From Mariprofundus sp. (GTDB lineage Bacteria; Pseudomonadota; Zetaproteobacteria; Mariprofundales; Mariprofundaceae), in the NCBI GenBank assembly GCA_021772835.1, contig JAJFLE010000084.1, positions 1-64,000 of the forward strand: a stretch of 64,000 nt of DNA, given 5' to 3'. Each line of letters opens with the position of its first letter. Positions within the stretch are counted from its first letter, which is position 1. The notes beneath the pieces are model-generated. The model was not told the DNA's origin, did no database searches, and saw only the letters and a program-made list of their open reading frames with translations. The position numbers and the translations under genes are program-made. Shown piece after piece: positions 1 to 64,000 of this stretch.

Positions 1-105
1 GCGTTGAAAAACATCAGCAAAAAGTGGACGATGCCTATCAGAGATTGGAAAGCAGCACTAAACCGCTTTAGCATTCAATTCGACGACAGGATGCCAAGGC
101 AGTAA
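1..105 (+). mobile_element. C-terminal end of an IS256/mutator-family transposase (truncated by window start)
   Basis: Frame 1 reads [34 protein letters not shown], the typical IS256-family transposase C-terminus ([21 protein letters not shown]). Confidence 0.85.
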
Positions 106-156
106 ACCAAAGCCGTTTACACAAAATTTCTTACACCCTCCCACCGGGAGGGACTT

Positions 157-660
157 ATGAACAGGTATCGCTGTATATTGCTCTGTGTTCTGCTGCTGGC
201 CGGGACACAGGCACGTGCAGATCACGGGATCAGCGTCTGCACCGACATGACCAATCCCGACGCCCGCCTGGCCTGCAACGATAAAGCAGCCTGCTACCAG
301 CTGGAAACAAGCGATCCTCCTCTCCCATAGACCTCTGGTTTGCCTATACCCAGCAGTCCGACTGGCAACTCTATAATAGCTCTCGTTCATCACCGTTTCG
401 CGATACCAACTATGCGCCTGAACTGATTCTCAGCTTAACCATGGATATCAAGCTGCCCCACATGCACTGGAAAATATTCAATACGGGCTTTATGCATCAA
501 TCCAATGGCCGTTCCGGTATATATTCACGCAACTGGAATCGCGTGTAACTGCAGGCGGGTCTGGAATGGGGGGATTTTCTGTTTACGTTTCGTTCCTGGT
601 ATCGCCTCCCGGCAGCTGTGAGCAAGGATGACAATCCTGATATTCGGCCTGGGCCTGTGC
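157..660 (+). pseudogene. pldA: Degenerate outer membrane phospholipase A (OMPLA)
   Basis: Signal-peptide ORF MNRYRCILLCVLLLAGTQARA... ends at TAG 328-330; the shifted frame reads DLWFAYTQQSDWQLYNSSRSSPFRDTNYAPEL...HQSNGRSGIYSRNWNRV* (OMPLA catalytic HxSNGRS..SRxWNR), then LQAGLEWGDFLFTFRSWYRLP...DDNPDI after a second stop. Confidence 0.85.
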
Positions 661-827
661 ATTGTCACCTGGCCATAACACGGTCACAACCAGACACAGC
701 AGAAGCTTCTTATGCTTGCCGTTTAGCCGAAAACGCTCAAACTACAGGAGCGCAAATAATGACTATTATGTAAAAAGATGTTTATACATTTAATCAGTTA
801 AATGGCTGCAAATGGAAAGGACATACA

Positions 828-1223
828 ATGAAATTCAGCTTTAACATGGAAGATGCGAGTCAGGTATTTGTGGGGGCATTTGCGCTCGCGGTGCCCATTG
901 CCTTTTCTGAAGAGGCATGGCGATTAGGAGAAACATTGCCTTTTCAGAATCTAATAATGTTGTTCTCGCTCTCAGTACTGTTTCTTACCCTTTTTACCTA
1001 CCAAAGTGTGTTTCAGAAAAATATTAAATCTCGTTTATCCGTATTCATTTTCCGTATAGTGATAGCGTACTTCATGACAGCGTTGGTTGTTGCTTTGGTT
1101 TTATTGTGTTTGGATAAACTTCCTCTGCTGGACGACCCTATAACATCGTTGAAACGCATTATAGTTATCACTATGCCAGCATCTATGGGGGCAATTATTG
1201 TGGATAGTTTTGACAAAGAATGA
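828..1223 (+). CDS. DUF2391-like integral membrane protein
   Basis: 131 aa, several hydrophobic helices, FSEEAWRLGETLP motif typical of this family. Confidence 0.6.
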   Translation: MKFSFNMEDASQVFVGAFALAVPIAFSEEAWRLGETLPFQNLIMLFSLSVLFLTLFTYQSVFQKNIKSRLSVFIFRIVIAYFMTALVVALVLLCLDKLPLLDDPITSLKRIIVITMPASMGAIIVDSFDKE

Positions 1224-1488
1224 GTCATAAGCATTTAACCCGGACTATTTATTCATCAATGCTGTTGCGCCCTTGCTTGTGCCTTTGTCTGCAACACATG
1301 CTTCATCAGTTTTCCGCATGCACTGCTAGGCACGCCTTCTTCTAAAATCCGTTGCAACCTAACGTCCGGCGCAATCGTTGTAAGTGACCACTGGAAGATA
1401 CAAAGGGTTTTACAAAAATCATCATATCAAACTCCTGTATTCCCAACATGAGACATACAAATGGCTGATGATGGCATCAGCCTGTGCG

Positions 1489-2565
1489 TTAGATCTGTTT
1501 TTCGGGGAAATCGGATTTGGCCTGCGGTTCTGGTCTGGCTTCTTCTTTGACGATGCGGACATCTTCACCGAACAACATGCTGATAAACGTCTGCCGCGTC
1601 AGATCGGAGGCGTCGTGGAATTGATTGAACGGCGTATGCCGCTGTTGCTCGGCCAGATCCAGTTCAATACCCCAGATCGGTTTCGTGGAAGTGGGCAGCA
1701 TGGAGTAGCGGGCATCACCAATCACAGGTTTATCGCCCGGAACCAGGGTAATATAACCATCGGAGAAAAATTCGAAGCGTTTGATATCGCCGGCCAATAC
1801 CGAATCGAGTGACAGCTGTGGCAGATCAGTCAGTTCAAAGCGTTTGACCGATTCGCCCATATAGAATTTTTCACCGGCAACGCCAACCCGGAAAGCATCA
1901 ACATGGAAATAACCGCCCGACTCATAAACCGAACGCCATAACACCAGATTACCCATCGTTGGTTTAATTTCGATGCGCTCCACCGTGTGTCCGCGTGATT
2001 CTGCCAGAGCCATGGCCATGGCTTCCACACGCTCGTGTTGGGCTAATCCGACCAGCATATAGGAGATGGCAAAGCAGACGCCAAAGGTGGCATATCGCGG
2101 TGTACGTTTCACGGCAGCAAAGGCAATCGCAGCAATGAGCGCAATGGAAAACAGTGGATCGAGAATGGAAATGATATTCCAGGAGATACGTTCATCACTC
2201 AACGGCCACAACAGAGAAGTACCATAAGAAGTACATGCGTCGATCAACCCGGATGTACCATATCCGGCTGTGGTAAACAGCAGCAGACGTTTGAATGGCA
2301 GATACTTTTTCAACACCGGCCACATCAGCAGGGCAGCGATCAGACCACCGAAGGGAATAAAAAATATCGAGTGGGTAAAATGGCGGTGGAAATCAAGTTG
2401 CAGCAAAGGATCCACATCCGACTGGGTAAACAGTGCATCGATGTCGGCAAGCAGGCCTGCCAGAAAACCGATCACCAGCGCCAGTCGCGTTTCATGCCCT
2501 TTCGAAAAACTCTGGGCCAGTACAGCACCAGCCAGTCCCTGTGTCACTATATCCATAGTGGGCAA
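1489..2565 (-). CDS. Membrane-bound metal-dependent hydrolase (YdjM/DUF457-type)
   Basis: MDIVTQGLAGAVLAQ...GLLADIDALF...HRHFTHSIFFIP and TSYGTSLLWPLSDERISW motifs. Confidence 0.8.
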   Translation of the reverse strand: MPTMDIVTQGLAGAVLAQSFSKGHETRLALVIGFLAGLLADIDALFTQSDVDPLLQLDFHRHFTHSIFFIPFGGLIAALLMWPVLKKYLPFKRLLLFTTAGYGTSGLIDACTSYGTSLLWPLSDERISWNIISILDPLFSIALIAAIAFAAVKRTPRYATFGVCFAISYMLVGLAQHERVEAMAMALAESRGHTVERIEIKPTMGNLVLWRSVYESGGYFHVDAFRVGVAGEKFYMGESVKRFELTDLPQLSLDSVLAGDIKRFEFFSDGYITLVPGDKPVIGDARYSMLPTSTKPIWGIELDLAEQQRHTPFNQFHDASDLTRQTFISMLFGEDVRIVKEEARPEPQAKSDFPEKQI

Positions 2566-2624
2566 TCGTGCCGATTCCGGGTCTTCACCTCAAGCTCGGA
2601 CATACTGAATAAACCAGCGCTTCC

Positions 2625-5288
2625 TTAACCGGCACCTGCAGTTGTTTTACCAAGACGCGTGACAACCCCCCGGTATCCATCCACCTCCAGCAGCTCCCCC
2701 TCCTCAATCAAATCGAAGATACCCGGCAGATTCACTACTGCCGGAATACCGAACTCTCTTGCAACGATTGCCCCGTGCGAAAGATAACCGCCTGTCTCCA
2801 TGACCAGCGCACCCGCCTTCAGAAACAACGGGGTCCAGGATGGATCTGTCGAAGGCGAAACGAGAACTTCTCCCTGCAGCAAACGATGACCCTCCACCGG
2901 TGAGTTGAGCAATCTCGCAATACCTTGTGCCTTGCCGCTGCCCACGGCTACGCCGCTGAATGTCTGCTCAGTTGACGCCTTCAGGTCAGCAGCGACATAA
3001 GCAGAACTCCGATTTCCTGCATGCTCAATGACGACCGGATCAACAGGCGCCTCAGCCCAGGCCGCCATCTGCTGTTGTCTGACAGCAATGCGCGGCTTCA
3101 GTCCTGCGCCATCAACCTCTCCGGAGAGAACATCGCAAACCTCCGGCGCCGTGAGATTCCATATGTCATCAGCCTGAATAATCAGGCCTTGCTGCTGCCA
3201 CATCGTGCCGACGGCCAGAATTGTCCTGCATTGCGCCTCCATCAATGCCATCAGTGCGCTGCGAGCCGCCTCCCTGTGATGGGTCTCACGAATACTGCCT
3301 CTGATCAGACTGCGCAGCAGCGGGTACAACCAGAAGGGGGCCTTCTGTTTTAACCGCGCATGCGCTACTTTGGCATTGTGTTGTTGCCGCTGCCTGAGCG
3401 GAGCGATATCGGTATGCATCAACGCTGCGATAGTGTCGAGCAGGTAACCCGGCTCATCACGCCAGCGTGCATGGCGGAAGTAACTCTCATATACAGCCCG
3501 ATGACCGTATTGCTCAAGAAACCCTTCAAATGCTATTCGGAAAGGATTATCCGCGGCCAAATGATGCCGCCAGTTTTGATCACGATTTTTCGTTTCCAAC
3601 CACTGCCGAGCAGCTTTATTGAGCAAGGCTGTATGCGCCAGCTCAACCATTGCATAGGCCTGTCGGGCTGTGACCGTTGGCTCTTCTCCGGTAAGCAAGG
3701 CAGCCACCATGGCATGGCCTTCGCCGGGCAGCAGCTTGTTGATTTTATCCACCAGCATGGAGATGCTGGCACCGCTGGATGCCTGCAGGAAGAAGATCTC
3801 TTGTGAACTGCCAACATAGCGGGCCTGATCAAGTATGCTTTGCAACAGTTCCTGCTCATTTTGAGCAACAGGCTGAAGTCGCCAGCTTTTCGCGGTGGCA
3901 TGCGCCTGCTGCAGCGCTGAATCGGCTCGCTTGCGCATTTTTCCCGAGGCGATCAGGTAACGCATCAGGTATTTTAGCCTGGAAAACTTCTGCCGTATAT
4001 CCGCTTTGGGCACATCAATTTCCGGCTGATGGCCACCCATCAGATCACTGGTCGCCCGTGGTTCCAGCCCGAACACAGCGAAGTATTCCCACTGCATCAG
4101 TGACAGGTTGAGATACAGCCTGCCGTTCAACAAACCGGCGCGCTGCAATCCGGGCTGAAGCGGATAACCGGCCATCTTCAAACCCTGCTCAAGCAGCAGG
4201 TTCACCATTCTACGCGAGTAAAACCAGTCAATAGCTGACAGCGGATAGGGAAGCAATTCGCAGGTGTTGCCGCGCGACCAGATATCGGGCTGTCCCAACA
4301 GGCCGTCATATGTATTCCTCCCCCGACTGGTAACGGGGCGAGCCTGCACCAGCCAGAACTGCCGAGCGTCACGGACCCACTCCAGGTCAAAAAACGGGGC
4401 GCTGAAGTCCATGGCAATCGCAGCATTTCGAAGCAGACGGCCAAGCTTCAGAACCTCTTGATCAGATAACACCCTTTGCCGGGCACGTTCGGTTGATGTG
4501 GTTACACTCTCACAGCCTTCGACGACTGGCATAGTGGTGACCTTTTTTTCGCCAACCTGATAACGATCTATGGTTAGCGAACCGTCCAGTGGACTTTCTG
4601 CCAGTATGATTTCATCACCGCCGGTTAAGCCACCGACCAGTGCCTCGCCCAGCCCCCAGTTGGCGTGGATGACCGTGCGGTCATCACGACCTGAAACAGG
4701 ATCGCATGTAAAAGCGATGCCGCTGGCTTCGGCCGACAACAACGGCATGATCAGCACAGCCATATTCGCAGTTTGATCTTTTATCTTCATACGGTGACGA
4801 TAGACAACCGCCGCCGGACTCCATTGTGACACCCACACCTCAATGATACTGCGAGCGACTGCCTGCGCACCGATCACGTTTAATCTGGAACGGTGAATGC
4901 CGGCAAACGACGCGGTAGCGGAATCCTCGGCCGCAGCTGATGAACGAATTGCCAACGGCTGTGCATGCCAGCTGCTGTCAGTGATCGCCTCGTTGATCGA
5001 GTGCAGCAGACCAGCAGGCAGTGCTACACTTAGCAGACTCTCCTGCAGTTCGAGCAGCAACTCCTGATTGCCATCGTTGAGCATGCACTCTACAGCCTGG
5101 GCAACCGATTCTTTCAAACCTGAATTGCCCAACCACTGCTGCGCGACCCTGACGGGAATGATCATGACTTTGGGAACAGGCAATCCGTAGCGAGCCAGCT
5201 GCGCCAGATTCCAACCTTTGCCGCCAGCCTGTTCCACGCCTGCAGCGATGATTTCATCCCATTGCCTGAGCAACAACGGGCCACTCAC
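2625..5288 (-). CDS. PEP synthase/rifampicin phosphotransferase-like enzyme (ATP-grasp plus C-terminal phosphohistidine domain)
   Basis: N-terminal PPDK ATP-grasp (GGKGWNLAQL, IRSSAAAEDSATASFAGIH, LEWVRD) and C-terminal GGYLSHGAIVAREFGIPAVVNL; no PEP/pyruvate TIM barrel recognised. Confidence 0.8.
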   Translation of the reverse strand: MSGPLLLRQWDEIIAAGVEQAGGKGWNLAQLARYGLPVPKVMIIPVRVAQQWLGNSGLKESVAQAVECMLNDGNQELLLELQESLLSVALPAGLLHSINEAITDSSWHAQPLAIRSSAAAEDSATASFAGIHRSRLNVIGAQAVARSIIEVWVSQWSPAAVVYRHRMKIKDQTANMAVLIMPLLSAEASGIAFTCDPVSGRDDRTVIHANWGLGEALVGGLTGGDEIILAESPLDGSLTIDRYQVGEKKVTTMPVVEGCESVTTSTERARQRVLSDQEVLKLGRLLRNAAIAMDFSAPFFDLEWVRDARQFWLVQARPVTSRGRNTYDGLLGQPDIWSRGNTCELLPYPLSAIDWFYSRRMVNLLLEQGLKMAGYPLQPGLQRAGLLNGRLYLNLSLMQWEYFAVFGLEPRATSDLMGGHQPEIDVPKADIRQKFSRLKYLMRYLIASGKMRKRADSALQQAHATAKSWRLQPVAQNEQELLQSILDQARYVGSSQEIFFLQASSGASISMLVDKINKLLPGEGHAMVAALLTGEEPTVTARQAYAMVELAHTALLNKAARQWLETKNRDQNWRHHLAADNPFRIAFEGFLEQYGHRAVYESYFRHARWRDEPGYLLDTIAALMHTDIAPLRQRQQHNAKVAHARLKQKAPFWLYPLLRSLIRGSIRETHHREAARSALMALMEAQCRTILAVGTMWQQQGLIIQADDIWNLTAPEVCDVLSGEVDGAGLKPRIAVRQQQMAAWAEAPVDPVVIEHAGNRSSAYVAADLKASTEQTFSGVAVGSGKAQGIARLLNSPVEGHRLLQGEVLVSPSTDPSWTPLFLKAGALVMETGGYLSHGAIVAREFGIPAVVNLPGIFDLIEEGELLEVDGYRGVVTRLGKTTAGAG

Positions 5289-5887
5289 CGGCTGGCTCCG
5301 TAACCATTGAGAAACAGGTCAAAAACAGTAGAGAACTCATCGTTCAATGCAGTGTCGTCGTTATTGATCCAGCGTATGAGTGCGCCAAAGTAGAGAAATG
5401 AGAAGTAGTAGACAGCGCTTTCCAGTGGCAGGTCGAGACGAAACTCGCCACGTTCAATCCCTCGCCTGATCAGCTCCGTAAAGATTTTATCGATACCGCT
5501 GCGCTGCTGTGATCCTGAATTTGAGGCCGAATTCATTCGAAAATGCAGATAGTGCGGCATGTATTGCCGGCGTTTTTCCGACCAGTCGGCACTTAATGCA
5601 AGAAAGTGCTTCATACGCTGTGCGGACTCTGGAATCTGTGCAAGGGACTCCATCAGTTGAGGTTTTTGCTGCTTAAGCTCATTGTGAAAGTAGTGCTGCA
5701 GCAAGGCTTCCTTGACCGGAAAATATTTATACAGCGTGCCTTTGGCAACATCAGCTTCCGTTGCAATGGCTTCCATGGTCACGTTTCCAAACCCATATTG
5801 CTCAAACAGTAACCAGGCAATTTCAGCAATCTGGTCTACCGTGTCTCTGCGTTTACGCTCCCTACGCCCCATATCTGCGCTCACCAT
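5285..5887 (-). CDS. TetR/AcrR family transcriptional regulator
   Basis: HTH IAWLLFEQYGFGNVTMEAIATEADVAKGTLYKYFPVKEALL; start placed at MVSADMGRR, preceded by GGAGGG; ORF extends to 5959. Confidence 0.85.
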   Translation of the reverse strand: MVSADMGRRERKRRDTVDQIAEIAWLLFEQYGFGNVTMEAIATEADVAKGTLYKYFPVKEALLQHYFHNELKQQKPQLMESLAQIPESAQRMKHFLALSADWSEKRRQYMPHYLHFRMNSASNSGSQQRSGIDKIFTELIRRGIERGEFRLDLPLESAVYYFSFLYFGALIRWINNDDTALNDEFSTVFDLFLNGYGASR

Positions 5888-5910
5888 GTCACCCTCCGCC
5901 ATTAACTGAA

Positions 5911-5932
5911 CGTCGTATAATATTGAACGACG
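5911..5932. promoter_or_regulatory. Imperfect palindrome, candidate TetR operator overlapping a TATAAT-like element
   Basis: CGTCGTATAAT|ATTGAACGACG, 22 bp, about 25-45 nt upstream of the tetR start. Confidence 0.5.
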
Positions 5933-6086
5933 GCTACATATGTCAAGCAGGTGCATCAAATCAGAAAATCGTCAATCGTCTGTGGCACACTGCAGGCAGC
6001 ACGGGTTTCACAACATACCACTAACGGCTTTCCTGTTGCAGACGAAAATCTGTATAAACAGAATCCATGCCGTTACCATTGCTCCC

Positions 6087-7007
6087 ATGCATATTTTTCA
6101 CTCATGGGAACAAGCCAAGCTGTCCCACATCAAAGGCGGTGCCATTACCGTTGGTAACTTCGATGGTGTGCACATGGGCCATGAGCAGGTGCTGGCTGAG
6201 ACCAACGGCCATGCCAGGGCAGCCCAGGGACCTACGATAGTTGTGACATTTGAGCCGCATCCGCGTGCCGTGCTCTACCCTGAAGAAGCACCACGCCGCC
6301 TCTGCCATGTGCAGGAGCGTTTGCAGTATCTGGAAGCCGCAGGTGTGGATGCAGTATTGCTGCTGGAATTCACCAGAGAGCTGGCCACATGGTCAGCCGA
6401 AAAATTTTCCAACACCCTGCATGAGACATTCACCTTCAAACATATTCACGTCGGTTACGACTTTGCCTTCGGCCGTGACAGACAGGGTCATGTGGATGAC
6501 CTGCGCAGACTCGGCGAAACACAGGATTTTAACGTCACTGAAGCTTCGGCATTTGAAATGCTTGGTGGCGTGGTCTCATCCTCGCGTATCCGCTCTGCCG
6601 TTGAAGCGGCTGATTTCGAGCTGGCAAAAAAACTGCTCGGCCGCGACTATTCGATTGCCGGTACGGTTTTGCATGGTGACAAACGCGGACGAGAGATGAA
6701 TTTTCCCACCGCCAATGTTGATGTTGCCGACCTTGCCCACCCTCCGGTTGGCATTTATGCCGTGCGTGCCAACTCCTGTGATACACAGTGGAATGGCGCG
6801 GCCTACCTCGGCTACCGTCCCACCTTTAATGGTCGTACGCTGCTGCTGGAAACCCACCTGCTCGATGATTCTCCTGATCTGTATGATCACAATCTAAATG
6901 TCAGCTTCATTCAACGCATTCGTGAAGATCGAAAATTTACCGGCCATGCCGATCTGGCCGAACAGATTGCCAAAGACTGCGAGGCAGCAAGAGCCATTCT
7001 CGCTTGA
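6087..7007 (+). CDS. ribF: Bifunctional riboflavin kinase/FAD synthetase
   Basis: AITVGNFDGVHMGHEQVL...FEPHPRAVLYP...SSSRIRSAVEAADFELAKKLLGRDYSIAGTVLHGDKRGREMNFPTANV. Confidence 0.95.
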   Translation: MHIFHSWEQAKLSHIKGGAITVGNFDGVHMGHEQVLAETNGHARAAQGPTIVVTFEPHPRAVLYPEEAPRRLCHVQERLQYLEAAGVDAVLLLEFTRELATWSAEKFSNTLHETFTFKHIHVGYDFAFGRDRQGHVDDLRRLGETQDFNVTEASAFEMLGGVVSSSRIRSAVEAADFELAKKLLGRDYSIAGTVLHGDKRGREMNFPTANVDVADLAHPPVGIYAVRANSCDTQWNGAAYLGYRPTFNGRTLLLETHLLDDSPDLYDHNLNVSFIQRIREDRKFTGHADLAEQIAKDCEAARAILA

Positions 7008-7132
7008 TATTCCACAACAATTTTCACCGCCTTCGTCCTGCCAGTAAACATTCATTGTGTATCTAAACAGATGGGTGAGACAAAAGCCCATATATTGCCT
7101 ATCATGCGCAACGTTTTAACTGATACTGGGGT

Positions 7133-9925
7133 ATGACTGTGGCCAACGACAAACAATCGCAAGAAACATTCGATTATAAATCCAGCGTTTTCCTGCCGAA
7201 AACCGACTTTCCGATGCGTGGTGGGCTACCGCAGAGTGAGCCGAAACGGCTGGCAAAGTGGGAAGATGAAGATCTCCATGGGCAGATTCGTGAAGCGCGC
7301 AAGGGTGCCCCGAAATTCATCCTGCATGATGGACCGCCTTACGCCAACGGCAGCATCCACATCGGCCATGCCCTGAATAAAGTTCTCAAAGATATCGTGA
7401 TTCGTTCACGCACCATGCTTGGATTCGATGCGCCTTATGTGCCGGGCTGGGATTGCCATGGCCTGCCGATTGAGCTGAAGGTGGAAGAGAAGTTCAAAAA
7501 GAAGAAGCGCAAGAAAGAAGACATCAGCGATTCTGAATTTCGTAGCGAGTGCCGCGAATATGCCAAAGGGCAGATTGATGTACAGCGCGAAGAATTCAAA
7601 CGCCTGGGCATCACGGGTGACTGGGACAACCCATATGTCACCATGGACTATAAGTTCGAAGCCAATACCGTACGTGAAATCGGCCGTTTCCTTGCGAATG
7701 GCGGCCTGTATAAGGGTGCAAAACCTGTGCACTGGTGCGTATCCTGTGCCACAGCTCTGGCTGAAGCAGAAGTGGAATATGAGGACCACACCTCGCACTC
7801 CATCTATGTAAAGTTTACCGCAGGCGAAGACCTCACGGATGTCGCTGCTGAGTTGACCGGTAATGTTTCTATCGTCATCTGGACCACGACACCCTGGACC
7901 ATCCCTGCCAACCTCGCTGTGTCTGTTGGCCCGTCCATCGAATACTCAGCGGTTAAAATCACCGATACAGGTGACAATGCCAACCTCGAAGTTGGAGAAA
8001 TCCTGATCCTGGCTGAAGAACTTCGCGACGGTGTCATGCAGGCCATTGGCGCCAACGGTGAAGTGATCGCCCGCTTTACCGGCGACAAGCTGGATAAGCG
8101 TAAGTTCCGCCATCCGTATCTGGATCAGGATGCTCCGATTCTGGTTGGTGCTCATGTAACACTGGAAGCGGGAACCGGATCGGTACATACCGCACCGGGC
8201 CATGGCCAGGAAGATTACGAAATCGGCATGAAATACGGTCTGGCCGTTTTTAACCCGGTTGGCAATACCGGCGTGTTCGATGAAGCAACACCAGTAGTCG
8301 CTGGCCGCCATGTGTATCAGGCCAATGCCATGATGGTCGATCACCTGCGCGACTGCGGTGCCCTGCTGGAAACCAGCCAGATCAAACATTCCTACCCGCA
8401 CTGCTGGCGCTGCCATAAACCACTTATTTTCCGTGCCACGCCGCAATGGTTCATCTCCATGGAGAACAACGACCTGCGCAACAAGGCTCTGGCTGAAATC
8501 AAGAAAACCAAATGGACACCGGAATGGGGTGAAAACCGTATCCGTGCCATGGTGGAGCAGCGTCCTGACTGGTGTGTATCACGTCAGCGCAACTGGGGCG
8601 TGCCGATCACGGCCATTCGTTGCGAATGCGGCTCACACAAAGTCACTACGCCTGACGTTGTTGAAGCCATAGCCAAACAGGTTGAAGTCGCAGGCGCCGA
8701 TGTCTGGTTTGCCAAGGATGTAACAGCATTCTTGCCTGCAGATGCCACCTGCCCTGATTGCGGCGGCACTGATTTCACCAAAGAGACCGACATCCTCGAT
8801 GTCTGGTTCGATTCCGGCAGCACGCATGCCTGTGTACTTGAGCATCGGAACGACCTGCAAAGCCCTGCTGATCTCTATCTGGAAGGCTCTGACCAGCATC
8901 GTGGCTGGTTCCAGTCCTCGCTGCTGGAGAGTGTAGGCACGCGCGGTGTTGCACCGTTCAAAGGTGTGCTCACGCATGGTTTTGTGGTGGATAAAAATGG
9001 TAATAAAATGTCCAAATCCAAGGGCAATGTGATTGCACCGCAGAAAATCATTGAGCAACTGGGCTCCGACATTCTGCGCCTGTGGATTGCCTCAGCCGAC
9101 TATTCAGCTGATATCCGCATCTCCGATGAAATCCTTAAACAACTGGCTGAAGCCTATCGCCGTATCCGTAATACCATCCGTTTCCTGCTCGGTAATCTCG
9201 ATGGTTTTGATCCGGTTCGTGATGCTGTGCCGCTTGCCGAACGAACACCACTCGATCAGTGGGCCAGCCATCGCCTGTCACAGGTGGAACATGTCGTGCA
9301 TAATGCTTATGAACACTATCAGTTCCATCGCATCCATCAGGAAGTGCATAACTTCTGCTCGGTTGATCTGGGCGGATTCTATCTGGATATCATCAAGGAT
9401 CGCCTCTACTGCGATGCCTTTGACTCCAAGCGTCGCGCTTCTGCACGTGCTACCTTATACGACCTGTCCGACACACTGATCAGACTGATTGCGCCGATTG
9501 TGCCATTCACGGCCGATGAAGCATGGGACTACCTGCCGGGTTCCGATGAACGAAGCATCCATTTGCAGAGCCTCCATCCGGCTGCCGATATCAAGGTGGA
9601 TGAAAAAGCATGGGAAGCCTTCTTTACCGTGCGCGAACAGGTCAATACGGCCATGGATCTGGCCAAGAAGGATAAGGTGGTCGGCTCGTCCATTGCTGCG
9701 ACAGTCACGGTGCCAGGTCTGGATCATGCATTTGCCGAATCACTGGGTGAAAGCTGGGAGCAGCTGTTTATTGTTGCCAAAGTTGAAGCTGGCGACAACA
9801 TCACCATTACGGCGGCAGACGGTATCAAATGCCCGCGTTGCTGGAATGTTTCCAAACCTGCAGAACCGGCGCATGCACTGCACAATGCACTGTGCCCGCG
9901 CTGCTTTGAGGTTGTCGCAGGTTAA
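7133..9925 (+). CDS. ileS: Isoleucyl-tRNA synthetase
   Basis: HDGPPYANGSIHIGHALNKVLKD, VPGWDCHGLPIE, KMSKSKGN, C-terminal Zn motif CPRCWN...CPRC. Confidence 0.98.
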   Translation: MTVANDKQSQETFDYKSSVFLPKTDFPMRGGLPQSEPKRLAKWEDEDLHGQIREARKGAPKFILHDGPPYANGSIHIGHALNKVLKDIVIRSRTMLGFDAPYVPGWDCHGLPIELKVEEKFKKKKRKKEDISDSEFRSECREYAKGQIDVQREEFKRLGITGDWDNPYVTMDYKFEANTVREIGRFLANGGLYKGAKPVHWCVSCATALAEAEVEYEDHTSHSIYVKFTAGEDLTDVAAELTGNVSIVIWTTTPWTIPANLAVSVGPSIEYSAVKITDTGDNANLEVGEILILAEELRDGVMQAIGANGEVIARFTGDKLDKRKFRHPYLDQDAPILVGAHVTLEAGTGSVHTAPGHGQEDYEIGMKYGLAVFNPVGNTGVFDEATPVVAGRHVYQANAMMVDHLRDCGALLETSQIKHSYPHCWRCHKPLIFRATPQWFISMENNDLRNKALAEIKKTKWTPEWGENRIRAMVEQRPDWCVSRQRNWGVPITAIRCECGSHKVTTPDVVEAIAKQVEVAGADVWFAKDVTAFLPADATCPDCGGTDFTKETDILDVWFDSGSTHACVLEHRNDLQSPADLYLEGSDQHRGWFQSSLLESVGTRGVAPFKGVLTHGFVVDKNGNKMSKSKGNVIAPQKIIEQLGSDILRLWIASADYSADIRISDEILKQLAEAYRRIRNTIRFLLGNLDGFDPVRDAVPLAERTPLDQWASHRLSQVEHVVHNAYEHYQFHRIHQEVHNFCSVDLGGFYLDIIKDRLYCDAFDSKRRASARATLYDLSDTLIRLIAPIVPFTADEAWDYLPGSDERSIHLQSLHPAADIKVDEKAWEAFFTVREQVNTAMDLAKKDKVVGSSIAATVTVPGLDHAFAESLGESWEQLFIVAKVEAGDNITITAADGIKCPRCWNVSKPAEPAHALHNALCPRCFEVVAG

Positions 9926-10000
9926 TACCGGTTGCCATTCGGCCGGGAGGGGTGAATGGCGATGCCACATGGATGTGACATCTGATATCAGGATGATAAA

Positions 10001-10031
10001 AAAAACGCCCCGCTTATTAGCGGGGCGTTTT
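10001..10031 (+). terminator. Rho-independent terminator after ileS (possibly bidirectional)
   Basis: aaaaACGCCCCGcttattagCGGGGCGTttt. Confidence 0.85.
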
Positions 10032-10057
10032 CGTTTCTGCAGTTTGTGAAAATATAA

Positions 10058-10813
10058 TCAGCTGTTCAGATCTTCCGGCTCTTTCGACAAGGTTTTCTTG
10101 CCGGAGAACATGGCTGAAACTAAGCCGCTCTCCTCTTTCAGCTCACTACGCACCACCACCATAATATGCAGCAGGATCAGGAACATCAGGAAATAGGCCG
10201 TGTAGAGATGGATCTCACCGAACGGCTCCTTGAATTCACCCAGTGCTTTCATCTTCGCGGCATCCACACCAGTTTTATCGTATGGTTTGAGCGATGCAGG
10301 GTCTACACCTTCTTTAGCAACATATTCAGCTACAGCGAAACCAAACGGCGGGTAATAAATATCGGTACTTGCACGGGTGAGTCCTGTCACTGCCATCACC
10401 ATCAGTGAAAGCATGATCACTACAACGGCCAGGCGACCCAACGGGTTATGCCCCAGAAACTGCTGCGGGTCACCCTGCTTAAAACTGGCCAGGTAGCCGG
10501 AAAGTGTCTCGCCGTAACCCTTGCCAGGAACAATATTGCTCCAACGTGCAAAACGGTTGCCGACAAACCCCCAAACAAGTCTGATCAGCAGATTCAGCAC
10601 AAACACATAACCGATGAGTACATGAATTGTTTTCAGCGTGATCTTGGCTTCCAGGCTGGTAATGCCCATGTCCTTCTTAAACAACATCATCAAGCCCATG
10701 AATATCAGCAGAATGACGGTGGTAAAATTCACCCAGTGGAATATCCGCGTCGGTGCATCCCACACCTGGTACTGCTTCAATAGTTTTTCTTTCACCATAA
10801 GCTCCTGTTGCAA
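10058..10813 (-). CDS. Cytochrome b561-family / hydrogenase-type cytochrome b membrane protein
   Basis: VWDAPTRIFHWVNF...HVLIGYVFVLNLLIRLVWGFVGNRFARW...HLYTAYFLMFLILLHIMVVV. Confidence 0.8.
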   Translation of the reverse strand: MQQELMVKEKLLKQYQVWDAPTRIFHWVNFTTVILLIFMGLMMLFKKDMGITSLEAKITLKTIHVLIGYVFVLNLLIRLVWGFVGNRFARWSNIVPGKGYGETLSGYLASFKQGDPQQFLGHNPLGRLAVVVIMLSLMVMAVTGLTRASTDIYYPPFGFAVAEYVAKEGVDPASLKPYDKTGVDAAKMKALGEFKEPFGEIHLYTAYFLMFLILLHIMVVVRSELKEESGLVSAMFSGKKTLSKEPEDLNS

Positions 10814-10900
10814 CGTTGGATTTAAATGGAAGTACTATTAAACGAACAAAAGGTAACAGCCATAGGACACGACCTCCCGAAGCAGGTCGTGTTTATCTAG

Positions 10901-11671
10901 TTATTTACCGGTGGCCTCTTTAATGGCTTTTGCTGCCGCTTCTTCAGGTGTCAAATCCGTAGCCGGAGCTTCATCACCAATAGCGAGCAGTTCAACTTCG
11001 AATACCAGCACAGAATTCGGGCCGATTTTTGGGCCTGCACCACGGTCGCCGTACGCCAGATCAGATGGCAGTACCAATTTATATTTGGAACCTACACTCA
11101 TCAGCTGTACACCTTCCTGCCAACCTTTGATCACACCATTGAGAGGGAAGCTGATCGGCTCACCACGGGCGACGGATGAGTCAAACTCAGTACCGTCAAT
11201 CAAAGTTCCTTTGTAGTGCACTGTGACCTTATCGGTTGCTGCCGGTTTGGCACCATCTGCCGCCTTGATCACGGCATACTGCAGGCCGCTTTCAGTGACG
11301 CTAACGCCCTCTTTCTTGGCATGCTCAGCAAGGAAAGCCTCACCATCTGTTTTGTTCTTTTCACCGAGTGCTTTCTGTTCAGCTGCTTTTTCCTCAGCCT
11401 GCTTAATGAAAAATGCCTGTTTAATCTTGCCTGCATCTTCCTGGCTCAGTTTGCTTTCAGCTCCATCAAGACGATCATTGATGGCAGCTACCAATGCAGT
11501 CCGATCCAGATCTGACCCCAGTGTTTTCAGCGACTGGCCGATATCCATGCCTATGGCATAAGCGAGTTTTGCATCATCACTTTCAAGCGACTGTGCCGGA
11601 GCTTTTGTCTCTTCCTGCTGTCCACACGCCGCAAGCATGGCCACACAGGCAAGAATAAATACTTTTTTCAT
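10901..11671 (-). CDS. fkpA: FKBP-type peptidyl-prolyl cis-trans isomerase, lipoprotein (FkpA/Mip-like)
   Basis: MKKVFILACVAMLAACGQ lipobox; VTVHYKGTLIDGTEFDSS...GVQLMSVGSKYKLVLPSDLAYGDRGAGPKIGPNSVLVFEVELL. Confidence 0.85.
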   Translation of the reverse strand: MKKVFILACVAMLAACGQQEETKAPAQSLESDDAKLAYAIGMDIGQSLKTLGSDLDRTALVAAINDRLDGAESKLSQEDAGKIKQAFFIKQAEEKAAEQKALGEKNKTDGEAFLAEHAKKEGVSVTESGLQYAVIKAADGAKPAATDKVTVHYKGTLIDGTEFDSSVARGEPISFPLNGVIKGWQEGVQLMSVGSKYKLVLPSDLAYGDRGAGPKIGPNSVLVFEVELLAIGDEAPATDLTPEEAAAKAIKEATGK

Positions 11672-11754
11672 TGTTTCTCCTATCAATAATTCAATCTAAA
11701 GCTTATCAAAGCTGATAATTACATATTTGGCAAGCGACAAAGAAACCTTTGCGA

Positions 11755-13302
11755 CTATTCCCATTCAATGGTGGCCGGAGGTTTACCCGACACATCATAA
11801 ACCACGCGATTGATACCGCGCACTTCATTAATAATACGATTGGACACCTTGGCCAGCAGCGCATGTGGCAACTCAGCCCAGAGCGCAGTCATAAAGTCCT
11901 GAGTCTCTACAGCGCGCAGGGCAACCACCCACTCATAGGTACGTCCATCACCCATCACACCCACCGATTTCACCGGCAGAAACACCACAAATGCCTGGCT
12001 GGTCTTTTCATACCAGCCGGATGCACGCAACTCTTCAATAAAGATTGCATCGGCACGACGCAGCAGATCGGCATACTCTTTTTTCACTTCACCTAAGATT
12101 CGCACACCGAGCCCCGGACCGGGGAAGGGATGGCGATATACCATCTCGCGCGGCAGACCCAATGCCACACCGAGCTCACGCACCTCATCCTTGAACAGCT
12201 CGCGCAGTGGCTCCAGCAGCTTCAGGTGCAAGGTGTCCGGCAGGCCACCCACATTATGATGACTTTTGATGGTATGTGCTTTCTTGGTTTTGGAACCGGC
12301 CGATTCGATGACATCCGGATAGATCGTGCCCTGCGCCAGCCACTTGGCATTAGGCATACTTTCAGCCTCTTTCTGGAATACATGCACGAATTCACGACCG
12401 ATAATTTTGCGCTTGGCCTCCGGATCGGAAACACCAGCCAGCTCGCTGAGAAACTTCTCAGACGCATCAACACGATCCACTTTGACACCAAGGTTATCAG
12501 CAAACATCGCCATGACTTGCTCGCTTTCATTTAAGCGCAGCAAGCCGTTATCAACAAAAATACATGTTAACTGACTACCTATCGCGCGCTGCAACAATGC
12601 GGCCGCCACCGATGAGTCTACGCCGCCGGAAAGGCCCAGGATCACTTCTTCATCACCCACCTGTTCACGGATATGTGCAACTGCTTCATCAATATAATGG
12701 GGCATAGTCCAGTCACGCCCACAGCCACAAATGTCATGCACAAATCGGGAGATTATTGCTGTTCCCTGTTTCGTATGGGTAACTTCCGGGTGAAACTGCA
12801 AAGCATAGAAGTGACGGCTCTCATCGGCCATGCCAGCAATCGGAGTAGAATCATTGCTGCAAAGGACACGGAAACCATCGGGTAAGGCCGTAACCTTATC
12901 ACCATGACTCATCCAAACATCTAACACGCCATTTTCTTTATCTTCGATACCGCGCAACAGAGGCGAATCACCGCTACTCAAAATCTCGGCATAACCAAAC
13001 TCACGTGCATGGCCTGTTTCCACCGTACCACCAAGCTGGGCAGCCATGGTCTGCATGCCGTAACAGATACCGAGTACCGGTACCCCCAGCGTAAACACCA
13101 CTGCAGGCGCCTTGGGGGTTTCATCTTCATAGACGGAATTTGGACCACCGGAAAGAATAATGCCTGACGGTTTAAATGCTCGAATATCTTCTTCACTCAT
13201 ATCCCATGGGTGAAGTTCACTAAAAACTTCTGCATCACGCACACGGCGTGCGATCAGCTGTGTGTATTGGGATCCAAAATCCAGAATCAGAATCTTTTCC
13301 AT
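11755..13302 (-). CDS. guaA: GMP synthase (glutamine-hydrolysing)
   Basis: [45 protein letters not shown]-terminal [18 protein letters not shown]. Confidence 0.98.
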
Positions 13303-13442
13303 TTTTTCCTCAACTATCGCGGAATACATTTGATTGGACGGTTGATGACCACCCATACAGGGGTGGCTTCAGTGAGCTGAATGAAAACCGCGCTTTTCAT
13401 TCGGCGTCCAAGGCAGAGGACAGGAGTCCGATGCCGTATCAA

Positions 13443-14933
<1,491 letters not shown>

Positions 14934-15002
14934 CTACCCATGTATCTACGAGAGGGCGGCATGATAGCGGAACAACCCGCTTCCCGAAAGATGCTTTACT
15001 AT

Positions 15003-15839
15003 CTAATCGTCATCCTCTTGAAATTGTTCAGCCTGCGCCTGCTCCTGTGCCGTGGCACAATGCGGACAATACAGATAATCAGGAGCAATACCGTGTTTGC
15101 AGGCAACACATTTGGCAGAGTCATTGATCATGCGACCGACCTTGACCGAAATCACAGCAGTCACCATGGCAAACATACAGATGCCGGACATGATCAGGCA
15201 GGTCGCCAGCATCTTGCCTGCAGCAGTCTGGGGCACAAAATCCCCGTAACCGACCGTGCTCATTGTCACCACCGACCACCAGACCCCCTCAAAAGCGTTG
15301 GAATAGGTCTGCGGTTCAAGCATGAAGATCAAATTGCCGACCATCACAGAGATAAGGCCGATGGTGCCCAACACACCCATCAACAACCTGAGAGACCCTC
15401 TGAGCGAGGCGAACAACGCACGCACCACCGGGAATGAAATTGCCACCCTGATCACGCGAGCCAGACGCAACAAACGCACAAGAACAAAGGATCCGCCGAC
15501 AATAAACAGCGGTAATACTGTTATCAAATCAACGATGCCATTGAAGCTGCGAATATAATGCCAGCGATTTCTTGCTGCATAAATACGCAATACATATTCA
15601 ACAGAAAATATGCACAACACCATGTATTCAAACTGGCCAATCAGCTGCCCCCACTGCTTGTTATAACCAGTTACCGTGTTCAGCATGGCAGCGGTAACCA
15701 CCACCATGATAAGCGTAAGCATAGCCCAGTTGGTTATACGTCCGGCTAATGTCCTTGTATCAAACAATAGTTCATTGAGGAATTTTCTGGGCACATTTAA
15801 GTGAACGTGATGATCTGCATCCGAATTAATATCCTTCAT
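15003..15839 (-). CDS. Voltage-gated potassium channel/ion transporter with C-terminal CxxC pairs
   Basis: MSTVGYGDFVP selectivity filter; S4-like RLLRLARVIRVA; C-terminal CVACKHGIAPDYLYCPHC. Confidence 0.9.
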   Translation of the reverse strand: MKDINSDADHHVHLNVPRKFLNELLFDTRTLAGRITNWAMLTLIMVVVTAAMLNTVTGYNKQWGQLIGQFEYMVLCIFSVEYVLRIYAARNRWHYIRSFNGIVDLITVLPLFIVGGSFVLVRLLRLARVIRVAISFPVVRALFASLRGSLRLLMGVLGTIGLISVMVGNLIFMLEPQTYSNAFEGVWWSVVTMSTVGYGDFVPQTAAGKMLATCLIMSGICMFAMVTAVISVKVGRMINDSAKCVACKHGIAPDYLYCPHCATAQEQAQAEQFQEDDD

Positions 15840-15982
15840 ATTCTGTTCGTCCCCAGAGCAATGACTTGTTTGCGAATTGTATAAAGGTTGTAAGTAAGCA
15901 AGAAATTCGCCATATTTTGCAAATAGTGAGTAAGGCCATCCGTTTGTAAGGCCAAGACAGCCCCTACTGTCTGTTTAGGCAA

Positions 15983-16010
15983 TTGACATCAAGCATACCC
16001 CACTTATAAT
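15983..16010 (+). promoter_or_regulatory. Consensus sigma70 promoter for rplM-rpsI
   Basis: TTGACA (15983-15988) - 16 bp - TATAAT (16005-16010). Confidence 0.8.
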
Positions 16011-16025
16011 GCGCCGCCCTTGCAG

Positions 16026-16051
16026 GACAGACCCCGATATTACGGTCTGTC
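16026..16051 (+). promoter_or_regulatory. rplM 5'-leader hairpin
   Basis: GACAGACC-ccgatattac-GGTCTGTC, 8-bp perfect stem near the predicted transcript 5' end. Confidence 0.5.
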
Positions 16052-16078
16052 AGAATGACCGCAAATATGGAGAAATAT

Positions 16079-16510
16079 ATGAGCACTTGGACTGTTCGCC
16101 CTGGCGATGTTGAGCGCAAATGGTACATCGTAGATGCCACTGACCTTATTCTGGGCCGTCTGTCTACTCAGATTGCAACGCTACTGCGCGGTAAACACCG
16201 CGCTGAGTACTCGCCGCATGCCGATTGCGGTGACCACGTAATCGTGATCAATGCAGAAAAAATTGCAGTGACTGGCAACAAAGAGGCGGCTAAAATTTAT
16301 TACCGTCATACTGGTTTCGCCGGTGGTTTGAAAAGTATTACGCTTGAGAAACAGCGTGAAAAACATCCGGAGCGCATCATTGAACTAGCTGTTAAAGGCA
16401 TGATGCCAAAAGGCCCATTGGGCCGCTCAATGCTGAAGAAGCTGAAAGTTTATGCAGGTGGAGATCACCCGCATACAGCCCAGCAGCCTGAAGCAATGAA
16501 ACTGAACTAA
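16079..16510 (+). CDS. rplM: 50S ribosomal protein L13
   Basis: [41 protein letters not shown]...MLPKGPLGR-like motif. Confidence 0.97.
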
Positions 16511-16535
16511 GCAAAAGAAGACAGAGGAATTAACG

Positions 16536-16928
16536 ATGGCAGAAACAACTTATCGCGGCACTGGCCGCCGCAAGCGCAGTGTAGCCCGTGTAATCATTCA
16601 GCCAGGCAAAGGCGACATCCTGGTCAATGGCCGCGAACTGGCGAACTATTTCCCAGTTGAAATCATTCGCCAGCAGGCAATTCTGCCACTAACCGAAACA
16701 CAGTTAACCGGCCGCATTGATGTTCGCGTTAATGTATTCGGTGGTGGTGTCTCCGGTCAGGCTGGGGCCATCCGTCACGGCATTGCCCGTGCTCTGCTTG
16801 AATATGATTCTGGCCTTCGTCCATCGTTGAAAGCCCTGGGCTTCCTGACGCGTGACTCACGTAAGGTTGAACGCAAGAAGGCTGGTCTGAAAAAAGCACG
16901 TCGTGCTCCACAGTTCTCCAAGCGTTAA
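16536..16928 (+). CDS. rpsI: 30S ribosomal protein S9
   Basis: [14 protein letters not shown]...[19 protein letters not shown]. Confidence 0.98.
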
Positions 16929-16950
16929 GATTCAATCTATTCATCAAAAA

Positions 16951-16978
16951 GGGAGGGCTTTGGCCCTCCCTTTTTTTT
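16951..16978 (+). terminator. Rho-independent terminator after rpsI
   Basis: GGGAGGGC-tttg-GCCCTCCC followed by T8. Confidence 0.9.
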
Positions 16979-17018
16979 GTCTTTTCACCGGCGGATTCCG
17001 GGTTAGCTTGGGTTCGTA

Positions 17019-17558
17019 ATGAAAGACCAATTCCTTGTGCAAAACCGGAGCAATCACGTGACTACACCTGCTTATGAACCTGAACGTTTCACCAGCCCGG
17101 AGTATCTGTCGGTTATCGATGAACGCCCAAACTGCAAACAATTCAATATTCCAGCCAGCTGCCTTCAGGCAATCAAACAGCAGGGTGAAGAAGGTTTCCC
17201 ACATGAGATTTGTGGCCTGCTTATAGGCAACATCTCAAATGATAACTGGAACATCTCTGAAGTCCGTCAGGTGAGCAATATCAACAGTGAACGCGCCAGC
17301 GATCGGTTCCAGCTTGATCCGGCCGGATACCAAGCGGTGGACAAAGAGTTTCGTGGCTCAAAGCTGGAGATAATCGGCGTGTATCATTCGCATCCGGATT
17401 GCCCGGCCAAACCATCGCCAACGGATCTGGAAAGTGCATGGGATGGTTTTGCCTACCCCATCGTCAGCATCTGCGATGGCAAAGCTAGCGATTTCAGAAG
17501 CTGGGCCCTGAACGATCAAAGCAACGCATTTCAAAACATCAAAGTGAAGGAAGTGTAG
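17019..17558 (+). CDS. JAB1/MPN/Mov34 (JAMM, M67) family metallopeptidase
   Basis: HEICGLLIG ... GVYHSHPDCPAKPSPTDLESAW (E, HxHP, SxxD JAMM signature). Confidence 0.85.
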   Translation: MKDQFLVQNRSNHVTTPAYEPERFTSPEYLSVIDERPNCKQFNIPASCLQAIKQQGEEGFPHEICGLLIGNISNDNWNISEVRQVSNINSERASDRFQLDPAGYQAVDKEFRGSKLEIIGVYHSHPDCPAKPSPTDLESAWDGFAYPIVSICDGKASDFRSWALNDQSNAFQNIKVKEV

Positions 17559-17559
17559 A

Positions 17560-19284
17560 ATGCTCATGCGTCAGACAGCTGTTACCATCCTTTGTGCCCT
17601 TATAATAACAGCATGCGGCATGCAGAAACCAGACACACAAGAGAGCGCAGATAAACCAACAACTGTAACCCGTGCCGATTTCAGGCAAATGGATACAGCA
17701 TTTCTATATCTTGCCGCGCAGGATGCACTGAAAGAAGGTAATCATCTGCTTGCCATTGAGCTGTTATCCGCCTTGGTCGAAAAGGAACCCTCGGCCATGA
17801 CTCCGCACCTGCAACTGGCTGCATTGCTGCTGCAGACGGGCAGACCAGTTGACGCCGAGCAACACATCGCTGAACTGTCAAAAGCACCCACACTTTCAGC
17901 TGAACAGCTTGAGCAACTTAAACTGACCCAGATTAGAATGCTTGTCACCCAAGGCAACATGGATCAGGCACTATCATCGCTGGATGCGTTTCTCAAAACA
18001 CGTCCTGCACATGTCATGGCCCGCGAAATTCAGGTGCGCATTTTAGCCAACCAGAATCGCGTGGATGAGGCCCTGGCTGCTATCAATCAAGCCATAGCAG
18101 CAGATGAGTTGCCCGAGCTTCGTTTGTTACAGGCCCAGCTGCTGTTAAAGAAAAATGACTTGATGGCTGCCAGAGTTTCATTGAAACGCATGCTGATGCT
18201 GGAACCGGAAAGTGATACCGCAGCTATCATGCTCAGCGGTATCGCTTTGAAAGAAAACAGAGCTGAAGATGCTGAAAATATTCTGCGTCAGTTTTTACTC
18301 CCCTATCCCCAAGCCATGCGTGTCAGTCACGCCTTGGGAAAAATGCTGACCGAACAAAATCGTATCGCAGAAGCGATTCTGATTTATAGGGATGCCGATA
18401 CACAGTCGGGCGGTAACCCCGACATACTGCGTTCTCTCGGCATGCTCTACTTTCGCCATCAGGATTTTGAAAAAGCTGAAGAAATATTCAGCAGACTGTT
18501 GCAGGCAGAACCGACAGATCAGACCCGCTTCTATTACGCAACCAGTCTTGAGGCACTACAGAAGCCTCAGCAAGCCAGACAAGTCTATGAAAGCATCAAT
18601 CCGAAAAGCAGCATGGGTCAAGAGGCTCAGGTTCGCCTGGCTGGCATTGATTTTGGCAGCGGAAAAACCAAACAGGCTGAAAAACGGTTACTCAGCGTCG
18701 TCAGCACCGACCCCGAAAATTTAGAAGCTTTCATGATGTTAAGCAGCATCTGGCTTGCACAGGGGAAAAATAAAAACGTCATATCCTACACGGAACACCT
18801 GCTCGCAAATGATGGCATTTACCCACAAATTTTGTTTAACAGGGCTGTCGCATTCGAACACCTGAAACAGTATGACGGTGTTGTGATCATGCTCAACCGC
18901 GTCATTGCTAAACATCCCAAACATAGTGAAGCACTCAACTTTCTGGGTTACACCTATGCTATCCAGGGTATACATCTGGACAGAGCAGAAGCCTTAATCA
19001 AACGCGCCCTGCAGGAAAAACCCGGGGACGGTTATTATCTGGATTCACTGGCATGGGTCTACTATAAGAAAGGTGATTATGCCACAGCACTGGTAAGCCA
19101 GAAACAGGCAGTTGCGAGCATTTCTGATGATGCCATCATGTTCGAACACTTGGGTGACATACTGTGGAAAAATGGCGACTTCGATTCTGCCCGCCGGGCA
19201 TGGCAAAAAGCCATTGAGCTGAATTCGGACAATAACAAACAGCTAAAAGGTAAAATTAGCGGCGGATTGGAACCCCAACCGTGA
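17560..19284 (+). CDS. Tetratricopeptide-repeat lipoprotein
   Basis: Signal peptide ILCALIITACGM; many TPR motifs; gene immediately upstream of lolB. Confidence 0.85.
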   Translation: MLMRQTAVTILCALIITACGMQKPDTQESADKPTTVTRADFRQMDTAFLYLAAQDALKEGNHLLAIELLSALVEKEPSAMTPHLQLAALLLQTGRPVDAEQHIAELSKAPTLSAEQLEQLKLTQIRMLVTQGNMDQALSSLDAFLKTRPAHVMAREIQVRILANQNRVDEALAAINQAIAADELPELRLLQAQLLLKKNDLMAARVSLKRMLMLEPESDTAAIMLSGIALKENRAEDAENILRQFLLPYPQAMRVSHALGKMLTEQNRIAEAILIYRDADTQSGGNPDILRSLGMLYFRHQDFEKAEEIFSRLLQAEPTDQTRFYYATSLEALQKPQQARQVYESINPKSSMGQEAQVRLAGIDFGSGKTKQAEKRLLSVVSTDPENLEAFMMLSSIWLAQGKNKNVISYTEHLLANDGIYPQILFNRAVAFEHLKQYDGVVIMLNRVIAKHPKHSEALNFLGYTYAIQGIHLDRAEALIKRALQEKPGDGYYLDSLAWVYYKKGDYATALVSQKQAVASISDDAIMFEHLGDILWKNGDFDSARRAWQKAIELNSDNNKQLKGKISGGLEPQP

Positions 19285-19820
19285 TGCCGTTGACTCACCG
19301 CCTGTTTTCCCCGGCCTTGCTCATACTGTTAACCCTCTTAGCGACGGGCTGCACAAAAAAAATCGATACTGACTCTGCAATCAGCATAGGCCCTTACACT
19401 GAGTTTTCAGGGCGCCTTATTGTCATTGAACCCAAACGTCGCTGGCAGGTCATCGTTAACTGGAAAGCACCATCCCCTGAATCAGGCTGGTTACGGCTCA
19501 CCCATGCTGTTACCGGCACCGTGGTCGAATTCCGCTGGTTGCACGGCCTTATGGAAGTCAGGAATAACAACAGCGTGCAGTGGAACAATATTGACCAGCA
19601 GCAGCTCAGTGCTCAAGGCATCGTACTGCCACCGCAACAACTGGCCAGTCTGTTACTTGGCAAAATGCCCGCACATTTCAAACAAAAAAAGAAAGCCGTA
19701 TGGGAAAGCAAGGCTTCCGGAAGCCTGATACGGATTGAGTGGGACACAGAGAAGCAGCGACTGATCATGACCGACATCCTGCATGGTCGTCGTGCCACAC
19801 TGATTATCCGGTCATCATGA
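19281..19820 (+). CDS. lolB: Outer membrane lipoprotein insertion protein LolB
   Basis: Lipobox LLATGCTKK, FSGRLIV...RWQVIVNWKAP...GWLRLTHAVTG; position before ispE. Confidence 0.75.
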   Translation: MMPLTHRLFSPALLILLTLLATGCTKKIDTDSAISIGPYTEFSGRLIVIEPKRRWQVIVNWKAPSPESGWLRLTHAVTGTVVEFRWLHGLMEVRNNNSVQWNNIDQQQLSAQGIVLPPQQLASLLLGKMPAHFKQKKKAVWESKASGSLIRIEWDTEKQRLIMTDILHGRRATLIIRSS

Positions 19821-20704
19821 TACACCTCTCGGCTCCAGCCAAAATCAACCTGCATCTGCATGTCACAGGGATACGTGAAGATGGCATGCATGAACTTGAT
19901 ACCAGCTTTGCTTTCACTGAGGCCAGAGACCTGCTGAGCTTTGAAGCAGCGGACAGCATCCAGATCAGCTGTTCAAAAGCACATCTCAGCGGTAAAAAAA
20001 ACCTGGTCTTTAAGATACTGCAAGCCTTCAAAGATCACTGCGGTGTCCAGCAGGGCTTGAGAGTTCATATTGAAAAAAACATTCCCGAGCAGGCGGGGCT
20101 TGGCGGCGGCTCATCCGATGCGGCAACAGCACTGATAGCTGCCAACAGCCTGTGGGAGAGCAATTTAAGTACCGAGCAGCTCATTGCATTTGCCACACCT
20201 TTTGGCGCAGACATTCCATGCTTCCTGTTTGGTAAAGCCAGCATGGCTCTTGGCATTGGGGAAAAGCTGCAGGACTACCCTCACAATCTGCCGGATAAAC
20301 AGCTGCTATTGGCCTGGCCAGGCGTGGGACTTTCTACAGCCGAGGTGTTTCGTCACTTTGATCAATCTGTTGCAACGGGTGATCACACGTTGACCAGCCC
20401 TGGGGGGGTGGATACCATCCGCGGCGACTTACGCAGCCTTGGAGAAAATGATCTCGAAGGCAGCGCTTGCAGCTTGAGTCCTGAGGTTTCGAAACTGTTA
20501 CAGCAACTGCGAAATCACTCGGAAAAAGCATGGATGAGTGGAAGCGGCTCAACCTGTGTCGCTCTGTTTGATGAAAATCATCAGGCCAGTGAAATGGCCG
20601 ATGTTCTGAAACAGCAAGGTCTGGCGACCTGGACACACGTTGGCGGTATGCACGCGAAGCATCCGCTGCAGGCACAAAAGTACTGGGACGTAGCCAAGCG
20701 GTAA
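19817..20704 (+). CDS. ispE: 4-diphosphocytidyl-2-C-methyl-D-erythritol kinase
   Basis: LSAPAKINLHLHVTG; IPEQAGLGGGSSDAATAL; MSGSGSTCVALF. Confidence 0.95.
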   Translation: MIHLSAPAKINLHLHVTGIREDGMHELDTSFAFTEARDLLSFEAADSIQISCSKAHLSGKKNLVFKILQAFKDHCGVQQGLRVHIEKNIPEQAGLGGGSSDAATALIAANSLWESNLSTEQLIAFATPFGADIPCFLFGKASMALGIGEKLQDYPHNLPDKQLLLAWPGVGLSTAEVFRHFDQSVATGDHTLTSPGGVDTIRGDLRSLGENDLEGSACSLSPEVSKLLQQLRNHSEKAWMSGSGSTCVALFDENHQASEMADVLKQQGLATWTHVGGMHAKHPLQAQKYWDVAKR

Positions 20705-20758
20705 GGCAGCGGGTTTTGATCCCGTCATGCGCAGGTTCGAATCCTGCCGTCCCAGCCA
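20684..20758 (+). tRNA. tRNA-Gln (anticodon TTG), CCA encoded
   Basis: Cloverleaf TGGGACG-TA-GCC..GGC-A-GCGGG(ttTTGat)CCCGT-...-GCAGGTTCGAATCCTGC-CGTCCCA-GCCA. Confidence 0.92.
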
Positions 20759-20771
20759 GTTGATTAGGGAT

Positions 20772-20809
20772 ACGCTGAAAAACTATACATCCATATAGTT
20801 TTTCAGCGT
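20772..20809 (+). repeat. Perfect 16-bp inverted repeat between tRNA-Gln and prs
   Basis: ACGCTGAAAAACTATA-catcca-TATAGTTTTTCAGCGT. Confidence 0.9.
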
Positions 20810-20820
20810 GCAAAGGCATC

Positions 20821-20996
20821 ATTGTACAGGATAGTGCAATGAGGCAGCCGCTGCGCGACAGGCTCATATCAGAGCCGCCCACAGGACAAGTGCCCCAGGC
20901 ACCTGTCACTTTACATTGCTTACGACATCAAACACTTACTGTGCATGATGTTAGCAGGCCACCCATAGCCTGCACGGATACTCTGATTTTCAGAGC
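20821..20996 (+). promoter_or_regulatory. Hairpin-rich prs 5' leader
   Basis: GGCTC-atatca-GAGCC, GTGCC-cca-GGCAC, GCAGGC-..-GCCTGC, CTCTGA-ttt-TCAGAG in series. Confidence 0.4.
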
Positions 20997-21060
20997 ATCC
21001 ATTAGACAGAATACACCGGTTGCCGAACAGGCATACCGCGCATTACACGGAGGTGTGATC

Positions 21061-22008
21061 ATGTTCCACGAAAAACTTCGGCTTTTTTCAGGCACCTCCA
21101 ACCCTATTCTGTCTCAAGACATCTGCGATCATATTGATCATCCACTGGGCGACCTCTATTTCCAGCGTTTTTCAGATGGTGAAATTTTCCTGCAAGTGAG
21201 AGAAAGTATCCGCGGTCTGGATGCATTTTTCATCCAGAGCACCAGCAAACCATGCAATGCCAACCTGATGGAATTACTGATTTTCATTGATGCAGCCAAA
21301 CGTGCATCAGCCCGCAATATCTGTGTCGTCATCCCCTACTTCGGCTATGCGCGCCAGGATCGCAAGAGCGCTGGCCGCACACCGATTTCGGCCAAGCTGG
21401 TTTCCGATCTGATCTCCCGCGCAGGTGCTACCCGTGTGTTAACACTGGATCTGCACGCCACCCAGATTCAGGGATTTTTCGATATTCCTGTGGATAATAT
21501 TTTTGCTATTCCGCTGTTCTCCAAAGACATTGAAGAAAAAAATGACCTCGATGACATTATGATCGTATCACCCGATGTAGGTGGTGTCGTGCGCGCCCGC
21601 GCGCTGGCCAATCGCCTGCATGTAGACATGGCCATTGTGGACAAACGCCGCCCTGCGCCGAATGTCGCCAAAGTCATGAACATCATCGGTGATGTTGCAG
21701 GCAAGCACTGCATTCTCATTGATGATATGGTAGATACCGCTGGCACACTCTGCGGCGCAGCTGAAGCCCTGCTTGAACGAGGCGCTACCAAGGTCTCCGC
21801 CTACTGTTCGCACGGTGTACTTTCAGGCCCTGCCGCAGAACGCCTGGCTAACTCATGCCTGACTGAACTGGTCATTACCGACAGTATCATGCAGCCGGAT
21901 CAGATCATGGACACGGGTAAAGTGCGCATCATCTCGATTGCCCCGCTGATGGGTGAAGCGATCACGCGCATTTATGATGCCCGCTCAATCTCCAGTCTGT
22001 ACGAATAA
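21061..22008 (+). CDS. prs: Ribose-phosphate pyrophosphokinase
   Basis: LRLFSGTSNPILSQDI; RQDRKSAGRTPISAKLVSDLI; HCILIDDMVDTAGTLCGAAEAL. Confidence 0.96.
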   Translation: MFHEKLRLFSGTSNPILSQDICDHIDHPLGDLYFQRFSDGEIFLQVRESIRGLDAFFIQSTSKPCNANLMELLIFIDAAKRASARNICVVIPYFGYARQDRKSAGRTPISAKLVSDLISRAGATRVLTLDLHATQIQGFFDIPVDNIFAIPLFSKDIEEKNDLDDIMIVSPDVGGVVRARALANRLHVDMAIVDKRRPAPNVAKVMNIIGDVAGKHCILIDDMVDTAGTLCGAAEALLERGATKVSAYCSHGVLSGPAAERLANSCLTELVITDSIMQPDQIMDTGKVRIISIAPLMGEAITRIYDARSISSLYE

Positions 22009-22100
22009 GCGAAGGTTCTGCAATCCCCTCAACTGAGCCTGTAAAGCCCCTCCGCATTGATGCGGCATCAATTACCGCCCACTATGCCCGCCTCAACAGC

Positions 22101-23372
22101 ATGGGCGGTGATGAAAAAGGTGGCTTTGATCGCCCAGCCTATTCAGGCGAAGAAAGCTGCGTCATGCAATATTTTGCAGAACAGGCGAAAGCTTCCGGCT
22201 TACAGCACCATTACGACAACCTGGGCAATCTTATCATTGAAACCTCGGGGGCTTTCGAGCAGTGGGTTGAGACCGGCTCACATGTCGATACCGTGCCCTG
22301 CGGCGGCAACTTCGATGGCCTGGCTGGTGTAGTTGCAGGATTTGTTGCCCTGCAAAGCATCGCGAAATTGACTCCCCCACTTCATCATGGGCTACGCTTG
22401 CGCATCTGGCGCGGAGAAGAGTCAGCTGCTTTCGGTATCACCTCCATTGGTTCACGTGCTGCATTCGGCCAGCTATCTCCATCCAGCCTTACCATGAAGT
22501 GCCGGGGCAAACTCCTGCGTGAAGCCATGTCCGACCAGCATGCTGATCCAGCTGCCATAGAAAACAGCACACCATCCATATCAGCAGATGAAAAAGAACA
22601 TATTGCCGCCTATATCGAATTGCATATTGAACAGGGAAAATTACTGGAAACAGAACAGCGTAATATCGGTATTGTCACAGCCATTCGTGGCTCACGGCGC
22701 AGCTGGATAAGCTTAAGTGGCACATTTGATCATTCGGGAGCCACACCCATGGGCAACCGTTACAGACAAGATTGCAACCTGGCCATGGCCTATATGCATG
22801 TTCGACTTGATGAGCTTGTGCACGAGAATATTACTAACGGTTTTGATCTGGTTCAGACCATCGGCGTCATCAATAGCCATGGCGATAAAAATGAGAACCT
22901 TGCCATCTATAACAATGCAGTCAGCAAGGTCAGTGGCGCGGCCTTCTTTTCTCATGAAATTCGCGGCGCCGATGCCAACGAAGTTGCAGCCTACTACCGG
23001 CAGGCAGAGATACTCATTCATAACACCGCTGCTGAATTCGGCATAAACGCACGCATCGAAACATTCTCCGATCAGTCAGGTATCGGTACGCTAAATGAGA
23101 ACATTCAGCAGCAGATCACGGATGCCTGCGATGATCTGAAACTTTCTCATGCACACATGCCAAGCGGCGCCTGGCACGATGCCGCCGTAGTGGCTGGACA
23201 ACAACGCCGCAACGGCTCAGCTATCCCTGTCGGCATGATTTTCATCCCCTGCCGGAGTGGTATCAGCCATTCACCGGATGAATATGCGTCATCTCAGCAG
23301 ATTGCCGACGGCGCTTCTGTTCTGGCGACCACACTACTGCAGCTGGCATCCCGTAATATACAAGCAGATTAA
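22101..23372 (+). CDS. Zn-dependent hydantoinase/carbamoylase-family amidohydrolase (M20-like)
   Basis: GSHVDTVPCGGNFDGLAGVVAG; WRGEESAAFG; ELHIEQGKLLE; PSGAWHDAAVVA; homologous reading continues upstream of the first ATG. Confidence 0.85.
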   Translation: MGGDEKGGFDRPAYSGEESCVMQYFAEQAKASGLQHHYDNLGNLIIETSGAFEQWVETGSHVDTVPCGGNFDGLAGVVAGFVALQSIAKLTPPLHHGLRLRIWRGEESAAFGITSIGSRAAFGQLSPSSLTMKCRGKLLREAMSDQHADPAAIENSTPSISADEKEHIAAYIELHIEQGKLLETEQRNIGIVTAIRGSRRSWISLSGTFDHSGATPMGNRYRQDCNLAMAYMHVRLDELVHENITNGFDLVQTIGVINSHGDKNENLAIYNNAVSKVSGAAFFSHEIRGADANEVAAYYRQAEILIHNTAAEFGINARIETFSDQSGIGTLNENIQQQITDACDDLKLSHAHMPSGAWHDAAVVAGQQRRNGSAIPVGMIFIPCRSGISHSPDEYASSQQIADGASVLATTLLQLASRNIQAD

Positions 23373-23561
23373 GCTCAGAATGACCATGAACGCTGAGATG
23401 TAAACGCTTATCCCAGTGGCTTGCCAACCTCTCTACCTGATGCCTGAACCATGTATGTAGCTGTCGTTTGCAATGCCTTGTTCGCCGCATTTGAACAGTA
23501 TAGCGATGATTTTGATCGATTTTTTTGTCAACGATGCGGTGGCTGATGAGCTATAAGAGCG

Positions 23562-24716
23562 CTATAAAGGAATACGCATACGTACGGGTTCGACTACCCC
23601 CACCGTGTGGGAAAAGCTGCGCAGCCGCTCCATGATTGGCTTGTTCACCTCCTGATCTTTAGCCATCAAAAGCAAACCACTTATAGTTTTAATCTCCTCA
23701 TCGGCAATCATCCCTACCTGAATCTCGCGCATTTTCAGGCTTCGAATATCCATTTTACGTTCAATCAGTTGAATATTATTCAAGACTTTCAGAATGATGG
23801 GATGATATACGCCTGTTCTGCCCTGCATAATCGTCACACTTGAATTTATCGGGTGATTCTGTGATGTCAGCAGATCAAAATCGATGGCAGCCTTGAGCAT
23901 CATGCCACCTAGCTCCACCTTGTCTTCAGGCAATGCATGAACACTCCCGCAGGCGGCACTGCTGTCCGAGAACTTCAGTTGCTGGTGTGCTATCATGCCT
24001 GAAATCTTTCCCAGTCTCGGAATATTACTTAGCAGCTCAGCAGCAAGGGCAGGATGAGACTTAAAGATTATTTCCTCATTACTATTGAGCCTTTCAGCCG
24101 CCATCACCTTGGACAAGGTTTCTGGCGGCAGCATAATGCAACCCAGGTCGCAAAGCATAGATGCAACCTCATAGCTCCAGACATTGGAGAGCCCAAGTTC
24201 TGTCGCCATATGTTTCATATAAAATTTAATGCGCGATGTGCGACTGAATGCAATCGGGTTGACTAGGCTTAATATCTGGCTCATCACCCGGAGACTGCCA
24301 ATCAAAGTTTGCTCCAGCAGCTCCTTTTCCACCCGCGTCAGACGATACTGCTCCAGCCCGGCATCCAATGTTTTGGCAAGTGAATCAGGCTCGCAGGGTT
24401 TGGTTAGAAAGCGGAATATATTACCCTCGTTGATGGCAGCCAGGGCATTATCCATATTAGCGAAACCCGTGAGCATAATGCGAACCGTGTCAGGTGCGAT
24501 CTTCCTTGCCTGCGATAGAAACTCCACTCCATTCATACCCGGCATGGCATAATCCGATACCACAACAGCAAAAGGGCCTTCTGCATGAAGTGCCTTCAAT
24601 CCTTCTTCCGGCCCATTCGCCGTATGCAGATTATATCGCTTTCTCAAGCTGCGTTTATAACCATCAAGCACGTTCTGCTCATCATCAACGCACAGGACTT
24701 TATTATTTTTTGCCAT
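23562..24716 (-). CDS. Response regulator with degenerate HD-GYP-like output domain
   Basis: REC domain VVVSDYAMPGMNGVEFL; output MLCDLGCIMLPPETL...FKSHPALAAELL. Confidence 0.75.
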   Translation of the reverse strand: MAKNNKVLCVDDEQNVLDGYKRSLRKRYNLHTANGPEEGLKALHAEGPFAVVVSDYAMPGMNGVEFLSQARKIAPDTVRIMLTGFANMDNALAAINEGNIFRFLTKPCEPDSLAKTLDAGLEQYRLTRVEKELLEQTLIGSLRVMSQILSLVNPIAFSRTSRIKFYMKHMATELGLSNVWSYEVASMLCDLGCIMLPPETLSKVMAAERLNSNEEIIFKSHPALAAELLSNIPRLGKISGMIAHQQLKFSDSSAACGSVHALPEDKVELGGMMLKAAIDFDLLTSQNHPINSSVTIMQGRTGVYHPIILKVLNNIQLIERKMDIRSLKMREIQVGMIADEEIKTISGLLLMAKDQEVNKPIMERLRSFSHTVGVVEPVRMRIPL

Positions 24717-25923
24717 TGCTTAACCCCTTAAACATAGCCTGATATTTTTCCTGCCAGCGTGGCAAGTGATCAAGCAGACTAAGTTTTTCCAAATAGTCAA
24801 AATCAAACTCATTCTCTACAAATGCCGCTCCTAAACCGATGTCTTTATCCAGTGCATTGGCCACATGTACGGCTGTCAAGGCAAAGGAGATCTTTTCATC
24901 AGGACACTCGGATGGATTATCATGATAGGCAACACTTTCAGCCACCGTAGGAGAAAGTCCCCACAGACTGATAAGATAGGCTCCGATCTCGGCATGGCTG
25001 GCACCCAGCACCCTCCTTTCCACCGCCGATACAGATTCATTATGCTCACGGGACTCTCTCTCAATCTGACGATACTGCTCCAGGAAAGAGCTGATAATGA
25101 TCAGGCTGCCGATATTTTGCAGCAGACCGGCCAAAAATGCCTCGGCACACACGTGTTTGTCCTGCCCTTCCATCTCGGCAATAGCCTTGGCCAGCATGGC
25201 AATCCTGACACCATGATAGGATATCCGTTCCAGCGAGATGTCAGCCGGCAACATGAGACTTGAACACGTCTGCAGGTATAACAGCAGTGATTTGATGACG
25301 TCCGCGCCGAGCATCACAACGGCTTGAGATGGTGATTCAATTTTTCTTGTACAACCGAAAATCGGGGAGTTCGCCATCTGCAATACTTTTGCCGTGACAC
25401 CAACATCCTCGGCAATGATGTTGCCCACCTTTTTCATAGATGCGCTGGCTAACTTTAACTCCTGCTCAACTTCCAGATACACTCTGGGCAGGCTTGGCAG
25501 AAAACTGGCACGCGTAACCAGTGATCTGATCACTTTGTTTTCCAGCAGACCGCGCATATTGATTGCATGTGTAATCGTTCGTTTTAACTGATCTGCTTCG
25601 CAGGGTTTAGAGAGAAACTGATGTGCCGGCCAACCTGACTCCACAAATCTATCCACGTCATACTGACCAGACAGCACCACCCGAATCATATGTGGATGAG
25701 CTTCCACTGTTCGCTTAAGCAGCTCCGCACCATCCATGCCCGGCATACGCATATCGGTCACAAGCACGTCGTAATCCTTGCTCTCCATCATCTCCAGAGC
25801 CTTCTCGCCACCAAGCGCAAAACCAGCCACCCACTCAGATCGCATACTGCGCACCATACGCCTGAGTCCATCCAGGACCTCCTGCTGATCATCAACAAAT
25901 AATATACTGACCTTGTCACTCAT
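24703..25923 (-). CDS. Response regulator with HDOD domain
   Basis: REC VLVTDMRMPGMDGAELL; HDOD LPSLPRVYLEVEQEL...MANSPIFG...AVVMLGADVIKSL...HAEIGAYLISLWGL. Confidence 0.85.
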   Translation of the reverse strand: MSDKVSILFVDDQQEVLDGLRRMVRSMRSEWVAGFALGGEKALEMMESKDYDVLVTDMRMPGMDGAELLKRTVEAHPHMIRVVLSGQYDVDRFVESGWPAHQFLSKPCEADQLKRTITHAINMRGLLENKVIRSLVTRASFLPSLPRVYLEVEQELKLASASMKKVGNIIAEDVGVTAKVLQMANSPIFGCTRKIESPSQAVVMLGADVIKSLLLYLQTCSSLMLPADISLERISYHGVRIAMLAKAIAEMEGQDKHVCAEAFLAGLLQNIGSLIIISSFLEQYRQIERESREHNESVSAVERRVLGASHAEIGAYLISLWGLSPTVAESVAYHDNPSECPDEKISFALTAVHVANALDKDIGLGAAFVENEFDFDYLEKLSLLDHLPRWQEKYQAMFKGLSNGKK

Positions 25924-27277
25924 ACTCTTTCCCCTGATCTAGCTGTTTGACTGGCATGTGGATGGTAAACGTAGTTCCCCGGCCCACCTCACTGGAAAGT
26001 TGCAAGCTACCGCCATGTTTGTCGACAACGATATTGTGAGAAATGGAGAGTCCCTGGCCGGTTCCCTTGCCAACGTCCTTGGTCGTAAAAAATGGATCAA
26101 ACACTTTGTTTTGCTGCTCTTCGGGTATGCCCTTGCCACTATCACTGATCTCAATCTGGATATATGTATCTATGTGGGAGGTACGAATGGTGATCAGTCC
26201 CTTCTCTTCGGGCGTTTCTTTCTGTTTATCTTCAATCGCATGCGCGGCATTGACAATCATATTCAGAAACACCTGATTGATCTCGGGCAGGCATTCAATC
26301 AACGGCAGTTTCTCATCCAGATCGGTCTTTAAGTCAGCCACATATTTCCATTCGTTACGCGAAACTGTGACCGTATTTTCAACGGCTTTGTTGATATCGG
26401 TCATCACCTTGTCTTTGCCCGGATGCGAGAACGATTTCATGGCAGCGACAATGCTGCTTGCCTTACCCACCCCATCCAGACTCTGCGATATGGCCAGCGG
26501 CACCTCGTCAAAGAGATAGGCAATGTCCGCTTCATCTTCGGCAACACTGAGTTTTTCAATCCACTCGACTGCCAGCCCCTGCTCAGTGCAATAATGCTTC
26601 AAACCCTGATATTCTCTGCACAACAACTGGATATCGGCAAATGAATCGCGCAGGAACCGGATGTTATCGCCCACATACTGCAGAGGCGTGTTCACCTCAT
26701 GCGCCACACCTGCGGCAAGCTCACCGATCGCCGTCATCTTCTGCGACAACTGCAGTTGATTTCCCAGCTGGATTCTTTTGGTGATATCGGCTGCCATAAT
26801 CAGGAGCCCAATAAATTCCCTCTGCTCATAAATGGCTGAAACCGAGGCCCCAATATAACCGTCTGATCCATCCGAACGTAAATATTTCAGATTATCCAGT
26901 CTGGCCTCGCCAATATTCCGACTCTCTACAACACTTCGGTCTACCACTTCCCAGTCCCAGCTAATATCGAGGCTAGAGAAGGGGCTGCCCAAGACATCAT
27001 CACAGCTGATTGCAAAAGCTTTTTCGGCCGCCTTATTCCACAGGTTAACCTTACCGTCAACATCCACTCCGATCAGAATATGAAGAGATGGTAGTGAGCA
27101 CCCTGTCAAGCAGTGCATGCTCCCTCGCCAGCTCCTCTCTGGCATGTTTCTGGCCTGTAATATCGCCACGGATAGCCATGTACTGGTATGGCTTTCCATC
27201 ACTATCGAGGAAAGGCACCATGGTCGTATCCACCCAGTAGGTTTGCCCATCTTTTGCTCGATTGAGTATTTCTCCAT
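25916..27277 (-). CDS. C-terminal part of frameshifted sensor histidine kinase (PAS, HisKA, HATPase)
   Basis: [49 protein letters not shown]-box; [32 protein letters not shown]. Residues before about position 66 look spurious (overlap with upstream frame). Confidence 0.85.
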
Positions 27278-28328
27278 GCCAGACTTTTCCGGAGGAAATC
27301 GTACGCCACATCTCCCTGAAAAACGCCTTGGGATGAAATCCGGAATTCACGATATCGTGATTATTGCCAAGTAACTCTTCTCTGGAATACTTGCTAATTT
27401 CACAGAACTTTTCATTGGCATAGGTGATAGTTCCGCGTGTATCGGTGATGGCAACGATGGCATGCTGGTCAATCGCGTATTTCTCGAGTTCAAAGTCACG
27501 GAGGGCTTGCTTCAGATTTCGGGCTATCTGATTTTGTCTCCTGAATAGGAACAACACGTAGAAAAACAGTACCAATACGAAAAAAAACAGTAAGCTGCGA
27601 TAATATTCCGACTGCTCAACGGCAAGATGATGCTCTCGGGCATATCCTTCATATAGCTGAGTAATGGCTTGTTCTGTCTTTATTGCGAACAGGCGTTGCA
27701 CTATTTCGCGAACAGCTTGGTGCTCCCTGATCATCACCCGTGCGTGTTTGAGAACATGCCCGATTTCATCTGCATAACCTCCACCGTCGGACGTTGCAAG
27801 CTCCTGTATAAGTAATGTAATACTTTCCTCGAGCCTTGGGGTGGGCGATAGATTGAACATCAGAAGCGTGTCCAATAGATGCATTAAATTGTGTGACAAA
27901 TACTCATTTACCACATCTTCCACTTTATCGACGGCACCAGGCAGGTATAGCAGTGAGTTTCTTAGAATACCGCTATGAGATTTGAATTGATTAATCAGAC
28001 GAACCTTCTCTTTGAGTAGCGTTTCTATATCGGCAAGATCTTTGCCTGAACTGATACCATGCTGTGTAAATGCAACTTTCATTGCTGCTATTTTTTTCAT
28101 CATCTGCTTACTGTGATCTGAAATAGCATCCATATTCAGCTGCGCCAGATAACGCACTTCAAGAAGATCCTGATTCAACAAGCCATCGAAATCATTGAGC
28201 TGCTGTATCGAGTTGACCGTTTCAGAATACACATCTAAATCAATTGTTTGGCTCTTATGAAACATCAATGCAAGTCCGCTTAACAGAACAGAAATAATGA
28301 GCAGATGCAGATAATTCCCCTTACTCAC
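27057..28328 (-). CDS. N-terminal part of the same histidine kinase (periplasmic helical sensor, TM, PAS/PAC)
   Basis: N-terminal TM, long helical region, second [54 protein letters not shown]; runs off frame at about 27082-27095. Confidence 0.85.
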
Positions 28329-29397
28329 GAAGTGGTTTTCCTTTATAGTTACCCACCAGCGTGCCCAGAAACTTGATTATCAATTCTACATCTTCGTCCA
28401 GAATATGTCGGCCAAGCTGGTATCTAGCCATCACATTTATGGCTTCATCTAACGTTTCGGCACTGCCGTCATGAAAATACGGTGCGGTCAACACTGCGAG
28501 CCTCAAGCTTGGTACCTTGAACACATGCCGATCAATTTCATCACCGCTCACATTAAATCGTCCAAAATCGACCCGGGTCACTGCACTTCTGTCAGCAAAG
28601 TAGTCATCCATTATACCGAATTTCTGAAACATATTGCCGCCAACATTCTGCCCCTGATGGCAGGCCACGCAGCCGTAAGACTTGAACAGTTCATAACCTT
28701 TCAATTCATCCTTGCTGATCGCTTCCTTATCACCACGCAGAAACTGGTCGAAACGGGAATCAACCACATTCAATGAGCGCTCGAATGTTGCGATGGCATT
28801 GCGCACATTGTCAGCGGTGATGCCGTCATTATAGATCGCGTTAAATTCACCTACATATCCGGGATCGGACTTTAATTGTGCGATTACATCGGGCCAGTTG
28901 CTGGCCATCACTTTGGGGTTATTGATCGGCCCGTTGATCTGTTCTTCCAGTGTATCCGCTCTGCCGTCCCAAAATTGAGAATAATTCAGGCCCGCGTTGA
29001 ACACGGTAGGTGCATTGATATCGCCCTCTACTCCGCCTACACCGATAGAGCGAACCAAGCCATCCACACCACCGCTATCAAGTTCATGGCAACTGGCACA
29101 GCTGATCTTGTTATCACTCGAGAGACGTGTCTCGTGAAACAGAGTCTCACCGAGCGAGGCCTTTCCATCATCCGGGCCAGGCGCGTATGGAACAGGCTGA
29201 ATAAACTCGCTACGTACGGCATTGACATCAATACCACTCCCTTCAGCGAGAGCAGATTGACAGCTAAAAAATAAGATCAGACTGATAAAGACCAAGTGCA
29301 TTATATTAACTATCGAGAATAAACACATAAACTTGAATTTTTTAACCCTATAAAAGGCCGTGTGAAAGCACAGGGCTTTGATATGCCTGCAACGCAT
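28321..29397 (-). CDS. Dihaem cytochrome c peroxidase (CCP/MauG family), periplasmic
   Basis: Two CxxCH motifs ([15 protein letters not shown]), [51 protein letters not shown]; internal signal peptide [19 protein letters not shown], so the true start is probably internal. Confidence 0.9.
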
Positions 29398-29538
29398 GGG
29401 AAAGATGTGCAGGTCAGTCCACGCCTCAAGGGAAACCGGGTCAAACGTGATATTTCAGGGTGCCATAAGATTCCAAAAGGAAACGCAGGCCCATCCTTGT
29501 ATTGGACTTTTTTGATTGCCCCCCTAGAGTGCGCGCCC

Positions 29539-29599
29539 GCGTCGGGTAGAGCTAAACCGACGCACACCGTGACGGGATAACCCGACGGTGCATTTTTTT
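29539..29599 (+). promoter_or_regulatory. Attenuator-like leader of rplY
   Basis: Hairpin GCGTCGG(29539-29545)/CCGACGC(29557-29563); terminator-like CACCGT-GA-CGGG-ataa-CCCG-ACGGTG (29565-29590) + T7 (29593-29599); alternative pairing CGTCGGGT(29540-29547)/ACCCGACG(29580-29587). Confidence 0.55.
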
Positions 29600-29611
29600 G
29601 GAGGATTCACC

Positions 29612-30250
29612 ATGAGTGATTATATTGTTGAAGCAGGACTTCGCGAAGAAACTGGCAGAGCAGCTACACGCCGTCTGCGCCGTGCAGGCAAACTGCCGGG
29701 CATTATTTATGGTGGAGGCAAGCCTGATATTGCCATCACAATGGATTACAACACTGTAAGCAAGCTGCTTAACGAAGAGCACTTCCATACCTCTATGATC
29801 GAAGTCAAGGTTGCAGGTTCGCGTGGTAAAAACACCGTACTGTTAAAAGACTCCCAGTATGATCCACTGATGGATACTGCTACTCACCTCGACTTCCTGC
29901 GCGTATCTGCATCAGACAGCATCACCATGGATGTTCAGGTTGTTGCTACCAACGTTGATCAGTGCCCGGGTGTAGCCGTAGGCGGTATGGTGGACATCAT
30001 TCGCCACAGCCTGCAAATCACCTGCCGTGCCGACTCAGTGCCTGAACACATCGAAATCGACTGCTCTGCACTTCAGCTGGGCGATACCATTCACATTGAA
30101 GACATTACACTGCCAGAAGGCGCTGAAGTTCATCATGAAGTCAACTTCACTGTCCTGAACATCTCTGTTCCTAAGGGTGCTAAAGGTGGTGATGCTACCG
30201 ATGAAGCGAGCGAAGAGACTGGAGAGGCCGGAGAGGCTGTCAGCGAGTAA
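29612..30250 (+). CDS. rplY: 50S ribosomal protein L25 (Ctc form)
   Basis: EAGLREETGRAATRRLRRAGKLPGIIYGGGK; LHLDFLRV-like motif; acidic tail. Confidence 0.93.
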   Translation: MSDYIVEAGLREETGRAATRRLRRAGKLPGIIYGGGKPDIAITMDYNTVSKLLNEEHFHTSMIEVKVAGSRGKNTVLLKDSQYDPLMDTATHLDFLRVSASDSITMDVQVVATNVDQCPGVAVGGMVDIIRHSLQITCRADSVPEHIEIDCSALQLGDTIHIEDITLPEGAEVHHEVNFTVLNISVPKGAKGGDATDEASEETGEAGEAVSE

Positions 30251-30258
30251 CATATCAG

Positions 30259-30834
30259 ATGAAACTACTTGTAGGGCTGGGTAATCCCGGCAACAAGTAT
30301 GAGCAAACGCGCCATAACATCGGCTTTCGTTTTCTCGATCTGCTAGCAAGACATGAGGGGCTGCGTTTTGACGCGGCCCCTCGTTTCCATGCAGAAAAGG
30401 TCACCTGGGAAACCGCTACCGGACGTGTTCTGCTAATCAAACCACAAACATTTATGAATCACAGCGGTGATGCTGTTGCCGCACTGGCGCGTTACTATCA
30501 GGTGGAAGAGCAGGATATCGTTGTTGTTTACGATGATCTTGATCTGCCCAGTGGCAAACTGCGCATCAAAAAAGGTGGCGGGCACGGCGGCCACAATGGC
30601 CTGCGCTCCATCAATACGCATCTGCCGAGCGCTGATTATGTGCGCATCAAAATTGGTATCGGACGTCCCGCCCACGGTGATGTGTCAGCCTGGGTACTGG
30701 GTAAAGCCGAGGAAGGCGACCGGGCGGATGAAAGCCGTATTTTCGATGCCCTGCTCAAAGAAGTGAACACAATACTCGCTGGTGAAACTGACAAGGCTGC
30801 CAACCGTATTCATCTGGCAACACAAACGGAATAA
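30259..30834 (+). CDS. pth: Peptidyl-tRNA hydrolase
   Basis: LLVGLGNPGNKYEQTRHNIGFRFLD; KPQTFMNHSGDAV; GGGHGGHNGLRSI. Confidence 0.97.
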   Translation: MKLLVGLGNPGNKYEQTRHNIGFRFLDLLARHEGLRFDAAPRFHAEKVTWETATGRVLLIKPQTFMNHSGDAVAALARYYQVEEQDIVVVYDDLDLPSGKLRIKKGGGHGGHNGLRSINTHLPSADYVRIKIGIGRPAHGDVSAWVLGKAEEGDRADESRIFDALLKEVNTILAGETDKAANRIHLATQTE

Positions 30835-30878
30835 TAATTCACCGCTTGCTCCTCTGCGGTAAATCTGAGGTTAAAAAC

Positions 30879-31973
30879 ATGGCACTGAGTATCGGAATTG
30901 TAGGCCTGCCCAACGTGGGAAAATCCACCCTGTTTAATGCTTTGAACGGCGGAGGTGCTGAAGCTGCCAACTACCCGTTCTGCACTATTGATCCCAATAT
31001 TGGCATTGTACCGGTGCCGGACAAACGTATTGATGCACTCTCCGCCATCGTTAAACCGCAGGCCACTCAGCATGCCATTGTCGAGTTTGTAGACATTGCA
31101 GGTCTTGTGGCTGGTGCTGCCAGTGGTGAAGGGCTTGGCAACAAGTTCCTGGCCAATATCCGCGAATGCGCGGCCATTGCACATGTGGTACGCTGCTTTG
31201 ATGATGAGAATGTGACACACGTTGCAGGTAAGATAGACCCATTATCCGATATCGAGATCATCGACACTGAGTTGATGCTCAAAGACATGGATGGTGTTCA
31301 GAAAGGCCTGATACGCATAGAGAAGCTGGCCCGCACCGGTGACAAGGAGGCCAAGACTCAGGTTGAAGTGTTCAAAAAGGTGAATCAGGGGCTGGAAGAC
31401 GGTATCCCTGTGCGTCGCCAAGGCCTGAGCAGTGATGAGTTGGCCATGGTCAAGGAGCTCTGCCTGCTGACGGCCAAACCTGTTCTTTATGTAACCAATG
31501 TTGATGATGGCTCACTGCCCGATGGCAACGCCTATGTCGAACAGGTTCGCAGCTTCGCAGCACAGGAGGGCGCTGGCGTTGCCGTTGTTTCCGCCCAGAT
31601 CGAGGCAGAGTTGGTGGAGATGGATGAGGAGTCGCGCACGGAATTTCTGGCTGACCTTGGCCTCTCCGAGCCGGGTCTGAATACCGTGATTCGCGAAGCT
31701 TATACACTGCTCGACCTGATCTCCTACTTCACTGCCGGTGTTAAAGAGGTGCGTGCATGGACGATTCATCGCGGTGATACAGCACCCAAAGCAGCTGCAG
31801 TCATCCATAATGACTTCGAAAAAGGGTTCATTCGTGCAGAGACTATCGCCTATGAGGACTTTGTTGCCTTAGGGGGCGAAGCCAGGAGCAAAGAAGCAGG
31901 CAAGATGCGGCTCGAAGGCAAGGATTACGTGGTCAATGATGGCGACGTGATGCACTTCCGCTTTAACGTCTAA
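30879..31973 (+). CDS. ychF: Redox-regulated ATPase/GTPase YchF
   Basis: [24 protein letters not shown]...[20 protein letters not shown]-terminal TGS. Confidence 0.97.
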
Positions 31974-32209
31974 AGGAGCTTAACCGCAAAGTATCGTAAA
32001 GGATGATCAAACTTCATGGGTTTTCACGTATGCAACATCAGCCTTGTCATTCGCCATTGATCACCCTTTTCAGAAGTACTCTGCGTAACGTTGCGCCAAG
32101 GTGAATTACGCTTGTGCAAGAGAGAGTGCTCTGCGCTGAAAACCTTCATGTACTTCATCACCTTTGTGGTGAATAATTACGCAAACACAAATCAAAAGGG
32201 AGAATAATC

Positions 32210-32743
32210 GTGGATATTACAAAAATTCCAGCGGGCGAAAATCCGCCTGAAGATATCAATGTAGTGATCGAAGTGCCTCAGCACGGCGATCCGATCAAAT
32301 ACGAACTGGATAAAGCATCGGGCGCTGTTTTTGTTGATCGCTTCATGCACACCGCCATGCACTATCCGTGCAACTACGGTTTTGTGCCAAACACACTATC
32401 GGATGATGGTGACCCGGTGGATGTACTGGTCGTATCCCAATTCCCTTTGATTCCTGGCTGCGTAATTAACTGTCGCCCGGTTGGCGTTTTGATGATGGAG
32501 GATGAAGCAGGCATGGATGCAAAAGTGCTCGCGGTTCCATCTTCAAAATTGAAACCGGTTTATTGCAATGTGAAGGGGCCGGAAGATCTGCCTGCATTCC
32601 TGATCGACCAGATCAAACATTTCTTTGAACACTACAAAGATCTGGAAAAGAACAAGTGGGTAAAAGTAACCGGCTGGGGTGATGCTGAAGCTGCCAAGAA
32701 GGAAATTATGGATTCGATAGCCAGTTATAAGGCTGAAGCTTGA
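32210..32743 (+). CDS. ppa: Soluble inorganic pyrophosphatase (family I)
   Basis: [37 protein letters not shown]. Confidence 0.97.
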
Positions 32744-32768
32744 CGCGTTGGGTATGAAACATCATAAA

Positions 32769-32798
32769 GGTGGCTGAGCAATCAGCCACCTTTTTTTT
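32769..32798 (+). terminator. Rho-independent terminator after ppa
   Basis: GGTGGCTGA-gcaa-TCAGCCACC + T8. Confidence 0.9.
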
Positions 32799-32826
32799 GG
32801 AGCTTGGAAACACACAGGGAGAGAAC

Positions 32827-34827
32827 ATGGGAGAGAGTATAATCCCCGTCATTATAGGCGGAATTGGCCTGATCATCGCACTGTATCTGTATCAGCTGGT
32901 GAAACGGTATCCGGCAGGTCAGGGTCTGGTCGCTGAAATTGCCGAAGCCATCCATCTCGGTGCCATGGTGTTCATGAAACGTGAATATACGATTCTTGCT
33001 GCATTTGTCGTCATTGTTGCTGTCATACTGGCATTCACCTTAGGTTTGAATACCACCATCTCTTTTCTTGCCGGCGCCATCTGCTCGGCACTTGCCGGTT
33101 ACCTCGGTATGTTCGCAGCAACTCAGGCTAATGTGCGCACGGCCATGGCAGCTCAGCACCACGGCGCAGCCAAGGCACTGATCATTGCTTTCTACGGCGG
33201 CTCGATCATGGGGCTGGTCGTTGCCTCTCTTGGCCTTCTTGGCCTTGGCACGCTCTACCTCTTCTTCGGCGGTGATCCTGAAACTGCCCATGCCATCCAC
33301 GGCTTCGGTATGGGTGCATCATCCGTTGCCCTGTTCTCACGCGTGGGCGGCGGCATTTTCACCAAAAGTGCCGATGTCGGTGCCGATCTGGTTGGCAAGA
33401 TTGAAGCTGGCATTCCGGAAGATGACCCGCGCAATCCCGGTGTTATTGCTGATAATGTTGGCGATAATGTTGGCGACGTAGCAGGTATGGGTTCGGATAT
33501 CTTCGAATCTTACTGCGGTGCTATTATTGCAACAATCGCCATGGCTTCGACCATGGCTGCCGACATTCTTGACCCGTTGGGTCAACAACAGACGCTGATG
33601 TTTCTGCCACTGGCACTGGCTTCGATCGGCCTGATCTGTTCAGTGCTGGGTATTTTTCTGGTACGCGCTTCAGCCAGGCGAGACCCGCATCTGGCCTTAC
33701 GTATAGGCACCACCGGCGCATCAGTCATTTTCATCATAGCGGCCTTCTTTCTCGTCGACACCATGCACGTTTCGCTGTCAGTCTGGGGGGCCATTGTCTC
33801 CGGGTCTGTTGGTGGCATCATTATCGGCATCGTCACTGAATATTATACCGGCGGAAAACCGGTTCGTGATATCGCCAAATCCGGTGAAACCGGTCCCGCC
33901 ACCGTGTTGATTTCAGGGTTTGCCATTGGCATGCAGTCCGTCGTGATGCCAACCCTGACCATTGCCGCCATCATTTTTGCATCCACCCAACTCTGCGGGC
34001 TCTACGGCGTAGGCATTGCAGCTGTCGGTATGCTGGCAACCGTCGGCATTACCATGGCCATCGATGCCTATGGTCCTGTTGCCGATAATGCCGGGGGTAT
34101 TGCCGAAATGGCCGGCATGGGGGAAGAGACTCGTATCATTACAGACTCACTTGATGAACTGGGCAACACCACTGCCGCTATCGGCAAAGGTTTTGCCATC
34201 GGTGCGGCAGCCCTTGCAGCACTTGCAATCATTGCTGCCTTTGTGGAAACCGTTTCACTGCATAACCCGGATTTCATCCTGAATCTGAATGATCCGCTGG
34301 TCCTGGTCGGCATGTTCATTGGCGGCATATTCCCCTTCCTCGTGGCCTCTTTAACCATGACTGCCGTAGGCCATGCCGCGTTTGAAATGATCAAGGAGAT
34401 TCGTCGTCAGTTCCGTGAGATCCCGGGTCTGATGGATGGCACAGGTAAACCGGATCACGCTTCATGCATTAACATTGCTACGACAGCTGCCCTGAAAAAA
34501 ATGGTATTGCCCGGAGTACTGGCAGTCGCAGCACCGGTTGTGGTTGGTTTCGTACTCGGGCCTGAATCACTCGGTGGCATGCTGGCCGGTGCGCTGGTCT
34601 GTTGCGTACTGATGGCACTCATGATGTCCAATGCCGGTGGCGCCTGGGACAATGCCAAAAAGTATGTCGAGAAAGGCAATCTCGGCGGCAAGGGTTCCGA
34701 CGTACACAAGGCTGTCGTAGTTGGTGATACTGTTGGCGATCCATTCAAGGATACATCCGGCCCGTCCATGAACATTCTGATTAATGTGATGGCTATCGTA
34801 TCTTTGGTGATCGCACCACTGCTATAA
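32827..34827 (+). CDS. hppA: Membrane-bound ion-translocating pyrophosphatase
   Basis: [76 protein letters not shown]. Confidence 0.97.
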
Positions 34828-34866
34828 TAGCGGATATAAATATGATTCAATCAGGAGTAGAAAACC

Positions 34867-35322
34867 ATGAGTGACGATCTGAAAGAAAATGTAATGGATA
34901 GCAATATCTGGCTACGGCTGCTGTTTATGCTGTTGTTTGCTGTAGTCTTCGCTGCCACACGTGTGGTTCTGGTGGTAGTCATTGCCGTGCAGTTCCTTTG
35001 GGTATTGTTTACCGGCAAGCGCAACGACCAGTTGCTCTCCTTCGGCAGCCAGCTGGCCACCTTCATCTATCAGATTTACCGTTATCTGAGCTTTAATACT
35101 GAAAAGCGGCCATTCCCCTTTGATGACTTTCCGTCTTCTCAAGCATTGCTGGATGACAGTGTGGAAGATGATGTCGAAACCGTTGAAGCTGAACCTGTGA
35201 TCGAAAAATCCGCACCTGCTAAAGAAACAGAACCTGCAGCACCAACAGAAAAATCTGTTGATAACTCTGTTGATGCTGCTTCAGAAACCGGTGTGGAATC
35301 AGAAGTAGAGAAGAAAGGCTGA
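34867..35322 (+). CDS. DUF4389 family membrane protein
   Basis: NIWLRLLFMLLFAVVFAATRVVLVVVIAVQFLWVLFTGKRNDQL...FGSQLATFIYQIYRYLSFNTEKRPFPF. Confidence 0.8.
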   Translation: MSDDLKENVMDSNIWLRLLFMLLFAVVFAATRVVLVVVIAVQFLWVLFTGKRNDQLLSFGSQLATFIYQIYRYLSFNTEKRPFPFDDFPSSQALLDDSVEDDVETVEAEPVIEKSAPAKETEPAAPTEKSVDNSVDAASETGVESEVEKKG

Positions 35323-35325
35323 TTA

Positions 35326-35471
35326 TTCACCGCAGAGTACACGGCGAAAAAGCGAACAGGACGGCCGTACTAACTGACTGCATCCAGTGATCATGATAAC
35401 GAGTCATGGAATCAACCGGTTTGAAAAAACGAACCGATTATCGTTTTTCCCTCTGCATACCCTGCGGTGAA
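35326..35471. repeat. Intergenic inverted pair of ACCGCAGAG-type repeats
   Basis: TTCACCGCAGAGTA (35326-35339) and TACCCTGCGGTGAA (35458-35471). Confidence 0.6.
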
Positions 35472-35477
35472 GGTTTT

Positions 35478-36194
35478 TTACCCGCCCAGCTCGCGGGTGG
35501 CCGCCTCAATATCGGTTTTCAACCGCTCCAGCAGTTCATTGCGTTTCATCGCTGCCACCTCTTCTGGCGGGATATAGGGTAAGAAACGGAAGGTGATCGT
35601 GCCCGGTGTTTTGATAAAGCTGCGCTTGGGCCACAAGGCTCCGGCATTATGCGCCATCGGCAAAATACCTGATTTTGCCTTCTGTGCCAGAATGATACCA
35701 CCGGGCTGGTAGTGCCCTGTGCTGCCAACAGCTGAACGCGTCCCCTCAGGGAAAATCACCACCCAGCGGTCTTGCTCAAGCATGGCCGTGCCATCCTTGA
35801 TCACTTGTTTGATCGCTTCGCGCGGAGAACCACGGCGAATGCCAATCGTACCCATCAACGCCAGCGCCCAGCCGAAGAAAGGAATATTGAACAGCTCACG
35901 CTTGAGTATCCATGTATAGGGTGGCACCAGAATCGGCATAGCCACGGTTTCAGCGGCCGACTGATGCTTGGCCACCACCACGCAGGCATGATCAGGCATA
36001 TGCGCTTTACCCTCGATAACAATACGGATACCGCAGAGCAGCCTGAGTAGTAAAAATGTGGTATTCGACCACATTTTCGCCCACAGCCACGATGCTGGAA
36101 AACCGAATGGTCGAGACAGGATCACCAGCAGTGAAAACAACGGTGTCAGAACCATGAAACAGACATTGAACAGCGCCGAACGGATCATCAACAT
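35478..36194 (-). CDS. plsC: 1-acyl-sn-glycerol-3-phosphate acyltransferase
   Basis: VVVAKHQSAAETVAM (HxxxxD-like, HQSAAE), FPEGTRSAVG. Confidence 0.88.
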   Translation of the reverse strand: MLMIRSALFNVCFMVLTPLFSLLVILSRPFGFPASWLWAKMWSNTTFLLLRLLCGIRIVIEGKAHMPDHACVVVAKHQSAAETVAMPILVPPYTWILKRELFNIPFFGWALALMGTIGIRRGSPREAIKQVIKDGTAMLEQDRWVVIFPEGTRSAVGSTGHYQPGGIILAQKAKSGILPMAHNAGALWPKRSFIKTPGTITFRFLPYIPPEEVAAMKRNELLERLKTDIEAATRELGG

Positions 36195-36754
36195 CAGCTT
36201 TCGTCACCCAGTATCATAGTCACAGCTTCTGCAAGATTGGAGCAGGATTGGATACCCGGCATGAACTGCTGCGACTGTTGCAGTATGCTCTCCGCATCGC
36301 CATAACCACTCTGCACCAGCATAGCCGGCACTCCGGCTGCATGCGCCGCCTCAACATCACGGATGGAATCACCGATAAACAAGGCCTTCTCCGGCGTTTC
36401 GGACAGGCCCAAAGCTTCAAGTGTCTCAATCACCATACCGGGCTTGGGCTTGCGACAGTTACAATGCTCATCAGGACCATGCGGACAATAAGAAACATGT
36501 GTAATAAAACCGCCAGCCATCTCAATAGCCAACATCATCTTGCCATGAATATCATTGAATGTTTTCTGATCCATCATACCGCGCCCGAGACCCGATTGAT
36601 TACTGACAATAGTCACAGCAATACCGGCCGCATGCAGACGTGCAATCGCCGCAAGTGACCCGGGAATGGGATGCCACTGATCGGGGGCAAGGATATAATC
36701 CGGTGAATCGAAATTGATGACTCCGTCTCGATCCAGTAATACAGCTTTTAGCAT
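36194..36754 (-). CDS. gmhB: D-glycero-beta-D-manno-heptose 1,7-bisphosphate 7-phosphatase
   Basis: LDRDGVINFDSPDYI; NQSGLGRGMM; CPHGPDEHCNCRKPKPGM Zn motif. Confidence 0.93.
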   Translation of the reverse strand: MLKAVLLDRDGVINFDSPDYILAPDQWHPIPGSLAAIARLHAAGIAVTIVSNQSGLGRGMMDQKTFNDIHGKMMLAIEMAGGFITHVSYCPHGPDEHCNCRKPKPGMVIETLEALGLSETPEKALFIGDSIRDVEAAHAAGVPAMLVQSGYGDAESILQQSQQFMPGIQSCSNLAEAVTMILGDES

Positions 36755-36814
36755 AGTTCTGTTTCCCTCACCCATGGCAGAACAATACGCTCTGAGCACT
36801 GATGAGAAAAGGTG

Positions 36815-39319
36815 TCAGTCAGCCATGAGCTTGGCATGGATGGATTCACTCAGCGCCTGAATGGAAAACGGCTTGCTCAGCACAGTCTCCTTAATATCCT
36901 CATTGCCTTGCAGAGCATTGTTATCGTAACCGGTGATAAATATCACCCGCACATGCTCATCCGCCTCTCTGATCTGCCTGAGCAACTCAATGCCGCCCAC
37001 TCTCGGCATAATGATATCCGAAATAATCAAATCAATATCTTGCCTATGTTTGTTATAACAATCGAGAGCCTCACCGCCATCACTGGCAACCATAACCTTA
37101 TAACCCAATGCCTTGAGTACCTCGCCGGTTGCCTGGCGTATATTTTCATCATCGTCCACGAGAAGCAGCAGCTGCCCATGGCCTTTACTGATTTCACTCT
37201 GTCCAATCAGCTCTTTCACCGCTTGCTTTTGCATCACCGGCAGATAAATATGCATGGTCGTGCCACTGCCCACCTCACTGCCCACCTCACTGTCCACTTC
37301 GATGATGCCCTGATGAGCCTCCACAACGCCATAAACCATAGCCAGCCCCAAACCGGTACCTTTACCGGCACCCTTGGTGGTAAAAAAGGGTTCGAACACC
37401 TTATCAAGGCGATACTGCGCGATGCCATGGCCATTATCGGAAACAGAAATATGGGCAAACTGTTCCGCCTTAAGGTCGCTATATTTCTTTCTGAAACATG
37501 AGTCAGCCGAAAACAGCTCCAGTTTGCAGCATATGAGAGGCTCAGCCACAGATTCGACAGCATCGCGGGCATTATTCAGCAAATTCATCAGCAGCTGTTG
37601 TAATTGTGTGGCATCACCATTAACCATCAGGTTATCCGCACAGATATGTGACTGATATTCAATATTTTCCGGTATTGCAGCCTGCGTCAGCTTGTAGGCC
37701 TCCTTCATAAAAGAGTTGATATTAAAGACTTTCATGTCGACATTGTCTTTGCGCGCAAAGGTGAGCAACTGGCGTACCATGTCACCGGCCTGAGTGCCAA
37801 GTTTCTCAATATTTTTCACCTTTTCAAAGGCCTTGGACCCTTCGTCCAGCTTGATGCGGGCCAGATAGGCATTTCCCTGAATGGCTGCAATCACATTGTT
37901 GAAATCGTGGGCAATGCCTCCGACCAGCGTACCCATCGCCTCCATCTTCTGTGCCTGCAGAAACTGACGTTCAAGCTTGCTATAGTCGGACATATCCTGT
38001 TGCAGGGAAACGAAATGCGTGATGTTATCCTGCTCATCCTTGATCGGAGTGATGCTCATCATAGCCGGATAGTATTCGCCGTTTTGACGTTTATCGGTCA
38101 ACGAGCCATGCCAGATCTCACCACTGAGAATTGTACCCCAAAGTTGTTTGTAAAAATCCGGGCTCTGAGCACCGCTATTGAGCACTGCGGGGCTTTTACC
38201 GATCACGTCATCGTAACTGTAGCCAGTAATTCGTGTGAAGGCAGGGTTAACATATTCAATGACTGAGTGCACATCCGTCACCATCACCGATTCCACCGAC
38301 TGCTGAATGGCCGTTGAAAGCTGGCGCATCAGTGCTTCGGATTTCAGGCGACTGCTGACATCACGAGCAATGGCGACAAAGAACAATTCCCCTTCCATTT
38401 CGAAACGCCGCACAAGTGCCTCAACCGGAAATTCGCTACCATCTTTTCGCCTGTACCTGCACACACTACGGCCAACCTCTATTTCACCTGTCTGCAACTG
38501 CTGAAAAATCCTCTCAAGCGCATCAGGTTCTACCAATGCAAAACTCAGTGGATTCATTTCTAACAGCTCTCCTCTGGTATAACCCAGTTGCTGACATGCG
38601 GTATTATTAACATCAACAAATCGTCCCACCCTGGGATCGTAGAGGAAAAATGCATCCGGGCTTGAATCCAGTGCAAAGCGGGAACGCTGAAGTTCATGCT
38701 CTATTTTTCTCTGCCTGGTAATATCCTGAGCAGTACCGTATGAGCGGAGTGGATTTCCCTGACTGTCATAATCCGTATCGCCATGCACGGAGATATATTT
38801 GATCCGTCCATCCGCCATTAGCAGACGATGAATCACATGGTAGAATGTATGATCGGCTACAGACGCTTCATACACCTTGGTAACCACATCTCTGTCCTGC
38901 GGATGAATGGCAGCGAGGAATGCATCGTAACTGGCTCCGAACTGCGTCTTCTCTATCTCAAAGATGTCAAACACTTGATCTGACCACTGCAGATATTTTG
39001 CTCCCCGATCCAGCTCCCAGTTACCCATCAAAGCAACCTGTTGGGCTCGGGCAAGAAAGTGCTGCTGCTCCAGTATCTGTTCGGATAAGGCAATCTTTTC
39101 TTTTCCCCTGCGATATGAGAACCAGATGAATGCCAGCGAAATCAGAAAAACTGCCATCACCAGATCATCCAGTTCCCAGGACTCGTGGCGGTGAACGGAT
39201 TCAAACAGCAGTTCAAACAGATCAAAAGTTGATGCCATTGCCCAGACAAGCATAACCGCTGCAACAGCTATGGTAATATCCAGCCCGGCTTTAGTTCCGA
39301 GCTTAGGCACAGAGCACAC
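36815..39319 (-). CDS. PAS-domain hybrid histidine kinase/response regulator
   Basis: 2 TM N-terminus, three PAS, H-box [21 protein letters not shown], HATPase [33 protein letters not shown]. Confidence 0.92.
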   Translation of the reverse strand: MCSVPKLGTKAGLDITIAVAAVMLVWAMASTFDLFELLFESVHRHESWELDDLVMAVFLISLAFIWFSYRRGKEKIALSEQILEQQHFLARAQQVALMGNWELDRGAKYLQWSDQVFDIFEIEKTQFGASYDAFLAAIHPQDRDVVTKVYEASVADHTFYHVIHRLLMADGRIKYISVHGDTDYDSQGNPLRSYGTAQDITRQRKIEHELQRSRFALDSSPDAFFLYDPRVGRFVDVNNTACQQLGYTRGELLEMNPLSFALVEPDALERIFQQLQTGEIEVGRSVCRYRRKDGSEFPVEALVRRFEMEGELFFVAIARDVSSRLKSEALMRQLSTAIQQSVESVMVTDVHSVIEYVNPAFTRITGYSYDDVIGKSPAVLNSGAQSPDFYKQLWGTILSGEIWHGSLTDKRQNGEYYPAMMSITPIKDEQDNITHFVSLQQDMSDYSKLERQFLQAQKMEAMGTLVGGIAHDFNNVIAAIQGNAYLARIKLDEGSKAFEKVKNIEKLGTQAGDMVRQLLTFARKDNVDMKVFNINSFMKEAYKLTQAAIPENIEYQSHICADNLMVNGDATQLQQLLMNLLNNARDAVESVAEPLICCKLELFSADSCFRKKYSDLKAEQFAHISVSDNGHGIAQYRLDKVFEPFFTTKGAGKGTGLGLAMVYGVVEAHQGIIEVDSEVGSEVGSGTTMHIYLPVMQKQAVKELIGQSEISKGHGQLLLLVDDDENIRQATGEVLKALGYKVMVASDGGEALDCYNKHRQDIDLIISDIIMPRVGGIELLRQIREADEHVRVIFITGYDNNALQGNEDIKETVLSKPFSIQALSESIHAKLMAD

Positions 39320-39437
39320 TTGTTATCGAACTTATAATTAAGGCCACCCCAGCACTTGGTGCAAATCCATTGCACCAGCTAATATCTATCGGATAAACAT
39401 CCTGCTTCTTTAGACAGAGTTCAGCCCAGTCACACCT

Positions 39438-42400
39438 CTATCGCGATGGTATCAGCATAGCTTCAATCAACAGGCTAAGTTCGGCGATGTTCGCCGGTTT
39501 ATTGATGAGTCCACAATGATCAATCTGTTTGATCTCTTCACTTCGACCGGAAAAGTCGTAACCGGTCACAAGAATGATCGGCATCTGACTGTCTGATTCG
39601 CGAATCATATGGGCCAGCTCAATACCACCCATCACCGGCATCACCACATCGGAAATGACCATATCTATCTCATCCCGATGATAGCGATAGTGTTCAAATG
39701 CCTTCTCACCATTGACGGCTTCCACCACCACATAACCGAGGCTTATCAATACCTCTCCGATAGTTTCAAGAATCAACTGTTCATCATCCACCAGCAATAT
39801 GGTTTCACCATGCCCAACTACGCTTTGCTGAACCTCCTCACATTGTTCACTCAACAGAGGAAGATAAACTTGCACCGTGGTACCGTGGCCAATTTGACTG
39901 TCTATTTCAATTAAGCCGCCATGCCTCTGCACCGCACCGTAAACCATAGCCAATCCCAGGCCTGTACCTTTGCCGACCCCCTTGGTCGTAAAAAACGGTT
40001 CCAACACTTTTTCGATCAAATCTGCCTCTATGCCACTGCCATTATCCTGCACTGATAGACAGACCATCGGGCCAGCCCCGACTTCAGGGTATTTATGACG
40101 GAATGCATTTGTAGGCTCAAACAGACTCACACTTGTTTTAATGATCGGCTTTTCGGTATCAGCAACAGCGTCACGGGCATTATTGAGCAGATTCATCAGT
40201 AGCTGCTGCAGTTGTGTTGCATCTCCTTTCACCATAATACGCTGATCGATGACATCTTTGATAAACTTGATATTTTCTGGAATTCCGCTCTCTGCCAACT
40301 TCAGTCCTTCTTTGACAAAAGAATTGAACGAGATCCCCCGCATTTCCACCCGATCCTTACGGGAAAAGGTGAGCAATTGACGTACAATATCAGCAGCACG
40401 GGAACTTAAACGTTCAATATTCATTAGCTTTTCGGCCACGATAACCGGATCATTCACCCTGGACTTGGCCAGATACACATTGCCCTGCAGGGCAGCCAGC
40501 ATGTTGTTGAAATCGTATGCGATACCGCCGACCAGCGTGCCAATCGCCTCCATCTTCTGGGCCTGCAGGAACTGATCTTCCAGTCGTTTATACTCGGTCA
40601 TATCCTGTTGCAGAGAAACAAAATGGGTGATCTCACCGGCATCATCATGAATTGGCGCTATGCTCATCAAGGCTGGATAGAAACTACCATCCTTGCGCCG
40701 GTCTATGAGTGTGCCGTGCCAGACATCGCCTGCGAGGATGGTTTGCCACAGCTCCCTGTAAAAGGAGGGATTTTGGGCATCGCTTTTAAGCATGGCCGGT
40801 GTATTGCCTATTGCCTCTTCAGCATCGTATCCGGTGATCCCGGTAAATGCCGGGTTCACATACTCAATCGTGGCATTGCGGTCAGTGATAATAACCGCTT
40901 CACCAGCTTCACCAATGGCCTTAAGCAACTTTCGCTGCTCTGCCTGCGCACTCACCTGATCGGACAGATCACGCATCATCACCGTCATAATGGGCTTATC
41001 CCCGATCACCTGTTTAGAAATCGATATCTCAACAGGAAATTCTTCGCCGTTGAAGCGGCGCCCGAACATACCGACTCTCCTGTGCATCAATGGCGCAACC
41101 TCTTCATTGAGAAAGTCTTCAACTTTTTTGTGATGGGACTTGTGAAAACGTGTAGGGATCAGCCTGTCAACATGTTCTCCCATGATCTCGGAAGCAGCGA
41201 CTGCAAACATGCCCTCAGCCGCTTTATTGAACAGAACAACTTTCTGCTCTTCATTGATAGAGATAATCGCATCAGCTGCCATCTCCACAATTCCGGAAAA
41301 ACGTTCCCGACTCTCGAGCATTTGAATATCGGCCAACTTACGTTTGGTAATATCCTGGGTTGTGCCAATCGAACGAACTGCTGTGCCATCTTTATTATAA
41401 TCAGTATGGCACTGTTCCTGCACCCACTTCACCGAGCCATCCGGCATCAACAGGCGGTGCTCAATGTCATAAGCCGTGCTGTTTTCCACTGAACTGGTAT
41501 AGGCATGATTTACATCATCCCGGTCATCCGGATGTACTCTTTCCAGAAAGGTCTCATAATTGTTCGCAGCCTTGGTGGTGCTGCCGAATATATGGCAGTT
41601 CTCTTTTGACCAGATCAGGTTATTTTCAATCAGATCAAGTTCCCAATGACCCAGATGGGCGACATGTTGTGCTTCTTCATATCTTTCTTGCGTTTGTATC
41701 AGCAAGTTCTCGGTTTCTTTGCGCTGCTCATTAAGATTATATGCCGAGATAATTTGACCACATGAGGCCGTGAGTGGCTTCAACATATCTCTCAATCGTT
41801 CATCATATCCCTCTGGCCGGTTAGCCATACCGGCCATACCTATCAGTTCTCCGCCAATGACAAAAGGAATGCCCATAAACGCATTGAGCGGTGGATGTCC
41901 TTCCGGTCTGCCACAGGCTCTCGGGTCGGAGGCCGGATCATTGGCAAACACATATTGCCCCGTTTTGATCACCTCTCCAAACAGAGAATCCAGATTACGA
42001 AACTCCATGCCGGATGGTGCATTCTGTTCATAGAATTCCAGCGTTTCTTCATTCCATGCGATATTGCTCAGGGCAAAAGTTTTCAAGTAAGGCACATCGT
42101 CTTCCGTATAAAGAATGCGACCGATAAAACCGTACTCACTACCGGTAATAGCAAGTAATTCATTAAGCAGCGAATCAAACACAGCTTGCGGCGATGCATC
42201 TGCAATAAATCGGGACTGAGCATGGCTGATCGAGTCCAGCATGGCCCGATCAAATTTCAGGTTCTCTTGAGCCTCTTTCATTTCACTGATATCAGTTGAT
42301 ATGCCACCCATGCCATAGATATTTCCACTAACATCAGTAAGAGGGAACTTGACGGATAGGTAGGTATGGAGACCGTCGTTATGCGGCGCAGACTCTTCCA

Positions 42401-43256
42401 TCTCCCTGGCTTTATTCTCTTTGATCACTTGCCTGTCATTCTCCTGAAAGGCATGGGCAGTCGCTTCGGGAAAAACATCGTGGTCGGTTTTCCCTACAAT
42501 CCACTCCTGTGTAACGTCGAACATTTTTTCCCACTGTTTGTTAACAAGAATATATTTCCCTTCCAAATCTTTGAGATAGATCAATGAGCTTGTGTTATCG
42601 AGAATCGACTGCAAACGCTGCTGACTCTCGCATGCAGCTATTTCCGAGCATTTTTTTTCTGTGATATCCTTGGCAACACCGGCTAGCCGAAAGGGTTCAC
42701 CCTTTTCATCGAGTACCGGGAACGTAGACTCGAGTATCCAGCATATCGACCCGTCAGGCTGCACGATTCGATATTCCTCTTCATACTCTCTGGCGTCAGC
42801 CATATTACCAAGAGACCTGCTCATTCGCTCTCTGTCATCAGGATGAACTGCATCCAGCCATGCATCAGGAGATGCATACAGAGCTTCAGGCGGCTGCCCC
42901 CATAGTGTTTCGTAGGCAGGGCTGACAAAATACATTTCACTTAGATCAAGGTTGCCGACCCACAACACATCGGAGCTGTTTTTGGCAACGTCCAGAATAA
43001 ACATTTCGGACTGTTTCGCCTGAGCATTGACATGTTCAGCCTCTCTCCATCGTCTGTATGCAAGCCAGCATGCAACGATTGAAAGTATCAGAAAGAAAAA
43101 AACAGCTTCATCAAGCTGCCACTGTTCATGCTGGCGAAGAAAGGCCTGTACATACCCGTACAGATCCAGATAGACACCCGCACCCCACACTGCGACAAGC
43201 ACTGAGCCTGCAATAATCAGGTCGCCGCGGAAGCTGCTGGCTAAACCCTTCTTCAT
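39438..43256 (-). CDS. PAS/GAF hybrid sensor kinase/response regulator with Tyr in the H-box position
   Basis: 2 TM N-terminus, multiple PAS and a [25 protein letters not shown]-box [47 protein letters not shown]. Confidence 0.92.
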
Positions 43257-43448
43257 TGACGCAACTCTGTAATCGACCGTCTAACCTGCATTCTGTCACC
43301 TCTGGACAAGCTGCTTATTCATGCAACCTTATATTCCAGCAATGATGGTGCCAATAATCGGACTTACAGGTAATAAGACTCCTGCTCTGAGTTACAGGCA
43401 AAAAAAAGGCCGCTTATAGCGACCCTCTTTTTGATGTAGTTTATCACG

Positions 43449-44408
<960 letters not shown>

Positions 44409-44468
44409 CTAATAGCAAGGATAAGGAAACCTAGCGCCGCGCCGTACAATGGCAACGTCACACTGGAT

Positions 44469-45872
44469 TCAGATCAGAAAAACAGTTGCCAGTCCGAGGA
44501 AGGTGAAAAAGCCAACCACATCGGTCACCGTAGTTAGAATGGTGCCCGAGGCGAGTGCCGGATCGATTTTCAAACGTTGTAATGTCAACGGAATCATCGC
44601 ACCAGCCAGTGCTGCGGCAAACAGGTTGATCAACATGGCCGCTGCAATAATCCATCCCAACCGAATGCCCAGCTCCGGAAACCATAATGATGTGATTGTA
44701 CCGATCACAAGTGCAAAGATGACACCCGATACCAAACCCACAGATACCTCTTTGATCAGCGTGCGACGGGCATTGGCAAAGGTGATACGGCCAAGTGCAA
44801 TACCACGCACAATCACTGTCAGCGTCTGAGTGCCGGCAATGCCGCCCATGCTGGCGACAATCGGCATCAGCACAGCCAGCGCCACCACCTGCGCGATAGT
44901 CGCCTCAAACTGGGCGATAACGATGGATGCGGCGATGGCAGTCATCAGATTCACTGCCAGCCAGATACCGCGCCTGCGTGCGGTAATACCTACGGGTTCG
45001 GCCAGGTCATCCTGATCGGACAGGGCTGCCAGTCGATACATATCCTCGGTGGCTTCTTCATGAATCACATCAATCACATCATCGGCGGTAATGCGGCCGA
45101 CCAGTTCACCGGCTTCGTTGACAACCGGCAGCGCCAGCACATCGAACTTCTCGAAGATACGCACCACATCTTCCTGATCCTGGCCAGCCAGGGCGCGTGG
45201 AAACTCTCTGTCTGCCAGTGCGCCAACCACGACTTCAGGCTGGGCAAACAGCAGTGCATGCAATGAAAACGCTCCGACCAGAAGGTCTTCATCGTCCACC
45301 ACATAAACGTAGTTAAGGTTTTCAATCTCTTTGCCGAAGCGGCGCAACACCTGCAACACCTTTTCGACTGTCCAGTCACTGCGCACCTTGAACAGTTCGG
45401 CCTGCATCAAGCCACCGGCAGTCTCCTCGTCGTGACTCATCAACTGTTCAATCTCGCGACGATCCGAAGGCTCCAGACGCTCCATCACCTCATCGGCAAC
45501 GTCCTTGTCCACAGCCTGCAGAATGTCAGCCGCATCATCGGAATCGAGATGTTCAACCATCTCTTCGACTTCACCTGCGGCAAAGTCGGAAAGCAGATCC
45601 TCCTGCATGCCTTCGGGCAGTTCAAGCAGTGCCTCACCAAGCAGTTCATCCGGAATATATTCAAGCAGAATGCTGCGTTCGCCATCCTTGCGGCACGACA
45701 GCAGCAGCTCGGCCAGCTCCGTGGCGTGCATGTCCGACATCAGTTCATGCAGGCGCGGCTCATCCCATTTGGCCAACTGGAGGGCCTCTTCGCTGCCGAG
45801 CATTAACTGTTCTTCTTCACTGCCGTTGAGCAAAGCACACCTCCTGTTGATATCGGGACGGCAAGCATACAT
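44469..45872 (-). CDS. mgtE: Magnesium transporter MgtE (start may be internal, around 45803)
   Basis: MSDMHATELAELL; MSHDEETAGGLMQAELF; CBS pair; C-terminal TM GGIAGTQTLTVIVRGIALG. Confidence 0.94.
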   Translation of the reverse strand: MYACRPDINRRCALLNGSEEEQLMLGSEEALQLAKWDEPRLHELMSDMHATELAELLLSCRKDGERSILLEYIPDELLGEALLELPEGMQEDLLSDFAAGEVEEMVEHLDSDDAADILQAVDKDVADEVMERLEPSDRREIEQLMSHDEETAGGLMQAELFKVRSDWTVEKVLQVLRRFGKEIENLNYVYVVDDEDLLVGAFSLHALLFAQPEVVVGALADREFPRALAGQDQEDVVRIFEKFDVLALPVVNEAGELVGRITADDVIDVIHEEATEDMYRLAALSDQDDLAEPVGITARRRGIWLAVNLMTAIAASIVIAQFEATIAQVVALAVLMPIVASMGGIAGTQTLTVIVRGIALGRITFANARRTLIKEVSVGLVSGVIFALVIGTITSLWFPELGIRLGWIIAAAMLINLFAAALAGAMIPLTLQRLKIDPALASGTILTTVTDVVGFFTFLGLATVFLI

Positions 45873-46140
45873 CAGGCTCAGCTGGCTTGAAATGATGACT
45901 TAACAACACATGCCTTCAAGGCTATTTGCATACAAGGCAATGCCAGGCACATACCGTTGCAATGACATAATATTTTGGAAAATATCCGTGCCTTTCTGCA
46001 AAATAATGATTCAGACTATGTCTATAACACTATGTTGCCCCCGGGCAGCTACATTGCTCTGCAATTGCTCGGGCAGCAGATCCAAACCGAGTAATTCCGC
46101 GCTGTTGAAGTCACGTGTGCACCCTGAGGGTGCAGAGCGT

Positions 46141-46836
46141 TTACATGGTGCCGAAGTTTCTGAATTTTTCGACATCCGGAATACGGATCTCCCTGGCTTT
46201 AACCGACATCAGTCCCATATCATCAAGTTGACGGAAAGTCCGCGATAGCGTCTCCGGAGAAATATTCAGATGCGAGGCAATATCATGTTTGCTCGCTGGC
46301 AGGGTAAAATGCACTGCACGACCTGATTCCTGACCTGCTTCAATATAACGCAACAGATAACCAATGACCCGTTGCATGGCACTGTGCAGGGTCAACGTTG
46401 CGATCTGGTTGGCAAAATGGTGCAACTGAGCACTTAGGTTGGCAATCAGGATGCGTGCAAAATCAGGGTGATTGGCCAGACAACTATCCACGGCCTCTTT
46501 GCCGACGAACAGCAACTCCGAGTCCTCCATGGCGAAGGCGTCAAGTGGATAAGGGTGATTGAGAAACATGACTGCTTCGGCGAAATGGTCACCGGCAACG
46601 GCAATTTTAGCGATATGCTCACGCCCGTCGGGTGCGGTAAACACAAGCCGGATGCCACCGCAGAGTACCAGATAGAATCCCGTGCAGCGTTCCCCCTGAC
46701 GGAACAGAACCTTGCCCTTGCCTATTGAGACTACTTTTGAACCCGCAGCAATAATATCCAGCTCGGCAGCCCGAGCAGTGCGAAACATCGTGATATTTGG
46801 AACCAAATTACGGGTTTGAATGTTGCTGATAGTCAC
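46141..46836 (-). CDS. Crp/Fnr-family transcriptional regulator (Dnr-like)
   Basis: cNMP-binding fold FRQGERCTGFYLVLCGGIRLVFTAPDGREH; HTH SKHDIASHLNISPETLSRTFRQLDDMGLM; no N-terminal Fe-S cysteines. Confidence 0.85.
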   Translation of the reverse strand: MTISNIQTRNLVPNITMFRTARAAELDIIAAGSKVVSIGKGKVLFRQGERCTGFYLVLCGGIRLVFTAPDGREHIAKIAVAGDHFAEAVMFLNHPYPLDAFAMEDSELLFVGKEAVDSCLANHPDFARILIANLSAQLHHFANQIATLTLHSAMQRVIGYLLRYIEAGQESGRAVHFTLPASKHDIASHLNISPETLSRTFRQLDDMGLMSVKAREIRIPDVEKFRNFGTM

Positions 46837-46942
46837 TCCCTGCCAGAGTCTGCGCCTCTGTCACGTTGATGAAGCTAAAAGCAACGGGGCCAGCGTCAAG
46901 CCAGCCCCGTGCGTGAAGTCTGTTTAGACTCAGCGATAGTGG

Positions 46943-48370
46943 TTAAACTTCCTGTTTGGCTCTGTTTTCACCCTTGCCTATGGTGAGAAGGTCCCAGACC
47001 AGCAATACAATCCCCATCGCTGTGACAACACCGAATACCATGCGCCAGTTCATACCCTGAATAAACCACGGGTGAACCTGAGCAACAAAATAACCCTGCC
47101 ATGTTGATCCTTCGATAGCGCGCTCAATGAACGACTGCTCGTAACCGGCAATCAGCAGCGCCATGGTCATGCCGAGCACACCACCGTTCAGCAGCCCCAG
47201 TGCCCACTTCCATTTCCAGCCATTACCGGCAAGTCCACCTGACATCCAGACTCCACCGCGCCACTGCTGAACGGCAATATAAAAGACAGCAATAACGATT
47301 GTCGCATAAGCGCCGAAGAAAGCGAGGTGCCCGTGCGATGCAGTCCACTGTGTACCGTGGGTATAGAGATTAATTTGCGGCAGCGTATGCATGAAACCCC
47401 ATACACCTGCACCAAAGAAGTTGCCGAAAGTGTGTGCAATCAGCCAGGCCATAGCCGGATGGTTGGCGGCTTTAAACTTATGTGCGCCCGAGTCGTAGAC
47501 CGAATGAACGACCATCGCCACCAGCGGAACCGGTTCCAGTGCCGAGAAGAAGCCGCCGATAGAGAGCCAGTACTCGGGCGTACCGATCCAGAAGTAGTGA
47601 TGACCGAGACCGAGGATGCCTGAGCCGAACATCAGCGCCACTTCGATATACAGCCAGGTGGTAACGATCTGACGGCGCGCACCCAGCAGTTTGATCAGGC
47701 CCCAGGCCATGATGCAGCCCACCAGAACTTCCCAGGTTGCCTCCACCCACAAATGGATCACCCACCACCACCAGAACTGGTCTACAGAAATATTGGTGGT
47801 GTAAAACATACCGGCCAGATATATGCCAGCCAGCGCTACCAGGTCAAGAATCAACACACCGCTGATACCGCTCCAGCGCCCCTTCATGAAGGTGGCTGCC
47901 GCGTTATAAAAGAAGATCAGCATACAAACGACGATGCCTATGTCAGCCCAGCGGGGCGCTTCGATATATTCGCGCCCCTCATTAACGAACCAGCGGGTGA
48001 AATCATCACCAGGGCCCACCTGTATGAACAAATAGACCAGGACTACGACGGTGACCGCAGAAGTTAACAACCAGAAGGCGAGGTTGCCAAGTTTCAGGCC
48101 TACGGTTTCCACCCCCGCCTCATCCTCCAGCAGCCAGTAGATCGAACCCATGAAACCCATCAACAGCCAGACCACCATGGCATTGATATGCACCATACGG
48201 GTAACGTTGAAATCCAGCACGTTAAAAAAGAGATCCGGCATAATGAACTGCATACCGGCTATAAGACCGAACAGGATCTGCGCCACAAACAGTATGACCG
48301 CAACGCTGAAATATTTTACGGCAAGTTTCTGCCCACCGTTGAGATTGTTGTTATCCAATACTCCGAGCAT
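46943..48370 (-). CDS. norB: Nitric oxide reductase subunit B
   Basis: WWVIHLWVEATWEVLVGCIMAWGL, GLGHHYFWIGTPEYWLSIGGFFSALEPVPL, GHLAFFGAYATI. Confidence 0.95.
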   Translation of the reverse strand: MLGVLDNNNLNGGQKLAVKYFSVAVILFVAQILFGLIAGMQFIMPDLFFNVLDFNVTRMVHINAMVVWLLMGFMGSIYWLLEDEAGVETVGLKLGNLAFWLLTSAVTVVVLVYLFIQVGPGDDFTRWFVNEGREYIEAPRWADIGIVVCMLIFFYNAAATFMKGRWSGISGVLILDLVALAGIYLAGMFYTTNISVDQFWWWWVIHLWVEATWEVLVGCIMAWGLIKLLGARRQIVTTWLYIEVALMFGSGILGLGHHYFWIGTPEYWLSIGGFFSALEPVPLVAMVVHSVYDSGAHKFKAANHPAMAWLIAHTFGNFFGAGVWGFMHTLPQINLYTHGTQWTASHGHLAFFGAYATIVIAVFYIAVQQWRGGVWMSGGLAGNGWKWKWALGLLNGGVLGMTMALLIAGYEQSFIERAIEGSTWQGYFVAQVHPWFIQGMNWRMVFGVVTAMGIVLLVWDLLTIGKGENRAKQEV

Positions 48371-48373
48371 GAT

Positions 48374-48964
48374 TCAGCCCTCCTGATCAATGGGTTTGAA
48401 ATTGTAAGGGAAACCGTTGGTATCAATCGAGGACATCCATTTCAGGAAAGCTATAATGGCTTGCGCTTCTTGTTCGCTGATATTCATGTTCGGCATCTTG
48501 CGCCCCGAGTCGTTCATGTAATTGCTTACCGGGTCCATCAGGAAATTGACCATCATGCTTTCGCGGGTACTGCTATCACCCCAGGCCGGGTCCAGCCATG
48601 CTTTGGTCAGATCGGGGGCATAATAAGCACCGTTACCGAGCAGGGTATGACAATTCATGCAGTTGCGTCCCTGGGTGATTTTTTTACCCCAGGTGACCAG
48701 CGCTTCTGCCTCTTCCTCATTTAGCGTATTGCCGAACAGCGGCTGTGCCTGACCAATCACCGGCACCTGAAAATTTCGCTCTTTATTGAAAACATAATCG
48801 ATACGCTGATTGATCACACTGTAGGCAGGCACACGTTCACTGCCTACCGATATTTTGGGGATCGTGTCGAAGGTCAGCAGAATAAGAACGAGCGTCATCG
48901 AGGCGGTCACCCATACGGCTGACTTGCGCCAGAAATTTTCGTTTGCCCACCATTTGGATGTCAT
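48374..48964 (-). CDS. norC: Nitric oxide reductase cytochrome c subunit
   Basis: N-terminal TM; GKKITQGRNCMNCHTLLGNGAYYAPDLTKAW; KMPNMNISEQEAQAIIAFLKW. Confidence 0.95.
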   Translation of the reverse strand: MTSKWWANENFWRKSAVWVTASMTLVLILLTFDTIPKISVGSERVPAYSVINQRIDYVFNKERNFQVPVIGQAQPLFGNTLNEEEAEALVTWGKKITQGRNCMNCHTLLGNGAYYAPDLTKAWLDPAWGDSSTRESMMVNFLMDPVSNYMNDSGRKMPNMNISEQEAQAIIAFLKWMSSIDTNGFPYNFKPIDQEG

Positions 48965-48981
48965 GAGGAAACCTCCGTAGT

Positions 48982-49302
48982 TTAATCAGAATTGAATTTG
49001 GCTTCGGCTTCGTTGTGCGTATCGCGACTAAGCAGCCAGATGCCATGCGGCGCGAGCAGATATCCGACAAGCATGACCACGGTGATAAGATTCCAGAAAC
49101 CGTCAAAATGCATGGCCTCAGCAAGAACCAATACGGCTATAACGAGCAGTGCGTACACACCGTATGCAGCTGCGATAAAATTGCGACTACCCCTGAGCCT
49201 GCCCCAGGCCAGAAACAGGGCATAAATCGCACCGAACACGATAACCAGTGCGCCTGAAAAGAACGCTGCAAAAAAGTCCTGCATTTCAACCGGGTCAATC
49301 AT
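48982..49302 (-). CDS. Small membrane protein of the nor cluster
   Basis: 106 aa, three predicted TM helices, 17-nt gap upstream of norC. Confidence 0.65.
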   Translation of the reverse strand: MIDPVEMQDFFAAFFSGALVIVFGAIYALFLAWGRLRGSRNFIAAAYGVYALLVIAVLVLAEAMHFDGFWNLITVVMLVGYLLAPHGIWLLSRDTHNEAEAKFNSD

Positions 49303-49361
49303 TGCGCCACCTCACCCTGATATTTCGACCCTCATTGTATGTAGGTATTGATATGGATACC

Positions 49362-49375
49362 TTGATCTAAATCAA
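49362..49375. promoter_or_regulatory. FNR/DNR box upstream of nor cluster
   Basis: TTGAT-CTAA-ATCAA, perfect consensus, 60 nt upstream of the 49302 start. Confidence 0.75.
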
Positions 49376-49486
49376 TATTTAGCAACTAAGTCGATGTATT
49401 TAGCAACAGCTGATTACTCTCTTCAGAATAAATCATCATGACGCAATAGTCAAAATTGATGGCTGCAGGATTCGCTTTGCGGCATC

Positions 49487-52400
49487 ATGCGCCCCCCCAT
49501 GAACATCACAGTAGAGAGTCATAAAAAAAACGAAGCGACGCTCGCTTCTGAACAACTGACCGGACTGGCATGGCAGCTGGCCGAGCTGGCACGAGAGAAC
49601 CGCATGTCCGTCTGGATATGTCCCGATCTGCGCAGTTATCGCCAGCTGGTTGAAGAGATCGCATTTTTTCTGCAGGACAGTACCCAACTGCTGTGGCGCT
49701 TCCCTGCCTGGGAAGTGTTACCTTATGACCGGGTTTCACCCCATCACTCCATCGTAGGGGAGCGTTTTTCCACGCTAGGGCGCCTGCTCTCCACCCCGAA
49801 TCCGAAAGGACTGCTCATCACCTCTTTGCCTGCATGGCTGCACCGAATTGCCCCACCTGAATCTGTAGCGACGCATGTCTGGCAACTCAAACGTGGCCAG
49901 CAATTTGACATCAGCAACCTTAAATTACGTCTGGCCGAGGCTGGCATGATGCCCGCTGAAAGAGTACTTGCACCCGGTGAGTTTGCCGCCCGTGGTGGCC
50001 TGCTGGATATCTGGCCAGCAACAGAAACAACTCCTCTGCGCATTGATATGTTTGGTGACGATATCGAATCCATACGCCGCTTTGATCCGGAAACGCAACG
50101 CTCATCCGATGAACTGCAGGCTTTCACTTCAGTGCCTGTGCGTGAAGTGATTCTTGATAAGCCGGGCCAGGAAACATTTATCGCAGCATTCCGCGCCCGT
50201 TTCCCGCAGCTGCGCAAACACCCGATGCTCAGTGCTGTACAAGCCGGACGCCCGCATCCTGGCATTGAGGCACTGCTGCCGCTGGCCTATGCACAGACTG
50301 CCCGCCTGCCTGATTATCTGCCGGAAGATGTCACTATATTCGGTGATAAAAGCATTGAGATGCAGCGGCAGCTGTTCGCCGGACAGGTAAGAGCCCAGTT
50401 CGAAATGGTGCGTACAAGCTCAGAGCCCAGTATAAGCCCTCAGGAACTGTATGCTGTTGAAACACCGATAAAGACAAGACCCCTCACCATTTCCGACATC
50501 GAAGCAGCCCCCGGCATTGCAGATTTCTCGGATGCGAAACAACCGCTGCATGCCCTGCGTATTTCCCTGCAGGAGAAACTGAGCAAAGGTTGGAAAATCG
50601 CGCTCATTGCTCATGGGCTCGGGCAGCAGGAGCGCATGCTTGAAGCCGCGCTTTCTCTGTCCGGACAGATTGGCGAAGAGCACCCATGCAACAAAAACCT
50701 GCCGCAACTGAGCAGCTGCATCGGCTTTCTTGATGCAGGCTTTGCCATCAACAAAAGCAAACTACTGCTGCTCACCGGTCGTGAATTGCTCGGGCAACGC
50801 CTGCCGCGCAAACGCAGCAGTCGTACCACTGTGTTGCACAGTGATATCTTCTCCAGCCTGGCCGAGCTAAAAAATGGTGATCCTGTCGTTCATGAGGATC
50901 ACGGCGTTGGCCGCTACCAGGGCCTGGAAACCATGGGCGATGAAGATGGCGATGGAGAACAATTCGCCGACTTCATCAAAATTGAATATGCCGATAAAGC
51001 CTGCGTGTATGTGCCGGTGGAAGAGCTGGCACGCTTGCACCGCTACAGCGGAGATGATTCACCGCAGCTGAACAAGCTGGGTTCCGAAAAATGGAAGCGC
51101 ACACGCGAACGCGTCAAACACGATCTGCTGGCCATGGCACATGAGTTAATCGATATTGAAGCCGAACGCACCAGCGCCCGCCGCCCGGCCCGCAAGCTCG
51201 AAGGTGCTCTGCAAGATGCATATGAAGAGTTTGTGGCTCGCTTCCCGTTTGAAGAAACCGATGATCAGGCTGAGGCTATTGATGCTATTATAGCCGATCT
51301 TGCACGTGACAAACCTATGGATCGTGTGGTCTGCGGTGACGTGGGGTTCGGTAAAACGGAAGTGGCCATGCGGGCAGCTTTTGTGGTTGCCGAATCGGGA
51401 CATCAGGTGGCTATACTGGCGCCAACCACAGTGCTGGCCAACCAGCACTTTGCCAGCCTCTCCGAACGCTTTGCCAGCACCGGTCTGAAAGTAGCCATGA
51501 TCTCACGCCTGCAGGGCAAAAAAGATACTGATCGCATTTGCCGTGAACTGGCAGGAGGAGACGTCCGCGTCATTGTCGGCACGCACCGTCTGCTTTCCGA
51601 CCAATTCAAATTTGCCGACCTCGGCATGGTCATTGTCGATGAAGAGCAGCGTTTTGGTGTTAAACACAAACAGAAATTGAAATCTCTGCATGCCAGCGTT
51701 GACCTGCTCACACTGACCGCCACACCTATTCCACGCACCCTGCATCAGACATTGTCGGGTTTACGCTCGGTATCCATTATCAGCACACCTCCGGCCGAGC
51801 GTGAAGCGATTCGCACCATGGTTTCAAGTTTTGACCGCCATCTCGCTGCTGAAGCCATACGCCGTGAACTCTACCGGGGCGGTCAGGTCTATTATCTGCA
51901 CAACCATGTCAAAAGCATCAACCGCATCGCCGAGCGCATTCGTGAGGATGTGCCGGAAGCCGAAATCGGTATTGCTCACGGACAAATGAGTCCGGCAGAA
52001 CTGGATCGCCAGATGCTGGCATTTTATGAGGGACGCCTGCATATCCTCGTCTGCACAACCATCATTGAATCCGGCCTTGATGTACCCAATGCCAACACCC
52101 TGATTGTCGAACGTGCCGATCTGCTGGGATTGTCGCAGCTGCATCAGATCAGGGGACGCGTCGGACGCAGTCATCGTCAGGCCTATGCCTACATGTTCAC
52201 GCCCGATGCACGCGCCATGACTGCTGATGCCCGCGAGCGCCTGCAGGCCATTGCCGAGCACACAGAACTTGGTGCCGGTTTCCTGCTGGCCAGACAGGAC
52301 ATGGAAATTCGCGGCGCGGGTAACCTGCTCGGAGCTGAACAGAGCGGCAAGATCGAGGAAATTGGCCTGGACCTGTATATGGAGATGCTCAGCGAAGCCG

Positions 52401-52876
52401 TCTCGGAAGCACGTGGAGAATGCGCCAAACCTAAACAGAGCACCGACATGCATCTCGGCATCAATGCCATCCTGCCACCGGCATATGTGCCGCAGCCGGG
52501 CGAGCGCTTGAACCTCTACCGTCGCATTTCACGTGCCGCCGATGACGCTCGGATCACCCTGCTGTTTGAGGAGATGACAGATCGTTTCGGCAGTATGCCT
52601 GATGAATCGAAATTCTGTCTGGAACAGCAGCGTATCCGCTGGCGTGCATCTGAACTGTTTCTCTCAGCAATCAAGACAAGTTCTCTGGGCCTGAGAATTC
52701 AGTTCACTGCAGAGTCGCAAATTGATGCGGGTAAGATGATTCAACGTGTACAGCAAGATCCGCACCGCTTTCGTCTGACTCCGGACGGCAACCTTACACT
52801 ACTGCATCGCACAGATGACCAGCGACAACGGCTGAAAGACTGCATTGCCTTTCTCGATGAATTAATCAAAAACTGA
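49487..52876 (+). CDS. mfd: Transcription-repair coupling factor
   Basis: [21 protein letters not shown]-type motif, [51 protein letters not shown]. Confidence 0.97.
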
Positions 52877-52883
52877 TTTTTCC

Positions 52884-52964
52884 ACCGCAAAGTACGCAAA
52901 GTTCCGCAAAGGAATACATACATATTTTCCGGTTTCCTTTGCGCAACTTTGCGTCCTCTGCGGT
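52884..52964. repeat. Long inverted repeat of ACCGCA(A/G)AG type between mfd and serB
   Basis: ACCGCAAAGTACGCAAAGTTCCGCAAAGGAA (52884-52914) versus reverse complement at 52934-52964, 28/31 matching. Confidence 0.9.
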
Positions 52965-53008
52965 AAAATCTTTTGAATTCAGCCTGAAGCTTGGCAGCAT
53001 GGCGAACT

Positions 53009-53668
53009 ATGACGAATCAACGCCCCACTCTTTCACAACCCGGCCTGCTGTTTATGGATATGGACTCCACACTAATCCAGTGCGAGTGTATTGATGAGAT
53101 CGCCGATTTTCTCGGTATCAAACAACAGATTTCAGAAATCACCGAACGTGCCATGCGCGGAGAACTCGATTTTTCCGCATCACTGACGGAGCGTGTGCAA
53201 CTGCTGGCAGGGCTGGATGCGAGTGTGCTTGAGCGTGTTTATCTTGAGCGCATCAAACTCACCGATGGTGCCGAGAACCTGATCAAAACCGTGCAGAGCC
53301 ACGGCTGGAAAGTGGGACTGGTATCCGGCGGTTTCACCTATTTCACCGACAAGTTCAAAGAGCGTCTGAATCTCGATTTCACCCGCTCTAATGTTTTGCA
53401 GATCCACAATGGTAAGCTGACCGGCTCAGTGCTGGGCGATATCGTTGATGCACAGAGCAAACGCCACAGCCTGCTTGAGCAAGCGGAAATACACAGCATT
53501 CCGATCTCGCAAACTGTCGCACTCGGTGATGGCGCCAATGACCTGCCGATGATTCATGCTGCTGGCCTGGGTATTGCCTTCCATGCCAAACCGAAAGTAC
53601 AGGCTGAAGCGCCCTATTGCATCAATGTCGGCCCGCTGGATCAAACGCTTGACCTTCTGAACCCCTGA
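53009..53668 (+). CDS. serB: Phosphoserine phosphatase
   Basis: LLFMDMDSTLIQCECIDEIAD; VSGGFTYFTDKF; ALGDGANDLPMIHAAGLGIAFHAKP. Confidence 0.93.
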   Translation: MTNQRPTLSQPGLLFMDMDSTLIQCECIDEIADFLGIKQQISEITERAMRGELDFSASLTERVQLLAGLDASVLERVYLERIKLTDGAENLIKTVQSHGWKVGLVSGGFTYFTDKFKERLNLDFTRSNVLQIHNGKLTGSVLGDIVDAQSKRHSLLEQAEIHSIPISQTVALGDGANDLPMIHAAGLGIAFHAKPKVQAEAPYCINVGPLDQTLDLLNP

Positions 53669-53672
53669 AGAA

Positions 53673-53800
53673 ACGCTGATTCATTCAGCTTCGTGTCCTG
53701 ACCATTTCGCACGAAGCGAAATGGTACGATTCTCAGGAATCGAAGGTGAACCCCATGGACGTGGTGAAGATTTATTGCATGGATCGCAATAAGTCAGCGT
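53673..53800. repeat. Nested palindromic element between serB and the DUF455 gene
   Basis: Outer ACGCTGA/TCAGCGT; inner ACCATTTCGC-acgaa-GCGAAATGGT, CGATTC-tcag-GAATCG, TTATTGC-atggatc-GCAATAA. Confidence 0.7.
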
Positions 53801-53806
53801 CCCCCC

Positions 53807-54628
53807 CTAAGCTTTATCCTGCATCAATAGCTTAAGTTCTGTTTCTGAAAAACCAGCCTGTCTTCGCGCTACCACATTATAAGGACCCATCAAGCCTTTG
53901 GGATAATACGTTTCCAGCAATCGCATAAAGGTTTCAAGCGGTTTTTCGCCCCTCTGCTCACAACAGTAACGGAACCAGCGATTACCAACTTCCACATGAC
54001 CGATCTCATCGCGCAAAATAACATCGAGCAGACTCACGGCGTTCAAATCACCAGCCTGAGTCAATTTCTCCTGAATGCCCGGCGTGACATCCAGACCACG
54101 TGCTTCCAGCACCCGCGGCACCAGTGCCATGCGTACCAATACATCATGTGCAGTTTTTTCACACATTTCCCACAAACCACCATGCGCAACATAATCACCG
54201 TAATCTGCACCAAGATGACGCATATGAGCCCGGATCAGTTCAAAGTGATAAGCCTCTTCTTGGGCCACGCGCAACCAGTCACTGTAAAATTGCGCTGGCA
54301 TCTCGGCAAAACGCTGAATGGCATCCAGCGCCAGGTTAATTGCATTGAATTCAATATGGGCAATGGCGTGCATCATCACCGCACGCCCCTCTTGTGTGGC
54401 AAAGCCGCGCCTGGATAGCTTACCTGCGTGCTTCAGCAATGGCTTATCAGGCCTGCCCGGTTCAGCTACAGTCAGAGCTTCATGATGCACATCCAGCTTG
54501 AGCGAGCCTGCTGCCCACAATGCCGAAAGGCGCCGTACCAGCGCCAGCTTTTCATCAACACAGCTTTGCAGCAGACACTGGCGTGCCGCCGCCCTCATCT
54601 CATTCATTACTTGAGCATCTTCCATCAA
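53807..54628 (-). CDS. DUF455 ferritin-like domain protein
   Basis: AHIEFNAINLALDAIQRF...FYSDWLRVAQEEAYHFELIRAHMRHLGADYGDYVAHGGLWE...DEIGHVEVGNRWF. Confidence 0.88.
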   Translation of the reverse strand: MMEDAQVMNEMRAAARQCLLQSCVDEKLALVRRLSALWAAGSLKLDVHHEALTVAEPGRPDKPLLKHAGKLSRRGFATQEGRAVMMHAIAHIEFNAINLALDAIQRFAEMPAQFYSDWLRVAQEEAYHFELIRAHMRHLGADYGDYVAHGGLWEMCEKTAHDVLVRMALVPRVLEARGLDVTPGIQEKLTQAGDLNAVSLLDVILRDEIGHVEVGNRWFRYCCEQRGEKPLETFMRLLETYYPKGLMGPYNVVARRQAGFSETELKLLMQDKA

Positions 54629-54645
54629 ATCTCCAGCATTAAGGC

Positions 54646-55317
54646 ATGTCCGAAACTAAACCTACTTCCAACCATTCATCGCATATCTCTGCAATGAGCC
54701 AGCGCGCCACCGCACTGGCTGCCATGATTCAGGCAGTCTATCTCGTTGACAGCATTGCACGCAAAGGTATGGCCGACGGGGATGATACCCGGGTGCTAAT
54801 GGAAAGTATTTTTTCACATGGCACACATGACACGGCCAAGCTTTATGGCGGACTAGCCAACCTGCACACGGGTCTACGCATCAGCAGCCAGATTCTGGGC
54901 GGCAAGGATCTGCCGCAAAGTAAAACATTGATGAGCTACTGTGCGGGGCTGCTGAGCATTGAAAGGCGACTGTCCAAACAGGTGGAAATGCGCACAAGTC
55001 TGACTCATGGTATGGCTCGCATTGAGAAACAGAAACAGTATTTTGGTGATGTCATGCATAACAACGTGATTGCAGCCATTGCCGACCTGTACGGCGAAAC
55101 CATCAGCACCATGAAGCCGCGCATTATTGTACGCGGCAAGACAGAACACCTTAGTCAGGCGGACAATACTCGTCGGGTTCGCGGCTTGTTACTGGCGGGT
55201 TTACGCGCTGCCCATATTTGGCGTGCAAATGGCGGCAGCCATTTAACACTGCTGTTAAGACGAAAGATGATACTTCGCGAGCTCGATCACCTTCAGCGCG
55301 CTATTGCGCTCGATTGA
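54646..55317 (+). CDS. hflD: HflD-family protein
   Basis: QRATALAAMIQAVYLVDSIARKG; LHTGLRISSQILGG; MSYCAGLLSIERRLSK; LLLAGLRAAHIWRANGG. Confidence 0.85.
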   Translation: MSETKPTSNHSSHISAMSQRATALAAMIQAVYLVDSIARKGMADGDDTRVLMESIFSHGTHDTAKLYGGLANLHTGLRISSQILGGKDLPQSKTLMSYCAGLLSIERRLSKQVEMRTSLTHGMARIEKQKQYFGDVMHNNVIAAIADLYGETISTMKPRIIVRGKTEHLSQADNTRRVRGLLLAGLRAAHIWRANGGSHLTLLLRRKMILRELDHLQRAIALD

Positions 55318-55411
55318 ACTCAATTTTATTACAACCCCGTATTTTCCACGCCTACCTGCACCCTAAAAACATGCTATAATATCGACACCTTAAAAAGGAG
55401 GAGAACTTATA

Positions 55412-55663
55412 ATGAAAATATTTTTATTATTATTTACGCTATTTGCGTTTTCCCTGCCAGCCAGTGCAGGTATGAACAGCATACAAGATAGAGCTGCAGC
55501 CGTTAAGACACAGACCGAGGGAAATAACGGTTACCACGCCCACCTTGCCCGCAAGCTGGCCAGCATCGCTGTTGAAGAAAAAGGTCAGTCTGATCTGCAC
55601 GCAGCCAAAGAGTTCATGAATATGGCTGAAGAACATGCGGCTCAGGCCGGAGGTGAAAAATGA
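55412..55663 (+). CDS. Small secreted protein of unknown function
   Basis: 83 aa, signal peptide MKIFLLLFTLFAFSLPASA; stop overlaps next start. Confidence 0.7.
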   Translation: MKIFLLLFTLFAFSLPASAGMNSIQDRAAAVKTQTEGNNGYHAHLARKLASIAVEEKGQSDLHAAKEFMNMAEEHAAQAGGEK

Positions 55664-56334
55664 TTAAACGTCTCGTTCTGATTGCCTCCACACTTTCCCT
55701 GGCAGCCTGTGCCGGTCACTCGATTGACACCGAACGCAGTGAGCTTTCTGAAGCCCGTGATGCGATTGCAGCATCCAAAGCGGCCGGTGGTGAAAAATGC
55801 GCACCAAAACTTCAGGCTGAAGCTGTAGCTGCCTACTACTGGGCCGCTCACGAATTGACTGAGACAGGTTACCATGCTGAAGAAAATGCCGAACTGATCG
55901 CCCGGGCAACCTCCAAAGCGAAAGCGGCTAAAGCTGCAGCCGGAAAAAATTGCGCTCCTCCACCCAAGCCCAAACCAGCTGCGCCCGCACCTGTTGAAAT
56001 CATCAAACTCGATGGCATCAACTTCCCGCATGACAGCGCTGAGCTGACGCCGGCATCCATCGCCAGACTCGACAAGGCAGTTGCCACACTGAACAGTCGC
56101 TCCAAGATCAGTGTTGAAGTAGCTGCCCATACCGACAGTTCCGGCAAAGACAGCTACAATCAGGCACTGTCTGATCGTCGTGCAACCAGTGTGATGAACT
56201 ATCTGGTATCAAAGGGCATTGCTGCCGACAGATTAAGCTCGAAAGGTTATGGTGAAACACAGCCTATCGTAAGCAATAAAACCAGCGATGGTCGCGCACA
56301 AAATCGTCGCGTTGAACTTCGCGTCATGAACTAA
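55660..56334 (+). CDS. OmpA-family peptidoglycan-associated lipoprotein
   Basis: Lipobox LSLAACAGH; C-terminal OmpA VEVAAHTDSSGKDSYNQALSDRRATSVMNYLVSKGIAADRLSSKGYGETQPI..NRRVELRV. Confidence 0.9.
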   Translation: MIKRLVLIASTLSLAACAGHSIDTERSELSEARDAIAASKAAGGEKCAPKLQAEAVAAYYWAAHELTETGYHAEENAELIARATSKAKAAKAAAGKNCAPPPKPKPAAPAPVEIIKLDGINFPHDSAELTPASIARLDKAVATLNSRSKISVEVAAHTDSSGKDSYNQALSDRRATSVMNYLVSKGIAADRLSSKGYGETQPIVSNKTSDGRAQNRRVELRVMN

Positions 56335-56454
56335 ACAGTCTCTAACGAGACGTTCATTCGATACGGGTCGCATGTTGCGGCCCGTATTTTTTCACACGTG
56401 GGCTTGCCTTGCACTCATTGTCACGGCTACTAGAGTGCCGTTCCCAACAGGAGT

Positions 56455-57978
56455 ATGCCCATGTTTCAGCTCTATTATAATCATGCTGCCAAAGCCAAAG
56501 ATGACATTCTTTCAGGACTGACCGTAGCGCTTGCTCTGGTTCCCGAAGCAGTTGCCTTTGCATTTGTTGCAGGCGTTCACCCGCTGGTAGGTCTGTATGC
56601 TGCATTCATGGTCGGACTGATCACCTCACTGATAGGCGGGCGCCCGGGTATGATTTCAGGTGCTACAGGCGCATTGGCAGTGGTAATGGTGGCACTGGTT
56701 GCCCAGCATGGTATTGAATACCTCTTCGCCACTGTCGTACTGATGGGTTTTATTCAGATTGGTGCAGGACTGCTCAAGCTCGGGAAATTTATCCGCATGG
56801 TTCCCTACCCCGTACTTATTGGTTTCGTAAATGGCTTGGCCATTGTGATTTTCCTCGCCCAGCTTCAGCAACTCCAGTTTGAAGATGGCTCATGGATGAG
56901 TGGTACTCCAATGTATATTATGGGTGGCCTGATCCTGCTGACCATGCTGATCATGCACTTCCTGCCTAAACTCACGCGTGCAATTCCTTCCGGTCTCGCT
57001 GCGATTATCGTGATTTCATCTATCGTGATCCTCGGCGGTCTGGACACAAAATCAGTTGGTGACATTGCCAGCATCGGTGGTGGTTTCCCGCCATTCCATA
57101 TTCCCGAAATCCCGATGAACTTTGAAACCTTGCAGATTATTTTACCGTATGCGTTCATCCTTGCTGCCATTGGCCTGATTGAATCACTGCTGACCATGAG
57201 CGTGATTGATGAAATGACGGATACCCGTGGGCAGGGTAATCGGGTCTGTATCGGACAGGGTACATCCAATATTGTAACCGGTTTCTTCGGTGGCATGGGC
57301 GGTTGCGCCATGATCGGCCAGAGCATGATCAATATCTCATCCGGTGGCCTGCGCAACCTATCCGGCATTGCCGCAGCACTCTTCCTGCTCAGCTTTATCC
57401 TCTTTGCCTCGCCTTTGATCGAATTAATTCCAGTAGCAGCCCTTGTCGGCATCATGTTTATGGTGGTCATCGGCACATTCGAATGGGGCACGTTCAACAT
57501 GCTCAACAAAGCCCCTCGCGAAGATGTTTTCGTGAGTATCCTTGTTGCCGCTGTCACCGTAGCGACCGATCTGGCTGTTGCCGTGATTGTTGGTGTGATT
57601 GCCACAGCCCTTATTTTTGCCTGGAAGCAGGCACGCCACGTGTATGCAGAAACCCACATCAATGAAAATGGCAGCAAAGTCTATGTTGTGCATGGGCCTC
57701 TATTCTTCGCTTCCATCCATCGTTTCAATGAACTGTTCAATGTAAAAAACGACCCGGATGATGTAATTGTCGATTTTGCCCATTCACGTGTAGCCGACCA
57801 CTCCGCCATTGAAACAATTGACTCTTTGGCCAACAAGTACACCAAAGAAGGTAAAACCCTGCATTTGCGTCACCTGAGTATTGAGTGCAAAGCGCTACTG
57901 GAAGACGCAGGTGATCTGGTGGAAATAAACATCAAAGAAGACCCTCACTACCACGTCGCCGACGATAAACTGGCCTAG
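56455..57978 (+). CDS. SulP-family anion transporter with STAS domain
   Basis: LSGLTVALALVPEAVAFAFVAGVHPLVGLYAAF; STAS VIVDFAHSRVADHSAIETIDSL. Confidence 0.93.
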   Translation: MPMFQLYYNHAAKAKDDILSGLTVALALVPEAVAFAFVAGVHPLVGLYAAFMVGLITSLIGGRPGMISGATGALAVVMVALVAQHGIEYLFATVVLMGFIQIGAGLLKLGKFIRMVPYPVLIGFVNGLAIVIFLAQLQQLQFEDGSWMSGTPMYIMGGLILLTMLIMHFLPKLTRAIPSGLAAIIVISSIVILGGLDTKSVGDIASIGGGFPPFHIPEIPMNFETLQIILPYAFILAAIGLIESLLTMSVIDEMTDTRGQGNRVCIGQGTSNIVTGFFGGMGGCAMIGQSMINISSGGLRNLSGIAAALFLLSFILFASPLIELIPVAALVGIMFMVVIGTFEWGTFNMLNKAPREDVFVSILVAAVTVATDLAVAVIVGVIATALIFAWKQARHVYAETHINENGSKVYVVHGPLFFASIHRFNELFNVKNDPDDVIVDFAHSRVADHSAIETIDSLANKYTKEGKTLHLRHLSIECKALLEDAGDLVEINIKEDPHYHVADDKLA

Positions 57979-58365
57979 CTTCGCTTACAGCGTGTAAGCT
58001 TTGATAACTGTTTCCGGGGCTAAACCCGGACGATCTCCACAGACGACTTATTCGCTATTGATTAGCCAGTGGAGATAAAGAATTTATCTGTAAGGATTCT
58101 TTTCTGTAAAGTTTCTGCCCACTTTACAGCACAGCCTCATCCTGGTTTGAGAAAAAAGCTGTCTGATGAGAACGGCCATCAAGCCAGACATCTGCTTGGA
58201 AATGGGTTCTACCCACCCCTTTAATTTCACTGATTTTTAGCATGCATATCACCCCGACCAGTTCAAATAGATTGGTCTCTCCAAGAGATTAAGCATAATT
58301 TGTACCAACAATCGGGACGCGATTATTTTTGTGTAAAGTCCGAAGAGTCGAATGTTCGAGACTGG

Positions 58366-58527
58366 CCCAGGCTGTATGAAAATAAAACCCATCGTTGTAA
58401 GTGTTCATAGGGTTGAAGGGCAATAAGGCCTACGAAATGAGTCCTCTTTGCCATATCATTGAATACCATGCCTATCCAGGATCACTCCCACCAGCATGAA
58501 ATATTTTGTGTTTTCATACAGCCTGGG
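58366..58527. repeat. 17-bp perfect inverted repeats flanking a 128-bp spacer
   Basis: CCCAGGCTGTATGAAAA (58366-58382) and TTTTCATACAGCCTGGG (58511-58527). Confidence 0.9.
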
Positions 58528-58689
58528 TCGAAAACGGCTGGTCAGGTCATCGCAGCATAGTATCGTTTTGCTTCACAATAGGGTGTCACCTTTGGCTCGA
58601 AACAGTCATTCGATAAACAAAGCATAGTTTGATTAAGGGGTTTGCATCTCCCCCAAATGAGGGACATACAGACAGTAGCGGGAAGGTGA

Positions 58690-60627
58690 TTAACCGGCAG
58701 GTACGATTTCACCCTTTTTGATGCTGAATACATCAAGTTGTTTCTGACCAACACCGGAATCATCAAATTTCACGTGACCTGTCATGGCCGGGAAACCTTC
58801 AGGTGCACGTAGCCCCCGAGCAATTTCGTGTCTGGATAAACCCAGACGACTGGTCATCACGGTTGCGATACGCATCGTATCATAAGCCAGACTCATTAAA
58901 TCAGATATCTTGTCATTGCCCCACACCTGACGGTGTTTAAACTGGAATTGACGAATATTGAGATCTTCCTGATTGCTGTTTACATCAACTGCAGTGTTGG
59001 ACGCAGCAAAGCGGGCTTTGGACAGGTAACGACCACGGTCATCCAGCAGATGGCCATCCTGCCAGCGGCTGGTGCCATACAATGGCACATTTCTGATCCC
59101 GGAGTATGCAAGCTGGCCTGCCAGCATCGCAACATGACGACCATCAAGAGCCAGATAAATACCGTCAAATCCGACCGGCATAAGTATCTCCATGTCCATC
59201 TCAGGTAACATCACCGCCAGCTCTTCATCAAGCTCAGCCAGCAAAACCTCATCATCCGTTTCATGACGTAACTTTCTCAACAGAGAGCGCTGGTCCATGG
59301 TGGATTTATCCAGATGAACAAGTTGGGAAATCTCGCCTCCCAGCCTCTGAAAGGAAACAGAGAACATTTCAGCCTCAGTCTGATCATCACGTGCCCCTGC
59401 CATCACGACCATACGCGTTGCACCCTGCTGCCATGCATAGTTGGCCATCACATAGACCTGGGCCAGAGGAGAAAGCGTATGAATAAACAGAGCATCCGAT
59501 CTGGCTGCAAGGTCCGTACGGCCTGTCAGACTGATTACAGGCAGATCGGATCTGAGGTATGGCAATAGCGCCTCGGTCGTTTCGGCCAGTAGCGGGCCGA
59601 TAATCATATTCACTGATTCATCTGCCAGCAGCTTATAAGCTTGAATGGCTGTCATGCTATCAGATGCCGTATCTTCAACGCGCAGTGTAATATATTCATC
59701 AAATTCAAGCCCGGCCAGGGCAACACGAATACCGCGCAGAGCTTCCTGACCATAACGGGCATAAGGACCGGTCAATGGCAGCAAAATACCGATAGTCGCC
59801 GCCCGAATTTCTCCACTTGCCCAGGCCTGCAACTGTTTGACGTTACGATGTGTTGGCTGAGATGCCGATAACAATTCAGCAATGCGGGCGACTGCTCTCG
59901 TATCACCTGTCATCAGCCGCGAGCGACCGGCATGCAGGTCAAAATCCGGCATCAGATCAGGTGACAATGCAAGCTCACGATGTAATTGTTCAATCGTTTC
60001 CATAGACGCACGGCGTGCAGCCATGCGCAACCAGCTATCCCTACCCCCCTGATCCACAGCTGCTGCTGCCAGCAACCAGTAGACTGCTTCACGTTCGGAT
60101 GCCTGCTGGGTAATTGCCGGTGCTAATTCAAAAATTTCATCTGCCAGCTCCCTGGTCAGACGTTCATGTAACAGAGCTTCGCGCATTTTTTCCAATGCAC
60201 GCCCTGCCTCGTCCTGAGATATCCACCATTTGGCCAGCCAAACATGAGCATAGGGAACCAGCGCATGTTTCGGGTGCGCCTCAATTACAGCACGGGTGAC
60301 TTCTGCTGCACCGGGACTCTGATTTTCCAACAGTAATTGTGCTTTGCGAAAAACGGCTTCTTCGCGAAGCAGGGGTTCACCCTGTTCAATAAGACGATCA
60401 AATCCTCGCATAACCTGGTCCAGATCTTCACCTGATCTGGCGCGTAACATCAGGGCCTGTACCTCAATCGCACTTATCGGGGCCTCCGCCATTCGCTTCA
60501 ATCCGGGCCGTGCTTTTTCCCCGGTTGTTACACCGGTTGGCTGTTTCGGCTGACAGGCACTGAGCAAAAGCAGGGAAAACGCCCCTAGCAAGGCATAGGT
60601 TACGGCTTTGGAAAGCATGGCTGCCAT
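58690..60627 (-). CDS. lpoA: LppC/LpoA-family penicillin-binding protein activator (periplasmic-binding fold)
   Basis: Lipobox LLLLSACQPKQ; TPR-like N-terminus; IGILLPLTGPYARYGQEALRGIRVAL; divergent to rsmI. Confidence 0.85.
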   Translation of the reverse strand: MAAMLSKAVTYALLGAFSLLLLSACQPKQPTGVTTGEKARPGLKRMAEAPISAIEVQALMLRARSGEDLDQVMRGFDRLIEQGEPLLREEAVFRKAQLLLENQSPGAAEVTRAVIEAHPKHALVPYAHVWLAKWWISQDEAGRALEKMREALLHERLTRELADEIFELAPAITQQASEREAVYWLLAAAAVDQGGRDSWLRMAARRASMETIEQLHRELALSPDLMPDFDLHAGRSRLMTGDTRAVARIAELLSASQPTHRNVKQLQAWASGEIRAATIGILLPLTGPYARYGQEALRGIRVALAGLEFDEYITLRVEDTASDSMTAIQAYKLLADESVNMIIGPLLAETTEALLPYLRSDLPVISLTGRTDLAARSDALFIHTLSPLAQVYVMANYAWQQGATRMVVMAGARDDQTEAEMFSVSFQRLGGEISQLVHLDKSTMDQRSLLRKLRHETDDEVLLAELDEELAVMLPEMDMEILMPVGFDGIYLALDGRHVAMLAGQLAYSGIRNVPLYGTSRWQDGHLLDDRGRYLSKARFAASNTAVDVNSNQEDLNIRQFQFKHRQVWGNDKISDLMSLAYDTMRIATVMTSRLGLSRHEIARGLRAPEGFPAMTGHVKFDDSGVGQKQLDVFSIKKGEIVPAG

Positions 60628-60664
60628 TGCAGCCGGGGGGTTAGATCGATAACGTGTCCACAAC

Positions 60665-61516
60665 ATGGATACGCAGCCTAAACATCAAACCTCATCCGGC
60701 CAACTTTTCATCGTGGCCACACCGATTGGAAATCTGAGCGATATGACGTATCGCGCCGTAGAAACGCTGAAATCGGTTGCCGTGATTGCCGCTGAGGATA
60801 CCCGTAACAGCCGCAAGTTATTGCAGCATTATGGCATCAATACGCCTATGATTACTGTGCATGAACACAATGAGCAGGCCATGCTGGATTCACTTCTGAC
60901 ACGTCTGAACAGTGGTGAAGATATTGCCCTGATTTCCGATGCCGGTACTCCACTCATCTCTGATCCCGGATACCGCTTGGTCTCCGGACTGCGGCGAGAG
61001 GCCATTCGCATTACACCGATTCCCGGTGCCAGCAGTATTTTAACCGCCCTGTGTGCCGCAGGTTTACCAACCGATCATTTCCGCTATGCAGGGTTTCTTG
61101 CCCGTAGCGGCAATAACCGCCGCGAAGCATTAAACAGGTTGATCGGTTCCGATGAGACTTCAATCATTCTGGAGTCACCACGAAGACTTCTGGCTACCCT
61201 CAGAGAAATCCAGAAACTGGACAATAACAGGGAAGTGGTAGTCGCTCGTGAGCTAACCAAATTGTATGAAGAGTTTGTTTCAGGCCCCGTACACGAAGTT
61301 ATCACTCATTTCGAGCAACATGAACCGCGAGGAGAAATTGTCCTGTTGCTCGCACCTGCCAGTGAAGAAGCGGTGGATCTTTCTGACCAGCAAATCATTG
61401 CATGCCTGAATGCCGAAGCCATGCAGGCCCTGCCTCCTTCAGCTCGCGCCAAAGCCGTTGCCAAAACTCTGGATGTACCAAAATCGAGGGTCTACGCACT
61501 TATCAACAACACATGA
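60665..61516 (+). CDS. rsmI: 16S rRNA (cytidine1402-2'-O)-methyltransferase
   Basis: LFIVATPIGNLSDMTYRAVETLKSV; AEDTRNSRKLLQHYGI; ISDAGTPLISDPGYRLV. Confidence 0.97.
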   Translation: MDTQPKHQTSSGQLFIVATPIGNLSDMTYRAVETLKSVAVIAAEDTRNSRKLLQHYGINTPMITVHEHNEQAMLDSLLTRLNSGEDIALISDAGTPLISDPGYRLVSGLRREAIRITPIPGASSILTALCAAGLPTDHFRYAGFLARSGNNRREALNRLIGSDETSIILESPRRLLATLREIQKLDNNREVVVARELTKLYEEFVSGPVHEVITHFEQHEPRGEIVLLLAPASEEAVDLSDQQIIACLNAEAMQALPPSARAKAVAKTLDVPKSRVYALINNT

Positions 61517-61875
61517 GTACGGCTCAGGGACAAGCAGGTGAAGAACGGGCAGCCCGCTTTCTCAAACGCAAGGGCTTCAAAATTCTGGGGCGTAATATCC
61601 GCCTCGGCCGCGGAGAGTTGGATATCGTTGCGTGCAATCACGATCTGCTACTGTTTGTTGAAGTAAAAACGCACAAAACCCGCGAGTCCGGGTTATTGGC
61701 CTTGCATGAAGACAAATGTGCCAGACTGTTATCGGCAGCAGAATCATGGCGCGCCATCCATGCCCAGTACGCACATTTACAATGCCGCTTTGATTTAATC
61801 ATTGTCACCCCTAGACTCGGCTTACTTAGCTGGGTTTCACCCCGCATCGAACATATGAGGAATATTATCAACTGA
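61513..61875 (+). CDS. yraN: YraN/UPF0102 family nuclease-like protein
   Basis: GQAGEERAARFLKRKGFKILGRNIRLGRGELDIVACNHDLLLFVEVKTHK. Confidence 0.92.
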   Translation: MSTAQGQAGEERAARFLKRKGFKILGRNIRLGRGELDIVACNHDLLLFVEVKTHKTRESGLLALHEDKCARLLSAAESWRAIHAQYAHLQCRFDLIIVTPRLGLLSWVSPRIEHMRNIIN

Positions 61876-62462
61876 TGAATAGTGATCTGATCCGCAAAGC
61901 CATGTTAGATGGCATCGAGCTTCGCCAATCATGTAGCGAAAGTATGACCGAACCGCTGCTTAAAGCGGCCCGCACCATCGTCGAGTGTCTGCAGGGCGGA
62001 GGCAAAGTACTGGCCTGCGGCAATGGTGGGTCGGCTGCCGATGCACAACATTTTGCGGCAGAACTGGTCAACCGTTTTGAAATGAACCGGCGAGGACTGG
62101 CTGCTGTTGCCCTCACCCACGATGCATCAGTGATCACCAGTATCGCCAACGATTTTTCATTTGATCAGATATTTTCACGCCAGGTCGAAGCCTTAGGCCG
62201 CCCCGGCGATCTGTTGCTGGCCATATCCACCAGTGGTGCCTCAGCAAATGTGATTGCAGCCGTCGACAGGGCTGGAGAGATCGGTATGAGTGTCATTGCC
62301 CTGACCGGTAAAAACGGTGGTGAACTTGGCCAGAATGACAACATCAGCGTACACTTGAACATCAACCATGCTTCAACACCGCGCATTCAGGAGATGCACA
62401 TCACCTGCCTGCATATCCTATGCACACTGGTGGATGATGAAATGTTTGGAGGGGCCTCATGA
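61875..62462 (+). CDS. gmhA: SIS-domain protein: phosphoheptose isomerase GmhA / DiaA
   Basis: VLACGNGGSAADAQHFAAELVNRFEMNRRGLAAVALT; STSGASANVI; EMHITCLHILCTLVD. Confidence 0.88.
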   Translation: MNSDLIRKAMLDGIELRQSCSESMTEPLLKAARTIVECLQGGGKVLACGNGGSAADAQHFAAELVNRFEMNRRGLAAVALTHDASVITSIANDFSFDQIFSRQVEALGRPGDLLLAISTSGASANVIAAVDRAGEIGMSVIALTGKNGGELGQNDNISVHLNINHASTPRIQEMHITCLHILCTLVDDEMFGGAS

Positions 62463-63412
62463 CGATCAAACCACTTTCGTTCACAAAGATTAAAACCGTT
62501 CCGCTGTCCAAACGCGATGTGGACAGTGACGGCAAAGATTTTGCCGCTCCATACAAGGCCGGTACCGGTTTCGAAAATTTCCTCTGCAGCCTGCCCAATC
62601 TCGGTTGTGCCGGAGACCTGTTCCGCCTGCGCGATGCCATCGTGTCAGCGCACCGGCACGGGCATCAGGTCTTTCTTGCCTGCGGCGGCCATGTCTTTGA
62701 TTCTGGACTTGGCCCGCTGATCTGCCGCCTGATTGAGCAGAAGCTTGTGACCGGTATCATTCTTACAGGTGCTGCCCTGGAGCAGGATATCGAAATTGCC
62801 ATGCTCGGGCAGACGGTATCGGCCAGTGACCGGGCTCTGAGTGATGGTAAATACTGTATCACCGAAGAAACAGGCTGTATGATCAATGATGCAATTAATT
62901 ATGGTACATCCGAGAACTGGGGTCTGGGTCAAAGTGTAGGCAAACGTCTGATAGAATCAGATCTGGAACACCTTGACCACTCTGTAGTCGCGACAGCTGT
63001 TCGTTACGGCATTCCGGTCACTGTACACCCTGCCATAGGTGCCGATGCTTTCGGCATGCACCCTGCAGCACATGGTGAATCCATCGGTGCAGCAGGCTTC
63101 AGAGATTTTCGTTTGCTTGCCGGCATGTTGGCAGAAGCCAATCACGGCGTTGTCATCAATATCGCATCGAGTGTAGTTCTGCCACGCGTACTGCTTCAGG
63201 CAGTCGATGCAGCACGCAATCTTGGCAACAACATTGAAAACATTACGTCTGCAGTAATCGACCCGGCTGCCAGCACCAACGCCATAACGGATGTAGTGAC
63301 CCGTTTGTCACTGCCCAATGGCAAGGGATACTGGTTATCCGGCCCGGATGAAATTCTCGTGCCTCTGCTATTCGCCGCTGTTCTGGAAGCTCTGGGTGAT
63401 GAAATAATATGA
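62459..63412 (+). CDS. Conserved Rossmann-like protein of unknown function, gmhA-linked
   Basis: VFLACGGHVFDSGLGPLICRLIEQKLVTGIILTGAALEQDIEIAMLGQT; EETGCMINDAINYG; 4-nt overlap with gmhA. Confidence 0.75.
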   Translation: MTIKPLSFTKIKTVPLSKRDVDSDGKDFAAPYKAGTGFENFLCSLPNLGCAGDLFRLRDAIVSAHRHGHQVFLACGGHVFDSGLGPLICRLIEQKLVTGIILTGAALEQDIEIAMLGQTVSASDRALSDGKYCITEETGCMINDAINYGTSENWGLGQSVGKRLIESDLEHLDHSVVATAVRYGIPVTVHPAIGADAFGMHPAAHGESIGAAGFRDFRLLAGMLAEANHGVVINIASSVVLPRVLLQAVDAARNLGNNIENITSAVIDPAASTNAITDVVTRLSLPNGKGYWLSGPDEILVPLLFAAVLEALGDEII

Positions 63413-63435
63413 ACAACACAACAGGAGATTTTTCC

Positions 63436-64000
63436 ATGTTCACATGGCGTTTGATTGCACTATGTGCTTTACCACTTTTTCTTTCCGGCTGCTTTGCGGC
63501 AGTTGTCGGAGGCACAGCCGCTGTAAGTTCTGGTGTTCACGATCAGCGTAGCATCGGCACCCAAATCGATGATGTGACTCTATCCACAAAAATCGATGCC
63601 CGCCTGATAGCAGAGAAGGATATGCCATCACGGTGGGTCAGCGTTCAGGTTATAGAGGGAAAGGCTACTCTGACCGGCCACCTGCCAACCGAACGACATA
63701 TTCAACGCGCCATATACATTACCGAAAGTATCAGGGGCGTTCGCTCCGTACATTCAGAGTTACTGGTTGGGAAACCGGCAATAGGTGCCATGATGTCCGA
63801 TTCTTGGATTACAGCACAGGTCAAAACAAAGCTGTGGAACGATAAGCTGGTCTCCGGCTTCTCCATCAAGGTGGATACTGTCGAAGGCAAAGTATATCTG
63901 CAGGGTATAGTCAATGACTTCGTTCAACGCCAGCGTGCCAAAGATATCGCCCTGAAAGTGGAAGGCGTGACTGCCATTGTTGACCTGATGCAAGTCGCCG
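63436..64000 (+). CDS. dolP: BON-domain lipoprotein (DolP/YraP-like), truncated by window end
   Basis: Lipobox LPLFLSGCFAAVVGGTAAVSS; two BON domains (VSVQVIEGKATLTGHL, FSIKVDTVEGKVYLQGIV). Confidence 0.85.
   Translation, partial: MFTWRLIALCALPLFLSGCFAAVVGGTAAVSSGVHDQRSIGTQIDDVTLSTKIDARLIAEKDMPSRWVSVQVIEGKATLTGHLPTERHIQRAIYITESIRGVRSVHSELLVGKPAIGAMMSDSWITAQVKTKLWNDKLVSGFSIKVDTVEGKVYLQGIVNDFVQRQRAKDIALKVEGVTAIVDLMQVA

Follow-up and report, generated by a model that had tools for sequence, protein, structure and literature searches.

A 1272-aa hybrid histidine kinase of a Mariprofundus species, P0001, carries tyrosine at the position of the phosphoacceptor histidine. Its gene (39438..43256, minus strand) lies in the window, i.e. 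the whole 64,000-nt stretch of DNA analysed, and is assigned from its ORF and translation and from Pfam matches to PAS, GAF, HATPase_c and Response_reg. The substitution is tentatively read as a recent, tolerated one-base loss of autokinase activity (H914Y) on the terminal branch, in preference to a functional pseudokinase or an error in the consensus sequence. The weights behind this preference (the largest for the loss, smaller and equal ones for the two others) are a judgement made without computation and concern one genome.

On the minus strand within 40400-40600 the codons read GGC GGT ATC GCA TAC GAT TTC AAC AAC, giving the H-box GGIAYDFNN (40503..40529). The TAC (40517-40515) is codon 914 of the 1272-codon ORF, as the first-pass annotation had reported, and the corresponding column is His in 25 of 25 aligned relatives. 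The H-box belongs to the DHp domain (residues 892-968; 40353..40583, minus strand), delimited by a weak HisKA match at 906-968 and by alignment to PDB 5idj. PAS and GAF sensor domains precede it (residues 84-888; 40593..43007, minus strand; Pfam), and it is followed by the CA domain (HATPase_c, residues 1011-1134; 39855..40226, minus strand; Pfam E=3.3e-20) and a receiver (residues 1153-1262; 39471..39800, minus strand; Response_reg E=1.2e-20). Pfam and the conserved alignment columns agree that the N, G1, F and G2 boxes are all kept, and the acidic pocket, phosphorylatable Asp and Lys of the receiver (D273, D274, D319 and K369 in the numbering of the aligned slice) are invariant. The earlier description of an intact N-box, G-boxes and receiver Asp thus extends to the F-box and the Lys. 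D915 and N918, the H+1 and H+4 positions, are likewise retained in the alignment; these positions are generally tied to the kinase and phosphatase steps. With the phosphoacceptor replaced in an otherwise intact catalytic module, conventional His autokinase activity is not expected, in line with what was first proposed.

Among solved chains the P0001 core is closest to 5idj (E=1.1e-42) and 5idm, the latter named CckA and the former likewise a CckA chain. P0001 resembles these CckA-type hybrid kinases in its GG[V/I]A-x-DFNN type of H-box, its CA domain and its receiver, and differs at the phosphoacceptor, which is His in CckA (aligned ‘GGVAHDFNN’) as expected of an HPK4/CckA-type hybrid kinase. 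P0001 is best described as a probable membrane-anchored kinase of that type with TAC in place of the His codon. The HisKA match falls under the Pfam cut-off both in P0001 and in the adjacent kinase P0002 (21.1 and 25.4 bits versus 26.9); since P0002 has the histidine, the weak match of P0001 is not caused by the Tyr alone. A structure model of the DHp-CA-receiver part reaches a mean pLDDT of 71.9, with only about 50-65 in the DHp, and given these low values the arguments below do not draw on it. Across the two kinase genes, promoter-like sites are no more frequent than in shuffled sequences. Terminator-like sites number 17 versus 8.4 expected, mostly within genes, and are uninformative for that reason.

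The Tyr stands out beyond what chance would explain. When 399 Pseudomonadota genomes are scanned for GG[I/L/M/V]A-x-[D/E]FNN in which x is encoded by a non-His codon beginning with A, G or T (C-initial non-His codons, for Gln, Pro, Leu and some Arg, lie outside the scan), two matches emerge, the Tyr of P0001 and one Arg. The His form of the motif is present in 295 of these genomes. Such kinases abound in the 78 zetaproteobacterial genomes, where the motif is found 906 times, 905 with His and once, in P0001, with a scanned non-His codon. The genome of P0001 (G000; 2.55 Mb in 87 contigs) holds 27 copies of GG[I/L/M/V]A-H-[D/E]FNN, and each of the 20 further kinase cores extracted from it, P0002 among them, has His. 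The surroundings of the H-box are more variable in this genome, with HNLNN and HEFNN in kinases on contigs C18 (L101), C12 (L088) and C42 (L100), His being kept. The Arg match, GGLARDFNN with AGA (G148:C19:622778-622804, L084), is at present a candidate kinase only. In the literature, no survey of His-to-Tyr H-boxes turned up beyond DivL and citations of DivL.

The locus allows orthologues to be identified by synteny. Upstream of P0001 lies a trxB-like thioredoxin reductase gene (43449..44396, 87-91% identical in relatives); downstream lie a gmhB-like HAD phosphatase gene (36194..36799, 70-79%) and a plsC-like acyltransferase gene (35478..36194, 79-90%), all on the minus strand and all named by sequence appearance. 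The order trxB - kinase - gmhB - plsC is kept across relatives. One kinase occupies the trxB-gmhB interval in G016, G001, G009, G010, G012 and G013 (the G009 contig stops past gmhB), and two occupy it in G008, as in the window. The kinase tree places P0001 beside the G009 kinase (support 98), then with that of G010 (86) and then with those of G016 and G001 and the first of G008; the G012, G013 and second G008 kinases form a separate clade. GGIAHDFNN is present in all intact P0001 orthologues found, most of them syntenic, and the Tyr is a singleton. A search of orthologues for Y, proposed at the outset, thus speaks against a conserved pseudokinase lineage, which is ruled out; a conserved non-His residue of the kind seen in DivL is absent from the orthologues. 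The ancestral residue is His, and it would have been changed by a single C-to-T transition, CAC to TAC, on the branch leading to this genome.

Constraint on the protein was assessed in an alignment of 26 distinct kinases (P0001 and 25 relatives) over DHp, CA and receiver. P0001 deviates at one of the 56 columns that are invariant in the 25 relatives, namely the His, while other kinases show 0 to 4 deviations. Its tip branch (0.220) matches that of its sister in G009 (0.226), the G010 branch being 0.273, and shows no acceleration of rate. The core is hence undecayed, and any loss of constraint must be recent: with 55 columns unchanged, the rule of three limits unconstrained divergence since H914Y to less than about 0.055 substitutions per site (95%). 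Of the suggestion that P0001 is a decaying paralogue one transition away from activity, the single transition from an ancestral His stands, and the decay does not. Degeneration elsewhere in the catalytic domain, which had been envisaged, is seen at none of the 55 other invariant columns. P0001 shows no stops, frameshifts or multiple changes at conserved sites, and simple or advanced decay is rejected on the intact frame, the 1/56 columns and a branch no longer than that of the sister. The 55 unchanged columns are explained by selection as a pseudokinase, by a recent change or by an error.

The sequences of two relatives point to the second of these explanations. In G003 the orthologue beside trxB is interrupted after GGIAHDF, and its remainder is found at a distance of 31.6 kb, in the same orientation. 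In G017 the copy beside gmhB and plsC (L119, G017:C123) is broken near residue 930, its similarity to P0001 beginning near residue 928; the unrelated sequence that precedes this kinase fragment looks by eye like an IS110-type transposase tail. These broken orthologues show the gene to be dispensable, its loss having been tolerated on two or more occasions within the genus. Two such losses raise the prior for H914Y as a third, and it is on this raised prior that a recent loss is ranked first. Together, the His of the intact orthologues, the 1/906 motif count, the 1/56 columns, the unremarkable tip branch and the G003 and G017 disruptions make a recent tolerated loss more likely than an old, repurposed pseudokinase. 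We infer this recency, which carries no date, from a single genome, and a 1272-codon frame intact and free of a second lesion would fit a functional pseudokinase equally.

If the loss is real, the Tyr914 protein would retain dimerisation and ATP binding and would neither autophosphorylate nor feed its own receiver. Docking through the receiver would be possible and residual phosphatase activity is conceivable. Lacking autophosphorylation, P0001 would then act in this strain at most as a phosphatase, a sink or a dominant-negative scaffold.

It is doubtful, yet worth weighing, that the tyrosine is a consensus error or a minority allele of a metagenome-assembled genome and that the organism carries CAC. 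The codon is a single transition away from His, the assembly consists of 87 contigs and is the only genome of the species in the set analysed, and no orthologue has Tyr. However, the frame is intact across 3.8 kb, the other invariant columns of P0001 are normal, and the housekeeping proteins of the contig have no excess branch length (0.130 versus 0.125 in G010); a consensus mistake at exactly codon 914 is expected to be rare.

No more probable than such an error is a functional, lineage-specific pseudokinase, in which Tyr stops catalysis while PAS/GAF sensing, ATP binding and receiver docking regulate another kinase or response regulator, much as DivL regulates CckA. The partner could be P0002. 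DivL of Caulobacter crescentus provides a functioning example of this substitution: its Tyr550 replaces His, it has neither kinase nor phosphatase activity, it binds DivK~P, and its Y550H variant needs DivK~P to recover autokinase activity (PMC4211667). P0001 is like DivL in having Tyr for His, a PAS-rich sensor part and retained DHp and CA domains, and its core is fully constrained. The resemblance ends there: most homologues in the Alphaproteobacteria share the DivL Tyr (Magnetospirillum has Ala instead) and DivL binds ATP weakly (PMC4211667), whereas the P0001 Tyr occurs in one genome only, its ATP-binding motifs are as in active kinases and its H-box is of the CckA-like DFNN type. Paralogous kinases can heterodimerise, as do ChrS and HrrS of Corynebacterium glutamicum, where a ChrS variant has become a pseudokinase (PMC9491836). 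There too a mutation makes a pseudokinase from one of two paralogous kinases, but the variant has a frameshifted CA domain and keeps its His, while P0001 has lost the His and kept the CA domain.

P0002 itself (834 aa; 36815..39319, minus strand) has the canonical GGIAHDFNN, in agreement with the first-pass annotation, and is intact by sequence and Pfam, which finds PAS, HATPase_c and receiver domains in both kinases and GAF in P0001 besides. Its DHp is 61% identical to that of P0001, and its CA domain, at 53%, is the closest to that of P0001 in the genome. A mixed dimer of the two is possible, but nothing in the DHp singles out P0002: three other kinases of the genome tie with it on DHp identity. 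Moreover, P0002 is not the sister paralogue of P0001; it sits on a long branch (0.69) outside the P0001 clade, and a close orthologue was not found in the genus, where the best matches are 45-53% identical. On these grounds P0002 is not supported as a recent duplicate and dedicated partner, and the special pairing of the adjacent kinases suggested earlier finds no backing. A pseudokinase role for P0001 is further weakened by the absence of Tyr from every orthologue and by the disruption of the locus in two relatives.

Very improbable is a P0001 that remains active by another route, either through phosphorylation of Tyr914 or because its main output is the phosphorylation, by its CA domain, of a partner's His (that of P0002, for example) within a mixed dimer. 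Intact CA motifs and the 61% DHp identity with P0002 would permit it. Against it, phospho-Tyr is not known to serve as a donor for receiver domains, and P0002 is not singled out as a partner. DivL, in addition, is without autokinase activity (PMC4211667).

The interruption in G003 has a wider bearing, as the element inserted there starts with a large serine recombinase gene encoding Resolvase and Recombinase domains and a zinc ribbon matched slightly under the cut-off. Homologues of this recombinase were gathered and a search for the element end, TTCGGCTACATTAG, across the 78 zetaproteobacterial genomes gives nine occurrences. Eight of these, in seven genomes (G263, G208, G056, G003 twice, G011, G000 contig C10 and G015), adjoin ...GGIAHDF + AAA inside kinase genes. 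Recombinase homologues on G000 contig C41 and in G012 adjoin the opposite half of the H-box in reverse orientation. Collinear kinase halves flank five elements: two in G003 (G003:C4:290608-322209, L121 and L122, 31.6 kb with a long internal run of N; G003:C4:623929-635182, L181 and L182, 11.3 kb), one in G011 (G011:C26:4740-31163, L185 and L186, 26.4 kb), one in the one-contig genome G012 (G012:C1:1108876-1126513, L180, 17.6 kb) and one in the genome of P0001 (G000:C10:55671-64276, L188 and L189, 8.6 kb). Further elements lie near position 8990 of G000 C41 (L158) and in G263, G208, G056 and G015 (L169-L171, L176). Insertion separates F from N (H-D-F|N-N), two codons past the His. Judged by upstream flanks, at least six distinct kinase genes are targeted, G263 and G056 having one in common. 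In these relatives the H-box is thus a precise insertion site for large-serine-recombinase elements, in no fewer than six different kinase genes.

Among the proteins encoded by the elements are response regulators, kinases and a conserved protein that, by eye, looks like a MobA/MobL relaxase. The G012 element brings its own hybrid kinase, along with several proteins of receiver type (1109200-1119439, L180), so that one sensor gene is removed and others are brought in. The C10 and C41 junctions mean that at least two kinases in the genome of P0001 are cut at the H-box. In the same genome, contig C80 ends inside a kinase gene immediately before its H-box (G000:C80:1-384, L105), and C41 holds a kinase 3′ half that begins just past the H-box, beside the recombinase gene (G000:C41:8820-8988, L158); the two could be halves of one interrupted kinase. 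Multi-targeting serine recombinases are already known (PMC10083194). The main text of that study leaves histidine kinases unmentioned, and no description of H-box-targeting serine recombinases was found in the literature. The elements are possibly more novel than Tyr914 itself.

Tyr914 and H-box insertions thus co-occur in one genome, with no established link between the two. Apart from the Tyr change, the P0001 site is a normal target (GATTTCAACAACATG). That H914Y is a selected allele is improbable: it would be either a very young, independent DivL-like pseudokinase in a CckA-type kinase, or a half-site change that shields the gene from insertion, with H-box DNA as the target of resident elements and a protein that keeps a non-catalytic role. 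If functional, P0001 would be a very young pseudo-histidine-kinase with active counterparts still present in sister species, and the first step of pseudokinase evolution would then be testable by a single residue swap. Independently of that, mobile elements use the phosphoacceptor motif as their address for insertion, although it ranks with the most conserved coding DNA in a large family of kinases, and insertions at the H-box can delete sensory pathways singly.
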